Source of the DNA: Posidoniimonas corsicana
GTDB lineage: Bacteria > Planctomycetota > Planctomycetia > Pirellulales > Lacipirellulaceae
NCBI RefSeq assembly: GCF_007859765.1
Contig: NZ_SIHJ01000004.1
Span: 1 to 64,000, forward strand
Length of the DNA: 64,000 nt
Reading direction: 5' to 3'
Part shown: piece by piece, positions 1-64,000 of the stretch
Layout: each line of letters opens with the position of its first letter
Numbering within the stretch: the stretch's first letter is position 1
Position numbers and translations under genes: made by a program
Notes under the pieces: model-generated
Told to the model about the DNA's origin: nothing
The model's database searches: none
The model's input: the letters and a program-made list of their open reading frames with translations, nothing else

Positions 1-122
1 CGCTGAGGGAGCGTGAACTTCTTCGGGGCACGGTGATGCCAGTAACGACGCACCGTCCGACGACCCAGCTCGTGGGCGGCAAGCAGCAACGCGATGGGAG
101 ACTTCGTCGTTCGCACCCACAC
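1..122 (-). CDS. Transposase N-terminus (partial, runs off the window)
   Basis: Reading the minus strand from about 122 gives an uninterrupted frame beginning VWVRTTKSPIALLLAAHELG and continuing past position 1. The phrase SPIALLLAA followed by KKFTLPQ resembles, from memory, the amino-terminus of IS4/IS5-type transposases common in planctomycetes. Only about 40 residues are visible, so no catalytic residue can be checked. The start (GTG at 122 or 116) is uncertain. Inverted repeats at 266-315 lie upstream and might belong to the element, but this is inference. Confidence 0.45.
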   Translation of the reverse strand, partial: MWVRTTKSPIALLLAAHELGRRTVRRYWHHRAPKKFTLPQ

Positions 123-265
123 CGTACGGAAACAACACTACCTACAGTTTAGCTAGCAACGATAAGATTTCTACAGAGCTACAAAAGTCGCCCGAGCAAG
201 ACCCAGGGGGATCTGCCAGACACTGCTATACAAGCGTGAGACGGGCCTGTGGGCTTGAGGTGGGG

Positions 266-315
266 GCCGACTTTTGTCCCTAAGAATCGATAGCGCCAAA
301 AGGGACAAAAGTCGC
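266..315. repeat. 13-bp inverted repeat with an extra half-copy nearby
   Basis: CGACTTTTGTCCC at 268-280 is matched by its exact reverse complement at 302-314, with about 21 bases between. A third ACAAAAGTCG occurs at 181-190. The repeat lies between the transposase fragment and the HAD-like gene. It could be an insertion-sequence end, an operator or a terminator; the sequence does not decide. Related GGACAAAA words recur near 22940, 60790 and 60920. Confidence 0.6.
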
Positions 316-357
316 GGCGGGCGTGGAGCGTTGAGCCAGGTTGAGGCAATGCCCGCG

Positions 358-1422
358 CTACTGCATCAGCACGGTGTCGATCGCCCGTTGCAGGCGGCGC
401 CAGCCGTTCACTTCTTGGCGTTTGTCGGACGCCTCGAACGCGGCGACGTTGCCGTCCTCGCGGGAGTAGCGGATAGTGGCCAGGTCCATGGGCGAGTCGG
501 CCAGCGCGTCGTGCACGCGCTGGGTGTGCTTCTGGTGGTCGTCCACAAACACGACGGCCCGGAACGTGCGCGACTCGTGCCGCGCGCCGTCGTCGGGGAT
601 CGCCCTGGCTAGCAGCGTCTGCAGCATGTGGCCCTTGTGCTGGCCGGCGGTCATGTAGATCCCGCCAGAGTAGCTAACCGGCGACAGCCGGTCTTTGATG
701 GTCTCGATGATGTCGGCCGACAGCCCGTGCGCGTCGGGCAGCGCGGGGTCGAAGGGCAGGAACAGGCCCCGCCGCTCGTCGATCCGCAGCGCGGACTTGG
801 CAAAGTCGTACCCGTTGCGGGCCAGCTCGCGCTGGGCGGCGTTGCGGAAGTCGTCCGACCGTGAGGTCAGCACCACGGTCGTTACGCCAATGTCCTGGAT
901 CGCCTTGATGTGCTCGGGCAGGTCGGGCTCGGGCGGGTGCATGCCGCTGAGTGCGAACAGCGTCCCCTGGACCTCGAGCAGGCCCGGGAAGTCTTCGGCC
1001 ACCAGGTGCGGCGAGTCTGGGTCGGACTTCAGCAGGCCGTCCTGCCAGGTGAACCACTGGTCGCTGCCGAGGTGCTGGTTCATCGCCAGCAGCGTGTTGT
1101 CGATGTCGACGACCAGCAGCACGCCCGCGGCGGTGTGCCTGGCCGCGAACTCCGCTACCTGATCGACCACCCGCACAAAGTCGGCGGTCGTGACGTCGGT
1201 CCGCACCGGCGCATCGGCTGCGACCGTGGCCGCCGTCGTGGCGGACTCAGGAGCGGGGGCGGCAACGGCGGCTTCCTGCCCAAACGCCAGCGGCGCCGGG
1301 AGGCAGGCAAGAACGATCGCGATCAAGCAGCGGCGGAGAGGGACGAGCAAGGGGCCTACCTGGTGACGGTTTCGGGGACGCTGCGCCGGCTCGCGACGCG
1401 TCATCGGCGCTGCCCGCGCCAA
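358..1422 (-). CDS. DUF2608-like secreted HAD-superfamily protein
   Basis: About 354 residues with an N-terminal hydrophobic signal segment (about residues 31-48, ending AFGQ) followed by an Ala/Pro linker. HAD motif I is DIDNT at 106-110; a motif-II-like VLTSRSDDF and the later VFVDDHQKH (two acidic residues) complete the haloacid-dehalogenase pattern. DUF2608 proteins are HAD-fold proteins, presumed phosphatases, usually exported. A metal-dependent phosphohydrolase in the periplasm is therefore likely, substrate unknown. An in-frame Met seven codons in is an alternative start. It appears to be monocistronic. Confidence 0.75.
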   Translation of the reverse strand: MARAAPMTRREPAQRPRNRHQVGPLLVPLRRCLIAIVLACLPAPLAFGQEAAVAAPAPESATTAATVAADAPVRTDVTTADFVRVVDQVAEFAARHTAAGVLLVVDIDNTLLAMNQHLGSDQWFTWQDGLLKSDPDSPHLVAEDFPGLLEVQGTLFALSGMHPPEPDLPEHIKAIQDIGVTTVVLTSRSDDFRNAAQRELARNGYDFAKSALRIDERRGLFLPFDPALPDAHGLSADIIETIKDRLSPVSYSGGIYMTAGQHKGHMLQTLLARAIPDDGARHESRTFRAVVFVDDHQKHTQRVHDALADSPMDLATIRYSREDGNVAAFEASDKRQEVNGWRRLQRAIDTVLMQ

Positions 1423-1794
1423 ACCCCCATTCTAACAAGCCGCGGGCCGCCCTGGCGGGGTCTGCGGGCAGATGCGGCGACCGGTTTGGCGGCGGGGCGA
1501 AACTCGGCTGTTCGCCCCGGATTCTTGCTGAAACCGGCCACGCGGTGCGGTCCAATCGGGGATCAGCCGCCAGCCTTAGGGCCGAGCCAGGTTGAGTCAT
1601 CGTCAGGTAACCGCCGACGGTAGCGGGCCGACTGGTGCTCGCGCCGGGCGCCGGCCCGCGCGTGACACCCGCCGCCCATTCGACCACAATGGGGGCACGT
1701 TGGCGGCTCGCAGGCGTTGGCCCGTCCACGCCTTTCCTGGCGCGGTCCGCACGGCACGTGTGTTCCCCACCCGCCCCGCTGACGGAGAAGAGTC
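1423..1794. other. Intergenic, no gene seen
   Basis: The 372 bases between the divergent DUF2608-like gene and the TTG-started secreted protein contain open frames only of shadow character (Arg/Pro/Gly-rich, no motif). Promoters for both neighbours must lie here, but no clear -35/-10 pair was recognised. Confidence 0.5.
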
Positions 1795-3195
1795 TTGATC
1801 GGTTTACCGCTCCCGCTGCGCCGTTTGGTTGTTGCTTATTCGTCCCTAGCTCCGCTGCTGTTGGCCGCCCCCGCCGCGGCGGCGCCGCCGTGCAAGGTGA
1901 AGGTAGTCGACAAAGAGAACGGCTGGCCCGTGCCGCTGGTCGAGCTGACCACCACGAGCCAGGTCTCGCTGGTGACGGACAACGCTGGCGTTGTGGCGTT
2001 CGACCTGCCGGAATTCCTCGGCCGCGAGACCTGGCTGCGCGTCCGCTCGCACGGCTACGAGGTCCCCGAGGACGGCTTCGGCTACCGCGGCGTGCGGGTC
2101 ACGCCAACTGCCGGCGGCGAGGTGACCATCGAGGTCGAGCGGAAGCAGATCGCCAAGCGGCTCGGCCGGCTGACCGGCGGCGGGCTGTTTGCCGAGTCGC
2201 AGAAGCTGGGCGAGCACCTCGGCTGGGAGGAGTCGGGGGTGGTCGGATCGGACACGGTGCAGACGGCCCTCTACAACGGCAAGCTGTTCTGGATCTGGGG
2301 CGACACCAGCCTGCCGCGCTACCCGCTGGGCATCTTCCACACGCCCGGCGCGGTGACCGCGCGGCGTCCGCTCGGCTCGTACGAGCCGCCGGTAGCGCTC
2401 CGCTACGACTACTTCCGCAACGCGGAGGGCCGGGTGCACGGGATCGTGGAGATGCCCGGCGACGGGCCGACCTGGACGTCGGGCTTTGTCTCGCTGCCGG
2501 ACGCCGAGGGCCGTGAGCACCTGGTCGGCACGTACGCCAAGATCGAGGGCATGCTGGACGCGTACGAGTTCGGGCTGGTGGAGTGGGACGCGGAGGCCGA
2601 GCGGTTCGAGCACGTCGAGACTTTCTGGAAACGCTCGCAGGAGCAGCCGAAGCCGCCCCGGCCGTACCCGGACGGCCACCCGGTGTTCTGGGAGGACGGG
2701 TCGGGCCAGCGGTGGGTGTACTTCAACGGCCCGCCCAACTTCCGCTGCCCCGCGACGTATGAGGCGTGGCGTGACCGCTCGAAGTGGGAGCGGGTCGACA
2801 ACCCGCGGCGGTTCGGCACGACGGACGGCGGCTCGATCGACGCCGCTACCGCCGCGCTGGCGTGGAGCGAGTACCGGCGGAAGTGGGTGATGATCGTGCA
2901 GCAGAGGTTTGGAAAGCCGTCGGCCCTAGGCGAGGTGTGGTACCTGGAGGGCGACACGCCGCAGGGGCCATGGGGCCCGGCGGTGAAGGTCGCCACGCAC
3001 CAGAACTACACCTTCTACAACATCCAGGTCGACCACTGGCTCACCGAGCCGGACGAGCCGGTGCTGTTGTTCGAAGGGACGTACACCCACACGTTCACCG
3101 ACAATCAGCGGCAGACGCCGCGCTGGGACTACAACCAAGTGCTGTACCGCTTGGACCTGGACGACCCCGCATTGCGGCCAGCGCAGCGGGACTAG
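1795..3195 (+). CDS. Secreted beta-propeller-like protein, function unknown
   Basis: The start is TTG at 1795, preceded by GGAG at 1784-1787. The 466-residue product has a signal peptide (about 1-29, ending APAAAA), then an Ig-like carboxypeptidase-regulatory type segment (about 30-120: PVPLVELTT, VAFDLPEF). The main domain contains LFWIWGDTSLPRYPLGIFHT and recurring Trp-rich strands (WVYFNGPPNFRCP, SEYRRKWVMI), resembling DUF4185/GH43-type five-bladed propellers. Polysaccharide binding or hydrolysis is plausible but unproven, because no catalytic triad could be assigned. The next gene lies about 200 bp downstream, so it is probably transcribed alone. Confidence 0.7.
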   Translation: MIGLPLPLRRLVVAYSSLAPLLLAAPAAAAPPCKVKVVDKENGWPVPLVELTTTSQVSLVTDNAGVVAFDLPEFLGRETWLRVRSHGYEVPEDGFGYRGVRVTPTAGGEVTIEVERKQIAKRLGRLTGGGLFAESQKLGEHLGWEESGVVGSDTVQTALYNGKLFWIWGDTSLPRYPLGIFHTPGAVTARRPLGSYEPPVALRYDYFRNAEGRVHGIVEMPGDGPTWTSGFVSLPDAEGREHLVGTYAKIEGMLDAYEFGLVEWDAEAERFEHVETFWKRSQEQPKPPRPYPDGHPVFWEDGSGQRWVYFNGPPNFRCPATYEAWRDRSKWERVDNPRRFGTTDGGSIDAATAALAWSEYRRKWVMIVQQRFGKPSALGEVWYLEGDTPQGPWGPAVKVATHQNYTFYNIQVDHWLTEPDEPVLLFEGTYTHTFTDNQRQTPRWDYNQVLYRLDLDDPALRPAQRD

Positions 3196-3404
3196 CGCTG
3201 GGTTGCCCGCAAGGGTCGGCGTGAGTTGCGGTGGTGCGTACTCCTCCGGTCGGGCTGTGAGGCCTGCGACCACACCGACGCGCGGACGCGCTAAAAGTTC
3301 ACGGCAAGTACAGCTAGCCCGTTTTCAAGACAGACCGATAATGAAAGGTAGGCGCACCTCACCGTTCTCGATTCAAGGCAGCCGGCTTGGGTACTCTCGA
3401 AGAC

Positions 3405-3647
3405 ATGGTCATCGCGGCCTGCGTCCTGGAAATGGCGCGCGAGAGGGGACCCGGCAAGACGCTCTGCCCGTCGGAGGTCGCGCGGCGGCTCGACCCGGAA
3501 GACTGGGAGCCGCTGATGCCCCGCGTCCGCTTGGCGGCGGCCAAGCTGGCCGCCGAACGCAAGGTCCGGGTGACCCAGCAGGGCGTAGAGGTCGACCCGC
3601 TCTTAGTAAGCGGTCCGTTCCGCATCGGCGTGGTCGCCGCGGAGTGA
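3405..3647 (+). CDS. DUF3253 small protein
   Basis: This 80-residue protein reads MVIAACVLEMARERGPGKTL and then CPSEVARRL, matching the DUF3253 pattern of an Arg-Gly-Pro-Gly-Lys loop followed by a winged-helix-like core. The frame is open from a TTG at 3387, but family length favours the ATG at 3405. DUF3253 proteins are small cytoplasmic proteins of unknown function, probably winged helix. The gene is convergent with the GTPase gene, with stops 10 bp apart. Confidence 0.75.
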   Translation: MVIAACVLEMARERGPGKTLCPSEVARRLDPEDWEPLMPRVRLAAAKLAAERKVRVTQQGVEVDPLLVSGPFRIGVVAAE

Positions 3648-3656
3648 ACGGCCGAC

Positions 3657-5090
3657 TCAGCCGGACGCGTGCCGGTTCTTCGAGAGCTTCTTCTTGATTT
3701 CGGCCTTCAGGTCGCCCAGCACCGAGGCCTTGTTGGTGTTCTCCAGCACCTGCATCACGACCTTCTTGGGTCCGCGGTCGCCCCAGCTGGAGCCCTGCTC
3801 GAAGTACACCCGCGCCGCCTGGCCCACGATGTAGCTGCCGTACCCGGCGGCCGCGGCCTGGGGCGCCGCGACCAGCGGGGCGGCCGCGCCGAGCGAGACC
3901 CCCTTCAGCAGCGACGACCCGTAGCTGGTCACCGCCTCGCCGATCATCACCCAGCCGGCCGCCTTGGCGAGCGAGAGCGCCAGGTCGCGGGCGCGGCCCA
4001 TGCTCATGTCCAAGCCGTACACGTTGGCCAGCGTGGCGATCATCGCCGCGTCGACCGCCGCGCCGCCCGCCACGTCCGCCACCGCAACCGGGTTGAGCGC
4101 CACGGCGGTGGCCTTGGCCACGGCGAACGTGCGGATCACCTGGGCCGCCTTCTGGTTGCGCATCTTGACCCGCAGGGCGGCGATGCGGTCGCTGCGGTCG
4201 GCGGCGTACATCGACGCGTTCAACGCGATCAGCGACGAGCCGTCCGCCTGGAGCACCTCGAGGATCCGCTCGCGGAGCGCCTCGACGTCGGGCGGCGGCT
4301 TGCGCCACTCGCTGCGCTGCGAGCCGTCGGCGCTCTCGATCACGTACTGCAGCTCCCGCGGGTCGGCCGCGGTGGTGATGATGTTCTCCGCGTCGACCAG
4401 GCCCGCAGCCCGCTGGGTGCTGAGCACGTCGAGCAGGTCGGCGAGCTGGGCCGGCGTGTAGAGGTCGGTCTTGTTGACGACCAGCAAGATCGGCTTGTGG
4501 AACGTGGCCAGCTCGGCCAGCGCGTTGTGCTCGGTCTCGTTGAGGTCCGAGTCCGTAACGAACAGGATCAGGTCGGCCCGCTCGGCCGCCTCGCGGGCCA
4601 TGTCGGCGCGCTCGGCGCCACCCACTTCGTTCAGGCCGGGCGTGTCGACCAGCACCACTTGCGACTGCTCGAAGCCCGGCAGCACATACCCGGCGCCCTC
4701 CCAGTCGAGCCGCCAGACGTCCTTGGTCCAGCCGCCACGGACGTTCACCTGCGTGACCTCCTGCCCGGCGAGCGCGTTGATCAGCGCGCTCTTGCCGGTG
4801 GAGATCTCGCCGAACACCACGATCTCCACCCGCCCGCTGCGAAGTTTGCGGGCCATGTCGCGGAGCTCGCGGAGGTCGTCCAGCAGCATGGACCGCTCGG
4901 ACTCGTTGCAGCCCTCGACCTTCTCGATCGCGCGGCGGACCGCGTCGAGCGCGGACCACATCTCGCGGTCGTCGTGCTCGTCGGGCGCCGGGTCGGCGTC
5001 GGTTTGGGGGCTGTCGGGGCTCAACACGTCGGGCTGTGGGGGTGGATCGGGCGGGCGATCGGAAGCGGCGTATTCTACAGTGTAGCCCAC
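3657..5090 (-). CDS. Dynamin/Era-like GTPase with DUF697 C-terminus
   Basis: 477 residues. After an acidic, Pro-rich N-terminus and a helical region come the G motifs: Walker A GEISTGKS (94-101), G3 DTPG (149-152) and G4 NKTD (206-209). The C-terminal part (about 330-440) is Ala/Gly-rich with hydrophobic helices, as in DUF697 membrane-associated GTPases. The protein probably associates with the inner membrane, where relatives are linked to envelope stress or membrane remodelling; the exact role is unknown. It is downstream of the epmB/efp block and convergent with the DUF3253 gene. Confidence 0.85.
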   Translation of the reverse strand: MGYTVEYAASDRPPDPPPQPDVLSPDSPQTDADPAPDEHDDREMWSALDAVRRAIEKVEGCNESERSMLLDDLRELRDMARKLRSGRVEIVVFGEISTGKSALINALAGQEVTQVNVRGGWTKDVWRLDWEGAGYVLPGFEQSQVVLVDTPGLNEVGGAERADMAREAAERADLILFVTDSDLNETEHNALAELATFHKPILLVVNKTDLYTPAQLADLLDVLSTQRAAGLVDAENIITTAADPRELQYVIESADGSQRSEWRKPPPDVEALRERILEVLQADGSSLIALNASMYAADRSDRIAALRVKMRNQKAAQVIRTFAVAKATAVALNPVAVADVAGGAAVDAAMIATLANVYGLDMSMGRARDLALSLAKAAGWVMIGEAVTSYGSSLLKGVSLGAAAPLVAAPQAAAAGYGSYIVGQAARVYFEQGSSWGDRGPKKVVMQVLENTNKASVLGDLKAEIKKKLSKNRHASG

Positions 5091-5118
5091 CGTCGGGGAT
5101 CGGACCCCGCCGGCGGCG

Positions 5119-6168
5119 CTAGCGGATCACGGTCTTGCCGGCGGCCCCAGCGTCCTCGCGGACCAGCCGCGGCACAGCGTAGCCGGGCAGCCGGCCGCGG
5201 AGCTCGGCGATGATCGCTTGGCCCAGCTCGATTGGCGTGTCAAAGTGCGCGGCGCCGGACACCTTGTCCAGCTGGTGCAGGTAGTAGGGCATCACCCGGA
5301 GGTCGACCAGCCGCTCGCACAGTTCCGCCTGGGCGTCGACAGAGTCGTTCACGCCCCGCAGCAGCACCGCCTGGTTGAGCAGCGGCACGCCGGCGTCGGC
5401 CAGCCTCGCAACCGCGCGGCCGGCCTCGACATCGAGTTCGTTCGCGTGGTTGGCGTGCAGCACTACGATCGGCGTCAGCCGCGTGCCGGTCAGCCAGGCG
5501 AGCAGCTCGTCGTTCACGCGGCTGGGGATCATCACCGGCAGCCGGGTGTGCACCCGCAGCCGCGCGACGTGCCGGACCTGGGCGATGCGGTCGGCCAATG
5601 CCGCCAGCGTGGGGTCGACCAGCGTCAGGGGGTCGCCCCCGCTGAGGATCACCTCGTGGAGGGAGTTGTCCGCGGCGATGGCGGCGAGCGCCTCATCCCA
5701 GGCCGCCAGGCCTTTGGGCGACTCGCTGTACGGGAAGTGGCGGCGGAAGCAGTACCGGCAGTGGACCGCGCAGGCGCCGGTGGTCACCATCAGGGCCCGG
5801 CCTTGGTACTTGTGCAGCAATCCGGGCGTCAGCGTGGCGGCGGCGTCCCCGACCGGGTCGGCCGAGTAGCCGGGCGCCGGTCGCAGCTCGTCGGCAAGCG
5901 GAAGCACCTGCCGCAGCAGGGGGTCGTGCGGGTCGGCCGGCCGCATGCGTCGGACATAGCCCCGTGGCGCCAGCAGCGGGAACTGCCGGGCAGCCTCCCG
6001 GGCGGACTCCGCCCACGTGCCGGGCAGGTCCAGCAGGCGGGCCAGCTCGGCCGGGTCCCGGACCGCGTCCCGCAGCTCAGACTTCCACTGCGGGCCGGGT
6101 TGGCCGGCCTGCGGCGGGGCCGGCCGTTCGGGGCGGACAAACCGCGTCGGAGAGGATAAACTGGTCAA
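5119..6168 (-). CDS. epmB: EF-P beta-lysylation protein EpmB (lysine 2,3-aminomutase family)
   Basis: 349 residues, close to the usual EpmB length. The radical-SAM motif is C133-A-V-H-C137-R-Y-C140, within TTGACAVHCRYCFRR, followed by the family HFPYSES sequence and the SGGDPL loop. EpmB converts lysine to (R)-beta-lysine using S-adenosylmethionine, a [4Fe-4S] cluster and PLP; EpmA then attaches the product to EF-P. The gene is divergent from efp (193 bp between starts), and epmA lies at 25709. No EpmC hydroxylase was recognised. Confidence 0.93.
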   Translation of the reverse strand: MTSLSSPTRFVRPERPAPPQAGQPGPQWKSELRDAVRDPAELARLLDLPGTWAESAREAARQFPLLAPRGYVRRMRPADPHDPLLRQVLPLADELRPAPGYSADPVGDAAATLTPGLLHKYQGRALMVTTGACAVHCRYCFRRHFPYSESPKGLAAWDEALAAIAADNSLHEVILSGGDPLTLVDPTLAALADRIAQVRHVARLRVHTRLPVMIPSRVNDELLAWLTGTRLTPIVVLHANHANELDVEAGRAVARLADAGVPLLNQAVLLRGVNDSVDAQAELCERLVDLRVMPYYLHQLDKVSGAAHFDTPIELGQAIIAELRGRLPGYAVPRLVREDAGAAGKTVIR

Positions 6169-6360
6169 TTCGCCTGTGCTTCCGGGGGTCGGCAGTGGCC
6201 CGACCCGGTTGTATCAGTGGCGGGCGCTAGTTGGAAGGCGCTGGGCGTTTGTCCCCGCAGGACGACCGCCCCGGGGTGGACTTACGAGAACCAGCGTCCA
6301 GCGCCCTCCAGCCAGCGCCCGGCATCGGCCGAAACGAACACACACAACAGGATTTCAAAC

Positions 6361-6936
6361 GTGGGAACACTCAGCACCAGCGACTTCCGCAAGGGCATGA
6401 AGGTCCAGATCGACGGCGTGCCCTACCTGTGCGTCGAGATGAACTTCCGCAAGCCAGGCAAGGGCGCCGCGCTCTACGAGTGCAAGATGAAGAACCTGCT
6501 CCGCAACACGGTGACCGACCGCACCTACCGCGCGGGCCAGACGCTCGAGGAAGCGGACGTGATGGAATTTACTGCGCAGTTCCTGTACAAGCAGGTCGAC
6601 ACGTTCGTGTTCATGAACAATCAGGATTACGAGCAGTACGAGCTGTCTGCCGACCAGGTGGGCGATCAGTGGAAGTTCTTGAAGGAGAACATGGACTGCC
6701 AGGTCATGACGTTCGACAACAACCCGATCGCGGTCACGCTGCCCAACCACGTGGTGCTGCAGGTTACGTTCGCCGAGCCCGCCCCCAAGGGCAACACGGC
6801 CACCGGCGTCACCAAACCAGTCACGCTGGAGACCGAGGGCGAGATCCTCGCGCCCGCGTTCATCAACACCGGCGACTGGCTCCGCGTCGACACCCGCACC
6901 GGTGAGTACGTCGAGCGCACCAACGCGCCCGAGTAG
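6361..6936 (+). CDS. efp: Translation elongation factor P
   Basis: Start chosen at GTG 6361: AGGA at 6349-6352 is a well-spaced ribosome site, and the product (191 residues) has EF-P length, whereas an upstream in-frame ATG at 6217 would add an unrelated Arg/Pro-rich leader. The domain-I loop reads KPGKG with Lys at position 34, the exact position beta-lysylated in Escherichia coli. EF-P relieves ribosome stalling at consecutive prolines. Divergent epmB and distant epmA support a lysylated, not rhamnosylated, EF-P. def follows 70 bp downstream on the same strand. Confidence 0.96.
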   Translation: MGTLSTSDFRKGMKVQIDGVPYLCVEMNFRKPGKGAALYECKMKNLLRNTVTDRTYRAGQTLEEADVMEFTAQFLYKQVDTFVFMNNQDYEQYELSADQVGDQWKFLKENMDCQVMTFDNNPIAVTLPNHVVLQVTFAEPAPKGNTATGVTKPVTLETEGEILAPAFINTGDWLRVDTRTGEYVERTNAPE

Positions 6937-7005
6937 GCTAAGCAAATCGCCTCCCCCAGAGGGAGAGCGAGTAGAAATCGACGCGTCCGCGAACCAGACT
7001 CTGTC

Positions 7006-7593
7006 ATGCCCCTCTCCATCATCCACTACCCGCACCCGACGCTCCGCCACACGTCGCGCCCGCTGAAACGCGTCGATGCGGACCTGAAGCGGATGGTGGC
7101 CGAGATGTTCGAACTGATGTACGAGCACGAGGGCGTGGGACTGGCCGCCAACCAGGTCGACCTGCCGTACCGGCTGTTCGTCATGAACCAGGAGGGCGAC
7201 GCCGACGCCCGCGAGCACGAGCGGGTATTCATCAACCCTGTGCTCTCCAAGGGCAAAGGCTCCGAGGAGGGCCAGGAGGGCTGCCTGAGCGTCCCCGGCG
7301 TGTACGCCCAGGTGCCCCGCAAGACTTCGGTCATTGTCGAGGCGTACGACCTCTCCGGCAATGAGATCAAGGAAGAAGCCCGCGGCATGACCGCTCGGAT
7401 CCTGCAGCACGAGACCGACCACCTGGACGGCGTGATGTTCTTCGACCGCATCGGCCCCACCGCCCAGGCGGCCATCGAGCCACAGATCGAGGAGTTCTTC
7501 ATCGACTTCCAGAGCCGCCGCGCCGTGGGTGAGGCCCCGACCGACGAGCAGGTCGCCGCCCGGCTGGACGAGCTGGAGAAGCTGCGGACGTAG
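7006..7593 (+). CDS. def: Peptide deformylase
   Basis: 195 residues with all three deformylase motifs: GVGLAANQ (43-50), EGCLS (91-95, metal ligand Cys93) and HETDH (135-139, ligands His135 and His139, catalytic Glu136). The enzyme removes the formyl group from nascent N-formyl-methionine in the cytosol. It sits between efp and fmt, the classic def-fmt pairing. An 82-bp spacer to fmt contains an imperfect inverted repeat (7603-7674). Confidence 0.97.
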   Translation: MPLSIIHYPHPTLRHTSRPLKRVDADLKRMVAEMFELMYEHEGVGLAANQVDLPYRLFVMNQEGDADAREHERVFINPVLSKGKGSEEGQEGCLSVPGVYAQVPRKTSVIVEAYDLSGNEIKEEARGMTARILQHETDHLDGVMFFDRIGPTAQAAIEPQIEEFFIDFQSRRAVGEAPTDEQVAARLDELEKLRT

Positions 7594-7602
7594 TTTCCTT
7601 AC

Positions 7603-7674
7603 CACGAAGACTCAATAACACATAGGACATCGTTCCTCGTGTGCCGTTTGTGCCTTCGTGACTTGGTGGTTCAA
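7603..7674. repeat. Imperfect inverted simple repeat, no cargo gene
   Basis: The spacer between def and fmt carries ACCACGAAGACTCAATAACA on the left and, on the right, a sequence whose reverse complement begins AACCACCAAGTCACGAAGGC. These are the same kind of words that flank the small genes at 43475-44087. Here the two arms are nearly adjacent with no gene between them. Interpreted as an empty or decayed copy of that repeat family. Confidence 0.5.
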
Positions 7675-7675
7675 T

Positions 7676-8614
7676 ATGCGGCTGATCATCCTAGGAACCG
7701 GGCCCTTCGCTGTGCCGATGATGCGGGCGCTCATCGAGAGCCCGCACGAGATCGTGCAGGTGGTCTGCAAGCCGCCCCGCGGCCGCCGCAAGGCGCCGCC
7801 CGCGCCGGTGGCGATCGCCGCCGAGGAGTCCGGGCTGCCGCTCTGGACGCCCGAGTCGGCGAACGAGCCAGAGTCCCAGCAGCGACTGGCAGAGCTCGGC
7901 GCCGACCTGTTGGTGGTGTGCGACTACGGCGAGATCCTCAAACGCGAGACGCTCGCCACAACCCGACTGGGCGGCGTGAACCTGCACGGCTCGCTGCTGC
8001 CCCGCTACCGCGGCGCCGCGCCGGTGCAGTGGGCCGTGCTCAACGGCGACGCCGAGTCCGGCGTGACCGTGATTCACATGACCCCGGCGCTCGACGCGGG
8101 GCCGGTGCTCGGGCAGGCCGCCACGCCGATCGACCCGGACGAGACCGCCGGCCAACTCGAGGCGCGGCTGGCGGAACTCGGGGCCCCGCTCACACTTCAA
8201 GTAGTCGACCAGCTCGCGGCGGGCGCCGCCGAGTCGCTGCCCCAGGACCCGGCGCAGAAGAGCCGCGCGCCGCGGCTCTCCAAAGAGCTCGGCCTGATCG
8301 ACTGGTCGAAGCCGGCTAGCGAGATCAAGAACCTGGTCCGCGGCGCCCACCCCTGGCCCCGCGCCTACACGTTCTGGGACGCCGGCAAGGGAGAGCCGCT
8401 GCGGCTGGTGATCGACCGCGTGAATACTTTGCCGGAGGCCGGCCCCGCGCCCGCCGGCACGGTGGTCGACGCCAAAGACCGCCTTGTCATCGCCACCGGC
8501 GACGGCGCCATCGAGGTGCTAGAGCTGCAGCCCGCCGGCAAGAAGGCGATGGCGGTCGGCGACTGGCTCCGAGGAGCGGCCATCAAGCCGGGGGACGTGC
8601 TGGGGGGGAGCTAA
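7676..8614 (+). CDS. fmt: Methionyl-tRNA formyltransferase
   Basis: Start placed at ATG 7676 (MRLIILGTGPFAVP); an in-frame GTG at 7658 would add repeat-derived residues. 312 residues. The catalytic motif NLHGSLLPRYRGAAP (102-116) supplies Asn102 and His104, and Asp140 lies in PALDAGP. The C-terminal OB-like domain starts near residue 200. The enzyme transfers formyl from 10-formyl-tetrahydrofolate to initiator Met-tRNA. It follows def; folA, which supplies tetrahydrofolate, is about 19 kb away. Confidence 0.96.
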   Translation: MRLIILGTGPFAVPMMRALIESPHEIVQVVCKPPRGRRKAPPAPVAIAAEESGLPLWTPESANEPESQQRLAELGADLLVVCDYGEILKRETLATTRLGGVNLHGSLLPRYRGAAPVQWAVLNGDAESGVTVIHMTPALDAGPVLGQAATPIDPDETAGQLEARLAELGAPLTLQVVDQLAAGAAESLPQDPAQKSRAPRLSKELGLIDWSKPASEIKNLVRGAHPWPRAYTFWDAGKGEPLRLVIDRVNTLPEAGPAPAGTVVDAKDRLVIATGDGAIEVLELQPAGKKAMAVGDWLRGAAIKPGDVLGGS

Positions 8615-8619
8615 GCCCC

Positions 8620-8868
8620 TTGGCAGGCTTCCTCCAGACGGCGTTCTCGGTAGCGTTGATAGCCTGGTCAGCGCCCGTTCTTCTCGCGCCTTGGCGGGTG
8701 ACGCGGGCCAGCCGGTGGTACCCCGACCCTACGTCGCGGTTTTACGGCGTCCAGCTGCGCTTGTTTGTGCTGCTCTGGATGCAGCCCCCGGTGGTCCAAC
8801 TTCTGGTGAGGGCAGCCGCGGTCTGTTTGCTGCTAACGGGCGTGGCTGGGCTGGTCGCCCGGTTCTAG
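8620..8868 (+). CDS. Small membrane protein, hypothetical
   Basis: 82 residues from a TTG at 8620, 5 bp after the fmt stop. There are two hydrophobic stretches (about 8-24 and 59-80) separated by a polar, aromatic segment (RASRWYPDPTSRFYGVQLR). The fmt spacing suggests co-transcription. No family recognised. The composition is that of a real membrane protein, but the non-ATG start lowers certainty. Confidence 0.6.
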   Translation: MAGFLQTAFSVALIAWSAPVLLAPWRVTRASRWYPDPTSRFYGVQLRLFVLLWMQPPVVQLLVRAAAVCLLLTGVAGLVARF

Positions 8869-9066
8869 CTCTCCAGCTCTTCCAACGATCGTTTGGAGTG
8901 CGGCTGGTACTGTCCGGTCTGTGTTCATCGTTGCCTGCAGGGGGCGTACGGCCGAGCGGCGGCAAGACTCGGAGGTCTGCCGTCCAGGCGGGGGCAAATC
9001 CCCCTCGCTCCGGGGGCGGGCGGGCTGGTAGGATGGGAGGGCTCCCCCTTCCGAAGGACCGACGGC

Positions 9067-9255
9067 ATGGATGGACTCGACCGCTGGGACTACACGCTGC
9101 TAGCAGGCGCGGTGATCGCGGCTACCTGGAAGCTGATGGCGATGATGGCCGCCCGGCGGAACCAGATTGTGGCCGACGTGCAGCAGCAGATCGACGAGCA
9201 GCGCGAGCTGCAGCGGAAGCAGGCGGAGGAAGAGAGTAACAACACCGCCGCGTAG
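9067..9255 (+). CDS. Small single-pass membrane protein with coiled-coil tail
   Basis: Start ATG 9067 (MDGLDRWDYTLLAGAVIAAT), giving 62 residues. One hydrophobic helix (about 10-28) is followed by a charged Gln/Glu-rich helix (VADVQQQIDEQRELQRKQAE), which probably forms a coiled coil. The frame stays open further upstream, but that part looks non-coding. No family recognised. It lies 109 bp before miaB and may share its transcript. Confidence 0.6.
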   Translation: MDGLDRWDYTLLAGAVIAATWKLMAMMAARRNQIVADVQQQIDEQRELQRKQAEEESNNTAA

Positions 9256-9363
9256 CCGCGGGCCTGGGGATGCCTCGCAGGGATCTCGGCCCGCAAGCCC
9301 GCCGGGTAAGCGAGTGGAACCGCTCCGCCGCCGAGCCTCGGAACCCGACCCCCGATATCTGAC

Positions 9364-10794
9364 ATGCCCAAGAAGCTCTACATCGAAACTGTCGGCTGCC
9401 AGATGAACCTGCTCGACAGCGAGCTGGTGGTGGCCAGCCTCCGCAAGGAGGGCTACGAGCTCACGCCAACGCCGACCGACGCCGACACCATCCTGTTCAA
9501 CACCTGCAGCGTGCGGCAGCACGCGGAGGACAAGATCTACAGCGCGCTGGGCCGGCTAAAGGACGCCAAGCGTGAGAGGCCTGGCCGGGTGATCGGCGTG
9601 ATGGGCTGCATGGCCCAGAAGGACCAGAAGCTGATCTTCCAGCGGGCGCCGTACGTGGACCTGATCGTGGGGCCGGGCCAGCTCCACCAGGTGCCGAGCC
9701 TGATCAAGGACATCGAACAGGACGGACAGCAGCGGATGGAGGTCAGCCTCGGCCGCAAGGACGGCAAGGTCGACACCATCAAGCGTAGCCACGAGAGCTT
9801 CGACCCGCTCCGCGACCCAACAATGCGGCCCACGCCGTTCCAGGCGTACGTGCGGATCCAGATCGGCTGCGACAAGTTCTGCACCTACTGCATCGTGCCC
9901 AGCGTACGCGGCCCCGAGCAGAGTCGCTTGCCCAGCCAGATCCTAGCCGAGGCGCAGCAGCTGGCCGACGAGGGTTGCAAGGAGATCACGCTGCTAGGTC
10001 AAACGGTCAACTCGTGGCGCTGCGAGGAGGACGGCCGCCGCTGGCGGTTCAGCGACCTCCTGAATGAGCTGCACGAGGTCGACGGGCTGGAGCGGATCAA
10101 GTTCGTCACCAGCTACCCGCGCGACATGACCGACGACGTGCTGCAGGCGGTCCGCGATCAGCCCAAGCTGTGCAAGTACCTGCACGTGCCGGCGCAGAGC
10201 GGCAGCGACGCGCAGCTCAAGCTGATGAAGCGGGGCTACACGGTCGCCGAGTACCGCGAGATGCACGACCGCGCCAAACGCTGGATGCCGGACGTGGCGA
10301 TCACCAGCGACTTCATCGTCGGTTTCAGCGACGAGACCGACCAGGACTTCCAGCAGACGATGGACCTGGTCCGCGAGTGCCGCTTCAAGAACAGCTTTAT
10401 CTTCAAGTACAGCGAGCGGCCCGGCACCAAGGGCGCCGAGCGGATGCCGGACAACGTGCCGGACGAGGTGAAGCGGCGCCGCAACAACGAACTGCTGCAG
10501 CTGCAGAACCAGATCAGCGAAGAGGACAACCAGCCGTTCCTGGGCCGCGCGGTTCAGGTGCTGGTCGAGGGCCCGAGCCGCGCGAGCGAGAAACGCGAGG
10601 CCGCCGGCCACGGCGTGCAGCTCACCGGCCGCACCATGTGCGACCGCATCGTGGTGTTCGACGGCAACCCCCGGCAGATCGGCCAGACGCTGCCGATCGT
10701 GATCTACGAGGCCAACGCGCACACGCTGCAGGGCATCGTGCAGACCGACCACGTTGGGCCGGAGGTGTTTGATCTTGCCGGCTCAGCGGGGTAG
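9364..10794 (+). CDS. miaB: tRNA-2-methylthio-N6-dimethylallyladenosine synthase MiaB
   Basis: 476 residues in MTTase order. The UPF0004 domain has Cys12 (VGCQMN), Cys48 (NTCSV) and Cys82 (GCMAQ), which bind the auxiliary cluster. The radical-SAM motif is C169-DKF-C173-TY-C176. A C-terminal TRAM domain follows (from about 385). It methylthiolates i6A37 in tRNAs reading UNN codons, using two [4Fe-4S] clusters and SAM. The phrase IVGPGQLHQVP favours MiaB over RimO or MtaB. It is the last member of the translation block starting at efp. Confidence 0.95.
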   Translation: MPKKLYIETVGCQMNLLDSELVVASLRKEGYELTPTPTDADTILFNTCSVRQHAEDKIYSALGRLKDAKRERPGRVIGVMGCMAQKDQKLIFQRAPYVDLIVGPGQLHQVPSLIKDIEQDGQQRMEVSLGRKDGKVDTIKRSHESFDPLRDPTMRPTPFQAYVRIQIGCDKFCTYCIVPSVRGPEQSRLPSQILAEAQQLADEGCKEITLLGQTVNSWRCEEDGRRWRFSDLLNELHEVDGLERIKFVTSYPRDMTDDVLQAVRDQPKLCKYLHVPAQSGSDAQLKLMKRGYTVAEYREMHDRAKRWMPDVAITSDFIVGFSDETDQDFQQTMDLVRECRFKNSFIFKYSERPGTKGAERMPDNVPDEVKRRRNNELLQLQNQISEEDNQPFLGRAVQVLVEGPSRASEKREAAGHGVQLTGRTMCDRIVVFDGNPRQIGQTLPIVIYEANAHTLQGIVQTDHVGPEVFDLAGSAG

Positions 10795-10816
10795 GGGGCA
10801 TTCCAGGGACCGAAGT

Positions 10817-11329
10817 GTGACGAATCCCTTTGAAACCCCAGCGACAGAGCGAGTCGATTCCGACTGCGGGGGTTCCACAAGCAAGCTGGTGGCGTCGGGG
10901 TCGCGACTGTGGGCGGTTGCGGGCGTAGTTACTCCCCTGTTGTTCGCGGTCGCTACCGGGGGCTGGCTGGGCGGATTGGAAGGCACCCGCTACGAGTTGC
11001 CGGACTCCGCCAATCCTATCGTCGCATCGCTGTGGTTGGTCTGCTGCTTGCTGCTGCTCTGTGCCAATCTAGTCGTGTTCTGCCTGGTTGCTCGTATTTG
11101 GAGTGCGAAGGGGATTCTTCGACGCGGGCACGTTCTGGCCTGGACGATCGGATCCGCATTCATAACGCCTGTCATCGGGCCTCTGGGTGTAGCAATAGCA
11201 TTCCGCCCCGCGCCTTCGCACGTGCTGTTATTCTTGATGTTGAACTTGCTCTACCTCACTCCGCCGTTGCTACTCAGTCAATTCGGATTGCTCTTGAGCA
11301 CGTCGCGAGTCGATGCACAGAGCAGCTAG
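10817..11329 (+). CDS. Four-TM membrane protein with NPFETP N-terminus
   Basis: Start taken as GTG 10817 because it gives VTNPFETPAT, the NP[YF]xxP opening common in planctomycete membrane proteins; an upstream Met at 10754 would overlap miaB. 170 residues with about four hydrophobic helices (near 35-55, 75-98, 110-130 and 138-160). Function unknown; no enzymatic motif. Its base composition is less G+C-rich than miaB. Confidence 0.7.
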   Translation: MTNPFETPATERVDSDCGGSTSKLVASGSRLWAVAGVVTPLLFAVATGGWLGGLEGTRYELPDSANPIVASLWLVCCLLLLCANLVVFCLVARIWSAKGILRRGHVLAWTIGSAFITPVIGPLGVAIAFRPAPSHVLLFLMLNLLYLTPPLLLSQFGLLLSTSRVDAQSS

Positions 11330-11363
11330 GATTCATTCCGCCGATGCGAAGAAAAGATGTAAG

Positions 11364-11567
11364 CTAGGCCGCGGTCCGATGTCGGGCACTAGAATGTGGC
11401 GTCTTGACGTTTGCAGGGTTGGGTGCCGATCTCCAAGCCGCCGCAAAGAAGCTCGCGCAGCAGTTGTGGCACCGAACGCGGGCGAGCAGCACCAGGCGGT
11501 ACAGCAGCCGGTCCTGGCTGTTGCTGAGGTACACGCGTTCTGATTCGCAGCGGGGGCACTTCGGCAT
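11364..11567 (-). CDS. Small zinc-ribbon protein
   Basis: 67 residues beginning MPKCPRCESERVYLSN. Two CxxC pairs (CPRC near 4-7 and CHNC near 33-36) form a minimal zinc ribbon, with a hydrophobic RLLYRLVLLARV between. AAGGAG is well spaced before the ATG at 11567, which supports translation. No target is known; such orphan ribbons are common in planctomycetes. The residues after about 45 are low in information. Confidence 0.7.
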   Translation of the reverse strand: MPKCPRCESERVYLSNSQDRLLYRLVLLARVRCHNCCASFFAAAWRSAPNPANVKTPHSSARHRTAA

Positions 11568-11973
11568 TGATGAGGTCTCCTTGATTTAAGGCATCGGCGT
11601 TCCGGCCCGTGTCGAACGGCGGAAACCGGTGGGCCCTCCATAAGACGATGCCACGGGGCTCGGCGCGTACCAGTCGTGACGCCTGTTGGGACCCCCGATT
11701 GGCGATGCGGGCCCCGGCCCGCTGACGGGTGTGGGTCCGACTTTGCCCAGCCGTCGCGAGCGGCTTGTTGAGCGTCGTGCCAGTTGTGTCGGCGGGGCAA
11801 ACCACGCGGCTTGGCGTTCACCGCTCAGCGTTGCGGCTGGTACGATGGATGGCGGGAGGAATCCAACGAACCGGCCCAAGATCCGTCGGCCGCAGACGAA
11901 CCACCCCCAGCTGACCCACGCTGGGTTCAACTTGCATAGAGCGGATCCGTTCTCACCCCTCGCGAGGCGGCGT
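11568..11973. other. Intergenic, no convincing gene
   Basis: These 406 bases separate the divergent zinc-ribbon gene from the TIGR04222-like gene. The frame of the latter is open back to 11686, but the extension is Arg/Pro-rich without motif and lacks a ribosome site. No RNA structure was recognised. Confidence 0.5.
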
Positions 11974-13440
11974 ATGGACGTGATGCAACAGGAGCTCTGG
12001 CGGCGGCTCGAGCGTTTTCAGTTCGACGACCCCGCATCGGCGTTCACTTTCACGCAGCGGCTAGCGCGGGAGAACCACTGGACCGTGGGTCACGCCAACG
12101 CGGTGGTCGACGAGTACCGGCGGTTCCTGTTCCTAGCGATGACCGCGGGGCACGAGGTGACGCCGTCCGAGGCGGTCGACCAGGCGTGGCACCTGCACCT
12201 GACCTACACCCGCAGCTACTGGGATGAGCTGTGCGGCGAGGTGCTCGGCTGCCCGCTGCACCACGGCCCCACCAAGGGCGGCGCCGCCGACGCGGCGCGG
12301 TTCCGCGAGCAGTACGATCAGACACTCGCCGGCTACCGCCGCGCCTTCGGCGTGGCGCCGCCGACTGACACCTGGCCGAGCGCGGACGTCCGGTTCGCCC
12401 GACGGGGCGGCATTGTGTCGGTCGACAAGCGGCGGGCGTGGGTCGTGCCGAAGCCGTGGGCTGCGCTCCGGCCGATTCAGCTCCCACGCGGCGCACGGCT
12501 GGCATTCGGCGTGGCGCCCGTGATGCTGCTGGCGATGACCAACCCATTCGACCTGAACGGCCCGGAGTTCTTGACGCTCTACGGCGCGGCGTTGGCGATG
12601 ACGGTTGTGGTCGCGGCGTTGTTGCGGTGGCTGCTCCGCCCCGGCGAGCACGCCAACAGCGAGCCGCTGGACCCATACCAGGCGGCCTGCCTGTCCGACG
12701 GCGTCGATGGCGCCGTGCGGGCGGCGACCGCCTCGCTGCTCCGCGACGGCTCGATCCGGTTGGCGCCGGCCACCGGCGGTGCGACCAAGGACATGCGGTT
12801 CAGCGTTGGGAAGGGAACTCAGCCCGATGCGGACGAGCTCGAACAGCGGATCGTCGCGGCGTGCGGGGAGAACAACGGCGCGCGGTACGGGGAACTGCTC
12901 GAGCGAGGCAAGCCGGCCGCAGAGAAGGTCCAGCACCGCCTAGAGGCTTGGGGCCTGCTCGTCCCCAGCCAGGGTGTGCACTCCTGCCGCTGGGCGCCGG
13001 CGCTGCTGATGGCGGGCTTGTTCCTGTTCGGCTGCGTGAAGGTGTATGTCGGATTGCAGCGTGACAAGCCGATCGGATTCTTGGTGGCGCTCTTGTTCCT
13101 GACCTTCTTTATCACGATCTGGTTTGTTTCAAAGCCGCACCGTACGGTTGCAGGGACGCAGATGCTCAGGGCGTTGAAGCGCGAGCGGCGGGAGCTGCGC
13201 AAGAAGAAGAACCTCAAACATTCCCCGGACGAGGCCCTGGCGACCGCGTGGGCGGTCGCCCTGTTTGGCGTGGCGCCGTGCGCCTACGGCGACCTGTTGC
13301 TGCTGCCCACCGCGTGCAAGTTCCCCGACGGGCCCACCGCCAGCGGCTCGGGCTCCGGCGGTTGCGGGGGCGGCGACTCCGGAGGCGGCGGTTGCGGCGG
13401 GGGGGGCTGCGGCGGCGGGTGCGGCGGCTGTGGAGGCTAG
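11974..13440 (+). CDS. TIGR04222-like membrane protein with Gly/Cys-rich tail
   Basis: Start ATG 11974 has GAGG about 7 bases upstream; 488 residues. The N-terminal part (about 1-110) contains DQAWHLHLTYTRSYWDELC, like the glycine-rich-domain (GRDP-type) motif. Paired hydrophobic segments follow near 175-215 and 345-390. The C-terminus is GSGSGGCGGGDSGGGG and then Gly/Cys repeats to the end, with five cysteines. From memory, TIGR04222 proteins share this layout; their function is unknown. The stop overlaps the convergent neighbour's stop (CTAG at 13437-13440). Confidence 0.75.
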   Translation: MDVMQQELWRRLERFQFDDPASAFTFTQRLARENHWTVGHANAVVDEYRRFLFLAMTAGHEVTPSEAVDQAWHLHLTYTRSYWDELCGEVLGCPLHHGPTKGGAADAARFREQYDQTLAGYRRAFGVAPPTDTWPSADVRFARRGGIVSVDKRRAWVVPKPWAALRPIQLPRGARLAFGVAPVMLLAMTNPFDLNGPEFLTLYGAALAMTVVVAALLRWLLRPGEHANSEPLDPYQAACLSDGVDGAVRAATASLLRDGSIRLAPATGGATKDMRFSVGKGTQPDADELEQRIVAACGENNGARYGELLERGKPAAEKVQHRLEAWGLLVPSQGVHSCRWAPALLMAGLFLFGCVKVYVGLQRDKPIGFLVALLFLTFFITIWFVSKPHRTVAGTQMLRALKRERRELRKKKNLKHSPDEALATAWAVALFGVAPCAYGDLLLLPTACKFPDGPTASGSGSGGCGGGDSGGGGCGGGGCGGGCGGCGG

Positions 13441-14837
13441 GCGTTGAGTCGAGTCCTGTCACGCCATCGCGCGAGCCCGGCCAGAGCGGCGGCGAGCAGG
13501 GCCGCGGCGGCCGGCTCGGGCGCGGCCGACGCGTGGAGACTCAGCGCGCCGGCGGCCCCGTAGCTGTCGCGCCAAGTGGCGTACTGGGCGGCGCCGATAG
13601 GGCCACCGTCAACATCGTTCGGCAGCGAACCCGCGGGTCCGCCGAGCGCATCCCGCCACGTGGTGTAGTCGGCGGCGTTGACCACGCCGTCTTCGTTGTA
13701 GTCGCCGGCGAGGCCGTTGAAGGGGATCAGCAGGTACGCCCGGTTGTTGGGGAACGCCGCGCCGTCGAAGCGGCGGTCGCCCTGACCGACGATCCAGCCC
13801 GAGTCGTTGACGCCCCACGCGGTGTTGAGGTCGCCCCAGTCGCTCAGCCCTTCGGTGTCGGACCCGGTGAAGATGACGTGGTCCTCCAGGATGTAGCTCG
13901 TTGCGTCGTCGTCGGAGTAGATGAAGCCGCGGGCCTGGCCGCTGAGCCCGGGGTGGCGGTCGCCCTGGCCGACGACGTCGCCCCGCTCGTTGATCGCCTT
14001 GCCGAACATCCGCAGGCCGGTGCCGATCTGCGGGATCGCGGTCAGGCTGGTTGTGCCCGGCTCATAGCGGTACGTGGCGTTGGCCACGATGTCCTCGACC
14101 ACCGCCTGACCGGACTCGTTGAGGTCGAACGCGCGAGAGGTAACCCCCATCAGCACCGTCTCGCCGGCGCCACTGAACAGAGTAGCTTTGCCAGATTCGT
14201 TCTCACCGAGCACAAGCCCGGCGTCGTTGATGGCGCGGCCGCGGTCGTGCCGCGTCGCCACGCTGTAGTCGCCGTCGATGTCAACGACGGGCGACGAAGC
14301 GCCCGCGTAGATGTCGATGTTGTCGGACTCGGTGGTGATGGTCCCGGCGCCGGAGGTCGCGGTGCCGACCGCCAGGCCCAGGTTGTTGATGTCCAGCGCG
14401 TCGGACGCGGGGCGGATGCCGGTGGCGGTGTCGCCCGCCAGCACGCCCAAGTTGGTAAACGTGGATCCGTTGTAGATGAAGCCGCGGGACTCGCCCACGC
14501 CGCCAAGAAACCGCGCCGTGCCGGCGACCAGGCCGTCGTCGTTGATGGCCGCCTCGCGGTAGCCGCTGCCGACGATCGAGCCGCGTGGCGAAACCACGCC
14601 GACGCCGAATGGGCTCGATACGCCGGTGGAGTGGTCGTAGTAGAAGTACGCCTCGCCGGCGGCGCCGGTCGCGACTCCGACGGCGTCGCCCGAGGCGTTG
14701 ATGTCGTAGGCGATGCTGCTGTGGTAGCCGTCCGGTGTGAGGTCGCGGATGTGGTAGAAGGGCGCGGCGTCGGCCGCAGGTAGGTGGATGATTAACGATA
14801 CCGCCGCTGCTAGGCCGGTCGGGACTATATGGCGCAT
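13437..14837 (-). CDS. PEP-CTERM protein with dockerin-like repeat and HAF-type repeats
   Basis: 466 residues. Signal peptide to about residue 24 (LPAADA). The body has repeated 'DINxxGxAVG' and 'AINDxGLVxG' units, as in HAF-repeat extracellular proteins, probably a beta-propeller. Near the C-terminus GDYNEDGVVNAADYTTWRDA is a dockerin-like calcium-binding repeat, then AAPEP, a hydrophobic helix and RWRDRTR, the PEP-CTERM/exosortase sorting tail. It is therefore exported and probably anchored or released by an exosortase. Ligand unknown. Confidence 0.85.
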   Translation of the reverse strand: MRHIVPTGLAAAVSLIIHLPAADAAPFYHIRDLTPDGYHSSIAYDINASGDAVGVATGAAGEAYFYYDHSTGVSSPFGVGVVSPRGSIVGSGYREAAINDDGLVAGTARFLGGVGESRGFIYNGSTFTNLGVLAGDTATGIRPASDALDINNLGLAVGTATSGAGTITTESDNIDIYAGASSPVVDIDGDYSVATRHDRGRAINDAGLVLGENESGKATLFSGAGETVLMGVTSRAFDLNESGQAVVEDIVANATYRYEPGTTSLTAIPQIGTGLRMFGKAINERGDVVGQGDRHPGLSGQARGFIYSDDDATSYILEDHVIFTGSDTEGLSDWGDLNTAWGVNDSGWIVGQGDRRFDGAAFPNNRAYLLIPFNGLAGDYNEDGVVNAADYTTWRDALGGPAGSLPNDVDGGPIGAAQYATWRDSYGAAGALSLHASAAPEPAAAALLAAALAGLARWRDRTRLNA

Positions 14838-15105
14838 GGCTCGAAGCCTCCCCAGGTTGGAACACGGGGAGCGGGCGGCAGGCCGCCGCCGGTCCTTGAC
14901 TCCCCGTCCGTCTACCGGCGTATCAGTTTTCTGCGGGCTTGCCCGACAGACCCCGCTGGGCGCCTAGCGTCTGGCATTCGGGGGACTCTCCCCGTCGCGC
15001 AAAAAAAGCACGCCAGCTTCTCTTATGCGCACCTTCGGGCTAGACTAAAGAGGTTGACACCAGGCGGTCGAGACAGGCGATATCGCCCCTTCTAGTCGCG
15101 GAACA

Positions 15106-18100
15106 ATGCAACTCGACACGCTGTGCAGCTATCTGGACGACACTTCTAGTGCCGGTTCGTGGCTCCAATCCGTCGGCATCGCCGAGCTGGACACGGGCTA
15201 CCGGAACTTGGTCATGATGTCCGAGGCCGGCGTGCCGCTCGACCTGCTGGCCAACCTGTGCGACCAGTTTGCGACGGCCGCTCCGACGCTTGCCGACCGT
15301 GACATGGCTTGGAACAACCTGGAGCGGTTCGTCTCTAGCGCGCGCAACCCGCTCAGCACGACCGCGTTGTTCGAACGCGACGCCGAGGCGCTGCCGAACC
15401 TGCTGCAACTGTTCTCGACCAGCCAGTACCTCAGCGACCTGCTGGTCAACGACCACGAGGCGTACGACCTGCTGCGCATGACCGAGGGCCACCCGGTCGC
15501 GCGGGACGTGCTGGTCGACGAGTTGTCCGCCGACCTGGCCGCGATCAATTCTCGCGACGACGCGCTGGCGGCGCTCCGCCGGCACAAACGCCGCGAGACG
15601 CTCCGCATCGCCTACGGCGACATCATCCGCAACCAGTCGGTCGCGACCGTGTCGCGGCAGATATCGTTCCTCGCTGACGCGCTGGTCGAGGCCGCCCTCC
15701 GGTTCGCCCGTGCGCAGCTGGAGCAGAAGTACGGCGTCCCCCGCTGGGGCCAGGGCGAGGCCGCCCGGTTCTGCGTGCTGGCGCTCGGCAAGCTTGGCGG
15801 CATCGAGCTGAACTACTCGAGCGACATCGACCTGATCCTGCTCTACGACCACGACGGCCAGACCGACGGCGGCCGGTCGATCACCAACCGCGAGTTCTTC
15901 GAGCGGCTCTCGCGTGACCTCGTGAAGCTGCTCACCGAGCCGACCGACGCCGGCGCCGTGTACCGGGTGGACCTGCGGCTCCGGCCCGAAGGGAGCCGGG
16001 GCCCGGTCTGCGGCAGCTACGAGCAGATGGTCCAGTACTACGACAACAAGGGCCGCACCTGGGAACGCCAGGCGTTCATCAAGGCCAGGTCGATCGCCGG
16101 CGCCGTTTCGCTGGGCGATGAATTGCTCGGCCACCTTGAGCCGTGGGTGTATCGGCGGTACCTCAGCCTGGCCGACATCACCGGCATCAAGTCGCTCAAG
16201 CAGAGGATCGAGAAGCGGGCCGTGTCCGAGGGCGACGACCTGCGCAACGTGAAGACCGGCCGCGGCGGCATCCGCGACATCGAATTCGTCATCCAGTTCT
16301 TGCAGCTGCTCAACGGCGGCACCCTCAGCGAGCTCCGCACCGGCAACACGCTGGACGCGATCGCCCAGTTGGAGAAGGTCGGCTGCCTGACGCCGCAGGA
16401 ACGCGGTCTGCTGGAGGACAACTACTGTCAGCTCCGCAAGCTGGAGCACCGCCTGCAGATCATGTACGACCTGCAGACGCACAACCTGCCGGAGGCCTCC
16501 GCCGACCTGCAGAAGGTTGCCATCCGGATGGGCTACTTCGACACGCCCGACGGCGCCGCGCTCGAGGCGTTTCAGGCCGACCTGGGCGAGCAGCGCGAGG
16601 TCAACCGCAAGATCCTCGACCACCTGCTGCACGACGCCTACGTCGGCGACGGCGCCGACGAGCCGGAGGTCGACCTGGTCAACGACCCCGACCCCAGCCC
16701 CGAGCGGATCCAGGAGGTGCTCGGCAAGTACCCCTTCAAGGACGTCCCCGCCGCCTACGCCAACCTGATGGAGCTGGCGACCGAGAAGATCCGCTTCCTC
16801 TCCACCAGGCGGTGCCGCCACTTCCTGGCCTCGATCTCGCCGCGGCTGCTGGCGGCCATCGCCCAGACGCCCGAGCCCGACACCACGCTCGTGAACCTCA
16901 CGCGCGTCAGCGACTCGATCGGCGGCAAGGCGGCCCTGTGGGAGCTGTTCAGCGAGAACAACGCTTCGCTCAACCTGTACGTCACGCTCTGCGCGGCGTG
17001 CCCGTACCTGGCGGGCATCCTGACCAGCAACCCGGGCATGATCGACGACCTGCTCGACAGCCTGCTGGTCGAGAGCCTGCCGACGCTGCCGCAGCTCAAC
17101 GCGGCGCTGGCGGAGCTGACCCGCGGCGCGGAGGACCAGGAGCTGATCCTGCACAGCTTCAAGAACGCCCAGCACCTGCGGGTGGGCGTCCGCGACATCC
17201 TCGGCAAGGACGACGTCAGCGCCACCCACGCCGCGCTGTCGGACATCGCGGAAGCGTGCCTCAACACGATCATCGCGACCGAGTACGCGGCGCTGGTCGA
17301 CAAGTACGGCGTCCCCACGATCGTCCTGCCCGACGACCCTCAGGCCGCGCCCCCGGCGCTGGCCGGACGGGGCGGGCAGCCGTGCGGGTTCATCGTGCTG
17401 GCGCTCGGCAAGCTGGGCGGCGCCGAGCCCAACTACCACAGCGACCTCGACCTTGTCTTTCTGTACGAGCACGAGGGCCGCACGCAGCCCGAGGGTCGCG
17501 CCGGCGAGGGGACCACCAATGGCCACTTCTTCAGCGAGCTGACCCAGCGGATCATCAAGTCGGCCAGCCACATCGGGCCCCACGGGCGGCTCTACGAGGT
17601 GGACGCCCGACTCCGCCCCACCGGCCGGAGCGGCTCGCTGGCCAACCCGGTCGACGCCTTCCTCAGCTACTTCCAGAGCGGCGCCGGGCAGCTGTGGGAG
17701 CGGCAGGCCCTCTGCAAGGCCAGGGTGGTCTACGGTGACCCCGAGGCCGCCGGCTACGCGATGCAGGCCGTCCATCAGGCCGCGTTCGGCCCCGACTGGT
17801 TGCCGGAGCAGACCGAAGAAATCCGGCAGATGCGGCTGCGTCTGGAGGAGAACGCCAGCCGCACCAACCTGAAACGCGGCCGGGGCGGCACCATGGACAC
17901 CGAGTTCCTGGTGCAGATGCTGCAGCTCCGCCACGGCGGCCAGGACCCCTCCGTCCGGGTGACCGGCACGCTCGACGCGCTGGCGGCGCTGCACGGGCGA
18001 GGCTACCTGTCCGACGACGACTTCGACCACTTCAGCGAGAGCTACCGCTTCCAACGCAGCGTCGAGGCCCGCATCAGGCTGATGGACTCGCTCGGCCGCC

Positions 18101-18240
18101 ACGAGCTGCCGACCGACGACGGCGAACTCGCTAAGCTCGCGTTCCTGCTCGGCGGCCATGACGGCGGCCAGCTCGCCCGCCGCGCTGAGGAGTGCTTCGA
18201 AGAGAACCGTCGGCGGTTCGACCAGCTATTTGGCGGTTAG
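15106..18240 (+). CDS. glnE: Glutamine synthetase adenylyltransferase/deadenylyltransferase
   Basis: 1044 residues with duplicated architecture: nucleotidyltransferase motif GKLGGIELNYSSDIDLI near residue 227 and GKLGGAEPNYHSDLDLV near 767, each followed by a helical domain (RGRGGTMDTEF in the second half, KTGRGGIRDIEF in the first). GlnE attaches AMP to, or removes it from, glutamine synthetase according to glutamine and PII state. It starts with ATG at 15106 and appears to be a single-gene unit. A PII-like protein lies 12 kb downstream. Confidence 0.95.
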   Translation: MQLDTLCSYLDDTSSAGSWLQSVGIAELDTGYRNLVMMSEAGVPLDLLANLCDQFATAAPTLADRDMAWNNLERFVSSARNPLSTTALFERDAEALPNLLQLFSTSQYLSDLLVNDHEAYDLLRMTEGHPVARDVLVDELSADLAAINSRDDALAALRRHKRRETLRIAYGDIIRNQSVATVSRQISFLADALVEAALRFARAQLEQKYGVPRWGQGEAARFCVLALGKLGGIELNYSSDIDLILLYDHDGQTDGGRSITNREFFERLSRDLVKLLTEPTDAGAVYRVDLRLRPEGSRGPVCGSYEQMVQYYDNKGRTWERQAFIKARSIAGAVSLGDELLGHLEPWVYRRYLSLADITGIKSLKQRIEKRAVSEGDDLRNVKTGRGGIRDIEFVIQFLQLLNGGTLSELRTGNTLDAIAQLEKVGCLTPQERGLLEDNYCQLRKLEHRLQIMYDLQTHNLPEASADLQKVAIRMGYFDTPDGAALEAFQADLGEQREVNRKILDHLLHDAYVGDGADEPEVDLVNDPDPSPERIQEVLGKYPFKDVPAAYANLMELATEKIRFLSTRRCRHFLASISPRLLAAIAQTPEPDTTLVNLTRVSDSIGGKAALWELFSENNASLNLYVTLCAACPYLAGILTSNPGMIDDLLDSLLVESLPTLPQLNAALAELTRGAEDQELILHSFKNAQHLRVGVRDILGKDDVSATHAALSDIAEACLNTIIATEYAALVDKYGVPTIVLPDDPQAAPPALAGRGGQPCGFIVLALGKLGGAEPNYHSDLDLVFLYEHEGRTQPEGRAGEGTTNGHFFSELTQRIIKSASHIGPHGRLYEVDARLRPTGRSGSLANPVDAFLSYFQSGAGQLWERQALCKARVVYGDPEAAGYAMQAVHQAAFGPDWLPEQTEEIRQMRLRLEENASRTNLKRGRGGTMDTEFLVQMLQLRHGGQDPSVRVTGTLDALAALHGRGYLSDDDFDHFSESYRFQRSVEARIRLMDSLGRHELPTDDGELAKLAFLLGGHDGGQLARRAEECFEENRRRFDQLFGG

Positions 18241-18501
18241 CCCAATTGCGGCTGTTTTCTAAACAAAACGGTGTCGAACGAGTGCGGGAAGCTGTATCAT
18301 CGTACGGCGATCCGCCGCGGGGTGCGGTTTCTCCCGAAGGTCAATCGCTCTAAGCAGCAAATGCACTCAAAATTGCATAGTAAAGATGCATTAACCCGAC
18401 TGGTTTTTTCGTAACGATGGGTCAGACTAGCGATCTTAAGAACTAGCGAAGGCGCTAGCACGAGTGACACAAGTTGAGGAGACGAAAGGAGAAACACGCA
18501 A

Positions 18502-18714
18502 ATGGTGGAGCTTACTGAAAGGGAGCACCAGCTGCTGCGACTGTTGGTCGAGGGAGCATCGAACCGGGTCGCGGCGAACGAAATGGGCATCGCCCTGCGG
18601 ACGATGGAACTGCACCGGCAGAAGGTGATGCAGAAGCTGGGCGCCAAGTCGGCCGCGCAGCTCGGCTACCTCTACGCCATGGTCGAGAAGGGCGAGCCCT
18701 GCGCGACCGTGTAG
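18502..18714 (+). CDS. Stand-alone LuxR-type HTH regulator
   Basis: 70 residues that are essentially only the LuxR/FixJ DNA-binding domain: LTEREHQLLRLLVEGASNRV, then IALRTMELHRQKVMQKLG. AAGGAG precedes the ATG with good spacing. There is no receiver or ligand domain, so activity is probably set by expression or a partner. It lies 262 bp after glnE; a strong hairpin follows at 18841. A DNA-binding role is confident, the targets are unknown. Confidence 0.85.
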   Translation: MVELTEREHQLLRLLVEGASNRVAANEMGIALRTMELHRQKVMQKLGAKSAAQLGYLYAMVEKGEPCATV

Positions 18715-18840
18715 CCAGCGTCACGCTGCTACCCCGCCGCCCACGGCGGCCCTGCTAATCCAAGGCGCCCGACACACAGGGGGCGTCAACAACCGGTTGG
18801 CTCGACTCGGCCGCGTGCTGCGTCATGCCTAGGTTCAATC

Positions 18841-18880
18841 AAACGCCGCCGCCTGGGGGTTCCCCGGGGCCGCGGCGTTT
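18841..18880. terminator. Strong hairpin between convergent genes
   Basis: AAACGCCGC at 18841-18849 pairs exactly with GCGGCGTTT at 18872-18880, with further G/C pairing inside (CTGGG..CCCGG type). It sits between the LuxR-type gene and the opposing VWA gene. The A and T ends give a T-rich tract in both directions, so it can serve as a bidirectional intrinsic terminator. Confidence 0.7.
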
Positions 18881-18882
18881 GC

Positions 18883-19839
18883 TCATTGACGGGTGAGCCG
18901 CGTGGTGTCGACGTAGCCGTACTGCCCGCCGGTCATCCGCGCAAGCTCCTTCAAGAAGTTGTCCTTGCCGCGTTCCGGCCCGCGTCCGAACTCGATCGCG
19001 CAGATCGCCGCCCCCACGCGTCCGTTGAGCCGCGCGATCTGCTGCATCTCCCCGCCGGTCATCGCGTCGTCGGCGTCGGTCAGGAAAAACACCACGTCCG
19101 GCTCCATGCCCAGCGCGCGCCGCAGGGCGAGGAACCGGTCGGTGCCGCCGTCGGCGGTGATGCCGCCCACAAACGCCGCCGCCGCGGCCAGCGTGCGCTC
19201 GTTGGCGAACGCCACGCGGTTGTCGCCCTGCGTCAGGTCGAACGCCCTGAGCCGGTGGTTGAAGAACACGATCTGGAACTGGTGGGTGCTATCCAGCGAC
19301 TCGAGGCTCGCCAGCAGCTGCTTCTTTGCAGCGGCCAGCGGGGCCCCGGTCATGCTGACCGAGCGGTCGAACGCGTACACGAACTTGTGCCCGGTGCCCT
19401 GCACGCCGAACACGCTCACCGTGGCGCCGCCGCCAATGGTGCGGCCGGGCAGCGCATCGCCCTCGCCTGCGCCACCGCCGGGCGTGACTCCCAGCACGCT
19501 GTCCGACGCGGACGGGCCCGCCTCGGCGGGCGGCAGGTGCATGGCCAGGTCGGACAACGCCGAGTCGTCAACCGGGCTGCTGGCGGCGGCCGCGGCGCTG
19601 GCCGGCGGCGCCGATTCCGCAGGCTGCTGCTGGTCCTCTTCGCCCTCGTAGGTGGTTGTGTTTTCCTCCGTGCTGCGGAGCACGATCCCCGCCCGCGCGG
19701 TGGTCTGCTCGGTCGCGCCGCGCGGGCGGCCGGCGGCGATCACCAGCACCGTCGAGACGATCAGCCCGTGCGTCAGCACCGAGATCGCCCAGGCGGGCCA
19801 CGGCCGCTCGGTCGGAGAGGTTTTCTGCTTCTTTGACAA
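18883..19839 (-). CDS. Membrane-anchored VWA-domain protein
   Basis: 318 residues. One transmembrane helix (about 16-36) is followed by a Ser/Ala/Glu linker (about 40-145) and a von Willebrand A domain with intact MIDAS DRSVS (Asp158, Ser160, Ser162), a later GGTDR threonine and FFLTDADD. The domain should bind a divalent ion and a partner protein outside the membrane. It resembles planctomycete proteins located near ExbB/TolR-type genes, but none is adjacent here. Partner unknown. Confidence 0.8.
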   Translation of the reverse strand: MSKKQKTSPTERPWPAWAISVLTHGLIVSTVLVIAAGRPRGATEQTTARAGIVLRSTEENTTTYEGEEDQQQPAESAPPASAAAAASSPVDDSALSDLAMHLPPAEAGPSASDSVLGVTPGGGAGEGDALPGRTIGGGATVSVFGVQGTGHKFVYAFDRSVSMTGAPLAAAKKQLLASLESLDSTHQFQIVFFNHRLRAFDLTQGDNRVAFANERTLAAAAAFVGGITADGGTDRFLALRRALGMEPDVVFFLTDADDAMTGGEMQQIARLNGRVGAAICAIEFGRGPERGKDNFLKELARMTGGQYGYVDTTRLTRQ

Positions 19840-20087
19840 GGCGGCGGCCGGTTCGGGTCGGGGTGGTTCTCCTGATTCTACTCTGCCGACCAGACCCGGC
19901 CCAAGGCGGCCGGGCCCGTCGTCGGTGACCTAAGCTTGCGGTGCTAGAGGAGTTGCGCGGCTTGCGGTAAGATCAGCCGCAGCCCCCCAGCGTGGCGGGC
20001 CGGCAAGATCCGCCGCGTGACGTCGACTACCCTCCGCTGCCCACGCAGAGATCCCAACGGAACCTTCTCCCCCTGGAGCCCCCGGAC

Positions 20088-20690
20088 ATGCCCCCCTGGT
20101 TAATCGCGATTGTCATTATCGGCGGCATCGGCGTGCTCGTGCTGATGTACGGCGTTGGCATCTACAACAAGCTGGTGACCCTCAAGAACCGGTTTGAGAA
20201 CGCCTTCAGCCAGATCGAGGTGCAGCTCAAACGCCGCTACGACCTCATCCCCAACCTGGTCGAGACCGCCAAGGGCTACATGTCGCACGAGCGCGAAACC
20301 CTCGAGGCGGTCATCTCCGCCCGCAACCAGGCGGTCGGCGCGCTGCAGGCCGCGGCCGCCAACCCGGGCGACGCCAAGGCCATGGCCGGCCTGGCCGGCG
20401 CCGAGCAGGGCCTGGGCGGCGTGCTGGGGCGGCTGTTCGCCGTCGCCGAGGCGTACCCCGACCTCAAGGCTAACCAGAACATGATGCAGCTCTCCGAGGA
20501 GCTCACCTCCACCGAGAACAAGGTTGCGTTCGCCCGCCAGGCGTACAACGACTCGGCCACCGCGTACAACACCTACAAGCAGACCTTCCCGCCGGTGTTC
20601 TTCGCCGCGCTGTTCGGGCACGGCGAGAACGCCCAGCTGCTCGACTTCGACGACGCCCAGATCAGCGAGGCCCCCAAGGTGAGCTTCTGA
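20088..20690 (+). CDS. lemA: LemA family protein
   Basis: Start ATG 20088 (MPPWLIAIVIIGGIGVLVLM), 200 residues. One N-terminal transmembrane helix precedes the LemA helical domain: YNKLVTLKNRFENAFSQIEV, RRYDLIPNLVETAKGYM, SARNQA, and the LSEELTSTENKVAFARQAYN region. Function is poorly known; LemA proteins are usually next to an M48 peptidase or TPM protein, as here (91 bp upstream of the protease gene). Confidence 0.92.
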   Translation: MPPWLIAIVIIGGIGVLVLMYGVGIYNKLVTLKNRFENAFSQIEVQLKRRYDLIPNLVETAKGYMSHERETLEAVISARNQAVGALQAAAANPGDAKAMAGLAGAEQGLGGVLGRLFAVAEAYPDLKANQNMMQLSEELTSTENKVAFARQAYNDSATAYNTYKQTFPPVFFAALFGHGENAQLLDFDDAQISEAPKVSF

Positions 20691-20780
20691 TGCGGGGGGA
20701 GCGTCGGCGGGCCGCGGCTCGGATCGCCCGACCGGCCCTCGGACCCGACGCCCTGACTCCTCACCCCTGACCCCTCCGGC

Positions 20781-22763
20781 ATGGCAACCGACTTCTTCCA
20801 ACGCCAGGACGCCGCACGACGCAGCACCGCCTGGCTGGTGGTGCTGTTCCTGCTGGGCGTGGTGGGCATCGTGGCGACCGTGGTGGTCGTGGCGGCCTTC
20901 GCTTCGCAGTACTTCGAGCGCTCGCCCTACGGGGCGCTGGGGTCCTACCAGTTCGACTGGCGGTACCCGATCGCGGCCGGGCTGATCACGCTGCTGATCA
21001 TCACCGGCGGCACGCTGTTCAAGATCATCATGCTCCGCAACGGCGGCGGGCAGAGCGTGGCCGAGCGGCTCGGCGGGCGGCGCCTGCTGCACGACGGCGC
21101 CGGCTACGACGAACAAAAGCTGCTGAACGTGGTGGAGGAGATGGCCCTCGCCTCCGGCGTGCCGACCCCGCCGGTCTACCTGCTGAACGAACAGGGCATC
21201 AACGCCTTCGCGGCCGGCTACTCGCCGTCCGACGCGGTGATCGGCGTCACCCGCGGCGCCGTCGAAAACCTGTCGCGCGACCAGCTGCAGGGCGTGATCG
21301 CGCACGAGTTCAGCCACATCCTCAACGGCGACATGCGGATGGGCATCCGCCTGATCGGCATCCTGCACGGCATCCTCCTGCTGGGTCTGGTGGGCCGCTG
21401 GCTGTTCGAGATCCTCATCCGCGGCGGCGCCAGCTCCTCCGGCTACAACCGCCGCCACTCCAGCGACAAGGGCGGCGCCGGCGGCGGGTCGATCCTGGTG
21501 TTCCTGGGCGTGGCGATCGTGCTGATCATCCTCGGCGCCATCGGCAGCTTTGTCGGCGGGCTCATCAAGGCGGCCGTCAGCCGCCAGCGCGAGTACCTGG
21601 CCGACGCGTCCGCCGTGCAGTTCACCCGCAACCCGGGCGGCATCGGCGGAGCGCTCAAGCGGATCGGCGGCCTCGCGTCCGGCTCGCAGCTCCGCAACCC
21701 CAACGCGGCCGAGGCCAGCCACATGTTCTTCGCCCAGGGCGTGTGGGAGGGCTTCACCGGGCTGATGGCCACCCACCCGCCGCTCGGCAAACGCATCCTC
21801 GCGATCGACCCGCAGTGGGACGGCAAGTTCCCCCGCGTCGAAGCCGCCCCGCAGTCCCACGTTACCGCCGAGGGCGCGGCCGGGTTCGCCGGCGGCGGCG
21901 GGCCCGACGCCGGCCAGCTCGAGGTCCCCGTCGAGACGGTGGACCACGCGGTCGACCAGATCGGCGAGCCCACCCAGCTGCACCGCGACTACGCCCGCGA
22001 CCTGCTGCAGGAGATCCCGCCGGCGGTGCTGTCGTCGGTCCGCGAGCCGTACGGCGCCCGCGCGGTGGTGTACGGCCTGCTGCTCGACGACGACCCCTCC
22101 GTCCGCGAGGCGCAGTTCGCCGCGCTGTCGGAACTCGCCGAGGCCGACGTCGTGCGGCTCACGCGCGAGCTGGCGCCCGTGCTCGACGCCACCACCGTCA
22201 ACGCCCGACTGCCGCTGGTCGACCTGGCGCTCCCGTCGCTCCGGGCGTTGTCGCAGCCGCAGTACGACCGCTTCCGCAAGAGCTTCTGGGCGCTGGTCCG
22301 CGCGGATGAGCGGCTCGGCCTGTTCGAGTGGACGCTGGCCCAGGTGCTGATGCGGCACCTGGCGCCGCAGTTCGAGGCCGTCCGCTCGCCCGGCGTGCAG
22401 TACTACGGGCTGCAGAAGCTGGGCGGCCCGGTCAGCGCGCTCTTGTCGGCCATGGCGCACGCCGGCCACGACGCCCGCCAGGCGGCCGGCGCGTTCCAGG
22501 CCGCCGCCGGTCACTTCCCCGACCTCCAACTCGAGCTCCTCCCGGCCACGCAGAGCGGGCTGTCCTCGCTGCAGGACGCGCTCGCCAAGCTGGCCACGGT
22601 GGCGCCGCGCCTCCGCGGCCAACTGGTCGACGCCTGCGCCGAGTCCATCTGCTTCGACGGCCACGTCAACGCGCGCGAAGCCGAACTCCTCCGCGGCGTG
22701 TCCGACCTGCTCGACTGCCCGATGCCGCCGCTGGTGGCGGGGCAAACCGTCGGCGCAGCGTAA
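20781..22763 (+). CDS. M48 family (HtpX-like) membrane metalloprotease with long C-terminal extension
   Basis: 660 residues. Transmembrane helices lie near 17-42 and 64-85. The zinc motif HEFSH (175-179) is preceded by GVIA, and a third ligand is likely in the REYLADASA segment (about 272-280). Further hydrophobic helices lie between. HtpX is about 290 residues; here some 310 extra residues follow, helical and without known motif. Probably degrades or processes membrane proteins together with LemA. The extension could regulate substrate access; this is inference. Confidence 0.9.
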   Translation: MATDFFQRQDAARRSTAWLVVLFLLGVVGIVATVVVVAAFASQYFERSPYGALGSYQFDWRYPIAAGLITLLIITGGTLFKIIMLRNGGGQSVAERLGGRRLLHDGAGYDEQKLLNVVEEMALASGVPTPPVYLLNEQGINAFAAGYSPSDAVIGVTRGAVENLSRDQLQGVIAHEFSHILNGDMRMGIRLIGILHGILLLGLVGRWLFEILIRGGASSSGYNRRHSSDKGGAGGGSILVFLGVAIVLIILGAIGSFVGGLIKAAVSRQREYLADASAVQFTRNPGGIGGALKRIGGLASGSQLRNPNAAEASHMFFAQGVWEGFTGLMATHPPLGKRILAIDPQWDGKFPRVEAAPQSHVTAEGAAGFAGGGGPDAGQLEVPVETVDHAVDQIGEPTQLHRDYARDLLQEIPPAVLSSVREPYGARAVVYGLLLDDDPSVREAQFAALSELAEADVVRLTRELAPVLDATTVNARLPLVDLALPSLRALSQPQYDRFRKSFWALVRADERLGLFEWTLAQVLMRHLAPQFEAVRSPGVQYYGLQKLGGPVSALLSAMAHAGHDARQAAGAFQAAAGHFPDLQLELLPATQSGLSSLQDALAKLATVAPRLRGQLVDACAESICFDGHVNAREAELLRGVSDLLDCPMPPLVAGQTVGAA

Positions 22764-22871
22764 CGGCGTTGCCGGCCGCTTGCGCTGCTCCCCCGGCTGG
22801 CGCCGAGGGCTCCTGGCGGCGCCAAACGTTGCGTGCTGAATCGGCGTTCCCCCTGCATCAGCTACCGAGCG

Positions 22872-23648
22872 TTAGCCCCCGGTTCTTCTCACCGGCCCCG
22901 CCGCTAAGCTTTGCTTCTCCCTGTCCAACTCGTTCTGTCCAAAAACACGAAGCGAGGGGACAAAACCCGGCCCATTCGTTGGCGGCTCATCACCGTTTGG
23001 CACTTCTTCCGCGGGTTCCGCCGCAACGGGCGCCGGTGCTGCAGCGGGAGGTTTTGTCCGTTTTGGCGCATCGACGTCGGACGATTGCCCGGCCGGCGGC
23101 TGCTCATCGACAGGCGCGGCGACGCGTTCGGCAAGCTCCCGCAGCGCGGCCGGGACCGGCGACTCGCGTTTTGCCCTGGCGGGCGGCGCTGCTAGATCTA
23201 CTTCCGGCAGGCTTGGCTTTGGGTCGCGCGGCTTTCGGCCGGTAGCGATCTGGTCGATCTGATCCTCGATGGCCCACTGCTGCGGCAGGCCGGGAACTTC
23301 GCGGCGCACGACCTCCTTCACCGCGCCTACGACCCGCTCCAGCTCGACCCGCCGCCGCCGATCCGCGCGGCGCCGCTCATCGCGGCGTTCCTGCCGTTCC
23401 ACCAGCCAGGCCGCGGCCCGCCAGTGCGTTTCCGCCGCCCGCCGCACCGCCTGCAGCGGCCCCAGCCGCGCGGCCATCTTGGCCCGCCTCACTTTGAGGT
23501 CGAAGTCGTCATCGCGGTCCCGCTCGCGGCGGATTGTCTTGACGCTGCACCCCACATACTCGGCCGCGCTGCCGAGCGTCATCCCCGCGGTCAGCAGCGC
23601 GCAAACCTCCCGCCGCTTGGTCTCATCCAACACCCGTGGCCGACTCAT
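22872..23648 (-). CDS. Helix-turn-helix protein, hypothetical
   Basis: Start chosen at ATG 23648 (MSRPRVLDETKRREVCALLT); 17 residues more are possible from 23699, but they would run into the palindrome at 23671-23712. 258 residues. An HTH of homeodomain/terminase-small-subunit type occupies about 1-50 (LGSAAEYVGCSVKTIRRER), followed by an Arg-rich helical region and a Pro/Ala-rich tail. It probably binds DNA, perhaps its own upstream palindrome. The 3' end overlaps a dispersed repeat (22921-22970), so the C-terminus may be repeat-derived. Confidence 0.6.
   Translation of the reverse strand: MSRPRVLDETKRREVCALLTAGMTLGSAAEYVGCSVKTIRRERDRDDDFDLKVRRAKMAARLGPLQAVRRAAETHWRAAAWLVERQERRDERRRADRRRRVELERVVGAVKEVVRREVPGLPQQWAIEDQIDQIATGRKPRDPKPSLPEVDLAAPPARAKRESPVPAALRELAERVAAPVDEQPPAGQSSDVDAPKRTKPPAAAPAPVAAEPAEEVPNGDEPPTNGPGFVPSLRVFGQNELDREKQSLAAGPVRRTGG
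22921..22970 (+). repeat. Dispersed GTCCAAAAACACG repeat, copy 1
   Basis: The segment contains CTGTCCAAAAACACG and GGGGACAAAACCCGG. The reverse complement of 60889-60940 has the same order of words with similar spacing. The copy lies over the 3' end of the HTH gene. This indicates an intergenic repeat family of the genome; its nature is unknown. Confidence 0.6.
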
Positions 23649-23996
23649 GGTTACCCCCCGTCGATAGCGTATAGAAAGTGAGAGTGTACGCACGTACACA
23701 CCCTCTTTCTATCCGACAGGGTGGCCTGGTTTCTACCAAAAACCCCGGAGAAAACAGCGTTCGAGGCGCCACCGTAGGCCGGGCCAAGCGGCGCGAAAAG
23801 CAATCCACCCCGCCACGCCCAACCGCCGCGCCGTTCCGGCAATTCGACGTCCGACGCATGGCCAGATCGGTTCCGCCGGAGCAGCGCGGCGGCAGCATCG
23901 GCTATCTACGGCCGCCTCCCGCGCCGCTTGATCTGGCCTACGGGCTAGGCAGCGCACTGGCGTAGCCAGTGGCGCCCGATTGGTACGCTTGGTCGC
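23649..23996. other. Intergenic region with palindrome, no confident gene
   Basis: 348 bases between the HTH gene start and the 3' end of the EF-Tu domain-3-like gene. It contains the palindrome described separately. Open frames on both strands here are Arg/Pro-rich and unsupported. Confidence 0.5.
23671..23712. promoter_or_regulatory. 19-bp-arm palindrome upstream of the HTH gene
   Basis: ATAGAAAGTGAGAGTGTAC (23671-23689) and GTACACACCCTCTTTCTAT (23694-23712) are inverted copies matching at 16 of 19 positions, around a 4-base centre. The palindrome ends 23 bp from the HTH start codon. Its position and symmetry suggest an operator for a dimeric regulator, perhaps the HTH protein itself, though this is inference; a transcript hairpin is the alternative. 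Confidence 0.6.
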
Positions 23997-24341
23997 CTAT
24001 CCCGTCACCATGCCATACCCAACAATCCGGGCGCCTTCCCTCAGCGTGAAGCAGGCGCCCGGTTGAACGCCGCTGTAGTCCACGTTTCCGTCGTACATCA
24101 GAGTGAGCCGAACCTTATGGGGAACCCCTGGCGTCAACTCTTCCCCATCTCCGTGCATTGCGACGCCAAGGTAGTGTTCCAAGATCTGGTTGTGCTCATC
24201 GACTAGGGCGACGCGCTGCTTCGCGTCTCCCAAGACAATATGAGGCCTGTAGTCGGCCGAAGCGAACGCCGGATGACTCCTGCCGCCTTCTTCCGGTTGA
24301 AGGAACGTGACCGTTGCCTCGACAAGTGGTTTGCTGCACAC
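23997..24341 (-). CDS. Free-standing EF-Tu domain-3-like protein
   Basis: 114 residues from a GTG at 24341. VEATVTFLQPEEGGRSHPAF, DYRPHIVLGD and FTLREGARIVGYGMV line up with EF-Tu domain 3 (EEGGRHTPF, YRPQF, FAIREGGRTVGAGV). No G domain or domain 2 is present, so it cannot act as an elongation factor by itself. It could bind tRNA, EF-Ts or another EF-Tu partner, but that is inference. The start is 16 bp after the stop of the 311-residue gene, suggesting an operon. A domain-2-like counterpart lies at 43815. Confidence 0.7.
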   Translation of the reverse strand: MCSKPLVEATVTFLQPEEGGRSHPAFASADYRPHIVLGDAKQRVALVDEHNQILEHYLGVAMHGDGEELTPGVPHKVRLTLMYDGNVDYSGVQPGACFTLREGARIVGYGMVTG

Positions 24342-24357
24342 TGCCCCAGACCCTTGC

Positions 24358-25293
24358 TTAGCGACTAGTGCCCTCGCCAGCCAACCGACTCAGCACCTTC
24401 AAGAACCGCACGTCCTCTTTGCCCAGGCTCGCCTGGGCCCACTGCGCCGGCTTGTCGATCACGTCGGCGTAGGTGTTGGCGATCGCCTGGCAGGTCAGCT
24501 TGAACATCCGCTGGCGGTCGCGCTGGCCGAAGTCGAGCGACTCGGAGTCGAACTCCATGAGCGGGTCGTACTCCAGCTCGGTAGTGTTGAGCGCCCGGTC
24601 GAGCTGTGTGAGCAGCGGGTTCACGATCGACGTCGCGCCGGACTCGTGGAACTGCTGCAGCACCTCCCGCTCGGCCGACTTCAGGCGGCCGGCCAGCTCG
24701 CGCGAGTTGGCCGTGTCGCCCGCGTACTTCAGGCCGTGCTTGGACAGCAGCATGCCGACCGACGGGATCAGCGCCTTGGCGGCCACCGCCGCGCCGGCCA
24801 GCGGGTTGATCAGCGCCACCAGCCCTCCGATCAGCAGCACGCCGCCGAACACCTGCTGGTCCAGCCGGTCGATCTGGTCGGCCAGGCTGTTGAGCCGTGA
24901 CCCGATGGCGCCGTCCGACGCGGGCAGCGCCTGGGCGCCGGCGCGGGCGTCGGCCAGCAGGATGTGCTCGACGGTCGGCAGCGCGTTCTCGTGCGGCAGG
25001 TGGAACACCCGCCGCTTGGGCAGGTCGTTGATGGGCGGCGCGCCCTCCGGCAGGCACCGCATCGTGTACAGCGAGTACCGCAGCTCCGACCGGCGGTCGG
25101 GCGTCAGGAAGTAGTGCTTCTCGTCCACCTGGTCGTGGTCGTACGACGAGGAGGTCTCGGTCGAGCCCAGCAGCCACGCGCCGCCCACCGCCTCGCGGGC
25201 GTAGCCCACGCCGGCGCCCAGCACGCCGGTCGCCTGAGCGAACGCCGTGGCGCCGAGGTCCTTGGCCTGGTTGAGCAGTTTGAAAACGTCCAT
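24358..25293 (-). CDS. Conserved hypothetical membrane-associated protein
   Basis: 311 residues starting MDVFKLLNQAKDLG. No family recognised. The middle has two hydrophobic segments (GGVLLIGGLVALINPLAG and AAKALIPSVGMLLS, near 152-185), flanked by helical, charged regions; the C-terminus is helical. Composition and codon use fit the chromosome. It is followed directly by the EF-Tu domain-3-like gene. A REP-like half element lies 44 bp upstream of its start. Confidence 0.65.
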   Translation of the reverse strand: MDVFKLLNQAKDLGATAFAQATGVLGAGVGYAREAVGGAWLLGSTETSSSYDHDQVDEKHYFLTPDRRSELRYSLYTMRCLPEGAPPINDLPKRRVFHLPHENALPTVEHILLADARAGAQALPASDGAIGSRLNSLADQIDRLDQQVFGGVLLIGGLVALINPLAGAAVAAKALIPSVGMLLSKHGLKYAGDTANSRELAGRLKSAEREVLQQFHESGATSIVNPLLTQLDRALNTTELEYDPLMEFDSESLDFGQRDRQRMFKLTCQAIANTYADVIDKPAQWAQASLGKEDVRFLKVLSRLAGEGTSR

Positions 25294-25708
25294 CGATGTT
25301 CAATTCGTGGTTAGCGATCTGGCCCGCGGAGTTGCCCGTAGCCCCCGGCTCTGCCGGGGGATGATCCTGCTGGGCGCCATTGCACTCCTTCTATCCCCCC
25401 GCAGTAACCAATCGCTACGAGGCAATCGCACAGGAAGTGATGATCTTGGGTGCAATCGTTCTGAAGCACGACAGAGTCCGAAAATGCCCACGTTGGAATC
25501 GGTGGGCCACTCGCTGTAAGGCGCTGGGAAGTTTAGGCTTGTGGTTCAGGCGGTGTGGCTCTGGCGGGCGGCTAACGCCCTGCGAGCTATCCTATTGGAC
25601 CCTCCACGGTAGTCGGTTTCTAGAACAAAACCCGCGTTTCGAGCACGCACACAACCAAGACGAGCCGCCCGGCAGCGATGCGGCGGGAACAGCAGGCGGA
25701 AGCGACGT
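25294..25708. other. Intergenic with REP-like half element
   Basis: 415 bases between the divergent 311-residue gene and epmA. Apart from the hairpin at 25338-25362, no structure or credible frame was seen; the epmA promoter should be here. Confidence 0.5.
25338..25362 (+). repeat. REP-like GTAGCCCCCGGCT hairpin (single arm, copy C)
   Basis: GTAGCCCCCGGCTCTGCCGG followed by GGGAT forms a G/C hairpin and matches the left arm of the full elements at 27998 and 28412. The second arm is missing or diverged here. Confidence 0.7.
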
Positions 25709-26599
25709 ATGAACCCTTCACACCTCAGAGCCAAGTCGGAGCTGTTGGATCAGCTGCGCGCGTTCTTCCAGAGCCGCGGCTTTACGGAAGTCGCCACCCC
25801 GATCGCGTCGGTCGAGGTGATCCCCGAGCGGCACATCGAGCTGTTCCGCACCACCGCGGGCGACTACCTGCAGGCGTCGCCGGAGATGGCGATGAAGCGG
25901 CTGCTGTGCCTAGGGGCCGGGCCGATCTTCCAGTTCGCCAAGGCGTTCCGCGCCGAGGAACGCGGCCCGCTGCACTCGCCCGAGTTCACGATGCTCGAGT
26001 GGTACCGCCCGGGGCACGACCTGCACGCCGGCATCGACCTGCTGGACGAGCTGGTGCAGGCGACCCTGGCGCCGCTCCCCTGCAAGCGGACCAGCTACCG
26101 CGAGGCGTTCGTCGAGCACGCCGGCTGCGACCCCTTCGACGCCGACGCCGTGCGGGCCGCTGCGGCATGCATCGAAGCCGGCGACATTGACCAGACGGAC
26201 GAGCTGCTCAACCAGCTGCTCGCCAAGCGGGTCGAGCCGCAGCTGGGGGCCGAGCGACCGGAGATCCTGTACCACTACCCGGCCACGCAGTCGGCCCTGG
26301 CCGAGACCGCTGCCGACGACCGGGGCGCCGCGGTGGCCGAGCGGTTCGAGCTGTACTACCGCGGCGTGGAGCTGGCCAACGGCTACCACGAGCTGACCGA
26401 CGCCGCCGTGCTGCGGCGCCGGCTGGAGGAGGCCAACCAGGGCCGTATCGCCGACGGCCGCGACGCGCTGCCGATGCCCGAGGAGATGCTGCGGCTGATG
26501 CAAGAGCCCGGCCTGCCGGCCTGCGCCGGCGTGGCGCTTGGCGTCGATCGGCTGTTGATGCTGCGCGTGGGCGCCGGGTCGATCGACGAGGTGCTCTAG
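25709..26599 (+). CDS. epmA: EF-P lysine aminoacylase EpmA (GenX/PoxA)
   Basis: 296 residues resembling the class II lysyl-tRNA synthetase catalytic core without the anticodon-binding domain. Motif 2 is FRAEERGPLHSPEFTMLEW (about 80-98) and motif 3 GVALGVDRLLML near the C-terminus. VIPERHIELF near 38-47 is typical of GenX. It activates (R)-beta-lysine with ATP and ligates it to Lys34 of EF-P. The partner genes epmB and efp are at 5119-6936, not adjacent. The stop overlaps the stop of the convergent membrane gene (CTAG at 26596-26599). Confidence 0.93.
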   Translation: MNPSHLRAKSELLDQLRAFFQSRGFTEVATPIASVEVIPERHIELFRTTAGDYLQASPEMAMKRLLCLGAGPIFQFAKAFRAEERGPLHSPEFTMLEWYRPGHDLHAGIDLLDELVQATLAPLPCKRTSYREAFVEHAGCDPFDADAVRAAAACIEAGDIDQTDELLNQLLAKRVEPQLGAERPEILYHYPATQSALAETAADDRGAAVAERFELYYRGVELANGYHELTDAAVLRRRLEEANQGRIADGRDALPMPEEMLRLMQEPGLPACAGVALGVDRLLMLRVGAGSIDEVL

Positions 26600-27411
26600 A
26601 TCGGCGGACGCCTGACGTGGCGCTGCGCCTCGTCGATGAGGGGCCACCAAACCCAGTGCAGCCCGGCGCGCCTGGCGGCGGCGAACGCGAGCCAGCAAGC
26701 CGCCATCCAGGTCAGGTGGACCAATGTCCAAGAACCCTTCAGCGAAGCGAAGAACGGAGCGGCGCCCAGCGACCAGCTTGCGGCCGAGTCCCCCAGGTGG
26801 GCGAACAGGCCGCCGGTCCACTCGACGATTGGGATGCCCGCCAGCCCCAGCAGCGTGAGGCCGATAGCGTGCTCTCGGCTCAGGTGGTCGCGGCCGGCGA
26901 GCCAGGCGGCGGACAGGCCCCCGACCGCGAGGCCGAGCCCCATGACAACCGACAGCAGCAGGCTTGCGCCGGCGGGCAGTTCGCTGCCCTCAACGCTGTT
27001 GAGCCAGTGCCGGGCCGAGGCCGCCAGCACCGCCGTGGCGCTGGCCAGCACGAACAACGCCGGCAGCCGGAACCGCGATGGGTCGGTTGGCAGAATAAGC
27101 GAGGCCTCGCGCGTCAGTGCGGCCTCGCTCGAAAAGCGGTACTGGCGCGTCAGGATGACGAAGCTACCTGCCATCCAAGCCGCCGCGCAGATCGCCGGGA
27201 TCGGCGCCCAGGGTGTGCCGGGCAGGGGGCTGGCGAGCACCGCGTGGGCGTGCAGCAGCAGCGCCAACGCGATCACCCCGGCGGTGACGCGGTTGATAAC
27301 ACTCGACGTGCCCGCGACGGCGTAGGCACAGCTCACCGCCATCGGCGCCATCAGCAGACCGGCCCACAGCAGGGGTGGGAGCTGGGTCTCGAGCAGCGGC
27401 TTGGGCGGCAT
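26596..27411 (-). CDS. Polytopic membrane protein, hypothetical
   Basis: Start ATG at 27411 shares a base with the folA stop (TAATG), indicating translational coupling to folA; upstream extension in this frame is shadow of folA. 271 residues, about seven hydrophobic helices, starting MPPKPLLETQLPPLLWAGLL. No recognised motif. Its coupling with dihydrofolate reductase may only be transcriptional. Confidence 0.75.
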   Translation of the reverse strand: MPPKPLLETQLPPLLWAGLLMAPMAVSCAYAVAGTSSVINRVTAGVIALALLLHAHAVLASPLPGTPWAPIPAICAAAWMAGSFVILTRQYRFSSEAALTREASLILPTDPSRFRLPALFVLASATAVLAASARHWLNSVEGSELPAGASLLLSVVMGLGLAVGGLSAAWLAGRDHLSREHAIGLTLLGLAGIPIVEWTGGLFAHLGDSAASWSLGAAPFFASLKGSWTLVHLTWMAACWLAFAAARRAGLHWVWWPLIDEAQRHVRRPPI

Positions 27412-27935
27412 TACTTGCGGTCCCAGACCTCGAATGTGAATGAGTGCTCGTGCTTCTCGTCGGCGGGGTGGTCCACTTTCTCGGTCAGCTCGAAGCGGGA
27501 CCAGTCGACCTCGGGGAAGTGGGCGTGGCCGTCCTCGATGGTGGCGTGCACGCGGGTCAGGTAGATGCGGTCGACGCGGGGCAGGGCGTCGGCGTACACG
27601 CGGCTGCCGCCGCCGATGAACACCTGGTCGGTGGGCCCGCCGATGCGGTGGGCGGTCTGGATCGCGTCGTCCAGGCTGGTCGCGGTGAGCACCTGGGTGC
27701 CCGGCTTGAGGTCGTCCGGGACCGACACCTCGTCGGGGCTGCTGGTCAGCACGATCGAAGTGCGGCCCGGCAGCGGGCGGTCGTGCGACTCGTAGGTCTT
27801 GCGGCCCTGGATGATGCAGTGCCCGATGGTGTGCCCGCGGAACCACTTCAGGTCGGCCGGCAGCCGCCACGGCAGCCCGCCGTCCTGACCGATGACGTTG
27901 TTCTCACTGGCGGCGGTGATGATGGAGAGTTTCAT
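27411..27935 (-). CDS. folA: Dihydrofolate reductase
   Basis: Start at ATG 27935 (MKLSIITAASENNVIG), 174 residues. The LPWRLPADLKWFR segment carries the catalytic acid Asp28 (Asp27 in E. coli); QGRKTYES and GGGSRVY match the NADPH-binding loops. Reduces dihydrofolate to tetrahydrofolate with NADPH, regenerating the folate oxidised by ThyA, encoded 664 bp upstream on the same strand. The small NPYQSP gene lies between them. Confidence 0.95.
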   Translation of the reverse strand: MKLSIITAASENNVIGQDGGLPWRLPADLKWFRGHTIGHCIIQGRKTYESHDRPLPGRTSIVLTSSPDEVSVPDDLKPGTQVLTATSLDDAIQTAHRIGGPTDQVFIGGGSRVYADALPRVDRIYLTRVHATIEDGHAHFPEVDWSRFELTEKVDHPADEKHEHSFTFEVWDRK

Positions 27936-27997
27936 AGCAAGCTGTAGCGTGCGGAGTGGATCTGCCAAGCGTGAGGGGCTTGAATCGTCGGTTGCTC

Positions 27998-28077
27998 GTA
28001 GCCCCCGGCTCCGCCGGGGGATCGCATCATGGCAGAGATAGCTCGCAAGGCAATCCCCAGGCGGATCCGGGGGCTAC
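27998..28077. repeat. REP-like double hairpin, copy A
   Basis: Two G/C hairpins: the left arm begins GTAGCCCCCGGCTCCGCCGG and the right arm ends CCGGGGGCTAC, joined by a 36-base linker. About 67 bases (from 27993) are identical, in the same orientation, to copy B at 28410. The stop codon of the small membrane gene lies in the right arm. This may act as a terminator. Confidence 0.8.
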
Positions 28078-28382
28078 CGTTCTTTGGATCGAGTGCAACG
28101 GGCCCATACCAGGTACAACGCTCCATGTGTAAGTAGAACAAGTGGAGTGACCAGTAGCCCTCCACAAACAGGGCCGACCCATCCGTGGCCGGTTGCTGCG
28201 CTAACAAGTGCGCAGGCCGAGGTGATAGCGACACACGCTAGAGCTGGTGGTACCGCAACCGTCCACGGGATGTCATCCAGCAAGATATCGAATTCGTCGT
28301 CATCCTCTTTCCCGGCACTTGGGCGGTCGCCGCCAGGATCTGATTGAGGCGATTGGTAGGGATTCACTTGGCTTGCCACCAA
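28074..28382 (-). CDS. Small membrane protein with NPYQSP N-terminus
   Basis: 102 residues beginning MVASQVNPYQSP, then an acidic segment and two hydrophobic helices (about 42-62 and 70-92). The NPYxSP opening matches other small planctomycete membrane proteins. Function unknown. The gene is bracketed by REP-like copies A and B in direct orientation, and its stop codon is supplied by copy A. It is less G+C-rich than folA and thyA, so it may be a recent arrival between them. Confidence 0.7.
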   Translation of the reverse strand: MVASQVNPYQSPQSDPGGDRPSAGKEDDDEFDILLDDIPWTVAVPPALACVAITSACALVSAATGHGWVGPVCGGLLVTPLVLLTHGALYLVWARCTRSKER

Positions 28383-28411
28383 AGATGAGACCAGTCGCGT
28401 CAGTTCATGTG

Positions 28412-28497
28412 CTCGTAGCCCCCGGCTCCGCCGGGGGATCGCATCATGGCAGAGATAGCTCGCAAGGCAATCCCCCGGCAGAGCCGGGGGCTACGAG
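28412..28497. repeat. REP-like double hairpin, copy B (complete)
   Basis: The most symmetrical copy: CTCGTAGCCCCCGGCTC at the left end is mirrored by GAGCCGGGGGCTACGAG at the right end, with a shared linker. It lies 30 bp upstream of the small membrane gene's start, in the same orientation as copy A. Such elements resemble REP/BIME sequences of other bacteria; no RAYT-type transposase is visible in this window. Confidence 0.8.
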
Positions 28498-28598
28498 TCG
28501 ATCGTGAGGGCGGATCGCCTGTACGGCGCCGAGTAGCTGTCGTGGCGTCAGCATTAACTACCAACCACTAGCCAATCACCACCAACCACCCCCCCACA

Positions 28599-29393
28599 CT
28601 ACACCGCCACCGGCGCCTTGATGTGCGGGTGCGGGTCGTAGTCGGTGAGCTTGAAGTGCTCGAAGCGGAAGTCGAACAGCGAGTCAACGCTCGGGTCGAG
28701 CGTCATGGTGGGCAGCGGGCGGGGATCGCGCTGGAGCTGCGTGCGGGCCTGGTCCAGGTGGTTGTCGTACAGGTGGGCGTCGCCCAGGGTGTGGACGAAC
28801 TCGCCCGCCTCAAGGCCGGTCACCTGGGCGACCATCATCAACAGGAGCGCGTAGCTGGCGATGTTGAACGGCACGCCCAGGAACACGTCGGCCGAGCGCT
28901 GGTAGAGCTGGCAGCTCAGCCGGCCGTCGGCCACGTAGAACTGGTACAGCAGGTGGCAGGGCGGCAGCGCCATCTGGTCCAGCTCGCCCACGTTCCACGC
29001 GCTGACGATCAGCCGGCGGCTGTCGGGGTTGCCGCGGATCTGGTCGACCAGCTCGTGCAATTGGTCGACCGTGCGGCCGTCGGGCGCAGCCCAGCTGCGC
29101 CACTGCTTGCCGTACACGGGGCCGAGGTCGCCGCTCTCGTCGGCCCACTCGTCCCAGATGCTGACGCCGTGCTCGTTGAGGTAGGCGGTGTTGGTGTCGC
29201 CGCGGATGAACCACAGCAGCTCGTGGATGATGCTCCGCAGGTGCAGCTTCTTGGTGGTGACCAGCGGGAACCCCTCGGCCAGGTTAAACCGCATCTGCCG
29301 CCCGAACACGCTGCGCGTGCCGGTGCCGGTGCGGTCGCTCTTGGCGGCGCCGTTCTCGAGGATGTCGGAGAGGAGGTCGAGGTATTGCTGCAT
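28599..29393 (-). CDS. thyA: Thymidylate synthase ThyA
   Basis: 264 residues, the length of the E. coli enzyme. Catalytic Cys146 is in [23 protein letters not shown] and [11 protein letters not shown] complete the substrate site. Methylates dUMP to dTMP with methylene-tetrahydrofolate, giving dihydrofolate for FolA. Same-strand neighbour of folA, with one small membrane gene in between. Confidence 0.97.
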
Positions 29394-29400
29394 TGGGGGG

Positions 29401-29476
29401 GCCGTCGGCTATCGGCGGTTGGCTATCGGCTCGGCTGCCGCCAATGGCTAAGAGCCAACAGCGAACAGCCCGCGTC
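29401..29476. repeat. Imperfect inverted simple repeat, no cargo gene
   Basis: GGCTATCGGCGGTTGGCTAT on the left is answered on the right by CCAATGGCTAAGAGCCAACA and GCGAACAGCC, giving degenerate inverted arms only a few bases apart. The same GCTGTTGGCT vocabulary flanks the four-helix-bundle gene at 42056-42418. Here no gene lies between the arms. Confidence 0.5.
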
Positions 29477-29480
29477 CGCA

Positions 29481-29744
29481 TCACCCCTTCGCCATCAACT
29501 CCTCAACCACCTTGGCCACCATCTGCGGGTCGTCCTGGGCGCGGATGTGGTCGATGCGGTCCTGCTTGAGGCCGCACTTCTCGAGGGCTTTGACGATCAT
29601 GTCCCACTGCTTCTCGCGCTTCTTGCCCTCGGCCAGGTAGAGCTCGGTAACCAGCTCGCTCAGACGCTGCAGGCCGATGTTCTCGCGGTTGTCGTAGTAC
29701 CGCTTGATGATGTTCTGCTGGTGCTTGCTGTACTGCCGTTCCAT
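29481..29744 (-). CDS. Small conserved helical protein, hypothetical
   Basis: 87 residues, strongly helical and charged: MERQYSKHQQNIIKRYYDNR, then LQRLSELVTELYLAEGKKRE. No family with known role was recognised. No signal or membrane segment, so cytoplasmic. The ATG at 29744 has a plausible GAGAGCAGCC leader. It is upstream of thyA on the same strand, separated by the repeat at 29401-29476. Confidence 0.65.
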   Translation of the reverse strand: MERQYSKHQQNIIKRYYDNRENIGLQRLSELVTELYLAEGKKREKQWDMIVKALEKCGLKQDRIDHIRAQDDPQMVAKVVEELMAKG

Positions 29745-29988
29745 GGCTGCTCTCGGGTGCGGGTAGTCTGCGGGGGAGGTGACGATCGGGCGATGAATTA
29801 TAGCCGTCCGCGGGGGCCCTGTCAGTGCGGCCGGCCGGGCCTGGCCGGCCCCAGGTTGTTGTCGGCTATCTGGCGCCCGGGGCTGCAGTTCAGCGGATTT
29901 CCGAGGGCGTGTGGCTTTCTCCGCCGCCGCCGGTCAGTTAGGCTGGAGCCTGGCCACAGGCGAAATGATGGCGCCCCTAGAAATCCCA

Positions 29989-30300
29989 ATGAAGCAAGTC
30001 GTCGCGATCGTGAAGCCGTACCTGGCCGAGCGGATCCTGGAGAGCCTGCGCCGTGCGCCCCTCGAGGCGGTGGTCGTCCGCGAGGTGAAGGGCATGGGCA
30101 AGCAGAAGAGCTACCTGGACCAGTACGCGGACTCGGAGTACTCGCTGGCGTTCCTGCCGAAGGTCGAGATCACCCTGTGGGTCGACGACGCCCGCGCCGA
30201 GGAGGTGGTCCGCAAAGTGGTGGAGGTCGCCCGCACCGGCCGCATGGGCGACGGCAAGATCATGATCCTGCCGGCCAACCCGGTCGAGATGCCGGTCTGA
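29989..30300 (+). CDS. PII-like signal protein
   Basis: Start at ATG 29989 gives 103 residues that align with GlnB without gaps: Lys9-Pro10 near the start, KGMGKQK in the T-loop region, Tyr51 (site of uridylylation in GlnB) and TGRMGDGKI (83-91, Lys90 conserved). The C-terminus stops at residue 103 and lacks the Arg101/Arg103 pair that contacts ATP phosphate in GlnB. It may sense ATP/ADP or 2-oxoglutarate differently. The neighbour is ExbB/TolQ-like, not amtB or glnA, so a role outside classical nitrogen control is possible. Confidence 0.85.
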   Translation: MKQVVAIVKPYLAERILESLRRAPLEAVVVREVKGMGKQKSYLDQYADSEYSLAFLPKVEITLWVDDARAEEVVRKVVEVARTGRMGDGKIMILPANPVEMPV

Positions 30301-30381
30301 CGCGGCGCCGGCCGCCCCCCGTTCCCACGACCCGTCCCCAGCGATTCAGTCCCCAGCGAACCAGCCAGGCGGTAGCCCACG

Positions 30382-31050
30382 TTGTCCGTTGCCACGCTCT
30401 TGATGCTCGCGGCCGAAGGGGGCGGCGTTCTGGACATCATTTTCGCCGGCGGCGTGACCGGGCTGGCGATCGTGCTGGTGCTGCTGGCGCTGTCGATGGT
30501 CGCGCTGGCGCTAGCGGTCGAGCACCTGCTGACCATCCGCCGTGACGTGCTGATGCCGCCCGGCCTGGCGGAGCGGGTCGCTAAGCTGCTCTCGCAGCGC
30601 GACCTGCAGGGCGCCGCGGCGGCGTGCGACCAGCAGCCCAGCTTCCTGGCGCACATCATCCGCCACTCGCTGGTCGAGGCCGCCGACGGCTGGCCGGCCA
30701 TCGAGAAGGCGCTGGAGGGCGCGACCGCCGAGCAGGCCGCGCGGCTGTTCCGCAAGATCGAGTACCTGTCGGTGATCGGCAACATCGCGCCGATGATCGG
30801 CCTGCTCGGGACCGTGGTCGGCATGATCTTCGCCTTCCAGGAGGTGGCCGACACCCAGGGCGCCGCCCGCGCCGCCGAGCTGGCCGGCGGCATCTACCAG
30901 GCGCTGGTCACAACGGTCGGCGGGCTGCTGGTGGCGATCCCCTCGCTGGCGGCCTTCGCCGTGTTCCGCAACCGCGTGGACGGCCTGGTGAGCGACGCCG
31001 CCGCCACCGCGCTGCGGGCGCTGCGGCCGCTGAAGCGGCCCGCGGCCTAG
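30382..31050 (+). CDS. MotA/TolQ/ExbB-type proton channel protein
   Basis: 222 residues from a TTG, 81 bp after the PII-like gene. Three hydrophobic helices in TolQ order: about 20-48, 133-158 and 172-195. The segment YLSVIGNIAPMIGLLGTVVG followed by FQEVA is the MotA_ExbB signature. These proteins use the proton gradient to drive an ExbD/TolR partner, but no ExbD gene is adjacent. Possibly co-transcribed with the PII-like gene. Confidence 0.88.
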   Translation: MSVATLLMLAAEGGGVLDIIFAGGVTGLAIVLVLLALSMVALALAVEHLLTIRRDVLMPPGLAERVAKLLSQRDLQGAAAACDQQPSFLAHIIRHSLVEAADGWPAIEKALEGATAEQAARLFRKIEYLSVIGNIAPMIGLLGTVVGMIFAFQEVADTQGAARAAELAGGIYQALVTTVGGLLVAIPSLAAFAVFRNRVDGLVSDAAATALRALRPLKRPAA

Positions 31051-31077
31051 AGCGCACGTCGCGTGTATGTAGCGCCG

Positions 31078-34000
31078 CTAGTTGTCGCGCGAGAACCCGA
31101 ACCCCGGCTTGGAGCCCGCCTCTTCCAGCACCCGGTGCTCGGCGCTGTCGTCGCCCGGCGCCGTGAGCTTCTCGAGGGCCTCGGGCATGCTGCGGATGTG
31201 CAGGTCGCGTTGCGGGAAGGCGATCTCGATGCCGTGCTTGCGGAACTCGTCGTCCACGGCCAGCATCAGCGAGTGCCGCATCGGCATCATGTGCGATAGG
31301 TCCTGCGTGAACACCCTAAGCTCGAAGTTCAGGCTGCTGTCGCCGAAGGTGTCGAACAGCACGAACGGCTCGGGCGTGTCGGCGACGTGCTCGTTCTCGC
31401 GGGCGACCTTGTACAGCAGCTCGGTGGCCAGGCGGGTGTCGCTGCCGTACGCGACGCCCACCTTCAGCACGTGCCGCAGCACGCGGCTGGAGAGCGTCCA
31501 GTTGATCAGGTTGCCGGTGATGAAGTCGCGGTTAGGGACAATCAATTCCTTGTTGTCCCAGTCCTGCACTGTGGTGGCGCGGATGCGGATCCGGGTCACC
31601 ACGCCGGACACGTTGCCGATGGTCACGACGTCGCCGGGGCGCACGGGCCGCTCGAACAGCAGGATGATGCCCGACACGAAGTTGGCGAAGATCTCCTGCA
31701 GGCCGAAGCCCAGACCGACCGTCATCGCCGCGACCAGCCACTGCACGCTGCTCCAGCTGATTCCCAGCATCCCCACACCGATGACCCCGCCCACCACCAC
31801 GATCAGGTACCGTGAGACCGAGGTCGCGGCGTAACGGGCGCCGGCGTCCAGCGGCAGCTTCTGGAACAACGCGATCTCCAGCAGGCCCGGCACGTTGCGG
31901 CCCGCGAACCAGGTCAGCGTGAACACGCCCAGCGACAGCAGCAGCCCGGCCACGGTGACCTTGGGGTACACGCCCTCCTCGTTGGGGACGCCGCTCTGCC
32001 AGAGGCCGAAGGTGTCGGGGTCGTTCAGGGCGTTGAGCGCCGGCAGCACATCGCCCCAGGCCAGCACCATGGCGCCGATGATGCACGCCGTGACGCCCAC
32101 GCCCACCAGGCTGCGCGCCTGCTGATTGATGTCGCTGAGGCTGATCTCCGGCTCGACCTCAATGGCCGCCGCCTCGGTGGGGGCGTTCTCCTGCGCCTCG
32201 AGCATCGCCTTGCGTTTCTCGCGGGCGCGCTGCATCGCGACCCGCCGGTAGGCGACCAGCAGCCACCTCATCAAGAACGCCCTGACCGCCAGGCAGATGA
32301 ACACCACGCCGGCCGAAAACAGGATGCGGCGGGTGAGCTGGATGGCGGTGAAGTGCATCCCCAGCCCAGACGCGACCGCGAGCCCCAGCGCGGACGCCAC
32401 GGAAAGCGGGCCCAGCAGCCGGACCAGGCGGGTCACCCAGGGCTTGTCGCCGCGGGCGGCCAGCGAATTGATCAGCGGGCCGTGCGGGCGGAAGAAGAGG
32501 AACCCGATGCCCCCCATCACCAGCAGCGCCAGGATGAGCGAGAGCCGCCCGATCGAGTTGATCGCCGCGCCGTCCCGCGTGACCTCCACGCCCACCGCGA
32601 TCGCCATCAGCGGCAGCGCAACGACCTGCATCACGCGGGCCGCCCGCCGCAGCGAGACCAGCCCCTTGCGCTCCCACCCGAAGTGGTCCGGCCCCAGGCC
32701 GCCCGATCGGCAGGAGTGCCGCAGCAGGTTGAGGATCAGGTACTGCCGCGCGAACAGGCTGAGCGCCACGCCGGTGGCGTACGGGAGCACGTTGGTCGAC
32801 ACGCCCAGACGCCAGCCGAGGAAGCCGATCAGCAGCGGCGTGGGGGACGCCAGCACAATGGTGGCGAGCAGCGCCATGACCGTGGGCCGGAACGAGGTGG
32901 CGGCCGGCTTCGAGGCCTGCTCGCCGGCGTCGTACATGATCTTCTTGGCCCGGCGGCGCCACAGCAGCAGGAGCAGCGTGACCATGACCGGCAGCAGCCA
33001 CAGCTCGACGTGCAACTTCGCGTCCTCGAGCACGTACTCGCCCAGCAGCCGCAGGTCGGCCAGCCGCGCGTCGTAGTTGGTCCAGAAGTCCCGCGTGAAC
33101 GCCAGGTCCCGCGCCGACAGCCGGGGCGCGCTGGGGACCCAGAACACCCGCTCCGTCAGGAAGTCGGACAGCGCCTGGGTCTGGTCCACGATGATCGCCT
33201 CGGACGTGTTCAGCTTGCCGAGCTCGGTCAGGTACGAGTTGGTGTGGGCGACCAGTTCCTTGAGGGTCTCGTCGCGGTCCTCGATCACCTCGCGGAGCTC
33301 GTCTTCGATCTCGGGAGAGACCTGCTCCTCGGTGTCTGCCTCATACGTGGCGACCGCCTCGGACAGCTTCTTGTCAGTGGTCTTGGCGAGCTCGGCCTTC
33401 CAGTCGTACACCTGCATGCGCAGGTCGGTGACGCGGGCGGCCCGCTTCCGCTGCCGCTCGCGGATCTGCGTGAGGTTGGGCAGCTGGTCCTGCGCGCCGC
33501 GGAGGATGGTCCCGATCGTGGGCGACCCCCGCAGCTGCTCGTCGAGGCTGATCGCGTTCTCGAGCTTGTCCTTGGCTTCGTCGGCCTCGTTGGCGGTCCG
33601 CTTGACCTGCTCTTCCAGGCGGGACTTCTTCTGCACCAGCTCGGAGTACTGCTCCGCCAGCTCCACGTTGCGTTGGGCCTCGGCCTTGACCGCCGGGTGG
33701 GCGAACACCACCGCCCGCTTGGCCTCCGAGGCCTTCTTGTCGGCGTCAATCTGCTGCTGCCTGGCCAGCCGCGCCGCGACCTCCGCTTCCCACTCCTCCG
33801 CGGCTTTGAGCTCCTTGGCGAGCCGCTCCTGCCGCGCGTTCCGCGAGCGGGAGATGATCTCGAACGTGTTGCCCTTCAGCTCCATCAGCTGGATCTCGGC
33901 CCGGGCGAGCAGGATCGCGGCCTGCTGGTTCAGACGCTTCGCCTGGGCGAGCAGCGGGTGGTCGGCGCTGTAGTCGCCCTGCAGCGCCTCCTCCGCCTTG

Positions 34001-34527
34001 GTGATCTTCTGGCGGGCCTGGACCATCGCGTCGGGAAGTTCCAGCCGCCGCGCGGCGCTCTGCTTGATCTCGGCCGCGGCCAGGTCCAGCTTCTCCTTGG
34101 CCGACGTGACCGCCTGCGCGGCGTTCGATTGTTCGACCTGCAGCTCGGCCAGGTCGAGGCCTTCGAGCCGCTTGCGCTGGGGCGCCGGCTGACCGGCCTG
34201 CGGCTGGTTGGTGGGGGGGGCGCTGGCGCCCTCCACCTCGGCCTTCAGGCGGGCCATCTCCTCGTTGGCCTCTTTGGCCTTGGCGAGCTGCGAGGCCGCC
34301 TTGTCGCAGACCTCCAGCACCTGTTTGCGGGTCTGCTCGTCGAGCTGATCGGCCGCGGCGTCGGTCGCCAACTTGCGGAGGTCGTTGATCTGCTGCGTCA
34401 GCGCGGCGGGGGTGAGCTGCGCGGGGTCGGCGACCGGTTCCTGCGCGTGAACTCCGGCGGGCACAGCGAGCCCGACGAGCAGCAACAGCAGGAGTTGGCG
34501 GAGGTGTCTGATCAACGTTCTGTCCAT
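31078..34527 (-). CDS. Very large MscS-family mechanosensitive channel
   Basis: 1149 residues. Signal peptide (about 1-28, ending VHAQ), a long coiled-coil periplasmic domain (about 40-440, Glu/Lys/Ala-rich), then multiple transmembrane helices (about 480-860) and the MscS core: GLGFGLQEIFANFVSGIILL near the pore and VSGVVTRIRIRATTVQDWDN in the beta domain. The layout is that of MscK/MscM types, which open under osmotic down-shock. Located in the inner membrane with a large periplasmic part. Convergent with the ExbB-like gene (27 bp between stops). Confidence 0.9.
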   Translation of the reverse strand: MDRTLIRHLRQLLLLLLVGLAVPAGVHAQEPVADPAQLTPAALTQQINDLRKLATDAAADQLDEQTRKQVLEVCDKAASQLAKAKEANEEMARLKAEVEGASAPPTNQPQAGQPAPQRKRLEGLDLAELQVEQSNAAQAVTSAKEKLDLAAAEIKQSAARRLELPDAMVQARQKITKAEEALQGDYSADHPLLAQAKRLNQQAAILLARAEIQLMELKGNTFEIISRSRNARQERLAKELKAAEEWEAEVAARLARQQQIDADKKASEAKRAVVFAHPAVKAEAQRNVELAEQYSELVQKKSRLEEQVKRTANEADEAKDKLENAISLDEQLRGSPTIGTILRGAQDQLPNLTQIRERQRKRAARVTDLRMQVYDWKAELAKTTDKKLSEAVATYEADTEEQVSPEIEDELREVIEDRDETLKELVAHTNSYLTELGKLNTSEAIIVDQTQALSDFLTERVFWVPSAPRLSARDLAFTRDFWTNYDARLADLRLLGEYVLEDAKLHVELWLLPVMVTLLLLLWRRRAKKIMYDAGEQASKPAATSFRPTVMALLATIVLASPTPLLIGFLGWRLGVSTNVLPYATGVALSLFARQYLILNLLRHSCRSGGLGPDHFGWERKGLVSLRRAARVMQVVALPLMAIAVGVEVTRDGAAINSIGRLSLILALLVMGGIGFLFFRPHGPLINSLAARGDKPWVTRLVRLLGPLSVASALGLAVASGLGMHFTAIQLTRRILFSAGVVFICLAVRAFLMRWLLVAYRRVAMQRAREKRKAMLEAQENAPTEAAAIEVEPEISLSDINQQARSLVGVGVTACIIGAMVLAWGDVLPALNALNDPDTFGLWQSGVPNEEGVYPKVTVAGLLLSLGVFTLTWFAGRNVPGLLEIALFQKLPLDAGARYAATSVSRYLIVVVGGVIGVGMLGISWSSVQWLVAAMTVGLGFGLQEIFANFVSGIILLFERPVRPGDVVTIGNVSGVVTRIRIRATTVQDWDNKELIVPNRDFITGNLINWTLSSRVLRHVLKVGVAYGSDTRLATELLYKVARENEHVADTPEPFVLFDTFGDSSLNFELRVFTQDLSHMMPMRHSLMLAVDDEFRKHGIEIAFPQRDLHIRSMPEALEKLTAPGDDSAEHRVLEEAGSKPGFGFSRDN

Positions 34528-35047
34528 GGCGCGTAGCTAGCGGGTGGGTGTCTCGGCAGAGGGAGTCGCAAGCGGGTGGGCGGCCGCGGCGGGGAGTCGG
34601 TCCGTCGACCTGCGCTAGGATAGCACTTCACGCTCTTGGGGCTACCCGGCTTTGCCCCTGCTGGCGCCTGGCCGTTTCGCGATCATGCGCCCTAAGGCGG
34701 GGGCTGGCCGATGGTTGCGCGGCCGCCCGCGATGTGGGCCGCGGGCGCCGGGAAACCGGTCGCCGGGGCGGTCGCGGTTGGGCGTCGCGACGCGCGATTC
34801 GGCCCGGTTGACCGAACCGCTGGCGCGTCGCGCCGGCCGCTGCAAGCGCTGGGGTGAACGCCCCAACCGCCGTTGGGGTGATCGCCCCCATTCTTTTCGT
34901 TCTCGGCCGCTCTGGGCCGCTGTTCGTTGCTGGTCGATTTCGGCCAGCGGTAGGACGCCGTCGTGGGGACCCCACGGCGGCCGTGTGCGCCGCCGCGTTC
35001 CCCGCGCGCATTTTCACCCGCTCCGTCCGCCAAGGGGAACGCCCGCC
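34528..35047. other. 520-bp intergenic region
   Basis: This divergent promoter region lies between the MscS-like and LEPR-XLL genes. Frames on both strands are open but Arg/Gly/Pro-rich, and none carries a motif. The notable structure is the hairpin and tandem GGGGTGAWCGCCCC words near 34849-34890. Confidence 0.5.
34849..34890. promoter_or_regulatory. Hairpin with tandem GGGGTGAWCGCCCC words
   Basis: TGGGGTGAACGCCCCA (34849-34864) and TTGGGGTGATCGCCCCC (34873-34889) are near-identical direct repeats, each itself roughly palindromic. Between them CCCCAAC (34861-34867) and GTTGGGG (34872-34878) form an exact 7-bp hairpin with loop CGCC. It lies about 160 bp before the LEPR-XLL gene. Possible operator or leader RNA element; unproven. 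Confidence 0.45.
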
Positions 35048-37630
35048 ATGCCGGCCCAATTGAACCGTCTCGCTTCGCTCCGTCAGCACAAACAACTGCG
35101 TGTGGAAGACCTGGAGGACCGCCGGATGCTGGCCATCGTGTGGGCCAACCCCGACCCGGCCGCCAACGGTTTCGACTCCGAGTACGGCGCCCAGGCCGAC
35201 CTGGCCACCGCGATCGTCCAGCGGGCGATCGGCGATTGGGAGCGGGCGATTACCAGCTTCAACTACGACGTCGACAACGACGCCAACCCCAGCAACGACC
35301 TCAACGACACCTTCACCCTGACGCTCGGCGCCGGCGACATCGCCGGGCGCGGGGTTACGAGCAGCGTCACCTACGGCGCCGACCTGCGGCCCTACGCCGC
35401 GACGGTCACCCTCGACGACAACGCGGACGGCGACGGCTGGTACTTCGACGCCACCCCGCTGGACGACGCCGAGTTCGCCGCCGCGACGGGGCCGTACGAG
35501 GCGAGCTTCACCGACGCCAGCACGGCCGGCCAGACGGCGGTGTACGACTTCTACCGCACGGCGCTCCACGAGATCGGCCACGCGGTCGGCATCGGCCTGA
35601 TCGACGTGACCGCACTCGACTCCGGACAGTACCCCTACCTGGACGCGAACGGCGGTCCGCTCACCAACCCCAACGCGACCAACACCTCCGACCCGGTGCT
35701 GGGGACGCTCACCCCCCGCGGCGTCGACCAGGAGGACTCGTTCCGGTTGGTCTCCGACCCGGACGGCACGCCCGGCACCGGCGACGAGGTGTTCGCCGTG
35801 AACGAGCTGTGGGAGTACGCGCTGGCGGGCGGCGGGACGATCACCTTCACCGAGGCGGGCGGGGGCCACTTCTACGATGGCGCCCCCGACCCCAACCACT
35901 CGGGCATCGAGGTCCACGACGCCGAGCTGATGGCCGCCGGCTTCGCCGCGCCCGGCGCCACGGCCGCGGTGGTCAGGCAGTACATCTCGGACACGGCGAC
36001 CAGCTTCTTGGCCGACGCCTTTGGCTACACGACCGCCTCGCCGGCGGGGAGCCAGGACATCGCCGCGCAGGACTTCACCGCCGGGCTGGGGCAGATCAGC
36101 TTCGAGACGCACGGCGGCACGCTGCTCGTTCAGGGGCTGCACTGGGACCCGACCGCCGCGACCGCGGTTCACGTCGACGACACGATCTCCATCACCCAGG
36201 TTGGCGGCGAGGTGCGGGCCGCGATCTCCTACACGCTGGACAACGGAGACTCGTACAGCTTCACTCGTGACATCGACGCTGCGCGGGTGCAGCAGATTAT
36301 CGTCGCCGGCAGTGGCGGGACCGACAGCGTCACCGTGGCCGGCGGCCTGGCCTCGATCACCCATCAGGTCGACTACGTGGTGAGCAGCAACGAGGATCTG
36401 GACGATCCGGGCACGCTGGGCGATGGGGTCGTCGACCTCGACGCCACCGCGCCCGGCGCGCAGCTCGGCCTCCGCGCGGCGGTGCGAGACGCCAACGCCG
36501 CCGGCGCGGCGAGCGCCATCTACGTTGCGCCCAACCCCGGCCGCCACGTGCTGAGCCGCGTCGGGACCGAGGCCAACAACGCCGCCTACAACGACCTCGA
36601 CATCGACGAGGACATCGCGATCTACGGCGCGGGCGCCGGCGCCAGTGTTGTGGACGCGGCGGGGATCTCCGACCGCGTGTTCACGGTGCGGGGCGGCGCC
36701 GACCTGCTGCTGAGCCGGCTGACCGTCACCGGCGGCGCCGCCTCCGGCGGTGGCGGCGGCCTGCTGGTCGAGACCGGCGGCGCCGCCACGCTGGACCAGG
36801 TCGCCGTGGTGGGCAACTCGGCCGGCGGCAGCGGCGGCGGGCTGCTGGCGCTCTCGTACCCCGGCACGTCCGGCCTGACCGACGTCACGATCGACCGCAG
36901 CGTGTTCTACGGGAACTCCACCACCCAGCACGGCGGCGGCGTGTACGCGTCGCAGAGCGGCACGACGCTGACGGTCGGCGATTCGGTTTTCGTTGGCAAC
37001 ACCGCGTCGCTCGGGTCCGCCAACGTGGGGCAGTTCAACGGCGCCGTGGGGGTGAACAACGGGGACAACCTAGTGGGCGCGTACAGCGGCTCGCTCTTCT
37101 CCAGCGGCGCGGGCGACGTGGTCAACGGCGCCCCGGACGAAGTGGTCACCAGCATCGTGGACACGGCCCAGAGCGGCGGCAGCGCCGACGCGCTCTCGCT
37201 CCGCGAGGCGATCGACCTGGCCAACACCGCCTCGGGCGCGGACGAGGTCTGGCTCCCCGCCTGGGACCTGCGGCTCTCGATTCAGCGGACCGACCAGCCG
37301 ACCGACCTGGACGCGCTGTACGGCGATCTCGACGTGCTCGGCGACCTCACCCTCCGCCGCGCGGGCAGCGTGGCGGGCGCCGTCGGCTGGGCCGACAGCA
37401 CGGTTACCGACAAGGTGTTTGAGCTGGTCGGCGACTACAACAACGACCTGCACGTGACCGCTTCGGACTACTCGGTGTGGTACAGCCAGAACGGCTCGTC
37501 CGGCGTCGACCCCGACGCGTGGGAGAACCTGCCCGGGGACGGCGATGACGACGACGACGTCGACTCCGCCGACTACTACGTGTGGCGTGGCAACCTGGGC
37601 GCCGACCTCACGCTGATCGGCGTCTCGTAG
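35048..37630 (+). CDS. LEPR-XLL-type surface protein with degenerate metzincin motif
   Basis: Start ATG 35048 has AAGGGG upstream; longer in-frame starts give shadow sequence. 860 residues. RVEDLEDRRMLA (18-29) is the LEPR-XLL-like N-terminal signal of planctomycete giant surface proteins. A matrixin-like domain has HEIGHAVGIGL near 176-186, where the third zinc ligand expected at the last position is Leu. Then a parallel beta-helix part with Gly/Ala repeats, and dockerin-like ends GDYNNDLHVTASDYSVW and DDVDSADYYVWRGNL. Secreted; adhesion or protein processing are both possible. Confidence 0.8.
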   Translation: MPAQLNRLASLRQHKQLRVEDLEDRRMLAIVWANPDPAANGFDSEYGAQADLATAIVQRAIGDWERAITSFNYDVDNDANPSNDLNDTFTLTLGAGDIAGRGVTSSVTYGADLRPYAATVTLDDNADGDGWYFDATPLDDAEFAAATGPYEASFTDASTAGQTAVYDFYRTALHEIGHAVGIGLIDVTALDSGQYPYLDANGGPLTNPNATNTSDPVLGTLTPRGVDQEDSFRLVSDPDGTPGTGDEVFAVNELWEYALAGGGTITFTEAGGGHFYDGAPDPNHSGIEVHDAELMAAGFAAPGATAAVVRQYISDTATSFLADAFGYTTASPAGSQDIAAQDFTAGLGQISFETHGGTLLVQGLHWDPTAATAVHVDDTISITQVGGEVRAAISYTLDNGDSYSFTRDIDAARVQQIIVAGSGGTDSVTVAGGLASITHQVDYVVSSNEDLDDPGTLGDGVVDLDATAPGAQLGLRAAVRDANAAGAASAIYVAPNPGRHVLSRVGTEANNAAYNDLDIDEDIAIYGAGAGASVVDAAGISDRVFTVRGGADLLLSRLTVTGGAASGGGGGLLVETGGAATLDQVAVVGNSAGGSGGGLLALSYPGTSGLTDVTIDRSVFYGNSTTQHGGGVYASQSGTTLTVGDSVFVGNTASLGSANVGQFNGAVGVNNGDNLVGAYSGSLFSSGAGDVVNGAPDEVVTSIVDTAQSGGSADALSLREAIDLANTASGADEVWLPAWDLRLSIQRTDQPTDLDALYGDLDVLGDLTLRRAGSVAGAVGWADSTVTDKVFELVGDYNNDLHVTASDYSVWYSQNGSSGVDPDAWENLPGDGDDDDDVDSADYYVWRGNLGADLTLIGVS

Positions 37631-37637
37631 CGCGGCG

Positions 37638-39896
37638 CTAGACCAGCCCCCACCGCTTGCGCAGCCACCACTCGACGCTCAGCAGCGTGACCAGCAGCAG
37701 GAAGAACGGCCAGGTGTCCCAGTAGGTGACCCGCGCCACCACCTCCTCCTGCACCTCCGGGTCCTGGGCGGCCAGGTCGGCCAGCAGGTCGGGCAGCTCC
37801 TCGGGCGCCATCGCCCGGCCGCCCGCCTGCTCGGTGATCTGGGCGAGCTGCGCGAGCGTGGCGGGCTCGGCGCCGGGCTGGTCGAGCTCGACGTCGGTGT
37901 CGGGCACGGTGAACCGCGCCTGCGCCGTGCCGAGCATCTGGCCGGACTGGCTGCCAGTGACGGTCACCAGGTAGTCGCCCGCCAGGTCGGTCCGGCGGAG
38001 CACGCCCGTGCCGCCGTTCTCGCCGGCGGGGATCGGCAGGTCCTGCTTGCCGCCGTCGGGGCGGGTCACCTCGACCCGAAAGCCGATCGGCCCGGCCGCG
38101 CCTTCGGGCGGGTTGGCGCCGACGGTGACCTCCAGCGGCGCGCCGCGGGCGACCCGCCGCGCCGCCAGGTCGAGCCACACGGGGTTGGACTTCGAGTCGT
38201 CCTTCTGCGCGAGCCACAGGATCGCCTGCCGCCAGAAACGCCGGTGGGCCTCGCCCTGGCCGCCCATTACCCACCGCCAGGTGCTGTCGCCGGCGAACGC
38301 GAGCGACCGGCCGGCGCCGGGTTGGCCGGCGACCAGCAGCGGCGCGTTGTCGTGCGCCGGGTCCACCGCCAGCACCTGCGAGTTGGGCTTAAGCGTCCGC
38401 TGGTCGATGCGGTTGGCGCCGGTCAGCGGCGGCAACGCGTCCCACGCGGCGGCCGCGTCAGGCGCGATCTGCATGATCGGGTGCCGGGGGCCGAACGGCT
38501 GGGCCGGCTGCACGCGCACCGGCTCGGGCAGGTGCATGTCCGCGCGGAGCGGCTCGCCGAACTGCTGCCGCTCGAGCCGGCCCGGCCGGATCGGCAGCAC
38601 GGCGGTCAGCGGGCTGTTGTCGTGCCCACCGGGGCCGAAGCTGTGGTAGCCGCCGGTCATCATCAGCCCGGCGCCGTCGCGCACGCGGTCGGCGATTTCT
38701 TTCCAGGTGGGGAAGTCCAACGCGTCGGCGTCGACGTCGTCGAGCAGGAACACGTCGAATTTGCTCTCGGCCAACAGCGGCTGGAGGTTCACCCGCTGCG
38801 GCTCGTAGTCCACCTTGCGGCGGGTCACGATGATGTCGGGCGAGGCCGCCAGCGAGCCGCGGACGAAACGTTGCTCGATGCCCGGCTCGCCGCCGATGCG
38901 TTTGGCGCCGGTCAGGTACAGCACCTTCACGCCGCCCTCGCGGACCGTGACGAACGTGCTCTGTGAGTTGTTGCTGGTGAGCGACTCGCCCTCCTGCGGC
39001 TCGATCCGCAGCTGCACCTTCTGCTCGCCCAGCCGCGTCGGGGTGTGCTGCAGGCTGATCGGGTACTCGGCGGCGGCGGGGCCGGCGGTGATCTGCGTGG
39101 CGTCGACGGGCGCCAGCCCGCCGTCCTCGCCCTCCCACAGCAGCTGCACGGTGAGCGTCTGGTTGGGGTAGCCGTCGACCCGCAGGCGGCCGGTGACGCG
39201 GGTCGGCGTGTTGGCGAACACCGAGTCGCTCGCCAGGAGGTCGTCGATCGCGACGTCCGCCCGGGCGCCGCCGGCCGGCGAGCCGAACGAGAACGGGAAG
39301 ATCGGCGCGCCCTCCAGCGCGTAGCGCCGGGCCGCCACCTGCGGCGCCAGGTCCGACGGCGGCACGGCCCGCTGCGCGCCGTCGCTCAGCAGCACCACGC
39401 CCAGCAGGCGTTCGGAGGCCTCGTTCTCCAGCAGCTCGGCGAGCGACTGCCCCAGGGCGGTGGCGTCGCCGTCGGGCGCCGACGCCGCCAGCGACGCGCG
39501 GCCCGCTGCCGGGCGGAGCGTCTGGTCGAACTGGTAGTACTGGAGGTCGTGGTCGCGGCTGAGCTGCCTGAGGGACTCCTCGGACTGCTCCAGCAGCGTC
39601 ATCGCCGACTCCCACCGCGAGCGGCCCCCCAGCGAGTCCTCGACGGTCATGCTGCGGGACGAGTCGACCAGCACCAGCAGCGCCGAGCGGAGGGTCTCGC
39701 TCCGGGTCCGCACCACCTCGGGGCGGAGCAGGGCGAAGATCATCATCAGGCACGCGCCGATGCGCAGCGCCGTGAGCCCGGCCCGCTGCCGCGCGCTCAG
39801 CGCGCCCCGCGCCCGCACCGCGCACAGCCCCAGCAGCAGCACAGCGAGGATCGCTATGAGCCAGGGGCCGCCGACAGGGTGGAACGTCCAGGACAC
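37638..39896 (-). CDS. VWA / glutamine-amidotransferase-like membrane protein
   Basis: 752 residues. Two N-terminal helices (about 12-30 and 42-58), a VWA-like domain with intact DSSRS (78-82), then Ig-like segments and a class-I amidotransferase-like Rossmann part (KVLYLTG, FDVFLLDDVDADALDFP, MMTGGYHSFGPGGHDNSPL). A C-terminal helix precedes RKRWGLV. It is the last gene of the MoxR-DUF58-BatA cluster, where such proteins are conserved in planctomycetes. Role unknown; envelope stress or protein assembly is proposed for related Bat systems. Confidence 0.82.
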   Translation of the reverse strand: MSWTFHPVGGPWLIAILAVLLLGLCAVRARGALSARQRAGLTALRIGACLMMIFALLRPEVVRTRSETLRSALLVLVDSSRSMTVEDSLGGRSRWESAMTLLEQSEESLRQLSRDHDLQYYQFDQTLRPAAGRASLAASAPDGDATALGQSLAELLENEASERLLGVVLLSDGAQRAVPPSDLAPQVAARRYALEGAPIFPFSFGSPAGGARADVAIDDLLASDSVFANTPTRVTGRLRVDGYPNQTLTVQLLWEGEDGGLAPVDATQITAGPAAAEYPISLQHTPTRLGEQKVQLRIEPQEGESLTSNNSQSTFVTVREGGVKVLYLTGAKRIGGEPGIEQRFVRGSLAASPDIIVTRRKVDYEPQRVNLQPLLAESKFDVFLLDDVDADALDFPTWKEIADRVRDGAGLMMTGGYHSFGPGGHDNSPLTAVLPIRPGRLERQQFGEPLRADMHLPEPVRVQPAQPFGPRHPIMQIAPDAAAAWDALPPLTGANRIDQRTLKPNSQVLAVDPAHDNAPLLVAGQPGAGRSLAFAGDSTWRWVMGGQGEAHRRFWRQAILWLAQKDDSKSNPVWLDLAARRVARGAPLEVTVGANPPEGAAGPIGFRVEVTRPDGGKQDLPIPAGENGGTGVLRRTDLAGDYLVTVTGSQSGQMLGTAQARFTVPDTDVELDQPGAEPATLAQLAQITEQAGGRAMAPEELPDLLADLAAQDPEVQEEVVARVTYWDTWPFFLLLVTLLSVEWWLRKRWGLV

Positions 39897-39906
39897 GCGG
39901 TTGTTG

Positions 39907-42027
39907 CTAGTTCGGGGGGGCGGGCTCTTCGTAGAAGCGGTTGGCGAACCACTGCTCGGCGGCCAATGCCAACGCCACGACCGTGATCAGCCAGGGGTAC
40001 AGCTCGCGGCCGACGCGGCCCACGTCGACCTGCTCGGCCAGGTCGGCCTCGCCGGTGGCCAGGTGGAACCGGCCGGCGGGCAACGCGGCGGTGAGCTGGG
40101 CGTCGGTCACCCGCTCCAGCAGGCCGAGCTCCGGCGGCGCCGACACCGAGAACCCGGCGTCGATCCCGTCCGCGGCGCCGCCCGCCTGTAGCCGGTAGTT
40201 GCCCGGCTCCTCGGTCATGCCGATCGCGGCCTCGCGCTGCCCGGCCGGCAGCGTCTGGCGGATCGCGTCGCCGCTGGGCAGCCGCAGCACGTAGCCGGTC
40301 GCGCCGGCGGCCTCACCAAGCGGCACAATGGCGGTCTCGCCCGGCCGGTACACCCGGCGGGTGTCGGCCGCGCCGCACAGGTACGCGGTCAGGCTGTCGG
40401 TCAACGCGAGGAACGGCCACGGGTCCACGCCGGTCGGCAGCAGGTTCCACGGCTCGCCCGACGCCGGGTCGGAGAAGGGCGTGGTGACCGTGATCGCCAC
40501 GCCGCGGTCCACCCGCCGCTCGACGATCGCCGGGTCGCCGTTGGCGTACGGCGCGACCACCACCGCCGACGCGTCCAGCTCGCCCAGGCTCCAGTACTCG
40601 AACACCGGGAACTGCGGCCACGGGATCGACTCGGCGAAGTCCGCCAGCGGCGCGATGGCCGGGTGGCTGTACGAGCGGGGGCGCAGGTAGGTCTCGTCGC
40701 GTGAGATCCAGCGGAACTCGCCCGGCAGCAGCTGCTGCGCGTCGGCCGAGTTGAGCCGCGGCAGCTGCGAGTTGCGGCCCAGACAGAACGCGACCGAGCC
40801 GCCGCCGCTCACGTAGTTGCCCAGCGTCCGCCAGCCGGTCGAACCGATCGACGGCGGGTCGAGCAGGAACGCGGCGCGGTAGTCGTGCAGCCGGGGCTGC
40901 CACTTGGCGGTAAACGGCTCGACGTCCACCTCGTACGCCTGGGCGGGGCCGGCGGCGGTCAGCGCCTGGCGCACGAACACCGCGTCCGCGGCGTCGTCGG
41001 CCAGCAGCAGCACGCGCCGCGGCGCCTCGACGCTGACGGTGAAGTACTGCGCGTCGTCGGCCGGCAGAGGGTCGCTGCCCACCACCCGCACGTACCCTTG
41101 GTGCACGCCCTCGGGCAGGGCGGCGATCGAGAACTCCACCCGCTGCAGCGGCGCCTCGACGGTTACGAGCTGCTCGCCGCGTTTCTCCGGGCCGTTGGGC
41201 CCGTCGATCCACAGCTCGATCGTGACCGGCTTGTCGGGGCGTTTGCCGACCGAGGCCAGCGTCGCCCCCAGGCCGAGCGACTGCCCCACCGCGAGCGTCG
41301 ACCCCGAGAGCTCTAGCGAGCGGATCCCCAGGTCGACCGGGTCCTCCACGCCAACGTCCGCCAGGTACAGCGTCGCGTCTGGGTGCTCCTCAAGCGTCCG
41401 GGCGATGCCCTCCAGCGTGCCGGTGTCGAGCGCTCCCGCCGTGCGGTCGGTGAACAGGAACACCTCCTGCCGCTCGGCGCCCGCCTGCTGGAGAGCGGCC
41501 AGCGCCGACCGCACCGACGCGTCCAGGCCCACGTCGCGCGACGCGGGCCGCACCCGCCCCGCCCGCAGCCGCGCGGCGTCGCGGTCGAGGATCCGCCCGG
41601 GGCTGCTCGAGCCGGTGTCGGCCACCACCACCTGGCTGTCCGCCGGCAGCCGCCCCAGCAGCCAGTCGGCGATCTGCTTGGCCGCGGCCAGCCGGGTCTG
41701 GTTCTCGCTCCGGTAGCCCATGCGGGCGGAGTTGTCGATGACAATCGCCACGCCCGCCGACCCGCCGGCGCCGCCCCGCAGCCCCGAGCCCTGCAGCACT
41801 GGCCGCGCCAACGCCAACGCCAAGAGCGCGATCGCCGCGCACCGCAGCAGCAGCAGGATCAGGTGCCGCAGCTTCAGCTTGGTCTGGTTCACCGACCGCC
41901 GCTTCATCACAAACCGCAGCGCCGGGAACTGCAGCTGCTGCGGCTTGCGGCGCATGACCAGGTGCAGCACGATCGGGATCGCGATCAGTGCAGCGCCGGC
42001 GGTGAGTAGAGGGGTGAGGAAGGTCAT
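39907..42027 (-). CDS. BatA-domain VWA membrane protein
   Basis: 706 residues. The BatA N-terminal domain (about 1-80: MTFLTPLLTAGAALIAIPIV, VNQTKLKLRHLILLLLR) is followed by a VWA-like domain whose MIDAS reads DNSAR from Asp98; the last Ser is Arg, so metal binding may be weak. Later Ig-like and amidotransferase-like segments and a C-terminal helix near 685. Stop and start are 10 bp from the downstream VWA gene, indicating an operon. In Bacteroides-type Bat loci such proteins form inner-membrane complexes. Confidence 0.85.
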   Translation of the reverse strand: MTFLTPLLTAGAALIAIPIVLHLVMRRKPQQLQFPALRFVMKRRSVNQTKLKLRHLILLLLRCAAIALLALALARPVLQGSGLRGGAGGSAGVAIVIDNSARMGYRSENQTRLAAAKQIADWLLGRLPADSQVVVADTGSSSPGRILDRDAARLRAGRVRPASRDVGLDASVRSALAALQQAGAERQEVFLFTDRTAGALDTGTLEGIARTLEEHPDATLYLADVGVEDPVDLGIRSLELSGSTLAVGQSLGLGATLASVGKRPDKPVTIELWIDGPNGPEKRGEQLVTVEAPLQRVEFSIAALPEGVHQGYVRVVGSDPLPADDAQYFTVSVEAPRRVLLLADDAADAVFVRQALTAAGPAQAYEVDVEPFTAKWQPRLHDYRAAFLLDPPSIGSTGWRTLGNYVSGGGSVAFCLGRNSQLPRLNSADAQQLLPGEFRWISRDETYLRPRSYSHPAIAPLADFAESIPWPQFPVFEYWSLGELDASAVVVAPYANGDPAIVERRVDRGVAITVTTPFSDPASGEPWNLLPTGVDPWPFLALTDSLTAYLCGAADTRRVYRPGETAIVPLGEAAGATGYVLRLPSGDAIRQTLPAGQREAAIGMTEEPGNYRLQAGGAADGIDAGFSVSAPPELGLLERVTDAQLTAALPAGRFHLATGEADLAEQVDVGRVGRELYPWLITVVALALAAEQWFANRFYEEPAPPN

Positions 42028-42029
42028 GC

Positions 42030-42063
42030 AGTAGCTGTTGGCTATTGGCTAATAGCTATTGGC
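42030..42063. repeat. Left flank repeat of the first four-helix gene
   Basis: Degenerate tandem GCTGTTGGCTATTGGC words. The reverse complement of 42434-42463 uses the same words, so the gene at 42056-42418 sits between inverted arms. The arm supplies the gene's stop codon. Confidence 0.6.
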
Positions 42064-42418
42064 CTTTGTTGCGTAGCGTTCGCAGCAGCGAGTTGAGCAT
42101 CTTCTTCGCTCTTTGCAGTTCTGATTGCAGTTGGTCATAAATGTTGCCAGGCAGGAACTCGAGGTCGCGTGCGATCAGCAGCTGGCAATCAACTTCGGCG
42201 GCTGATCCAAGCGCGACCTGAACGAATCTTGCGAAGTCTGGGTCACTCCCTCGACCGCAACCTTCTGCGAGGTTCGATTCGATTGAAACCGCCGCCCGTC
42301 GCAGTTGCGATGTCAGGCCGTACCGCTCGTCAACAGGGAACGTCTTAGTCTGACGGTAGATCTCTAGTGTGAGCTCATGGCTAAGCTGCCACACCTGTAG
42401 ATTCCGAAAGTCTTGCAT
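42056..42418 (-). CDS. Four-helix-bundle protein (IVP/TIGR02436 type), first copy
   Basis: Start ATG 42418 (MQDFRNLQVWQLSHELTLEI), 120 residues. YGLTSQLRRAAVSIESNLAE and GRGSDPDFARFV are characteristic of the TIGR02436/S23 family, four-helix bundles once named from 23S rRNA intervening sequences. Function unknown, possibly nucleic-acid binding. Inserted between batA and DUF58 genes of the cluster. Degenerate inverted repeats lie on both sides (42030-42063 and 42434-42463); the stop codon falls within the left one. Confidence 0.85.
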   Translation of the reverse strand: MQDFRNLQVWQLSHELTLEIYRQTKTFPVDERYGLTSQLRRAAVSIESNLAEGCGRGSDPDFARFVQVALGSAAEVDCQLLIARDLEFLPGNIYDQLQSELQRAKKMLNSLLRTLRNKGQ

Positions 42419-42433
42419 AGCATCCCCTTCGGA

Positions 42434-42463
42434 AGCCAAGAGCCAACAGCTAACAGCCAATAG
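42434..42463. repeat. Right flank repeat of the first four-helix gene
   Basis: GCCAAGAGCCAACAGCTAAC and further AGCCAATAGC, inverted relative to 42030-42063. The same vocabulary occurs without cargo at 29401-29476. Confidence 0.6.
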
Positions 42464-42467
42464 CCCG

Positions 42468-43361
42468 CTAAGCTCTTTGCCTCCTTGTCGCCAGGTACTC
42501 CGTCAGCGCCTTATCAAACGCCATGCTCGTGTCCAGCGGCACGTAGTCGATGCCGCTCTTGAAGCACTCCTCGCGGTACGACTCGCGGAATGCGTTGATC
42601 TCTTCCAGGTAGTCGCGGCGGTAGCCGTCGGCGTCGATCTCGAGCCGCTGGCCGGTTTCGGGTTCTTCGAGGTCGACCAGCCCATGGAAGGGAAACTTAA
42701 CTTCGGCCTCGTCGAGCACGTGGAACAGGATCACGTCGTGTCCGCCGTGCCGCAATCGGCGGAGCGCGGCGATCACCGGCTCGGGGTCGGTCAGCAGGTC
42801 GCTGAACACCATCACCAGGCTCGCGTGGCGGAGCATCGCCGCGAGCTGGATCAGGCTGTTGCCGATGTCGGTCTGGCCCTCGGGCTTGAGGTTTGAGAGC
42901 AGCGAGAGGATCGTGCCGATCTGCTGCCGCTTGCTCTTGGGCGGCAGGCTGCGGGTGATCTTCTGCCCAAAGGTCACCAGGCCGACCGGGTCGTTCTGCA
43001 GCACCATCAGGTAGGTGAGCGCGGCGGCCAGGCAGATCGCGTAGTCGAACTTGGTCAGCTCCTGCCGGTACGTGTAGGCCATGCTGGCCGACAGGTCCAT
43101 CGCCAGGTAGCCGGTGATGTTGGTCTCGGCCTCGAACTTCTTGACGTAGTAGCGGTCGGTCTTGGCGTAGGCCAGCCAGTCGATGTCCTTCGGGTCATCG
43201 CCGGGCGTGTACTTGCGGTGCTCGCTGAATTCGACCGAAAACCCGTGGAACGGGCTGGCGTGCATCCCCTGCAGGTACCCCTTAACAATGAACTGCGCAC
43301 GCAGGTCCAGCCGCTTGATCTGCTGGATAACTTCGGGCTTGAGGTACTTTTCGGAGGACAA
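42468..43361 (-). CDS. DUF58 protein (MoxR-associated)
   Basis: 297 residues. EFSEHRKYTPGDDPKDIDWL (45-64) is the DUF58 hallmark; the VWA-like part that follows has an intact DLSAS MIDAS (89-93). Cytoplasmic, soluble. DUF58 proteins are almost always encoded beside MoxR ATPases, which are thought to remodel or load them. moxR lies upstream, but two small genes (Zn ribbon and EF-Tu domain-2-like) are inserted between. Confidence 0.9.
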   Translation of the reverse strand: MSSEKYLKPEVIQQIKRLDLRAQFIVKGYLQGMHASPFHGFSVEFSEHRKYTPGDDPKDIDWLAYAKTDRYYVKKFEAETNITGYLAMDLSASMAYTYRQELTKFDYAICLAAALTYLMVLQNDPVGLVTFGQKITRSLPPKSKRQQIGTILSLLSNLKPEGQTDIGNSLIQLAAMLRHASLVMVFSDLLTDPEPVIAALRRLRHGGHDVILFHVLDEAEVKFPFHGLVDLEEPETGQRLEIDADGYRRDYLEEINAFRESYREECFKSGIDYVPLDTSMAFDKALTEYLATRRQRA

Positions 43362-43445
43362 GCGAGTGGTGAGAGGTCAGGGGTGAGAGGTCGGAGGTCA
43401 GGGAGTAGCCGGCGAGCTATGGCTCGCCAGGAGTTGGGTTGGGTT

Positions 43446-43740
43446 AACCACGGAGGGTACTGAGGATTCAGAGGCTAGTATGTAAGCCTTCCACATTGAG
43501 GACACCAATCAAAGTAACCATCTTCATCGAGAAGAATGGAGTAGCCAAACCTGCCGCATCTCGGACACTTTTCTTCGAGAGACTCATCTTCGACTGCTCT
43601 GTAGGCGCACACTGAGCAAGTCCAGAAGGTAATCCCTAGCTCAGCTTCTAATGAGTCGGTGAGCTCGCCTGTCTTGCACTTCGGACAATTAATCAGATCC
43701 ATTTGTCATTCACTCAGTGTCCTCCGTGCCCTCTGTGGTG
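43446..43740. repeat. Inverted simple repeats flanking the zinc-ribbon gene
   Basis: ACCACGGAGGGTACTGAGGA (43448 onward) and, inverted, CACTCAGTGTCCTCCGTGCC with CTCTGTGGTG (43711-43740). Reverse-complemented, the right arm reads CACCACAGAGGGCACGGAGG, so the arms match in most positions. The gene at 43475-43702 fits exactly between. Confidence 0.6.
43475..43702 (-). CDS. Double zinc-ribbon protein, hypothetical
   Basis: 75 residues with four CxxC pairs: CPKC (6-9), CSVC (29-32), CPRC (46-49) and CPQC (67-70), enough for two zinc ribbons. No other domain. The Glu/Asp-rich spacing differs from the basic composition of DNA-binding ribbons. Function unknown. Codon use is clearly lower in G+C than the DUF58 and moxR genes beside it, and simple inverted repeats flank it, which suggests acquisition as a unit. 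Confidence 0.75.
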   Translation of the reverse strand: MDLINCPKCKTGELTDSLEAELGITFWTCSVCAYRAVEDESLEEKCPRCGRFGYSILLDEDGYFDWCPQCGRLTY

Positions 43741-43770
43741 CAATCAACCCGCACGGATTCAGGTCTTGCT

Positions 43771-44119
43771 CACCACAAAGGGCACAAAGGACACGAAGTT
43801 CACTGTGAAGCCAACTAGTCCGGCGTTGTTGACCACACCTGTGTGCCAGGTGGGATCTCGTCTACGGCGATATCCTTCAATAGCACGACAACTTCTCCGT
43901 TTGGGTTCGGGACTCCAGCTTCTATGCCAGCAATCGCTGTATTCCTCTCGACGCCATCTGGGCAGATCAATAGGAGTTGATCGCCAATGTGGAACCGCTC
44001 TTTATGTACGGGAACAATCCCTGGAAAGACTACGAAGCCTCTACCTCCAAGGTCGACGACGCGTTCGACCACCATTAACCTTCGCATCCCATCGTGGCCC
44101 TTTGTGCCCTTCGTGGTTT
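43771..44119. repeat. Inverted simple repeats flanking the EF-Tu domain-2-like gene
   Basis: CACCACAAAGGGCACAAAGG (43771 onward) and, inverted, CGTGGCCCTTTGTGCCCTTC with GTGGTTT (44093-44119). Reverse-complemented, the right arm reads AAACCACGAAGGGCACAAAG. The two arms match nearly throughout, and the gene at 43815-44087 lies between. Confidence 0.65.
43815..44087 (-). CDS. Free-standing EF-Tu domain-2-like protein
   Basis: 90 residues. VERVVDLGGRGFVVFPGI, FHIGDQLLLI and GEVVVLLKDIAVDEIPPGTQ match, in order, EF-Tu domain 2 (SGRGTVVTGRV, VGDEVEIVG, GVLLRGIKREEIERGQ). There is no G domain or domain 3. An alternative start at Met44075 follows a GAAGG. Domain 2 contacts the aminoacyl end of tRNA in EF-Tu; whether this one binds RNA is unknown. 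A domain-3-like protein is separately encoded at 23997. Inserted in the moxR cluster, flanked by inverted repeats. Confidence 0.7.
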   Translation of the reverse strand: MRRLMVVERVVDLGGRGFVVFPGIVPVHKERFHIGDQLLLICPDGVERNTAIAGIEAGVPNPNGEVVVLLKDIAVDEIPPGTQVWSTTPD

Positions 44120-44161
44120 ATCCCCAACACGCACTCCGCCGAGGCGTAGCTCGCCGGCTAT

Positions 44162-45175
<1,014 letters not shown>

Positions 45176-45177
45176 GG

Positions 45178-45634
45178 GCGGTGGTGGGTGGTGCGTGGAG
45201 GGTGGTTGGTGGTTGCCGAGCGGTGAGTGGGAATAGTACGGCTAGGCTTTGTCGAGCTTCTTGCGTAGGTAGCGCTGCAGACCGCTGAGCAATCGACCGA
45301 CCTGATCGAGCAGGGCTCTGGCGGCGTTTAGTGTCTCTGGGGAGGCGTACCCACGGCGTTCAATGATCACAAAGAAGGTGGATACTTCCGCCAACGAACC
45401 GCGGGCGATCGACAGGTGCCGAAGAAACTCCTTGGTGGAGTCTCGCCCCGCGCCTTCCGCTATATTCGCCGGGACCGACACGGCCGCACGCTGGAGTTGG
45501 CTGATCAATCCGAATCGTTCTTGATCGGGAAGTCCAACGGCTATCCCGTACGCAGAATCAACCAGATCGATCGCCTTCTGCCAGACCTCCAGCTCTTCGT
45601 GACTCTTCACCACCCACCACCTTCTACTCACCAC
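45178..45634. repeat. Inverted GGTGGTGGGTGGT simple repeats flanking second four-helix gene
   Basis: On the left (45180-45215) GGTGGTGGGTGGTGCGTGG and similar; on the right (45608-45634) CACCACCCACCACCTTCTAC, its inverse. The arms bracket the gene at 45242, and the right arm encodes its first predicted residues (VSRRWWVV), so the true start may lie later, at GTG 45610. Confidence 0.6.
45242..45634 (-). CDS. Four-helix-bundle protein (IVP/TIGR02436 type), second copy
   Basis: Up to 130 residues from GTG 45634; GTG 45610 (VKSHEELEVWQKAIDLVDS) gives the family-typical start. FGLISQLQRAAVSVPANIAE and GAGRDSTKEFLRHL are the family signature. It is paralogous to the gene at 42056 but clearly different in sequence, so not a fresh duplicate. 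Located at the upstream end of the moxR cluster, divergent from the DUF4159 gene and flanked by simple inverted repeats. Confidence 0.85.
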   Translation of the reverse strand: MVSRRWWVVKSHEELEVWQKAIDLVDSAYGIAVGLPDQERFGLISQLQRAAVSVPANIAEGAGRDSTKEFLRHLSIARGSLAEVSTFFVIIERRGYASPETLNAARALLDQVGRLLSGLQRYLRKKLDKA

Positions 45635-45765
45635 TTTCCAGAGTCGTCATTCTATAACTCGCCGGTCGACCGGCCAACGCTTCCGCCGATGGCGTTTGCC
45701 AGCGCAACTCCAGAAACGTACGATACTTGCGTAGTCTCACTGAAGTGAACCCGGGGCGGCGATCG

Positions 45766-48096
45766 ATGGCTCGCTTGGCGACAGCCCTTGCATGGTTGGT
45801 TGTAGCGGTTGGGCTGTTTGCGCGGCCCGCCGGGGCTCAGCCGGCCGATGCGCTGAACCCGCAGGACGTGCGGGCGGCGATCAGCAGCGGAGTGGCGTAC
45901 CTGAAAAGCCAGCAGCGCGGCAACGGCAGCTGGCCGGAGATGCCCGGCTTCCAGGGCGGCATCCCGGCGTTGTGCACGCTGGCGCTGTTGAACTCGGGCG
46001 TCGAGCCCGACGACCCGGCGGTCGCCAAGGCGCTGGACTACCTGCGGGGGATCAAGCCCGACCGCACGTACTGCGTGTCGCTGAAGATTATGGTGCTGGC
46101 GGCCGCGACGCCCGGGCGGGACCTGGCCGCCATCCAGGCGTGCGTCGACCAGCTCGAGTCCACCCAGCACCCGGGCCCCGGCATCGATGCCGGCGGGTGG
46201 TCGTACCCCGGGCCGGGCGCCGACCCCAGCAACGCGCAGTTCGCCACGCTCGCGCTCCACGAGGCGCAGCGGGTGGGCGCGCAGGTGTCGATCGAAACCT
46301 GGCGGGCGGCCAACGGCTACTGGCGCCGCAACCAGAACGCCGATGGGTCGTGGTCGTATAGCGGCTCGCAGGGGCCCTCAGGCAGCATGACCTGCGCGGG
46401 GATCGCCGCGCTGGTGATGACCGGCGAGGCGCTCAACCAGGGCGACGCCCGCGTCGAGGGCGACCAGGTCCGCTGCTGCGTGACCCACGAGGACGACGAG
46501 CGTATCGCCAACGCGCTGTCGTGGATGGGCCGCAACTTCTCGGTCACGCGCAACCCGAGCTCCGACGCCGCCAGCCGCGGCTGGCTGTACTACTACCTGT
46601 ACGCGCTGGAACGCGTCGGGCGGCTGACCGCCCAGCGGTTCATCGGCGACCACGACTGGTACCGCGAGGGGACCGAGTTCATCGTCAACCGGCAGGACCC
46701 GCTGTCGCACTACTGGACCGGCGGACGCAGCGAGCAGAACCCGCACGTCGGCACGTCGCTGGCGCTGCTGTTCCTCTCCAAGGGACGCCGGCCCGTGCTG
46801 ATGGCCAAGCTCGACTACGGCGACGGCTGGAACCAGCACCGCTCCGACGCCGCCCACCTGACCGCCGTGGCCGAGCGCGCGTGGCGGCTCGACCTCACCT
46901 GGCAGCAGCTCGACCCCGAGGGCGCCACGGTCGAGGACCTGCTGCAGGCGCCGGTGATCTACGTCAGCGGGTCGAACGTCGCGCGGCTCACGCAGCACGC
47001 GAAGAAGCTGCGCGACTACGTCGACCGCGGCGGGTTCATCTTCGCCGAGGCGTGCTGCGGCGGGCAGGGGCCGTTCCGGCGGTCGCTCGAGCAGCTCGTC
47101 GAGGCGATGTTCCCCGAGCCCGAGTACCGCCTGCGGCAGCTCCGCCCGGCGCACCCGGTGTGGCGGATGGAGCGCGCCGTGCGGCCCGACTCCCCCTACC
47201 TCGGCAAGCTGTGGGCCGTGGAGTACGGCTGCCGCACCTGCGTGGTCTACTGCGACGAGGACCTCTCGTGCTACTGGGAGCTGAACCGCCCGATGGCCGC
47301 CGTGTCGTACCCGGCGGCGGTCCGCGCGCGGGTGAAAGACGCGGAGGACCTGGGCCTGAACGTGCTGGCCTACGCCACGGGCCGCAAGCCGCAGGGCAAG
47401 GAGCAGGTGTTTGTCGACGCGTCGGCTGAATCGCTCGCCGACCCCGAGGCCGAGCGCGGCGTGATCCGCATCGCGAAGCTGGAGCACGGCGGCGGCTGCA
47501 ACGACGCGCCCGGCGCCCTCGCCAACCTGACCCGCGCCGCCGGCCAGGGCGACCTCAAGCTCCGCATCTCGACCGAGTCGCCGCTGATCAGCCTGGCGGA
47601 CGAGTCGCTGTTCACCTACCACATCGCGTTCATCCACGGCCGGCACGACTTCCGCCTGACGGCCAAGGAACGCGACCACCTGCGGGACTATCTGCAGCGC
47701 GGCGGGTCGCTGCTGGGGGACTCTATCTGCGCCAGCCCGGCGTTCACCAAAGGCTTCCGCCGCGAGCTGAAGGCGGCGCTACCCGGCGCGGCGATCGAGC
47801 GGATCCCGCCCGACGACCCGATCTTCACCGACGCCTACGGCGGGTACGACGTCCGCACCGTGCAGGCCCGCAATCCACAGCCGGTGGCGGCCGACCAGCC
47901 GCTGGCTGCGCGGTTCCGCGAGACCCGCCCCGTGCTCGAGGGGGTCAAGATCGACGGCCGCTGGGCGGTGATCTTCTCCCCCTACGACCTGAGCTGCGCC
48001 CTGGAGAAGCACGAGGCGGTTGAGTGCCGGGGCTACTCCCGCGCCGACGCGGCCCGGCTGGGGCTGAACGTGCTGCTCTACTCGCTGAACTACTAG
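45766..48096 (+). CDS. Secreted toroid protein with tandem DUF4159-like domains
   Basis: Start ATG 45766 (MARLATALAWLVVAVGLFAR), 776 residues with a signal peptide to about 24. Residues 30-340 are prenyltransferase/squalene-oxidase-like helical repeats (GNGSWPEMPGFQGGIPALCT, NADGSWSYSGSQGPSGSMTC). Then two DUF4159-like halves: MAKLDYGDGWN near 345 and IAKLEHGGGCN near 569, each with a DYLQRGG-like helix. Divergent from the moxR cluster, with which DUF4159 is commonly linked. No catalytic DxDD is seen, so cyclase activity is unlikely. Confidence 0.85.
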   Translation: MARLATALAWLVVAVGLFARPAGAQPADALNPQDVRAAISSGVAYLKSQQRGNGSWPEMPGFQGGIPALCTLALLNSGVEPDDPAVAKALDYLRGIKPDRTYCVSLKIMVLAAATPGRDLAAIQACVDQLESTQHPGPGIDAGGWSYPGPGADPSNAQFATLALHEAQRVGAQVSIETWRAANGYWRRNQNADGSWSYSGSQGPSGSMTCAGIAALVMTGEALNQGDARVEGDQVRCCVTHEDDERIANALSWMGRNFSVTRNPSSDAASRGWLYYYLYALERVGRLTAQRFIGDHDWYREGTEFIVNRQDPLSHYWTGGRSEQNPHVGTSLALLFLSKGRRPVLMAKLDYGDGWNQHRSDAAHLTAVAERAWRLDLTWQQLDPEGATVEDLLQAPVIYVSGSNVARLTQHAKKLRDYVDRGGFIFAEACCGGQGPFRRSLEQLVEAMFPEPEYRLRQLRPAHPVWRMERAVRPDSPYLGKLWAVEYGCRTCVVYCDEDLSCYWELNRPMAAVSYPAAVRARVKDAEDLGLNVLAYATGRKPQGKEQVFVDASAESLADPEAERGVIRIAKLEHGGGCNDAPGALANLTRAAGQGDLKLRISTESPLISLADESLFTYHIAFIHGRHDFRLTAKERDHLRDYLQRGGSLLGDSICASPAFTKGFRRELKAALPGAAIERIPPDDPIFTDAYGGYDVRTVQARNPQPVAADQPLAARFRETRPVLEGVKIDGRWAVIFSPYDLSCALEKHEAVECRGYSRADAARLGLNVLLYSLNY

Positions 48097-48185
48097 CAAG
48101 ATTGCTAGTTGCGGTGGCCAATCATCAGCCGCGGGGCGCCGCTCCTTTACACCGCGCCCGGCCGCTGCTAAGCTGCTCCGCACGT

Positions 48186-48440
48186 CGCGTTGGTGGTTGG
48201 CCCGGGAGCGTTCTTGCCCGGCCAACGAACAGGGAATCCGGTGCAATTCCGGGACGGCCCCGCCGCTGTGACCAGGCAGACACGCTTGTCGCGTCTCAGA
48301 AACCGCTTCTCCGGTACTGGGCCGACTTGAGTTAACCCGCCGATCGATTCGTCGCCATTGCTGCTGGTTTTCTTCGGAAAGCCAACGGTGAGAAGGCAGA
48401 TTCGGACCGGGGCCTGGGAGTCAGAAGACCTACCACCGCG
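48186..48440 (+). ncRNA. Cobalamin riboswitch
   Basis: Conserved elements occur in order: outer stem CGCGTTGGTGG (48186-48196) pairing with CCACCGCG (48433-48440); AACAGGGAATCCGGTGCAAT then TCCGG with GGCCCCGC and CTGTGACC (48227-48272); GCCATTG (48354-48360, GCCACTG-like) with GTGAGAAGGC; and the B12 box GGGAGTCAGAAGACCTACC (48416-48434). Cobalamin binding normally lowers expression downstream. The next gene starts 79 bases after the riboswitch, and no T-rich terminator was seen, so control may be translational. Confidence 0.92.
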
Positions 48441-48518
48441 TTTACCGTCGGCCGCCTGCGAGGGACGGGCGCCGCACCGGACAACTGGGCCGCGCCCGCG
48501 CTGCTACCTGTCGGTTGG

Positions 48519-49442
48519 ATGCCGACGCCGCTGCGCCCACGACGCCGCCCGCGAGACCCCACGCGGATGGACCGCCCCTGTTTCCCGCCCCCGCGGCGCG
48601 TGCTGCGCGGCTTCACGTTGGTGGAGCTGCTGGTCGTGATCGCGATCATCGCCGCCCTCGTTGCGCTGCTGCTGCCCGCGGTCCAGATGGCCCGCGAGTC
48701 CGCCCGCCGCACCACCTGCCAGAACCACCTGAAGCAGATCGGGCTGGCGCTATTGAGCTACGAGGGAACCGCCAAGTCGCTCCCCACCGGCTGCGTCGGC
48801 TGCAAGCCGCAGCCCCCGGCGCCCGGCGAGCCGTTCCGGCAGCCGCTGCTGCGGTCGTGGCGGCTGGACGTGCTGCCGCAGCTGGAGCTGCCCGCGCTGC
48901 ACCAGCAGTTCCTGCACGACCGCCCGGCGTACGACGCCGCCAACCGCACGGCGGCCGCCACCGTGGTCGACCTGTTCCTCTGCCCCAGCACCGACGCGCC
49001 CGAACTGCACGCCGGCGTGGGCCTGTTCTCGGGCGCCGCGTTCACCGACTACGGCGGCGTGTACGGCGTCGAGGGCCCCGGCAACGAGGCGCCGCTCTCC
49101 GCCCAGCAGGTTCTCGCCGACCCGTACCTCGGCGTGATGTTGTACGAGGTCCCCACCCGCCTGCGGTCCATCACCGACGGGCTGTCCCACACCACCGCGG
49201 TGGCCGAACTGCTCAACCGCCGCACCGGCGAGACCGAGTGGGTCAACGGCCACACGCTGTTCGCCCACGAGCAGTCTACCCCCATCAACGGCGGGTCGCT
49301 CCTGAGCAACAACATCGGCAGCCCCCACCCGGGCGGCGCCCAGGCGCTGTTCTGCGACGGCCACGTCGCGTTCCTGCCAAACGAACTGGAGCCGGCGGCG
49401 CTCACCGCGCTGCTGACCCGCGCCGGGGGGGAGACGCCGTGA
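48519..49442 (+). CDS. DUF1559 pseudopilin-like protein, first gene of the riboswitch operon
   Basis: 307 residues from ATG 48519; ATG 48567 ([20 protein letters not shown]) is equally possible. The prepilin motif [20 protein letters not shown] followed by LLPAVQ is cleaved before Phe and methylated in this class. C-terminal H-x-DG region ([20 protein letters not shown]) identifies DUF1559. Such proteins are abundant in planctomycetes and thought to form pseudopilin-like envelope structures. Its stop overlaps the next start (GTGA), showing translational coupling in the corrinoid-controlled operon. Confidence 0.9.
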
Positions 49443-50470
49443 GCGAACAGAAGAAGCAACGCTGCGGGCGTCGCCGTTCGGACGCCCGCCGGCCTGACCT
49501 GTTGCCCGTGGCCACCGGCTCTGCCGGGGGATCTCGCCGGGGCGGCGGTTGCGAGCAAACCTACCCCCCGGCAGAGCCGGTGGCTACGAGTTGTCGGACG
49601 GCCCCGGCTTTCCTCGCTGTTCCATGCATCGCGGGGCTGGCCGCGTTGCTCTACGCGGCGCCGACCTGCGCCGCGCCGGTCACCTCGTTCACCGACATCC
49701 AGCACTGGGTCGGCGAGGGCGCCAACCAGGCCGCGCTGATCATCGACTGGGACGAGTCGCCCGCCGCCGGCGGCCCGCTCGCCTGGGGCTACCGCTGGGA
49801 CGGCCAGGCCACAGGCCGCGACATGCTGCTGGCGGTGATCGCGGCGGACCAGCGCGTGTACGCCAAGCTCGACGCCGCCGAGGTGCGGATGTACGGCCTG
49901 GGGTACGACGCGAACCAACCCGAGTCGTTCGCGCTGTCGGACAACTCCGCGTTTGACCAGCGGGGCGTCACGCAAGCCACGCAGAGCCAGGCGGACGGCG
50001 CTGTAGCGACCGACCCGCTGGACGCGTACGGCGAGGGCTGGTACCTGCGGTTCTGGCACTACGCCAGCCTGCCCAGCGGGTTCGACTCTACATGGGAGAG
50101 CAACCAGCGGGGCTTCGCCTCGCGCGAGCTGGCCGACGGCGCCATCGACGGGTGGACCTTCGCCACGGTGTTCAACTTCACCGCGTACCCGGACCCCGCC
50201 GAGCCCGCCCCGGCCGTCACGCAGCCCGGCGACTACAACGCCGACGGCGCCGTCAACGCGGCCGACTACACGGTCTGGCGGGACGGCCTCGCCGCGGCCG
50301 GCGCCGGCCACGACGGCTACGAGCTGTGGCGCGACCACTACGGCGCCTCCCCGACCACTCTTTCCGCGGCCGCGCCCGAGCCGGCCGCGGCCCTCCTGTT
50401 CCTGGCCGCCGGCGTTGGGCTGGCCGGCCGACTGCGTTTTCCTAACCCCCACCTTGGAACGACCTCATGA
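49439..50470 (+). CDS. PEP-CTERM surface protein with dockerin-like repeat (riboswitch operon)
   Basis: Start GTG 49439 overlaps the previous stop; 343 residues. A basic leader partly encoded by a REP-like element precedes the hydrophobic signal segment near 58-80. The main domain contains [20 protein letters not shown] and LAWGYRWDG, similar (from memory, unverified) to surface proteins under B12 riboswitches in Bacteroidetes. Then [20 protein letters not shown] (calcium-type repeat), PEP and a hydrophobic exosortase tail. A corrinoid-related surface role fits the riboswitch, but is inferred. Confidence 0.8.
49505..49590. repeat. REP-like double hairpin inside a coding region (copy D)
   Basis: GTGGCCACCGGCTCTGCCGG with GGGAT on the left is inverted on the right as CCCCCGGCAGAGCCGGTGGC with TACGAG. 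It is related to copies A and B but with GTGGCCACC in place of GTAGCCCCC. It lies within the N-terminal leader of the PEP-CTERM gene, in an unusually arginine- and glycine-rich part, so it may be a recent insertion or the annotated start may be too early. Confidence 0.7.
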
Positions 50471-51276
50471 AGAAGCTGCTCTCGCTAACCACCCTCGCGC
50501 TCGCCGCCGCCTCCGCGGCCCATGCTCAGCACGCCGTCGAGGTGCTCTCCTACACGCCCGGCGCCGCGCCGTCGGCGGGCTACACCAACACCGCCGCCGC
50601 GCTGGGCCAGCCACAACGCGACACCGATTTCGGTGAGGTGAGCCCGTTCAACCCGCCGTTCAGCACCGACGACCTGGTATCGATCGGCGAGGGCGGCCAG
50701 ATCACGCTGCGGCTCTCCAACTTCGCCATCCCCCAGGCCGGCGGCCCGGAGATCGGCGTGTTCACCAACACTGGTCTGATCGACGTCGACTGGCCTAACG
50801 GCCAGGCCGGCACGGGCGTCGACTTCGGCGCCTTCGGGATCGACTCGGCTTCGGTCGCGGTCAGCAGCGACGGCGCGAGCTGGGTCGGCCTGGGCGACTT
50901 CACGTTCGACAACCCGACCGCCGGCTACACCGACGCCGCGTTCACCAACCCCAGCGACTTCCAGCTGCCGTTCACCGGCGCCTTCGCCGACTTCGAGGGC
51001 CTGAACTTCGACGCCGCCATGACGCTGCTCGGCGGGTCGGGCGGCGGGCTGTGGCTCGACATCTCGGCCACGGGCCTGAGCGAGGTTGGCTACCTGCGGT
51101 TCAGCCTGGCCGACGACCAGGACGCTCAGACCGATCTCAACTTCGATCTGGACGCGGTCGCCATCGCCAGCGGCGCCGTCGGCTCGGCCACCGTTCCCGA
51201 GCCCGCCGCGGCGGCCTTGCTTCTGGCCGCGCTGGCGTTTACAACCCGCCGGCATGTCCAACCACGCCGAGCATAA
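50467..51276 (+). CDS. PEP-CTERM secreted protein (riboswitch operon)
   Basis: 269 residues. The ATG overlaps the preceding stop (ATGA). Signal peptide to about residue 21 (AAHA). The body alternates TNTAAALGQPQRDTDF and VSPFNPPFSTDDLVSIGEGG, jelly-roll-like beta sequence with acidic loops, ending SATVPEPAAAALLLAALAF and an Arg-rich tail, the exosortase sorting signal. No enzymatic motif. It is the third gene of the coupled cluster; its 3' end overlaps the methyltransferase start by 23 bp. Confidence 0.85.
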   Translation: MKKLLSLTTLALAAASAAHAQHAVEVLSYTPGAAPSAGYTNTAAALGQPQRDTDFGEVSPFNPPFSTDDLVSIGEGGQITLRLSNFAIPQAGGPEIGVFTNTGLIDVDWPNGQAGTGVDFGAFGIDSASVAVSSDGASWVGLGDFTFDNPTAGYTDAAFTNPSDFQLPFTGAFADFEGLNFDAAMTLLGGSGGGLWLDISATGLSEVGYLRFSLADDQDAQTDLNFDLDAVAIASGAVGSATVPEPAAAALLLAALAFTTRRHVQPRRA

Positions 51277-52051
51277 CGCCCGAGCCTGGGACCAGCTGGC
51301 GCGTCGCGGCGCGCCGCTGACCCGGCCGGTGAGCGACGACGACCTCGCCCAGCCCCTCCGCGCGATCGACCCACGGGGGTGGCTGGGCGATTCTGTTGCC
51401 GGCCAGCGGGTGCTCTGCCTGGCCGCCGGCGGCGGGCGGCAGAGCGCGCTGTTCGCGGCGGCCGGCGCCGAGGTGACCGTGCTGGACATCAGCCCCGAGA
51501 TGCTCGCGCACGACCGCCGCGTCGCGGCCGAGCGGCGCCTGGCCGTGCGCGTGGTCGAGGGCACGATGGAGGACCTGTCGATGTTCGCGGCCGGGTCGTT
51601 CGACCTGGTCGCCCAGCCCGTCAGCACCTGCTACGTGCCGGACGTGGCGGTCGTGTTCCAGCAGGTCGCACGCGTGCTGCGATTCGGCGGGCTGTACCTC
51701 AGCCAGCACAAGAGCCCGACCAGCCAGCAGGCGGGCGAGCAGCCGGCCGCCGGCCGCTACCAGCTGGCCGAGCCCTACTACCGCGACGGCCCGCTGCCCG
51801 CCGCCGCGCCGGGCCGGCTCCGGGAGGTCGGCACGCGCGAGTACCTGCACCGCTGGGAGCAGCTTATCGGCGGCATGTGCCGCGTGGGCTTCGCCATCGA
51901 GGACTTTACCGAGCCGGTCCACGCCCAAATCGACGCCGCGCCGGGCACGTTCGCCCACCGCGGCCAGTACATCGCGCCGTACGTCCGCATCAAGGCCCGC
52001 CGCACCGCGGCCGAGGCCACCGCCCAGGCCACGTTGCTGACGGGCGATTGA
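51254..52051 (+). CDS. SAM-dependent methyltransferase (riboswitch operon)
   Basis: 265 residues. Class-I methyltransferase fold: motif I VLCLAAGGGRQSALFAAAGA, then TVLDISPEM (acidic end of beta2) and FDLVAQPVSTCYVP (motif IV region). Cytoplasmic; substrate unknown. The ATG at 51254 lies inside the end of the preceding PEP-CTERM gene, so it is coupled to the riboswitch operon. Methylation of a corrinoid-related or quite different substrate cannot be distinguished. Confidence 0.85.
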   Translation: MSNHAEHNARAWDQLARRGAPLTRPVSDDDLAQPLRAIDPRGWLGDSVAGQRVLCLAAGGGRQSALFAAAGAEVTVLDISPEMLAHDRRVAAERRLAVRVVEGTMEDLSMFAAGSFDLVAQPVSTCYVPDVAVVFQQVARVLRFGGLYLSQHKSPTSQQAGEQPAAGRYQLAEPYYRDGPLPAAAPGRLREVGTREYLHRWEQLIGGMCRVGFAIEDFTEPVHAQIDAAPGTFAHRGQYIAPYVRIKARRTAAEATAQATLLTGD

Positions 52052-52157
52052 CGCGCGGCGCGTGGCGTAGACAGCTCAACGACTCCGCCCGTGGTACAAT
52101 CAACGCCGGCCACGGCCACGCGTTTCTCTTCTCACAACCCACACGCAGGGCGCCCCC

Positions 52158-52505
52158 ATGCAGGACGTCATTGAGCACCCCTCCGGCCTGGTCCTGTCGG
52201 TCAAGACGTTCCGGCCGCTGCTGATCTTCCCGTGGACCAGCGCGGTCTGGCGCCAGAGCCCGTTCCGCACCGCGATCGCAACGGTCGCCTACCGCAACAA
52301 GGCGGCCGCCCAGTCGGGGCACGACGACCTCACCTGCCAGCTGCGGAACCTGCAGGTCGCGCCGGACATGAGCAACCTGTTCTCCGCGGTCGAGGAGTAC
52401 GCCCAGCAGCACCTGGACGGCGCGGTCAAGTCGTACCGCCTGTACGCGGGGCACGAGGTGGAGGGCAGGGTGGAGGTCAGGCGGGAAGAATCGAAAGAGG
52501 ATTAA
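52158..52505 (+). CDS. Hypothetical protein, 115 residues
   Basis: MQDVIEHPSGLVLSVKTFRP, no family recognised. No signal or membrane segment; the central part (WTSAVWRQSPFRTAIATVAY) is mixed. It begins 107 bp after the methyltransferase on the same strand and might be a further operon member. Codon usage is typical of the chromosome, so it is probably a real gene. Confidence 0.6.
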   Translation: MQDVIEHPSGLVLSVKTFRPLLIFPWTSAVWRQSPFRTAIATVAYRNKAAAQSGHDDLTCQLRNLQVAPDMSNLFSAVEEYAQQHLDGAVKSYRLYAGHEVEGRVEVRREESKED

Positions 52506-52614
52506 CCGAACTTGTAGGGGGTGAGACTAACTTTGTCGCTTGAAAGTTGTGTTGGAGCAGTCGGAGCTGCGAGCCGACGGATCAACTTATCATGACGTTT
52601 GGCTGGGGGCACTT

Positions 52615-53409
52615 ATGGTGTCGCGGCGTTCCTTTTGGGCGGCAACGCTTGCAGTCACAGCCCTGACCGGCATTGCGTGGTGGCATTCTACCCACCGCAC
52701 TCGCTTTGGGCTTACGTTGACGCGTTACAGCGATGACGTGATCCGCATTTCCTGGGGCACACCTAGCGGCGTTAATGTTTCGCCAGAGTACTCACTCGGT
52801 TTCATGCTTGGGCGTGAGCTCAGTCGTGAAGACGTCGGCCATTTTCCTCGACTCTGCAAGCAGGACGGTGTCTGGATGTACCCAATCGAACCAGAGTCGC
52901 TAGGCAGCGCCGCGCCGGCGTCTTATGTTAATCCACTCAACTCGAACGCGTTTGAGCAGATGTTCTGTTTGATTGGTCTATGCAAGGAAGGCAACGCCAA
53001 CGCTGCAGAAGTAACGAAGATTGCGGCGCGCAATTACGCTTACTTGGGGTGGGTAGTGCTCAGCGACGCCGATGCGAAAGAATTGGGCAGCACCCTTGCT
53101 GAGCGGTCTTCGTTTAATGCTGATGAGGACCTTGTCACGAATGAAGGGGTGCTATTCCGCTTATCTCCCGGTGTCGAAGAACGTTTGGCGTCGAACCCGC
53201 AAGATCAAGCAGAACTGGTGCGTATCAAGAGCGAGATTCCGGTGATGTTCGAGGTGCTGGATCCTCGCGCGGGTCATCCCTGCGACGCAATGCACGTGCT
53301 CTACCTTGATGGACACATTGAACGCATCCCAATGGGAACGAAGTTTCCAGCGACCACAACTTTTGTCGAAGCATTCCCGCCGCCTGAATGCGACCGCCGC
53401 AGCAGGTAA
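52615..53409 (+). CDS. Membrane-anchored protein with DUF1559-like DG motif
   Basis: Start chosen at ATG 52615 (GGGGG upstream; MVSRRSFWAATLAVTALTGI), 264 residues; the frame is open from TTG 52540. One N-terminal transmembrane helix is followed by a soluble domain. HVLYLDGHIERIPMGTKFP near the C-terminus is like the H-x-DG segment of DUF1559 proteins, but no prepilin leader is present. Codon use is noticeably richer in A/T than its neighbours, suggesting acquisition. Function unknown. Confidence 0.65.
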   Translation: MVSRRSFWAATLAVTALTGIAWWHSTHRTRFGLTLTRYSDDVIRISWGTPSGVNVSPEYSLGFMLGRELSREDVGHFPRLCKQDGVWMYPIEPESLGSAAPASYVNPLNSNAFEQMFCLIGLCKEGNANAAEVTKIAARNYAYLGWVVLSDADAKELGSTLAERSSFNADEDLVTNEGVLFRLSPGVEERLASNPQDQAELVRIKSEIPVMFEVLDPRAGHPCDAMHVLYLDGHIERIPMGTKFPATTTFVEAFPPPECDRRSR

Positions 53410-53556
53410 CTCGGTCTGACTGGACCACTGCACCGGGGGCGACAGCCAGGCATGATAGGCACTCGCTCTTGCTCCCCCGTCGTTGGAACGGCCATCGAAA
53501 AGAACTTGTGCAGTTTCATAGGATGATCGCTCGGGCGACTAGCTGTACTAGGTTTT

Positions 53557-53575
53557 CACGGCGCGGAGAGCCGTG
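53557..53575. terminator. Weak hairpin between convergent genes
   Basis: CACGGC (53557-53562) pairs with GCCGTG (53570-53575), loop of seven. TTTT lies just before it, so read on the minus strand the hairpin is followed by AAAA rather than T residues and a canonical intrinsic terminator is uncertain. It lies between the opposing ends of two genes. Confidence 0.35.
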
Positions 53576-53601
53576 GGTACTTTGGCGCCCGTGCGATAGA
53601 A

Positions 53602-54687
53602 TCACGGACTCTCATCATCCCGCGACCCCATCGCCGCCCACACGGCCAGGTCCACGTCGAACGCCCAGGTCGCGACCGAGCCGTCGCAGCGGGCCATGTT
53701 GACGCCGCCGGGGTGAAGGCCGCCGAAGCTGTCTTGGTAGTGGGCGCCCTTCTTGTCGGTCTGGGGGTTCGCGCGGTCGTAGTCGACGTCGCGGCGGGGC
53801 GGGTGCTCGATCGGCGCGCCGGTTAGGTCGAAGCCGCCGCCGCAGGCGCGGACCGTGTCGGTCGCGTAGCCGGTCGTCATCAGCGCGTCGTCGCCCGGGT
53901 TGTCGTGGGCCCGCTTATTGTCGGCGTGGTCCTGGGCGGAGTCGACGCTCACGGTGTCGTAGTACAAGGAGTGCAGCCACTTCTCGCCAGCCAGGAACGT
54001 GCGGGCGGCGCCGTCGGAGAGCTGGGCCAGGCGGGCGCCGCTGTGGTCGCCTACCACGCCGTCCCAGTCGTCCTCCAACCAGGCCTCGGTGGTAAGCCAC
54101 TCGCACTGGGGGTACTCGCCGCGGCAGTCCGAACCCACGAACGGCCGCAGCGGCAGCGGCCCCCGCCGATCGCCCCGCAGGCCGAGATCGCTGCCGCCGT
54201 TGGCGGCGTAGTCGGTCTTGCCGGCGAACTCCTGCGGCAGGTAGTTCCAGGCCTCAAGCTGGACCACGCCGTACCGCCCGGGCGGCCGCCGGCTGGGGCA
54301 GTAGAGGATCGCCACGACCGTGCGGGCCTGCTGCGAGAGCGCCTCCTTGAGCGCGTCGCCCGTGAGCCCGGCGCCCAGGTCAGCGGCGGCCTGCTCGCCA
54401 AGGTACGGCAGCGCCTGGTACACCCACCCGCCCGGCTGCCGCGGGCCGGGGCCGGCGTTGGGGTCGCCCACCCACGAGGCGCTCCAGCCGCCGGTCGGCA
54501 GGGCGCCGTGGGCCGACTCGTGCTGCAGCATCGCCAGCGCGGCTTGGCGGAGGTTGTTCTTGCACTGCGTGACGCGGGCCGCCTCGCGGGCGGACTGGAC
54601 CGCCGGCAGCAGCAACGCGACCAGCGCGGCGATGATGGCGATCACCACCAGCAGCTCAACCAGCGTGAAGCCGCGCCGTGTGTTCAT
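53602..54687 (-). CDS. DUF1559 pseudopilin-like protein
   Basis: 361 residues. Short basic prepilin leader MNTRR, then [20 protein letters not shown] and [13 protein letters not shown], the highly conserved planctomycete N-terminus. [20 protein letters not shown] and the C-terminal [19 protein letters not shown] (H-x-DG) confirm DUF1559. Processed by a prepilin peptidase and probably assembled in the envelope. Monocistronic as far as can be seen; not part of the riboswitch operon. Confidence 0.92.
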
Positions 54688-54801
54688 CGGGGCCGACAGG
54701 GGATGAGAGGGGAGGGCAGCTGAAGGTCGATTGTAGACGATCCGCGGTTGCGTCTCTCTTCGCCGTGAGGGAGGGCAACACTTATAGGTCGTGCCTAACT
54801 A

Positions 54802-55656
54802 CTAGCCTTTGGCGTCGAAGCCGATCTCGGGCGTGCTGTCGGCGGCGGGCGCGTTGGATTCTTCGGCAGGCGCGACGACCCGGAGCGGCGGCGCCGGTTC
54901 GCGCCGGCGCTGGCGGCGCGACGCCAGTCGGCGCTGGGCGTCGGGGTCGAACTGCAACGCCGCGAGCCAGACCCAACTGGTCAGGGCCGAGCCAAGGAAC
55001 ACCCCGTGGATCTGCGGGCCTTCGATGTAGGCTGCCTCGAAGCTCAACGCAGGAAACAGGCACACCCCGAGTCCCACCCACGGCGCCGGATGGATAGGCG
55101 TCCCGAAGTAGGCGAGCAGCACCATGGCGATCAGGCCGAGGAAGATCGGGACCTCCCGCCAATGAAGCGCCCAGGTCAGGTGCGGGGCGACCGCCGCGGA
55201 GATCGCCACGAGGGTCATCACCACCATCAGCTGCCACATGGAGAACCGGAGTGGCTCATCGCTACCGGCGTTGGGCGGAAGCACCCACCACTTGATCGCC
55301 CGGCCGGCGGCCGCGATCAAGCCGATGACCGCCGAGTAAGCCAGCAGCAATGACACCAAACCGCCAATGTCGTGGAATTCGTGCAGCCCGCCGAGCACTG
55401 CAACCAGCAGGCCGAGGTAGGCCCCGGTCAGCGCCAGGCGGGTTAGCAAGCCCGGCCCGCCCCGCACCACCCACAGAGAAAGCAGGCCGAGTTGCGGGAC
55501 CAGCAGGCCCCAGTACCAGAAACCTTCGGCGTCGTGTTGCGTCGCGCCAAACGCGATGGTGACCGCGTCCACGCACACCGTCGCCAGCAGCATCGGCAGC
55601 ACCAGCGGCCATTCGCGGAGCGTGAGGGCGATCTGTTGGCTGAGCGTCAGTCGCAT
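54802..55656 (-). CDS. Polytopic membrane protein with RFSMWQL motif
   Basis: Start ATG 55656 lies within the 3' end of nnrE (10-bp overlap), so the two are coupled. 284 residues, about eight hydrophobic helices. RFSMWQLMVVMTLVAISAAV near 138-157 resembles the FSLRxLL-type segment that opens many planctomycete proteins (compare 59725). C-terminal Arg/Pro-rich tail is cytoplasmic. Function unknown; a role linked to NAD(P)HX repair has no support. Confidence 0.7.
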   Translation of the reverse strand: MRLTLSQQIALTLREWPLVLPMLLATVCVDAVTIAFGATQHDAEGFWYWGLLVPQLGLLSLWVVRGGPGLLTRLALTGAYLGLLVAVLGGLHEFHDIGGLVSLLLAYSAVIGLIAAAGRAIKWWVLPPNAGSDEPLRFSMWQLMVVMTLVAISAAVAPHLTWALHWREVPIFLGLIAMVLLAYFGTPIHPAPWVGLGVCLFPALSFEAAYIEGPQIHGVFLGSALTSWVWLAALQFDPDAQRRLASRRQRRREPAPPLRVVAPAEESNAPAADSTPEIGFDAKG

Positions 55657-56321
55657 AACGCTGCCTCGACGGCCGAGGGCGGCACGCCGATGTCGACGGT
55701 GTGCACCTCGCCGAGAAACGGCTTTGCCGCGGGCGTTTGGAATCCCGCTTTGGGCGCTATGAACGTGGCGGTGAAGTCCGCGCGGAAGGTGGGTTCGCCC
55801 GGAACGCCGGTGTCGCAGTCCAGGCCGCTGGGCAGGTCGACCGCCAGCCGGCGGGCGGGCTGGGCGTTCGCCCAGCGGATCAGCGCGTCCATCGGCGCCC
55901 GCGGGTCGCCCTTGGCGCCGGTGCCGAGCAGCGCGTCGACAATCCACGAGGCGCCCCCGCCGATCGGGTCGAGCGTCTTGTTGGTGGGGTCGGCGATCAC
56001 GTGCTCCGGCACACCGCAGGGACGCAGCATCTGGTGCGCGGTCAGCGCGTCGCCCGACAATTCGGACGGGTCGCACGCCAGCACCACCCGGCACGGCGTC
56101 CCGTGGAGGGCCAGCCGGCGGGCGATGACAAAGCCGTCGCCCGCGTTGTTGCCCTTGCCGCACAGCACGACCACCGGCCCGTCGATCCCAAGTCGGGCGA
56201 GCAGGTCGACGCAGCCGCGGCCGGCGTTCTCCATCAGCACCGGGCCGGGGTAGCCCAGTTGGTGGATGGCGTGCTGGTCGACCCGGCGGGCCTGGTCGCG
56301 GGTGAGGAGGAGCCTGTTCAT
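55647..56321 (-). CDS. nnrE: NAD(P)H-hydrate epimerase
   Basis: Start ATG 56321 (MNRLLLTRDQARRVDQHAIH), 224 residues. GKGNNAGDGFVIARRL is the YjeF_N signature; VDALLGTG and DLPSGLDCDTG follow in the right order. It interconverts R and S epimers of hydrated NAD(P)H so that a dehydratase can repair them. The C-terminal dehydratase domain often fused to it is absent; a separate NnrD gene is not in this window. Confidence 0.92.
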   Translation of the reverse strand: MNRLLLTRDQARRVDQHAIHQLGYPGPVLMENAGRGCVDLLARLGIDGPVVVLCGKGNNAGDGFVIARRLALHGTPCRVVLACDPSELSGDALTAHQMLRPCGVPEHVIADPTNKTLDPIGGGASWIVDALLGTGAKGDPRAPMDALIRWANAQPARRLAVDLPSGLDCDTGVPGEPTFRADFTATFIAPKAGFQTPAAKPFLGEVHTVDIGVPPSAVEAALCD

Positions 56322-56540
56322 GCCTAGATTGTAGGTGACATGCCGGGCCCAGCGAACAACGGTCCCGGTTGATCCGTCTGTAACAGGTGTGCGGTCTCGT
56401 GTTGCAATTCGCCGGCCGCGGACCCAGAATGAGGGCTGTCTCCCCTTGCCCAGCTCCCCCGGATTGCCGCCCACGCTCCCTCCCGAGGTGGCGGCGACGC
56501 ACGACGGCGTCGTCCCTTTCCCCGACTAGGAATACCCCCT

Positions 56541-58277
56541 ATGGCCCGCATCGCGTTTTGGCGTCTGTTGCTGCTCTCGCTGGTCCTCGTGGTCCCGTCT
56601 TCGCTGGCCGTGGCGCAGTCGCCCACGCCGGCCAAGAGCGTCGCCGCGGCGGTCGCCGCCGCCATCGCCGACGAGGACGCCGCGGACGAGTCCGATGACG
56701 CCGCCGACGACAAGCCCGCGGACGAGGCCGAGAAGTCCGACGCCAAGGCCGACGACGAGAAGAAGGACGACTCCGCCGACGAGAAGAAGGACGAGAAGGA
56801 AGCCGACAAGGAAGAGTCTAAAGAAGAGAAGAAGAAGGAAGAGAAGCCCGAACGCAAGACGCTGACCATCAAGGAGCAGCCGCTCAAGATCGAGGTGGAG
56901 GTCTCCGGCACGGTCGCCTCGGAGAGTATGACCGAGGTGACGCTCGACGCCGAATCCTGGAGCTCGTTCGAGATCGAGGAGATCGTGCCCCACGGCGCCA
57001 AGGTCCGCGTCGGCGAGACGCTCGTGCGGTTCGACCCGGAAGACCTGAACGAGGCGATCTCCGAGCTGGAACTGTCGCAGCGGATCAGCGAGCTGTCGCT
57101 CATCAAGGCCGAGCAGGAGCTGCCGCGGCTGGAGGAGGAGCTGGAGCGCCGGCTGAAGGACGCTCAGGAGGAGTGGGAGCAGTCCCAGGAGGACTACAAG
57201 CGGTACACCGACGAGGAACGCGACCTGGTCGTGAAGTCGCAGGAGATGCGGCTGAAGCAGAGCAAGTTCCAACTCGACTACGCCAAGGACGAGCTGGAGC
57301 AGCTGGAGAAGATGTACGAGGCCGACGACCTCACCGAAGAGACCGAGGAGATGATCCTCCGCCGCCAGCGCACGCAGCTCGAGTTCTCGAAGTTCTCCTA
57401 CGAGATCGCCAAGTACAACCACGAGTTCGTGATGAACGCGTCGCTCCCCCGCCAGGACGAGCGGCTCAAGCAGATGCAGCGCCGCATCGAGATGGCGCTC
57501 GAGCGGATCAAGGACAACACCGACCTCGACCTGAGCCGCGCCCGTTACGAGCTGGAGCAGGCCCGGGTCGCCCGCCGCAAGTCGCTCGAGAAGCACTCCA
57601 AGCTGATCGCCGACAAGCGGCTGATGACCATCAAGGCGCCCGCCGCCGGCGTGGTGTACTACGGGCAGTGCGTCAACGGCAAGTGGAGCCAGATCGCCTC
57701 GCTCAAGCAGAAGCTCGTGCCCGAGAAGAACGCGCCCAAGGGCTCGGTGCTGATGACCATCGTCGACCCCGAAGAGCTGACCCTGCTGGCCAGCATCAAG
57801 GAGGAGGACCTGCCCACCGTCGAGAAGGGCCAGCCGGCTGAGATCGCGCTGACCGCGCAGGGCGTCGACCCCATTGAGGGCGAGGTCTCGATGGTCGACA
57901 TGGTGCCGGTCACGTCCGGCAAGTTCGAGATCAGCGTGGAGATCACCGGCGGCACGCCCGAGTGGCTGATGCCCGGCATGACCGCCAAGGCCAAGGTCCA
58001 GACCTACGAGAAGAAGAAGGCGATCCTGGTCCCCAAGGACGCCGTGCACAAGGACGAGGACTCCGACAAATCGTACGTGTGGCTGGTCGAGGAGGACGAC
58101 GACGAGGTCGAGGTCGAGAAGCAGTGGGTCAAGACCGGCAAGACAAAGGACAAGGAGATCGAGATCACCAGCGGCCTCGACAAGGGCGACGTCATCTCGC
58201 TCGACCCCAAGGAGAAGGGGACCGACGACGACGACGATGATGATGACGACGAAGAAGAGGACGAGGACGACGACTGA
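56541..58277 (+). CDS. HlyD-like secretion/efflux adaptor with highly charged tails
   Basis: 578 residues. Signal peptide to about 25 (SLAVAQ), then an Asp/Glu/Lys low-complexity segment (about 40-110), a lipoyl-like half, a long coiled coil (about 175-360: SELELSQRISELSLIKAEQE onward), second lipoyl half (TIKAPAAGVVYYG) and beta-barrel (MPGMTAKAKVQTYE). The end is a run of acidic residues (TDDDDDDDDDEEEDEDDD). Membrane fusion proteins link an inner-membrane transporter to the outer membrane; no transporter is adjacent. The toroid gene follows by 73 bp. Confidence 0.85.
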   Translation: MARIAFWRLLLLSLVLVVPSSLAVAQSPTPAKSVAAAVAAAIADEDAADESDDAADDKPADEAEKSDAKADDEKKDDSADEKKDEKEADKEESKEEKKKEEKPERKTLTIKEQPLKIEVEVSGTVASESMTEVTLDAESWSSFEIEEIVPHGAKVRVGETLVRFDPEDLNEAISELELSQRISELSLIKAEQELPRLEEELERRLKDAQEEWEQSQEDYKRYTDEERDLVVKSQEMRLKQSKFQLDYAKDELEQLEKMYEADDLTEETEEMILRRQRTQLEFSKFSYEIAKYNHEFVMNASLPRQDERLKQMQRRIEMALERIKDNTDLDLSRARYELEQARVARRKSLEKHSKLIADKRLMTIKAPAAGVVYYGQCVNGKWSQIASLKQKLVPEKNAPKGSVLMTIVDPEELTLLASIKEEDLPTVEKGQPAEIALTAQGVDPIEGEVSMVDMVPVTSGKFEISVEITGGTPEWLMPGMTAKAKVQTYEKKKAILVPKDAVHKDEDSDKSYVWLVEEDDDEVEVEKQWVKTGKTKDKEIEITSGLDKGDVISLDPKEKGTDDDDDDDDDEEEDEDDD

Positions 58278-58350
58278 CCCCGGTCGCGCGCCCCTCGGGC
58301 CCTCGCGGCGAACTCTGGATGAACCTCCCCGCCCGTCACGGAACGTGAAT

Positions 58351-59640
58351 ATGCGCTCGACGCCGCTCATCGTGATGCTGCTGCTGGCGGTCGCCGCCGG
58401 CCCGACCGCGGCCACAGCCAAGGACGACACTGCCAACAGCGCCGCCGCCAACGACGCCCCCGGCAAGTACCCGCTGGCCGAGCAGGGCCCCGAGCCGAGG
58501 CCGATCGACCCGCCCACCCGCGAGGCGATCCAGGCGTCCATCAACCGCGGCGTCGACTTCCTGCTGGACGACCAGCGCCCCGACGGCGGCTGGGGCAGCC
58601 CCGAGAACACCAAGGGCCTGAACATCTACGCGCCCGTGCCCGGCGCGCACGACGGCTTCAAGCTGGCCGTGGCCGGCCTGGTGGTGCAGGCGCTGTGCGA
58701 GTGCGAGGACACGCTGGACGCCGACCGCCGGCAGCGGGTCGACGACGCGCTCGAGCGCGGCGCCGAGTGGATGCTGGCCAACCACGAGAAGGTCCGCCGC
58801 TCGGCTGCCGACGCCATCTACAACACCTGGGGCCACGCCTACGGCATCAGCGGCTTCGTGGCGCTCCACCAGCGCGCGGCGGGCGACGCCGACCTGCAGG
58901 CCCGGCTCAAGCAGGCCGCGCAGTTCCAGGCCGACCAGCTCAAGCGGTACGCGTACCTGTCGGGCGGCTGGGGCTACTACGACTTCGACCACGTGGCGAA
59001 GATCCCCGGCAGCAGCCCCAACAGCTTCACCACCGCCACCGGCATGATCTCGCTGCACGACGCCGAGGCGATCGGCGTGACGTTCCCCGAGAAGCTGATG
59101 GACAAGGCGGCCGCGTCGGTCATCCGGCAACGCAACCCGGACTTCAGCTACGCCTACGGCGAGTACCTGATGTACTCGCCGCGGCTGGGCATCAACCGCC
59201 CCGCCGGCAGCCTCGGCCGCAGCCAGGCCTGCAACGCCGCGCTGCGGATGTGGGGCGACGACGTGATCAGCGACAACGTGCTGCGGGCGTGGCTCAAGCG
59301 GCTGTTCGCCCGCAACGGGTGGCTGGGGATCGGCCGCAAACGCCCGGTGCCACACGAGAGCTACTTCCAGGTGGCCGGCTACTTCTACTACTACGGCCAC
59401 TACTACGCGGCGATGTGCATCGACATGCTGCCCGAGGACGAACGCCCGTACTACCAGGACCACCTGGCCAGCATCCTGCTGCCGCTGCAGGAGAAGGACG
59501 GCAGCTGGTGGGACTACCCGTTCTACAACTACCACCAGCAGTACGGCGCGGCGATGAGCCTGTACTGCCTGCGGCACTGCCTGCACGGCGAGCCGGTCTC
59601 GCCCGGGGATGATGAGGCGGTGGCGCAGGCGGCGTTGTAG
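58351..59640 (+). CDS. Secreted prenyltransferase/squalene-cyclase-like toroid protein
   Basis: Start ATG 58351, 429 residues; a signal peptide (about 1-22) precedes INRGVDFLLDDQRPDGGWGS and several helical repeats with GGWG or GSWW turns. The fold is the alpha/alpha toroid of squalene cyclases, but no DxDD acid motif is seen, so it is probably a binding or scaffold protein. Same-strand neighbour of the HlyD-like gene, likely co-transcribed. Distinct from the toroid/DUF4159 protein at 45766. Confidence 0.82.
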   Translation: MRSTPLIVMLLLAVAAGPTAATAKDDTANSAAANDAPGKYPLAEQGPEPRPIDPPTREAIQASINRGVDFLLDDQRPDGGWGSPENTKGLNIYAPVPGAHDGFKLAVAGLVVQALCECEDTLDADRRQRVDDALERGAEWMLANHEKVRRSAADAIYNTWGHAYGISGFVALHQRAAGDADLQARLKQAAQFQADQLKRYAYLSGGWGYYDFDHVAKIPGSSPNSFTTATGMISLHDAEAIGVTFPEKLMDKAAASVIRQRNPDFSYAYGEYLMYSPRLGINRPAGSLGRSQACNAALRMWGDDVISDNVLRAWLKRLFARNGWLGIGRKRPVPHESYFQVAGYFYYYGHYYAAMCIDMLPEDERPYYQDHLASILLPLQEKDGSWWDYPFYNYHQQYGAAMSLYCLRHCLHGEPVSPGDDEAVAQAAL

Positions 59641-59724
59641 CGCTGGACAGGCCGACTGAAGTACGAACTCCAGCCGAGAGTACTTTCCCACTGGGCGTTC
59701 GCGTTCCTAGAGCAGGAGTCTCGA

Positions 59725-60438
59725 ATGGATGGGCCTACGAGGCTCGCTGGCAAAGAATCCAAGCGTTCCTGGATGCGGTTCAGTCTGAGGTCACTTCTTG
59801 CCGCGACAACCCTAGTCGCCGTCTGGATGGCGTTTGGCGTTATCCGCCTACGTCAAGAGCAGGCGGCGCTCCCCGCCATTCAGTGGGCAGGCGGGCAGGT
59901 CGCCTACCGCGGGACGTGGCTTTACCCATTTAGACGGATTTACTGCGTCAGTTTTGTAGGTCGGAGCCTAACCGATGACGCGATGAGGAGCGTCACGCCC
60001 CATCTGAAGAACCTACCCGGTTTAACACACCTGCAACTCATGCAGACCAGCGTCACTGACGAGGGGCTCAAGCACGCGGCAACCCTCTCTCGGCTGAGAA
60101 CGCTTGACCTAGTCGACAACCGCATCACCGACGACGGACTGCAGCCGCTGCTCCGATTGTCGGCGTTGTCGAAACTCGACCTGAGCGCCACCCTTGTTTC
60201 TGATGCCGGACTGTCGCATCTGGAAGGCATCAAGCGTCTCAGCAGTGTGTCGTTGCCTGGCGCTGTCGCTGCGGGCTTGCCGCCGTTGGACCCGGACCTA
60301 ATCGAGGCCCGCGAGGCAATGCTGGCCGCGGTGGCTGTACCTGGCGTGGTCAGCGACCAGGGGATTGTTTCGCTGCAGGCAGCATGCCCCAACTGCAAGA
60401 TCACGCAGACGACGGTTGTATTCAGCGGGGACCTGTGA
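59725..60438 (+). CDS. Membrane-anchored leucine-rich-repeat protein
   Basis: 237 residues. RFSLRSLLAATTLVAVWMAF (18-37) is the hydrophobic opening common in planctomycete proteins. Then leucine-rich repeats of the SDS22/RNI style: LTHLQLMQTSVTDEGLKHAA, LRTLDLVDNRITDDGLQPLL, LSKLDLSATLVSDAGLSHLE. Extracytoplasmic protein-protein interaction is likely. Lower G+C than the preceding toroid gene, from which it is separated by 84 bp. Confidence 0.8.
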   Translation: MDGPTRLAGKESKRSWMRFSLRSLLAATTLVAVWMAFGVIRLRQEQAALPAIQWAGGQVAYRGTWLYPFRRIYCVSFVGRSLTDDAMRSVTPHLKNLPGLTHLQLMQTSVTDEGLKHAATLSRLRTLDLVDNRITDDGLQPLLRLSALSKLDLSATLVSDAGLSHLEGIKRLSSVSLPGAVAAGLPPLDPDLIEAREAMLAAVAVPGVVSDQGIVSLQAACPNCKITQTTVVFSGDL

Positions 60439-61172
60439 GGCCGGCCCGTGAACCTATCTGCGCTCTTCAGCTGCGAGCAGGCGAGGCTTTCTCACCGACT
60501 GGGGCAGACCTTCCGCGCTAGGAAATGACGCAGGACGGGTGGCGCCCTCGGTAGGTAGGTTCCCAGCAAAGCCGGACTTTCCCGACTGGCCGGATCGGCG
60601 CGACCTGGCCGTGTAGCAGCTGGGCGATTCTATTCTGCCGCGGTTGCCGGATTGTCATGGGAACCGGCCGCGCTCTGTGGTCCAATCGTAGGTATGCATG
60701 CGCCCCTTCACCCGGCCCGCCGTAGTGGGAGCGGGATGGCGTCGCTGCGCCTGTGGTTAAGCGCTCCGGTAGTGTCCGAATTAAGCGGCCGGAATCGGAC
60801 AAAACCCCCACGGACCAAGATTGAGGCAATCGGTGTAACGACCTAATCCAAAAGCACTTACGAGCATCCTGGGCAGAGGTGTGCCCCGAGTTTTGACCCC
60901 TCCGCGCGTGTTTTTGGACAAAACGAATCGGACAGAACCCAAGCTTCCACCAGCGGAGCTGCACCCATAGAAACCCGACGCGTCAGCGAGGGCGGCCCTG
61001 CTTGCGACCCGGAGTCAAAGGTGCGAGGTTCGCTGCGGAAAGTTGCCGGCACACTGCTGATGCCTAGTCAGCGATTGTGCTTCACAAGAACCATCAAGAG
61101 TCGGTCGACCCGCTGACCCACCCGCGGTCGAATGAGCGAGAGTCGAACCGCATCCCTAGCGAGGACGGAAGG
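60439..61172. other. 734-bp intergenic with dispersed repeat, no confident gene
   Basis: Frames on both strands are open for up to about 150 codons but lack motifs, and part is the dispersed GTCCAAAAACACG repeat (60889-60940). A third fragment, CGGACAAAACCCCCACGG, lies near 60798. Nothing resembling a tRNA or structured RNA was seen. Confidence 0.5.
60889..60940 (-). repeat. Dispersed GTCCAAAAACACG repeat, copy 2
   Basis: Read on the minus strand: TTCGTTTTGTCCAAAAACAC, then GCGCGGAGGGGTCAAAACTC. Copy 1 (22921-22970) has the same word order: TCGTTCTGTCCAAAAACACG, then GGGGACAAAACCCGG. The two are 38 kb apart, in opposite orientation. Confidence 0.6.
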
Positions 61173-61694
61173 TTGGACGAAGACAAGTTCTGGGAGGTCA
61201 TCAGCCTCTTCGACTGGTCGCAGACCGGCGATGACGACGCGGTCATGGCCGGCGTCCTGCAGGCGTTGGCCGCGATGGACCGTGAGGCGATCTACCGCTT
61301 CGAGGACATCCTCGCCGAGAAGCTGCACGCGCTCGACACCCGGGAGCACTGCCGCGCGTGCTACGCGGGCGAGCTGGACCCCGACGACGGCGACGACTAC
61401 ATCTCGGCGGACGACTTCCTCTACCAGCGCTGCGTGGTCGTGGTGAACGGGAGGGAAGTCTACGAAGCGATCCTGAAGGATCCCAGCCAGATGCCGCAGG
61501 GGATGGAGTTCGAGGCGCTATTGTCGCTGCCGAGCGAAGCGTTTGAAGAAAAAACCGGCGAGGAGTACGACCACGTGCCGCCGGTCAGCTACGAGAGCTT
61601 CGAGAACACGGCCGGGTGGGCGCCCACCTCTGACACCCGCGGCGGCAAGTACACCGGGCCCAATATCCCCCCAGGGAACCGCCGCCCGACTTAG
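61173..61694 (+). CDS. DUF4240 protein
   Basis: Start placed at TTG 61173 (LDEDKFWEVISLFDWSQTGD), the usual DUF4240 opening, with GAGG about 8 bases upstream; the frame is open from GTG 61077. 173 residues. ALAAMDREAIYRFEDILAEK, then DDYISADDFLYQRCVVVVNG and a C-terminal YESFENTAGW are the family pattern. DUF4240 proteins are small cytoplasmic proteins, often near contact-dependent or toxin-immunity genes in other phyla; the role here is unknown. The stop overlaps the convergent neighbour (TTAG). Confidence 0.8.
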   Translation: MDEDKFWEVISLFDWSQTGDDDAVMAGVLQALAAMDREAIYRFEDILAEKLHALDTREHCRACYAGELDPDDGDDYISADDFLYQRCVVVVNGREVYEAILKDPSQMPQGMEFEALLSLPSEAFEEKTGEEYDHVPPVSYESFENTAGWAPTSDTRGGKYTGPNIPPGNRRPT

Positions 61695-62287
61695 CCCGAG
61701 TCGCGAGGCGGCGCCTGGTCGGGCGGCGCGGAGGGGATTGGCCGGATCAGCACCAACGCCGCTACCAGGCCGACCAGCCCGCCCAGGTAGCTCGCGTTGT
61801 GGATGTACGCGACCCGCGCGAACGCCCACGTGTCGGTGACCTGCAGCCGCCGCAGCATGGGCGCCCACGACGAGTAGTCGGCGTCGGGCCCACGCCACAG
61901 CCCGTAGGCGTAGCCGCCGACGCCCGCCAGCAGGCCGCACGCGAGAACCACGGCGAATCCCTTGAGGACCTGCCCGCACGCCACGCGGCGGGGCTGGTTG
62001 GGGATCAGCCGGCGGGCCAGGAACCAGGCGGCGAAGAAGCCGACCCACCACGTGGCGAGCAGACCGATGGTGCCGACAAACACGCGGTCGCCCAGCCCGG
62101 GGTCGGCGCCCTGGAACTGGTGGAACTTGAAGTTGGTGAAGTACTCCGGACCGATCGCGTAGGTGATCTGGTCGTGCACGACGCCGTACACGCCGGCGAT
62201 CACCGCGCCGACGACCGCGGCGCCCAGCATCCAGGGCAGGTCGGCCAACGCGACGCGTGGCGCCAGCCGCCTCAGCACGCTCGGCAT
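61691..62287 (-). CDS. Polytopic membrane protein, hypothetical
   Basis: 198 residues, about four hydrophobic helices (near 17-38, 70-90, 105-128 and 165-182) and a tyrosine/phenylalanine-rich loop (YAIGPEYFTNFKFHQFQ). No recognised family. It starts 7 bp after the DUF4261 stop, so the two are likely co-transcribed. Its stop shares three bases with the stop of the convergent DUF4240 gene. Confidence 0.7.
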   Translation of the reverse strand: MPSVLRRLAPRVALADLPWMLGAAVVGAVIAGVYGVVHDQITYAIGPEYFTNFKFHQFQGADPGLGDRVFVGTIGLLATWWVGFFAAWFLARRLIPNQPRRVACGQVLKGFAVVLACGLLAGVGGYAYGLWRGPDADYSSWAPMLRRLQVTDTWAFARVAYIHNASYLGGLVGLVAALVLIRPIPSAPPDQAPPRDSG

Positions 62288-62294
62288 CGCTCCC

Positions 62295-63086
62295 TCACCC
62301 CCGCCCGAACCAGCGGCGTTTCGTCTTCTTGCTGGAGTAGTCCAGATGCATCACCTCGCCCTCGTGGCCGAACGGCGACTCGCTAAACCGGGCGGTGATC
62401 TTTTCTTGGGCGTCGTGCCCGAGGGTGTGGCCGTCCTCGATCACGGGCCCGTTGTTCAGCAGGTAGGTGGCCAGGTCCATCATGCGGATCCGCAGGTCAC
62501 CGACGCTGTCGGTCGAGTTCTTGGTGACGATCTCGCGGTGGCCGAGCGGCTCGAGCCCGACCGAGAACCCGTAGGTGAGGCCGCTGTCGCCGTCGACCGG
62601 GCCGGCGCGGAAGTCGCACCACAGCGGCAGCACCGCGTCGGGCAGGAAGTGCGCGGCCATCTCGCAGAACGACTTCTTGGCGATCAGCATGGTGGCGTCG
62701 CCCCAGTAGACGCCGAGGCAGCCCCGGCCGGACGCCAGCACCGACGCGGTCGCCATGGTCAGCAGCTTGCGTTGCTCGATCGGGTCGTCGCCCTCGCCGA
62801 TGACGGTGATAATCATGTGCCCCGCCTGGCGGGGCAGGTCCTCCGCGGCGGTGGGCCACAGCCAGCTGGTCTGGGCGGGCCCGGCGAGCTCGTCCGGCGG
62901 GTAGGGCGCCGGCATCAGGGCGATCGCCACGAGCCACGGCCCGTGGCTGAATGTGAGCACACGGTCTTCCTTCTCCACCTCCGTCGGCGCGTCGACGCCG
63001 TCCCACGTGGCAAAGTGCTCTGCCAGACCGCTCCGCGAAACCTTGGCGCCCTGCTCCAGCAAGACAAACGCGATAGCAGGACTCAA
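62295..63086 (-). CDS. DUF4261 protein
   Basis: 263 residues. VEKEDRVLTFSHGPWLVAIA, ITVIGEGDDPIEQRKLLTMA and LGVYWGDATMLIAKKSFCEM match the DUF4261 pattern. Soluble, no signal. Members lie near polymorphic-toxin immunity or SUKH-like genes in some genomes, from memory, but no toxin is visible here. First gene of a two-gene unit with the membrane protein downstream. Confidence 0.78.
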   Translation of the reverse strand: MSPAIAFVLLEQGAKVSRSGLAEHFATWDGVDAPTEVEKEDRVLTFSHGPWLVAIALMPAPYPPDELAGPAQTSWLWPTAAEDLPRQAGHMIITVIGEGDDPIEQRKLLTMATASVLASGRGCLGVYWGDATMLIAKKSFCEMAAHFLPDAVLPLWCDFRAGPVDGDSGLTYGFSVGLEPLGHREIVTKNSTDSVGDLRIRMMDLATYLLNNGPVIEDGHTLGHDAQEKITARFSESPFGHEGEVMHLDYSSKKTKRRWFGRG

Positions 63087-63174
63087 GGCGACCCCTCCGC
63101 TGCTGATGGCGATGTGAACGCGTCGCCCCAGTATAGCGGATCCCGGCGCCGACCGAGCAGGTCAGCCGCAGTGC

Positions 63175-63247
63175 GTAGGCCGGAACAAGCGCAGCGCAGT
63201 TCCGGCGCGAGCAGCGGGGTCTGCCGGAACGGCTTGTTCCGGCCTAC
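63175..63247. repeat. REP-like element of a second family
   Basis: GTAGGCCGGAACAAGC (63175-63190) and GCTTGTTCCGGCCTAC (63232-63247) are exact inverses; inside them GTTCCGGC (63199-63206) and GCCGGAAC (63223-63230) form a second inverted pair. It directly abuts the stop codon of the gene at 63248, where it could end transcription. Sequence family differs from the GTAGCCCCCGG elements. Confidence 0.8.
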
Positions 63248-63766
63248 CTACAACTCGTCTCCACGGTGCTGGCGTAACAGCGTTACAACAGATTCGCAAT
63301 AGCCTTGGGATCGCTCTGGTCCCAGTAGAGAAAGCAGCTTGAGATCCTCTTCCTCGGCAAACCCTCCCTGAATCAGGCACTTAGTAACAACTTCTTCTAA
63401 GAGCCAATAGAACTTCCCCGATTCCGGCGTCGATGTGTGAGAGAGTTCGAGCACTCTAGCCATTGGCCAGATCAGAAGACTGGGGTACCGGGTCGACCCA
63501 AGCATGAGTTCGCCAGCATCACTTATGAGCCAATCAAGAAGTTCGGACTTGGCGATAACGTTGCCCCAGATCAGTGCGGCCCCAGGTAGACCTTGTGGGT
63601 GATGGCCTGCTTCGTACTCAATAAAGTCGAGCGCGTCTATGTCGATCCTTGTGCCAGCGAATGCGCACGGGTATGGCGGTCCGATAGCCGACCACATCTC
63701 ACAGTAATTGTTTGCGGTCGCTTCGATTGCTTCGAGTTGGTCGGCTGTTGCAGGTTGCAGGTCCAC
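63248..63766 (-). CDS. Hypothetical soluble protein, 172 residues
   Basis: From GTG 63766: MDLQPATADQLEAIEATANN. Helical with a mixed middle (YPSLLIWPMARVLELSHTST). No family recognised; size and composition would fit an immunity-like or regulatory protein, but this is speculation. Lower G+C than the DUF4261 gene. The C-terminus is followed at once by the REP-like element at 63175-63247. Confidence 0.55.
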   Translation of the reverse strand: MDLQPATADQLEAIEATANNYCEMWSAIGPPYPCAFAGTRIDIDALDFIEYEAGHHPQGLPGAALIWGNVIAKSELLDWLISDAGELMLGSTRYPSLLIWPMARVLELSHTSTPESGKFYWLLEEVVTKCLIQGGFAEEEDLKLLSLLGPERSQGYCESVVTLLRQHRGDEL

Positions 63767-63841
63767 CCAGTGCGGCTAATCTGTGGTGAGGAGTACTGTG
63801 AAACGAGAAGTTGCTATGAAAGCCGGCAGGCCCTCGATTCG

Positions 63842-64000
63842 CTACTCCGCCCCAATGCAGTAGATCGCCTTGTCGGTCCGCAGGAACAGCCGGCCCTCGC
63901 CCACGGCCATCGCCGCGTTGACGCGGCTGTCGTCGGATTCGAAGGTGTTGACCACCAGCTGCTCCAGCTCGTCGGGCGTGGCCTTAAGCACGAAGGTGCC
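63842..64000 (-). CDS. PQQ-like beta-propeller protein, C-terminus (partial)
   Basis: Minus-strand frame ending at the TAG at 63842-63844. The last visible residues read GTFVLKATPDELEQLVVNTF and, after a short stretch, GRLFLRTDKAIYCIGAE. This is the closing blade of PQQ-binding-like propeller proteins, common as secreted planctomycete proteins. The rest lies beyond the window. Confidence 0.6.
   Translation of the reverse strand, partial: GTFVLKATPDELEQLVVNTFESDDSRVNAAMAVGEGRLFLRTDKAIYCIGAE

Follow-up and report, generated by a model that had tools for sequence, protein, structure and literature searches.

Two near-identical REPINs bracket a small gene between folA and thyA in Posidoniimonas corsicana

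How does a small gene come to lie between two nearly identical repeats, in the gap between folA and thyA? The question is raised by a locus of Posidoniimonas corsicana, whose genome assembly (6.77 Mb in 13 contigs, hereafter G000) supplied the window analyzed here, the first 64,000 bases of contig 4 (1-64000). An initial annotation had noted direct REP-like copies on both sides of the gene, and had proposed either a recent duplication or joint movement of gene and element.

Results

A repeat search recovers the two copies, A (27993-28077) and B (28410-28494), as a direct repeat of 85 nt whose members lie 417 bp apart and are identical at 82 of 85 positions (96%), a similarity far beyond chance, which we reject as its source. 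This bears out the presence of direct copies around a gene between folA and thyA, and the figure of about 67 identical bases in the same orientation given by the initial annotation agrees well with the longest identical run, which is 66 nt. The label REP-like needs refinement, as the copies are not bare REPs. Each is an inverted REP pair (REPIN), and two complete REPINs therefore bracket the gene. The arm is a 23-nt hairpin composed of GTAG, CCCCCGGC, a TCC or TCT loop and GCCGGGGG, with the unpaired GTAG at one end of the palindrome, as in GTAG-tagged REPs (palindrome of 20-40 nt, stem of 5-13 bp, loop of 2-20 nt). The architecture common to both copies is GTAGCCCCCGGCTCCGCCGGGGG, followed by 34 nt and then by the inverted arm. 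In copy A, a 5-nt tail (TGCTC) precedes the left arm (27998-28020), a 34-nt spacer (28021-28054) and the right arm (28055-28077); in copy B, the tail occupies 28410-28414, the left arm 28415-28437, the spacer 28438-28471 and the right arm 28472-28494. Taken individually, A and B are inverted repeats of 28-31 nt, and each folds into a single hairpin, with z scores between -7 and -11 (-7.2 for A and -11.3 for B as RNA, -8.5 for B as DNA), which is what is expected of a REPIN, i.e., an inverted REP pair with a spacer. The three mismatches (block positions 67, 71, and 74) all fall within the right arm, the hairpin of which is weakened in A by two changes. Both copies, the two elements whose position was checked, are intergenic.

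The gene between the copies is an open reading frame (ORF) on the minus strand (28074-28382), encoding 102 residues from the first TTG, with alternative GTG starts possible closer to its NPYQSP motif. Its upstream neighbor is thyA, thymidylate synthase (28599-29393, minus strand; PF00303, E 6.8e-128), and its downstream neighbor is folA, dihydrofolate reductase (27411-27932, minus strand; PF00186, E 1.2e-47). The ORF ends with the TAG of the GTAG in the right arm of A, so the earlier claim that one copy supplies the stop codon holds. Its product has no Pfam or NCBIfam match and is predicted to be a membrane protein solely because of its two hydrophobic stretches (Kyte-Doolittle). Motifs of the NPYQSP type are probably common in planctomycete membrane proteins, and the ORF falls in what we name here the NPYQSP small membrane protein group, defined by an N-terminal NPY[QE]xP motif followed by hydrophobic segments. 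Such a start is shared by other membrane-type ORFs scattered over G000, with 11 pattern hits for the NPY[QE] type including this ORF. Its GC content is 57%, compared with 68% for the window, and its GC3 is 0.51, compared with 0.95-0.97 for its neighbors and 0.53-0.91 for the other NPY[QE]-type ORFs. No second match to the protein was found in 59 genomes (G000 and 58 others). We did not accept weak matches in five others of the 396 genomes of the order, which are partial (33-42% identity, E 8.5e-4 to 0.009); two of these lie inside open frames of more than 600 residues, and three contain internal stops. Judged by these comparisons, the ORF would encode a ~100-residue NPYQSP-type protein with no convincing homologue, that is, an orphan. 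Elsewhere in G000 (C2:226293-228543, loci L106-L110), five NPY[EQ]xP-type membrane-type ORFs are arrayed ~1.2 kb from a REPIN (C2:229768-229847).

As for the repeat family, the arm has 44 matches in G000 at up to three mismatches (none for a reversed control pattern), which correspond to 27 dispersed places, 18 two-armed and 9 one-armed, as befits a GTAG-tagged REP. Two of these are elsewhere in the window: a single arm on the plus strand (25338-25360) and a REPIN of the same family with a different spacer (49508-49587). At up to two mismatches, the arm occurs in 17 of 59 genomes, G000 among them. The places are very unevenly distributed over contigs C1-C5 and C10, with only 4 of 27 on the 4.16-Mb C1, where ~16.6 are expected (binomial P ~8e-7). 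Among the 18 two-armed elements, the arms show a mean identity of 93%, and spacers measure 24-36 nt in 15 and 55-61 nt in three. The short spacers are slightly alike (mean z of 1.2 over 91 pairs, 8% above 3). The A/B pair is the exception, with a spacer similarity score of 30, when the next best among 153 pairs is 7 and the maximum in 3060 shuffles is 10. Their 34-nt spacer occurs exactly twice in G000 and is absent, at up to three mismatches, from the 58 other genomes searched. In the related genome G022, which has the same arms, the eight spacers compared are strongly alike (mean z of 6.4 over 28 pairs, 75% above 3); such conservation is as expected of a younger REPIN population. Two further elements, one in G000 (C5:59902-59977) and one in G001 (C1:784043-784118), have related spacers (z 6.4) at seemingly different loci, which hints at past movement. 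In G007, REPIN copies are 82-89% identical and 1.8-2.8 kb apart.

Since A and B alone share a spacer, and since that spacer is found nowhere else in 59 genomes, they form a specific, recent and local duplicate. A randomly placed copy would land within 417 bp with a probability of ~1e-4, so the duplication event was local. We consider duplication of the REPIN itself to be near certain, and of the two proposals of the initial annotation it is recent duplication that gains support, A and B being the sole pair with a common spacer among 18 two-armed elements. Joint movement of gene and element fares less well: in G000 and the relatives searched, neither the gene nor the A/B spacer turned up anywhere else. 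An assembly artefact as the source of the pair, conceivable because the genome is in 13 contigs, can be dismissed almost entirely and was rejected: the copies differ at three sites and have unique sequence between them, while a false duplication would be identical. The chance of all three differences falling in one arm is ~0.02, and one arm may therefore have been exchanged with another REP. The common block extends over the 5-nt tail on its 5' side and reaches no farther than the right REP on its 3' side; the shared TGCTC may reflect a target preference instead of copied sequence. In sampled stretches of G000 (464 kb), G017 (400 kb), and G001 (160 kb), local direct repeats of REPIN type were limited to A/B and one locus in G017. 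Other direct repeats, in G007, G005, and the sampled stretches, were set aside because they follow a different pattern (dispersed, coding-type, or kilobases apart).

The sequences immediately outside the arms bear on the order of events. In other REPINs, GTAG is preceded by ~8 nt of semi-conserved outer sequence, the last three of which are mostly CYC. To score the ends of A and B, we used a matrix derived from the remaining 16 two-armed elements (32 ends), a procedure that favors those 32 ends. The left end of A (7.3) and the right end of B (9.1), where GAGTCGA directly follows the right arm, are typical. The right end of A (-5.0) scores below all 32 reference ends, and the left end of B is weak (3.7), although still inside the natural range, since 5 of 32 reference ends score no higher. 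This pattern suggests that the outer ends of one REPIN may have been split: A-left and B-right, now ~500 bp apart, would enclose the gene and the core of a second REPIN. It hints that an existing REPIN was entered by the gene together with one REPIN copy. As B-left lies within the natural range, B may instead be an ordinary element from which A was copied.

Next, we compared the folA-thyA junction across the family. A ThyA match is present in 42 of 43 genomes, and 40 junction loci were examined, excluding G008, which has no ThyA match, and G022 and G025, whose thyA is fragmented. In 39 of these, folA and thyA lie together, the remaining locus (G033) being a short stretch without folA. The gap has a median of 82 bp over the 39 junctions and exceeds 300 bp in only four. 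Arms of the A/B family are found in a single junction, that of G000, and an NPYQ-type gene in two, those of G000 and G011. A motif match in the junction of G026 was not counted, as it reads NPFASP and is on the opposite strand. The sole genome of the same genus, G001, whose ThyA is 92% identical to that of G000, has a gap of 89 bp that contains no REP and no gene. Two outcomes sought in relatives were thus missing from the 38 other junctions, none of which has a REP of the A/B family but no gene, as a predicted intermediate would, or the small gene without REPs. Intergenic sequences of G000 and G001 are too diverged for exact insertion points or empty sites to be read from their alignment. Among the five sites aligned between the two genomes, only that at 94113 has a REP in both, with unlike spacers. 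Most simply, the extra DNA in the junction is a gain in the G000 lineage; loss in G001 is a possible alternative, a single same-genus genome having been sampled. In G011, which belongs to another genus, the NPYQPP small membrane-type gene occupies the same junction in the same orientation, after a different inverted repeat, and its protein aligns with that of G000 over eight motif residues only (E 0.012). That inverted repeat (L016, 1376-1430), beside the NPYQPP gene, has a CGTC-like core.

A parallel arrangement is present in G017, a member of another genus (L248, 1539-3196; G017:C1:625038-626695), at a locus whose neighbors look by eye like a DeoR-type regulator and ftsH. Two small membrane-type genes are flanked and separated by three direct REPIN copies, copies 1 and 3 being 97% identical over 112 nt. 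Every REPIN supplies the TAG stop codon of the gene before it, and the start of each small gene lies 17 nt past a REPIN. The two small proteins are paralogues; their identity is 36% overall but almost complete at the two termini, and the DNA repeats extend into the ends of the genes. The locus is well explained if a gene and its REPIN were duplicated in tandem and sequence was exchanged later. The G017 sequence would accordingly show that such blocks can multiply, which is not evidence that they move.

Finally, we searched for the RAYT-type transposase whose presence the initial annotation had proposed checking. The search succeeded in part: G000 has five Y1_Tnp matches, one of them long and good (L005, E 6.9e-25) and one with internal stops, but among 58 Y1_Tnp loci from G000 and related genomes, which are part of all Y1_Tnp matches listed, none has a REP of the A/B family within ~1.5 kb at up to four mismatches. 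Locus L006 (~1501-1743; G000:C1:2038190-2038432), a Y1 match with two internal stops, is related at the DNA level to L194 of G012 and is apparently a decayed Y1 transposase copy. A hairpin scan of 22 of the 58 loci revealed sibling tagged REPs on both sides of L195, L198, and L209 and on one side of L005, including CTAGCCAGGGG at L005 and GTAGCCAGGGG on both sides of L195. L005 and L195 have the same upstream neighbor, which we take to be dnaK. Two Y1 loci of G022 (L202 and L216) include in their stretches hairpins close to the A/B family (TTAGCCCCCGGYTCTTCAARCCGGGGG). Machinery of the Y1/RAYT type is thus present, but its link to the A/B REP family is putative. Since no Y1 gene flanked by an A/B-family REP was found, an enzyme acting on A and B is assumed; a cognate RAYT may possibly have been missed or lost.

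Discussion

Together, these findings lead us to propose, with a probability of roughly 0.7, that a GTAG REPIN settled in the folA-thyA junction, that the gap gained a gene, and that the REPIN was duplicated to flank it. After the split from the nearest sampled relative, the REPIN would have settled in the short gap, which would then have gained a ~330-bp segment carrying the presumed orphan small membrane gene; we infer gain in this lineage instead of loss in the relative. Duplication, whether by a Y1 enzyme or by a local process at the hairpins (recombination or template switching), would have left one copy on each side of the gene. The odds that duplication and gene arrival were linked are roughly even. 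The REPIN now provides the gene with its stop codon and with a strong hairpin on both sides of the transcript.

Could the gene be a bystander, already in the junction when a REPIN inserted on one side and a later local hop copied it 417 bp away? We regard this as a serious but less probable reading. The common block ends at the REPIN edges and not within the gene, and the 5-nt tail, present on one side only, is reminiscent of the asymmetric excised REPIN of Pseudomonas fluorescens SBW25 in the accessible portion of that report (PMC3116915); GTAG REPs, too, often terminate genes with their TAG, according to the available text of PMC3733652. However, the gene is in 0 of 38 other junctions and would need a separate arrival as well, and A-right is without any outer-end sequence. 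The division of outer ends between A and B would fit with the gene and direct REPIN copies having been inserted, amplified or recombined as one block, as would the three direct copies around two small genes in G017 (93-97% identical). This we nevertheless consider unlikely. G000 yielded the unit a single time, and neither a donor nor another copy was found; for G017, where the repeats reach into the ends of paralogous genes, it is enough to assume that a gene was duplicated in tandem with its REPIN in the ordinary way; and sampling of 464 kb from G000 and 400 kb from G017 brought no other example. Nor does the locus look like a composite transposon, as it is in one place only and no empty site is resolvable to the base. 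The identical spacer of A and B, and the spacers shared by the compared G022 elements, could have been left by a unit that moves whole, spacer included, but no movement was observed; that the gene moves together with the element is possible but unproven.

Still less probable is that the ancestor of the family already had an NPYQxP gene between thyA and folA, that this gene was lost repeatedly, and that the REPINs came later. The same-orientation gene in the G011 junction speaks for it. Against this, such a gene is present in just two of the 39 junctions, the G000 and G011 proteins align over eight motif residues only, and NPY[QE]-type genes are scattered over the genome. The preferred reading is a REPIN duplicated around a gained gene. 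A broader proposal is highly speculative: that in this family direct near-identical REPIN pairs are the ends of small gene cassettes, giving a stop codon and hairpin and serving as sites of gene-plus-REPIN insertion, amplification and exchange, a route by which small, fast-changing membrane genes would be acquired and multiplied beside housekeeping genes. If gene capture between REPIN copies were recurrent, it would be a route for orphan genes into compact gene junctions. The spacers of old copies have drifted apart, so that the copying of a REPIN can seldom be observed directly. An identical-spacer pair 417 bp apart captures a single recent event: the spacer was duplicated together with the arms, and the limits of the copied unit are visible.

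In the literature on REPINs, RAYTs and their spacers, planctomycete REPINs and REP-bracketed genes, we found no report of a gene bracketed by spacer-identical REPINs, which is not proof of novelty. The spread of REPINs of the A/B kind is attributed to REP-associated Y1 (HUH) transposases. In the BIME/REPtron arrangement, as far as the accessible text of PMC6006769 describes it, a tnpA-REP gene is flanked by REPs. Several Y1 genes of the genomes examined are likewise flanked by sibling tagged REPs, whereas the gene bracketed by A and B is not a transposase. In P. fluorescens SBW25, according to the available part of Bertels and Rainey (2011, PMC3116915), REPINs are replicating units, and an asymmetric excised REPIN with a 5' tail was seen. 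Compared with those, the A/B family has no RAYT found flanked by its REP and far fewer copies (18 two-armed), but it resembles them in its conserved ends, in a spacer that is less conserved and of rather constant length, in its whole-unit hairpin and in an asymmetric unit with a 5' tail. GTAG-tagged REPs, in the portion of Di Nocera et al. (2013, PMC3733652) that was accessible, form HH dimers with variable spacers, occur in Planctomycetes (several families in R. baltica), and provide TAG as a stop codon; conserved spacers are expected in HH dimers as a rule of thumb. In contrast to that expectation, the spacers of G000 are almost unrelated. The likeness with the published families is one of general description and extends to the GTAG tag, the 8-bp stem and 3-nt loop, the inverted pairing with tags outside, a spacer within the range of 20-100 bp and the use of TAG as a stop. 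The A/B element itself thus belongs to the already described GTAG REP/REPIN kind.
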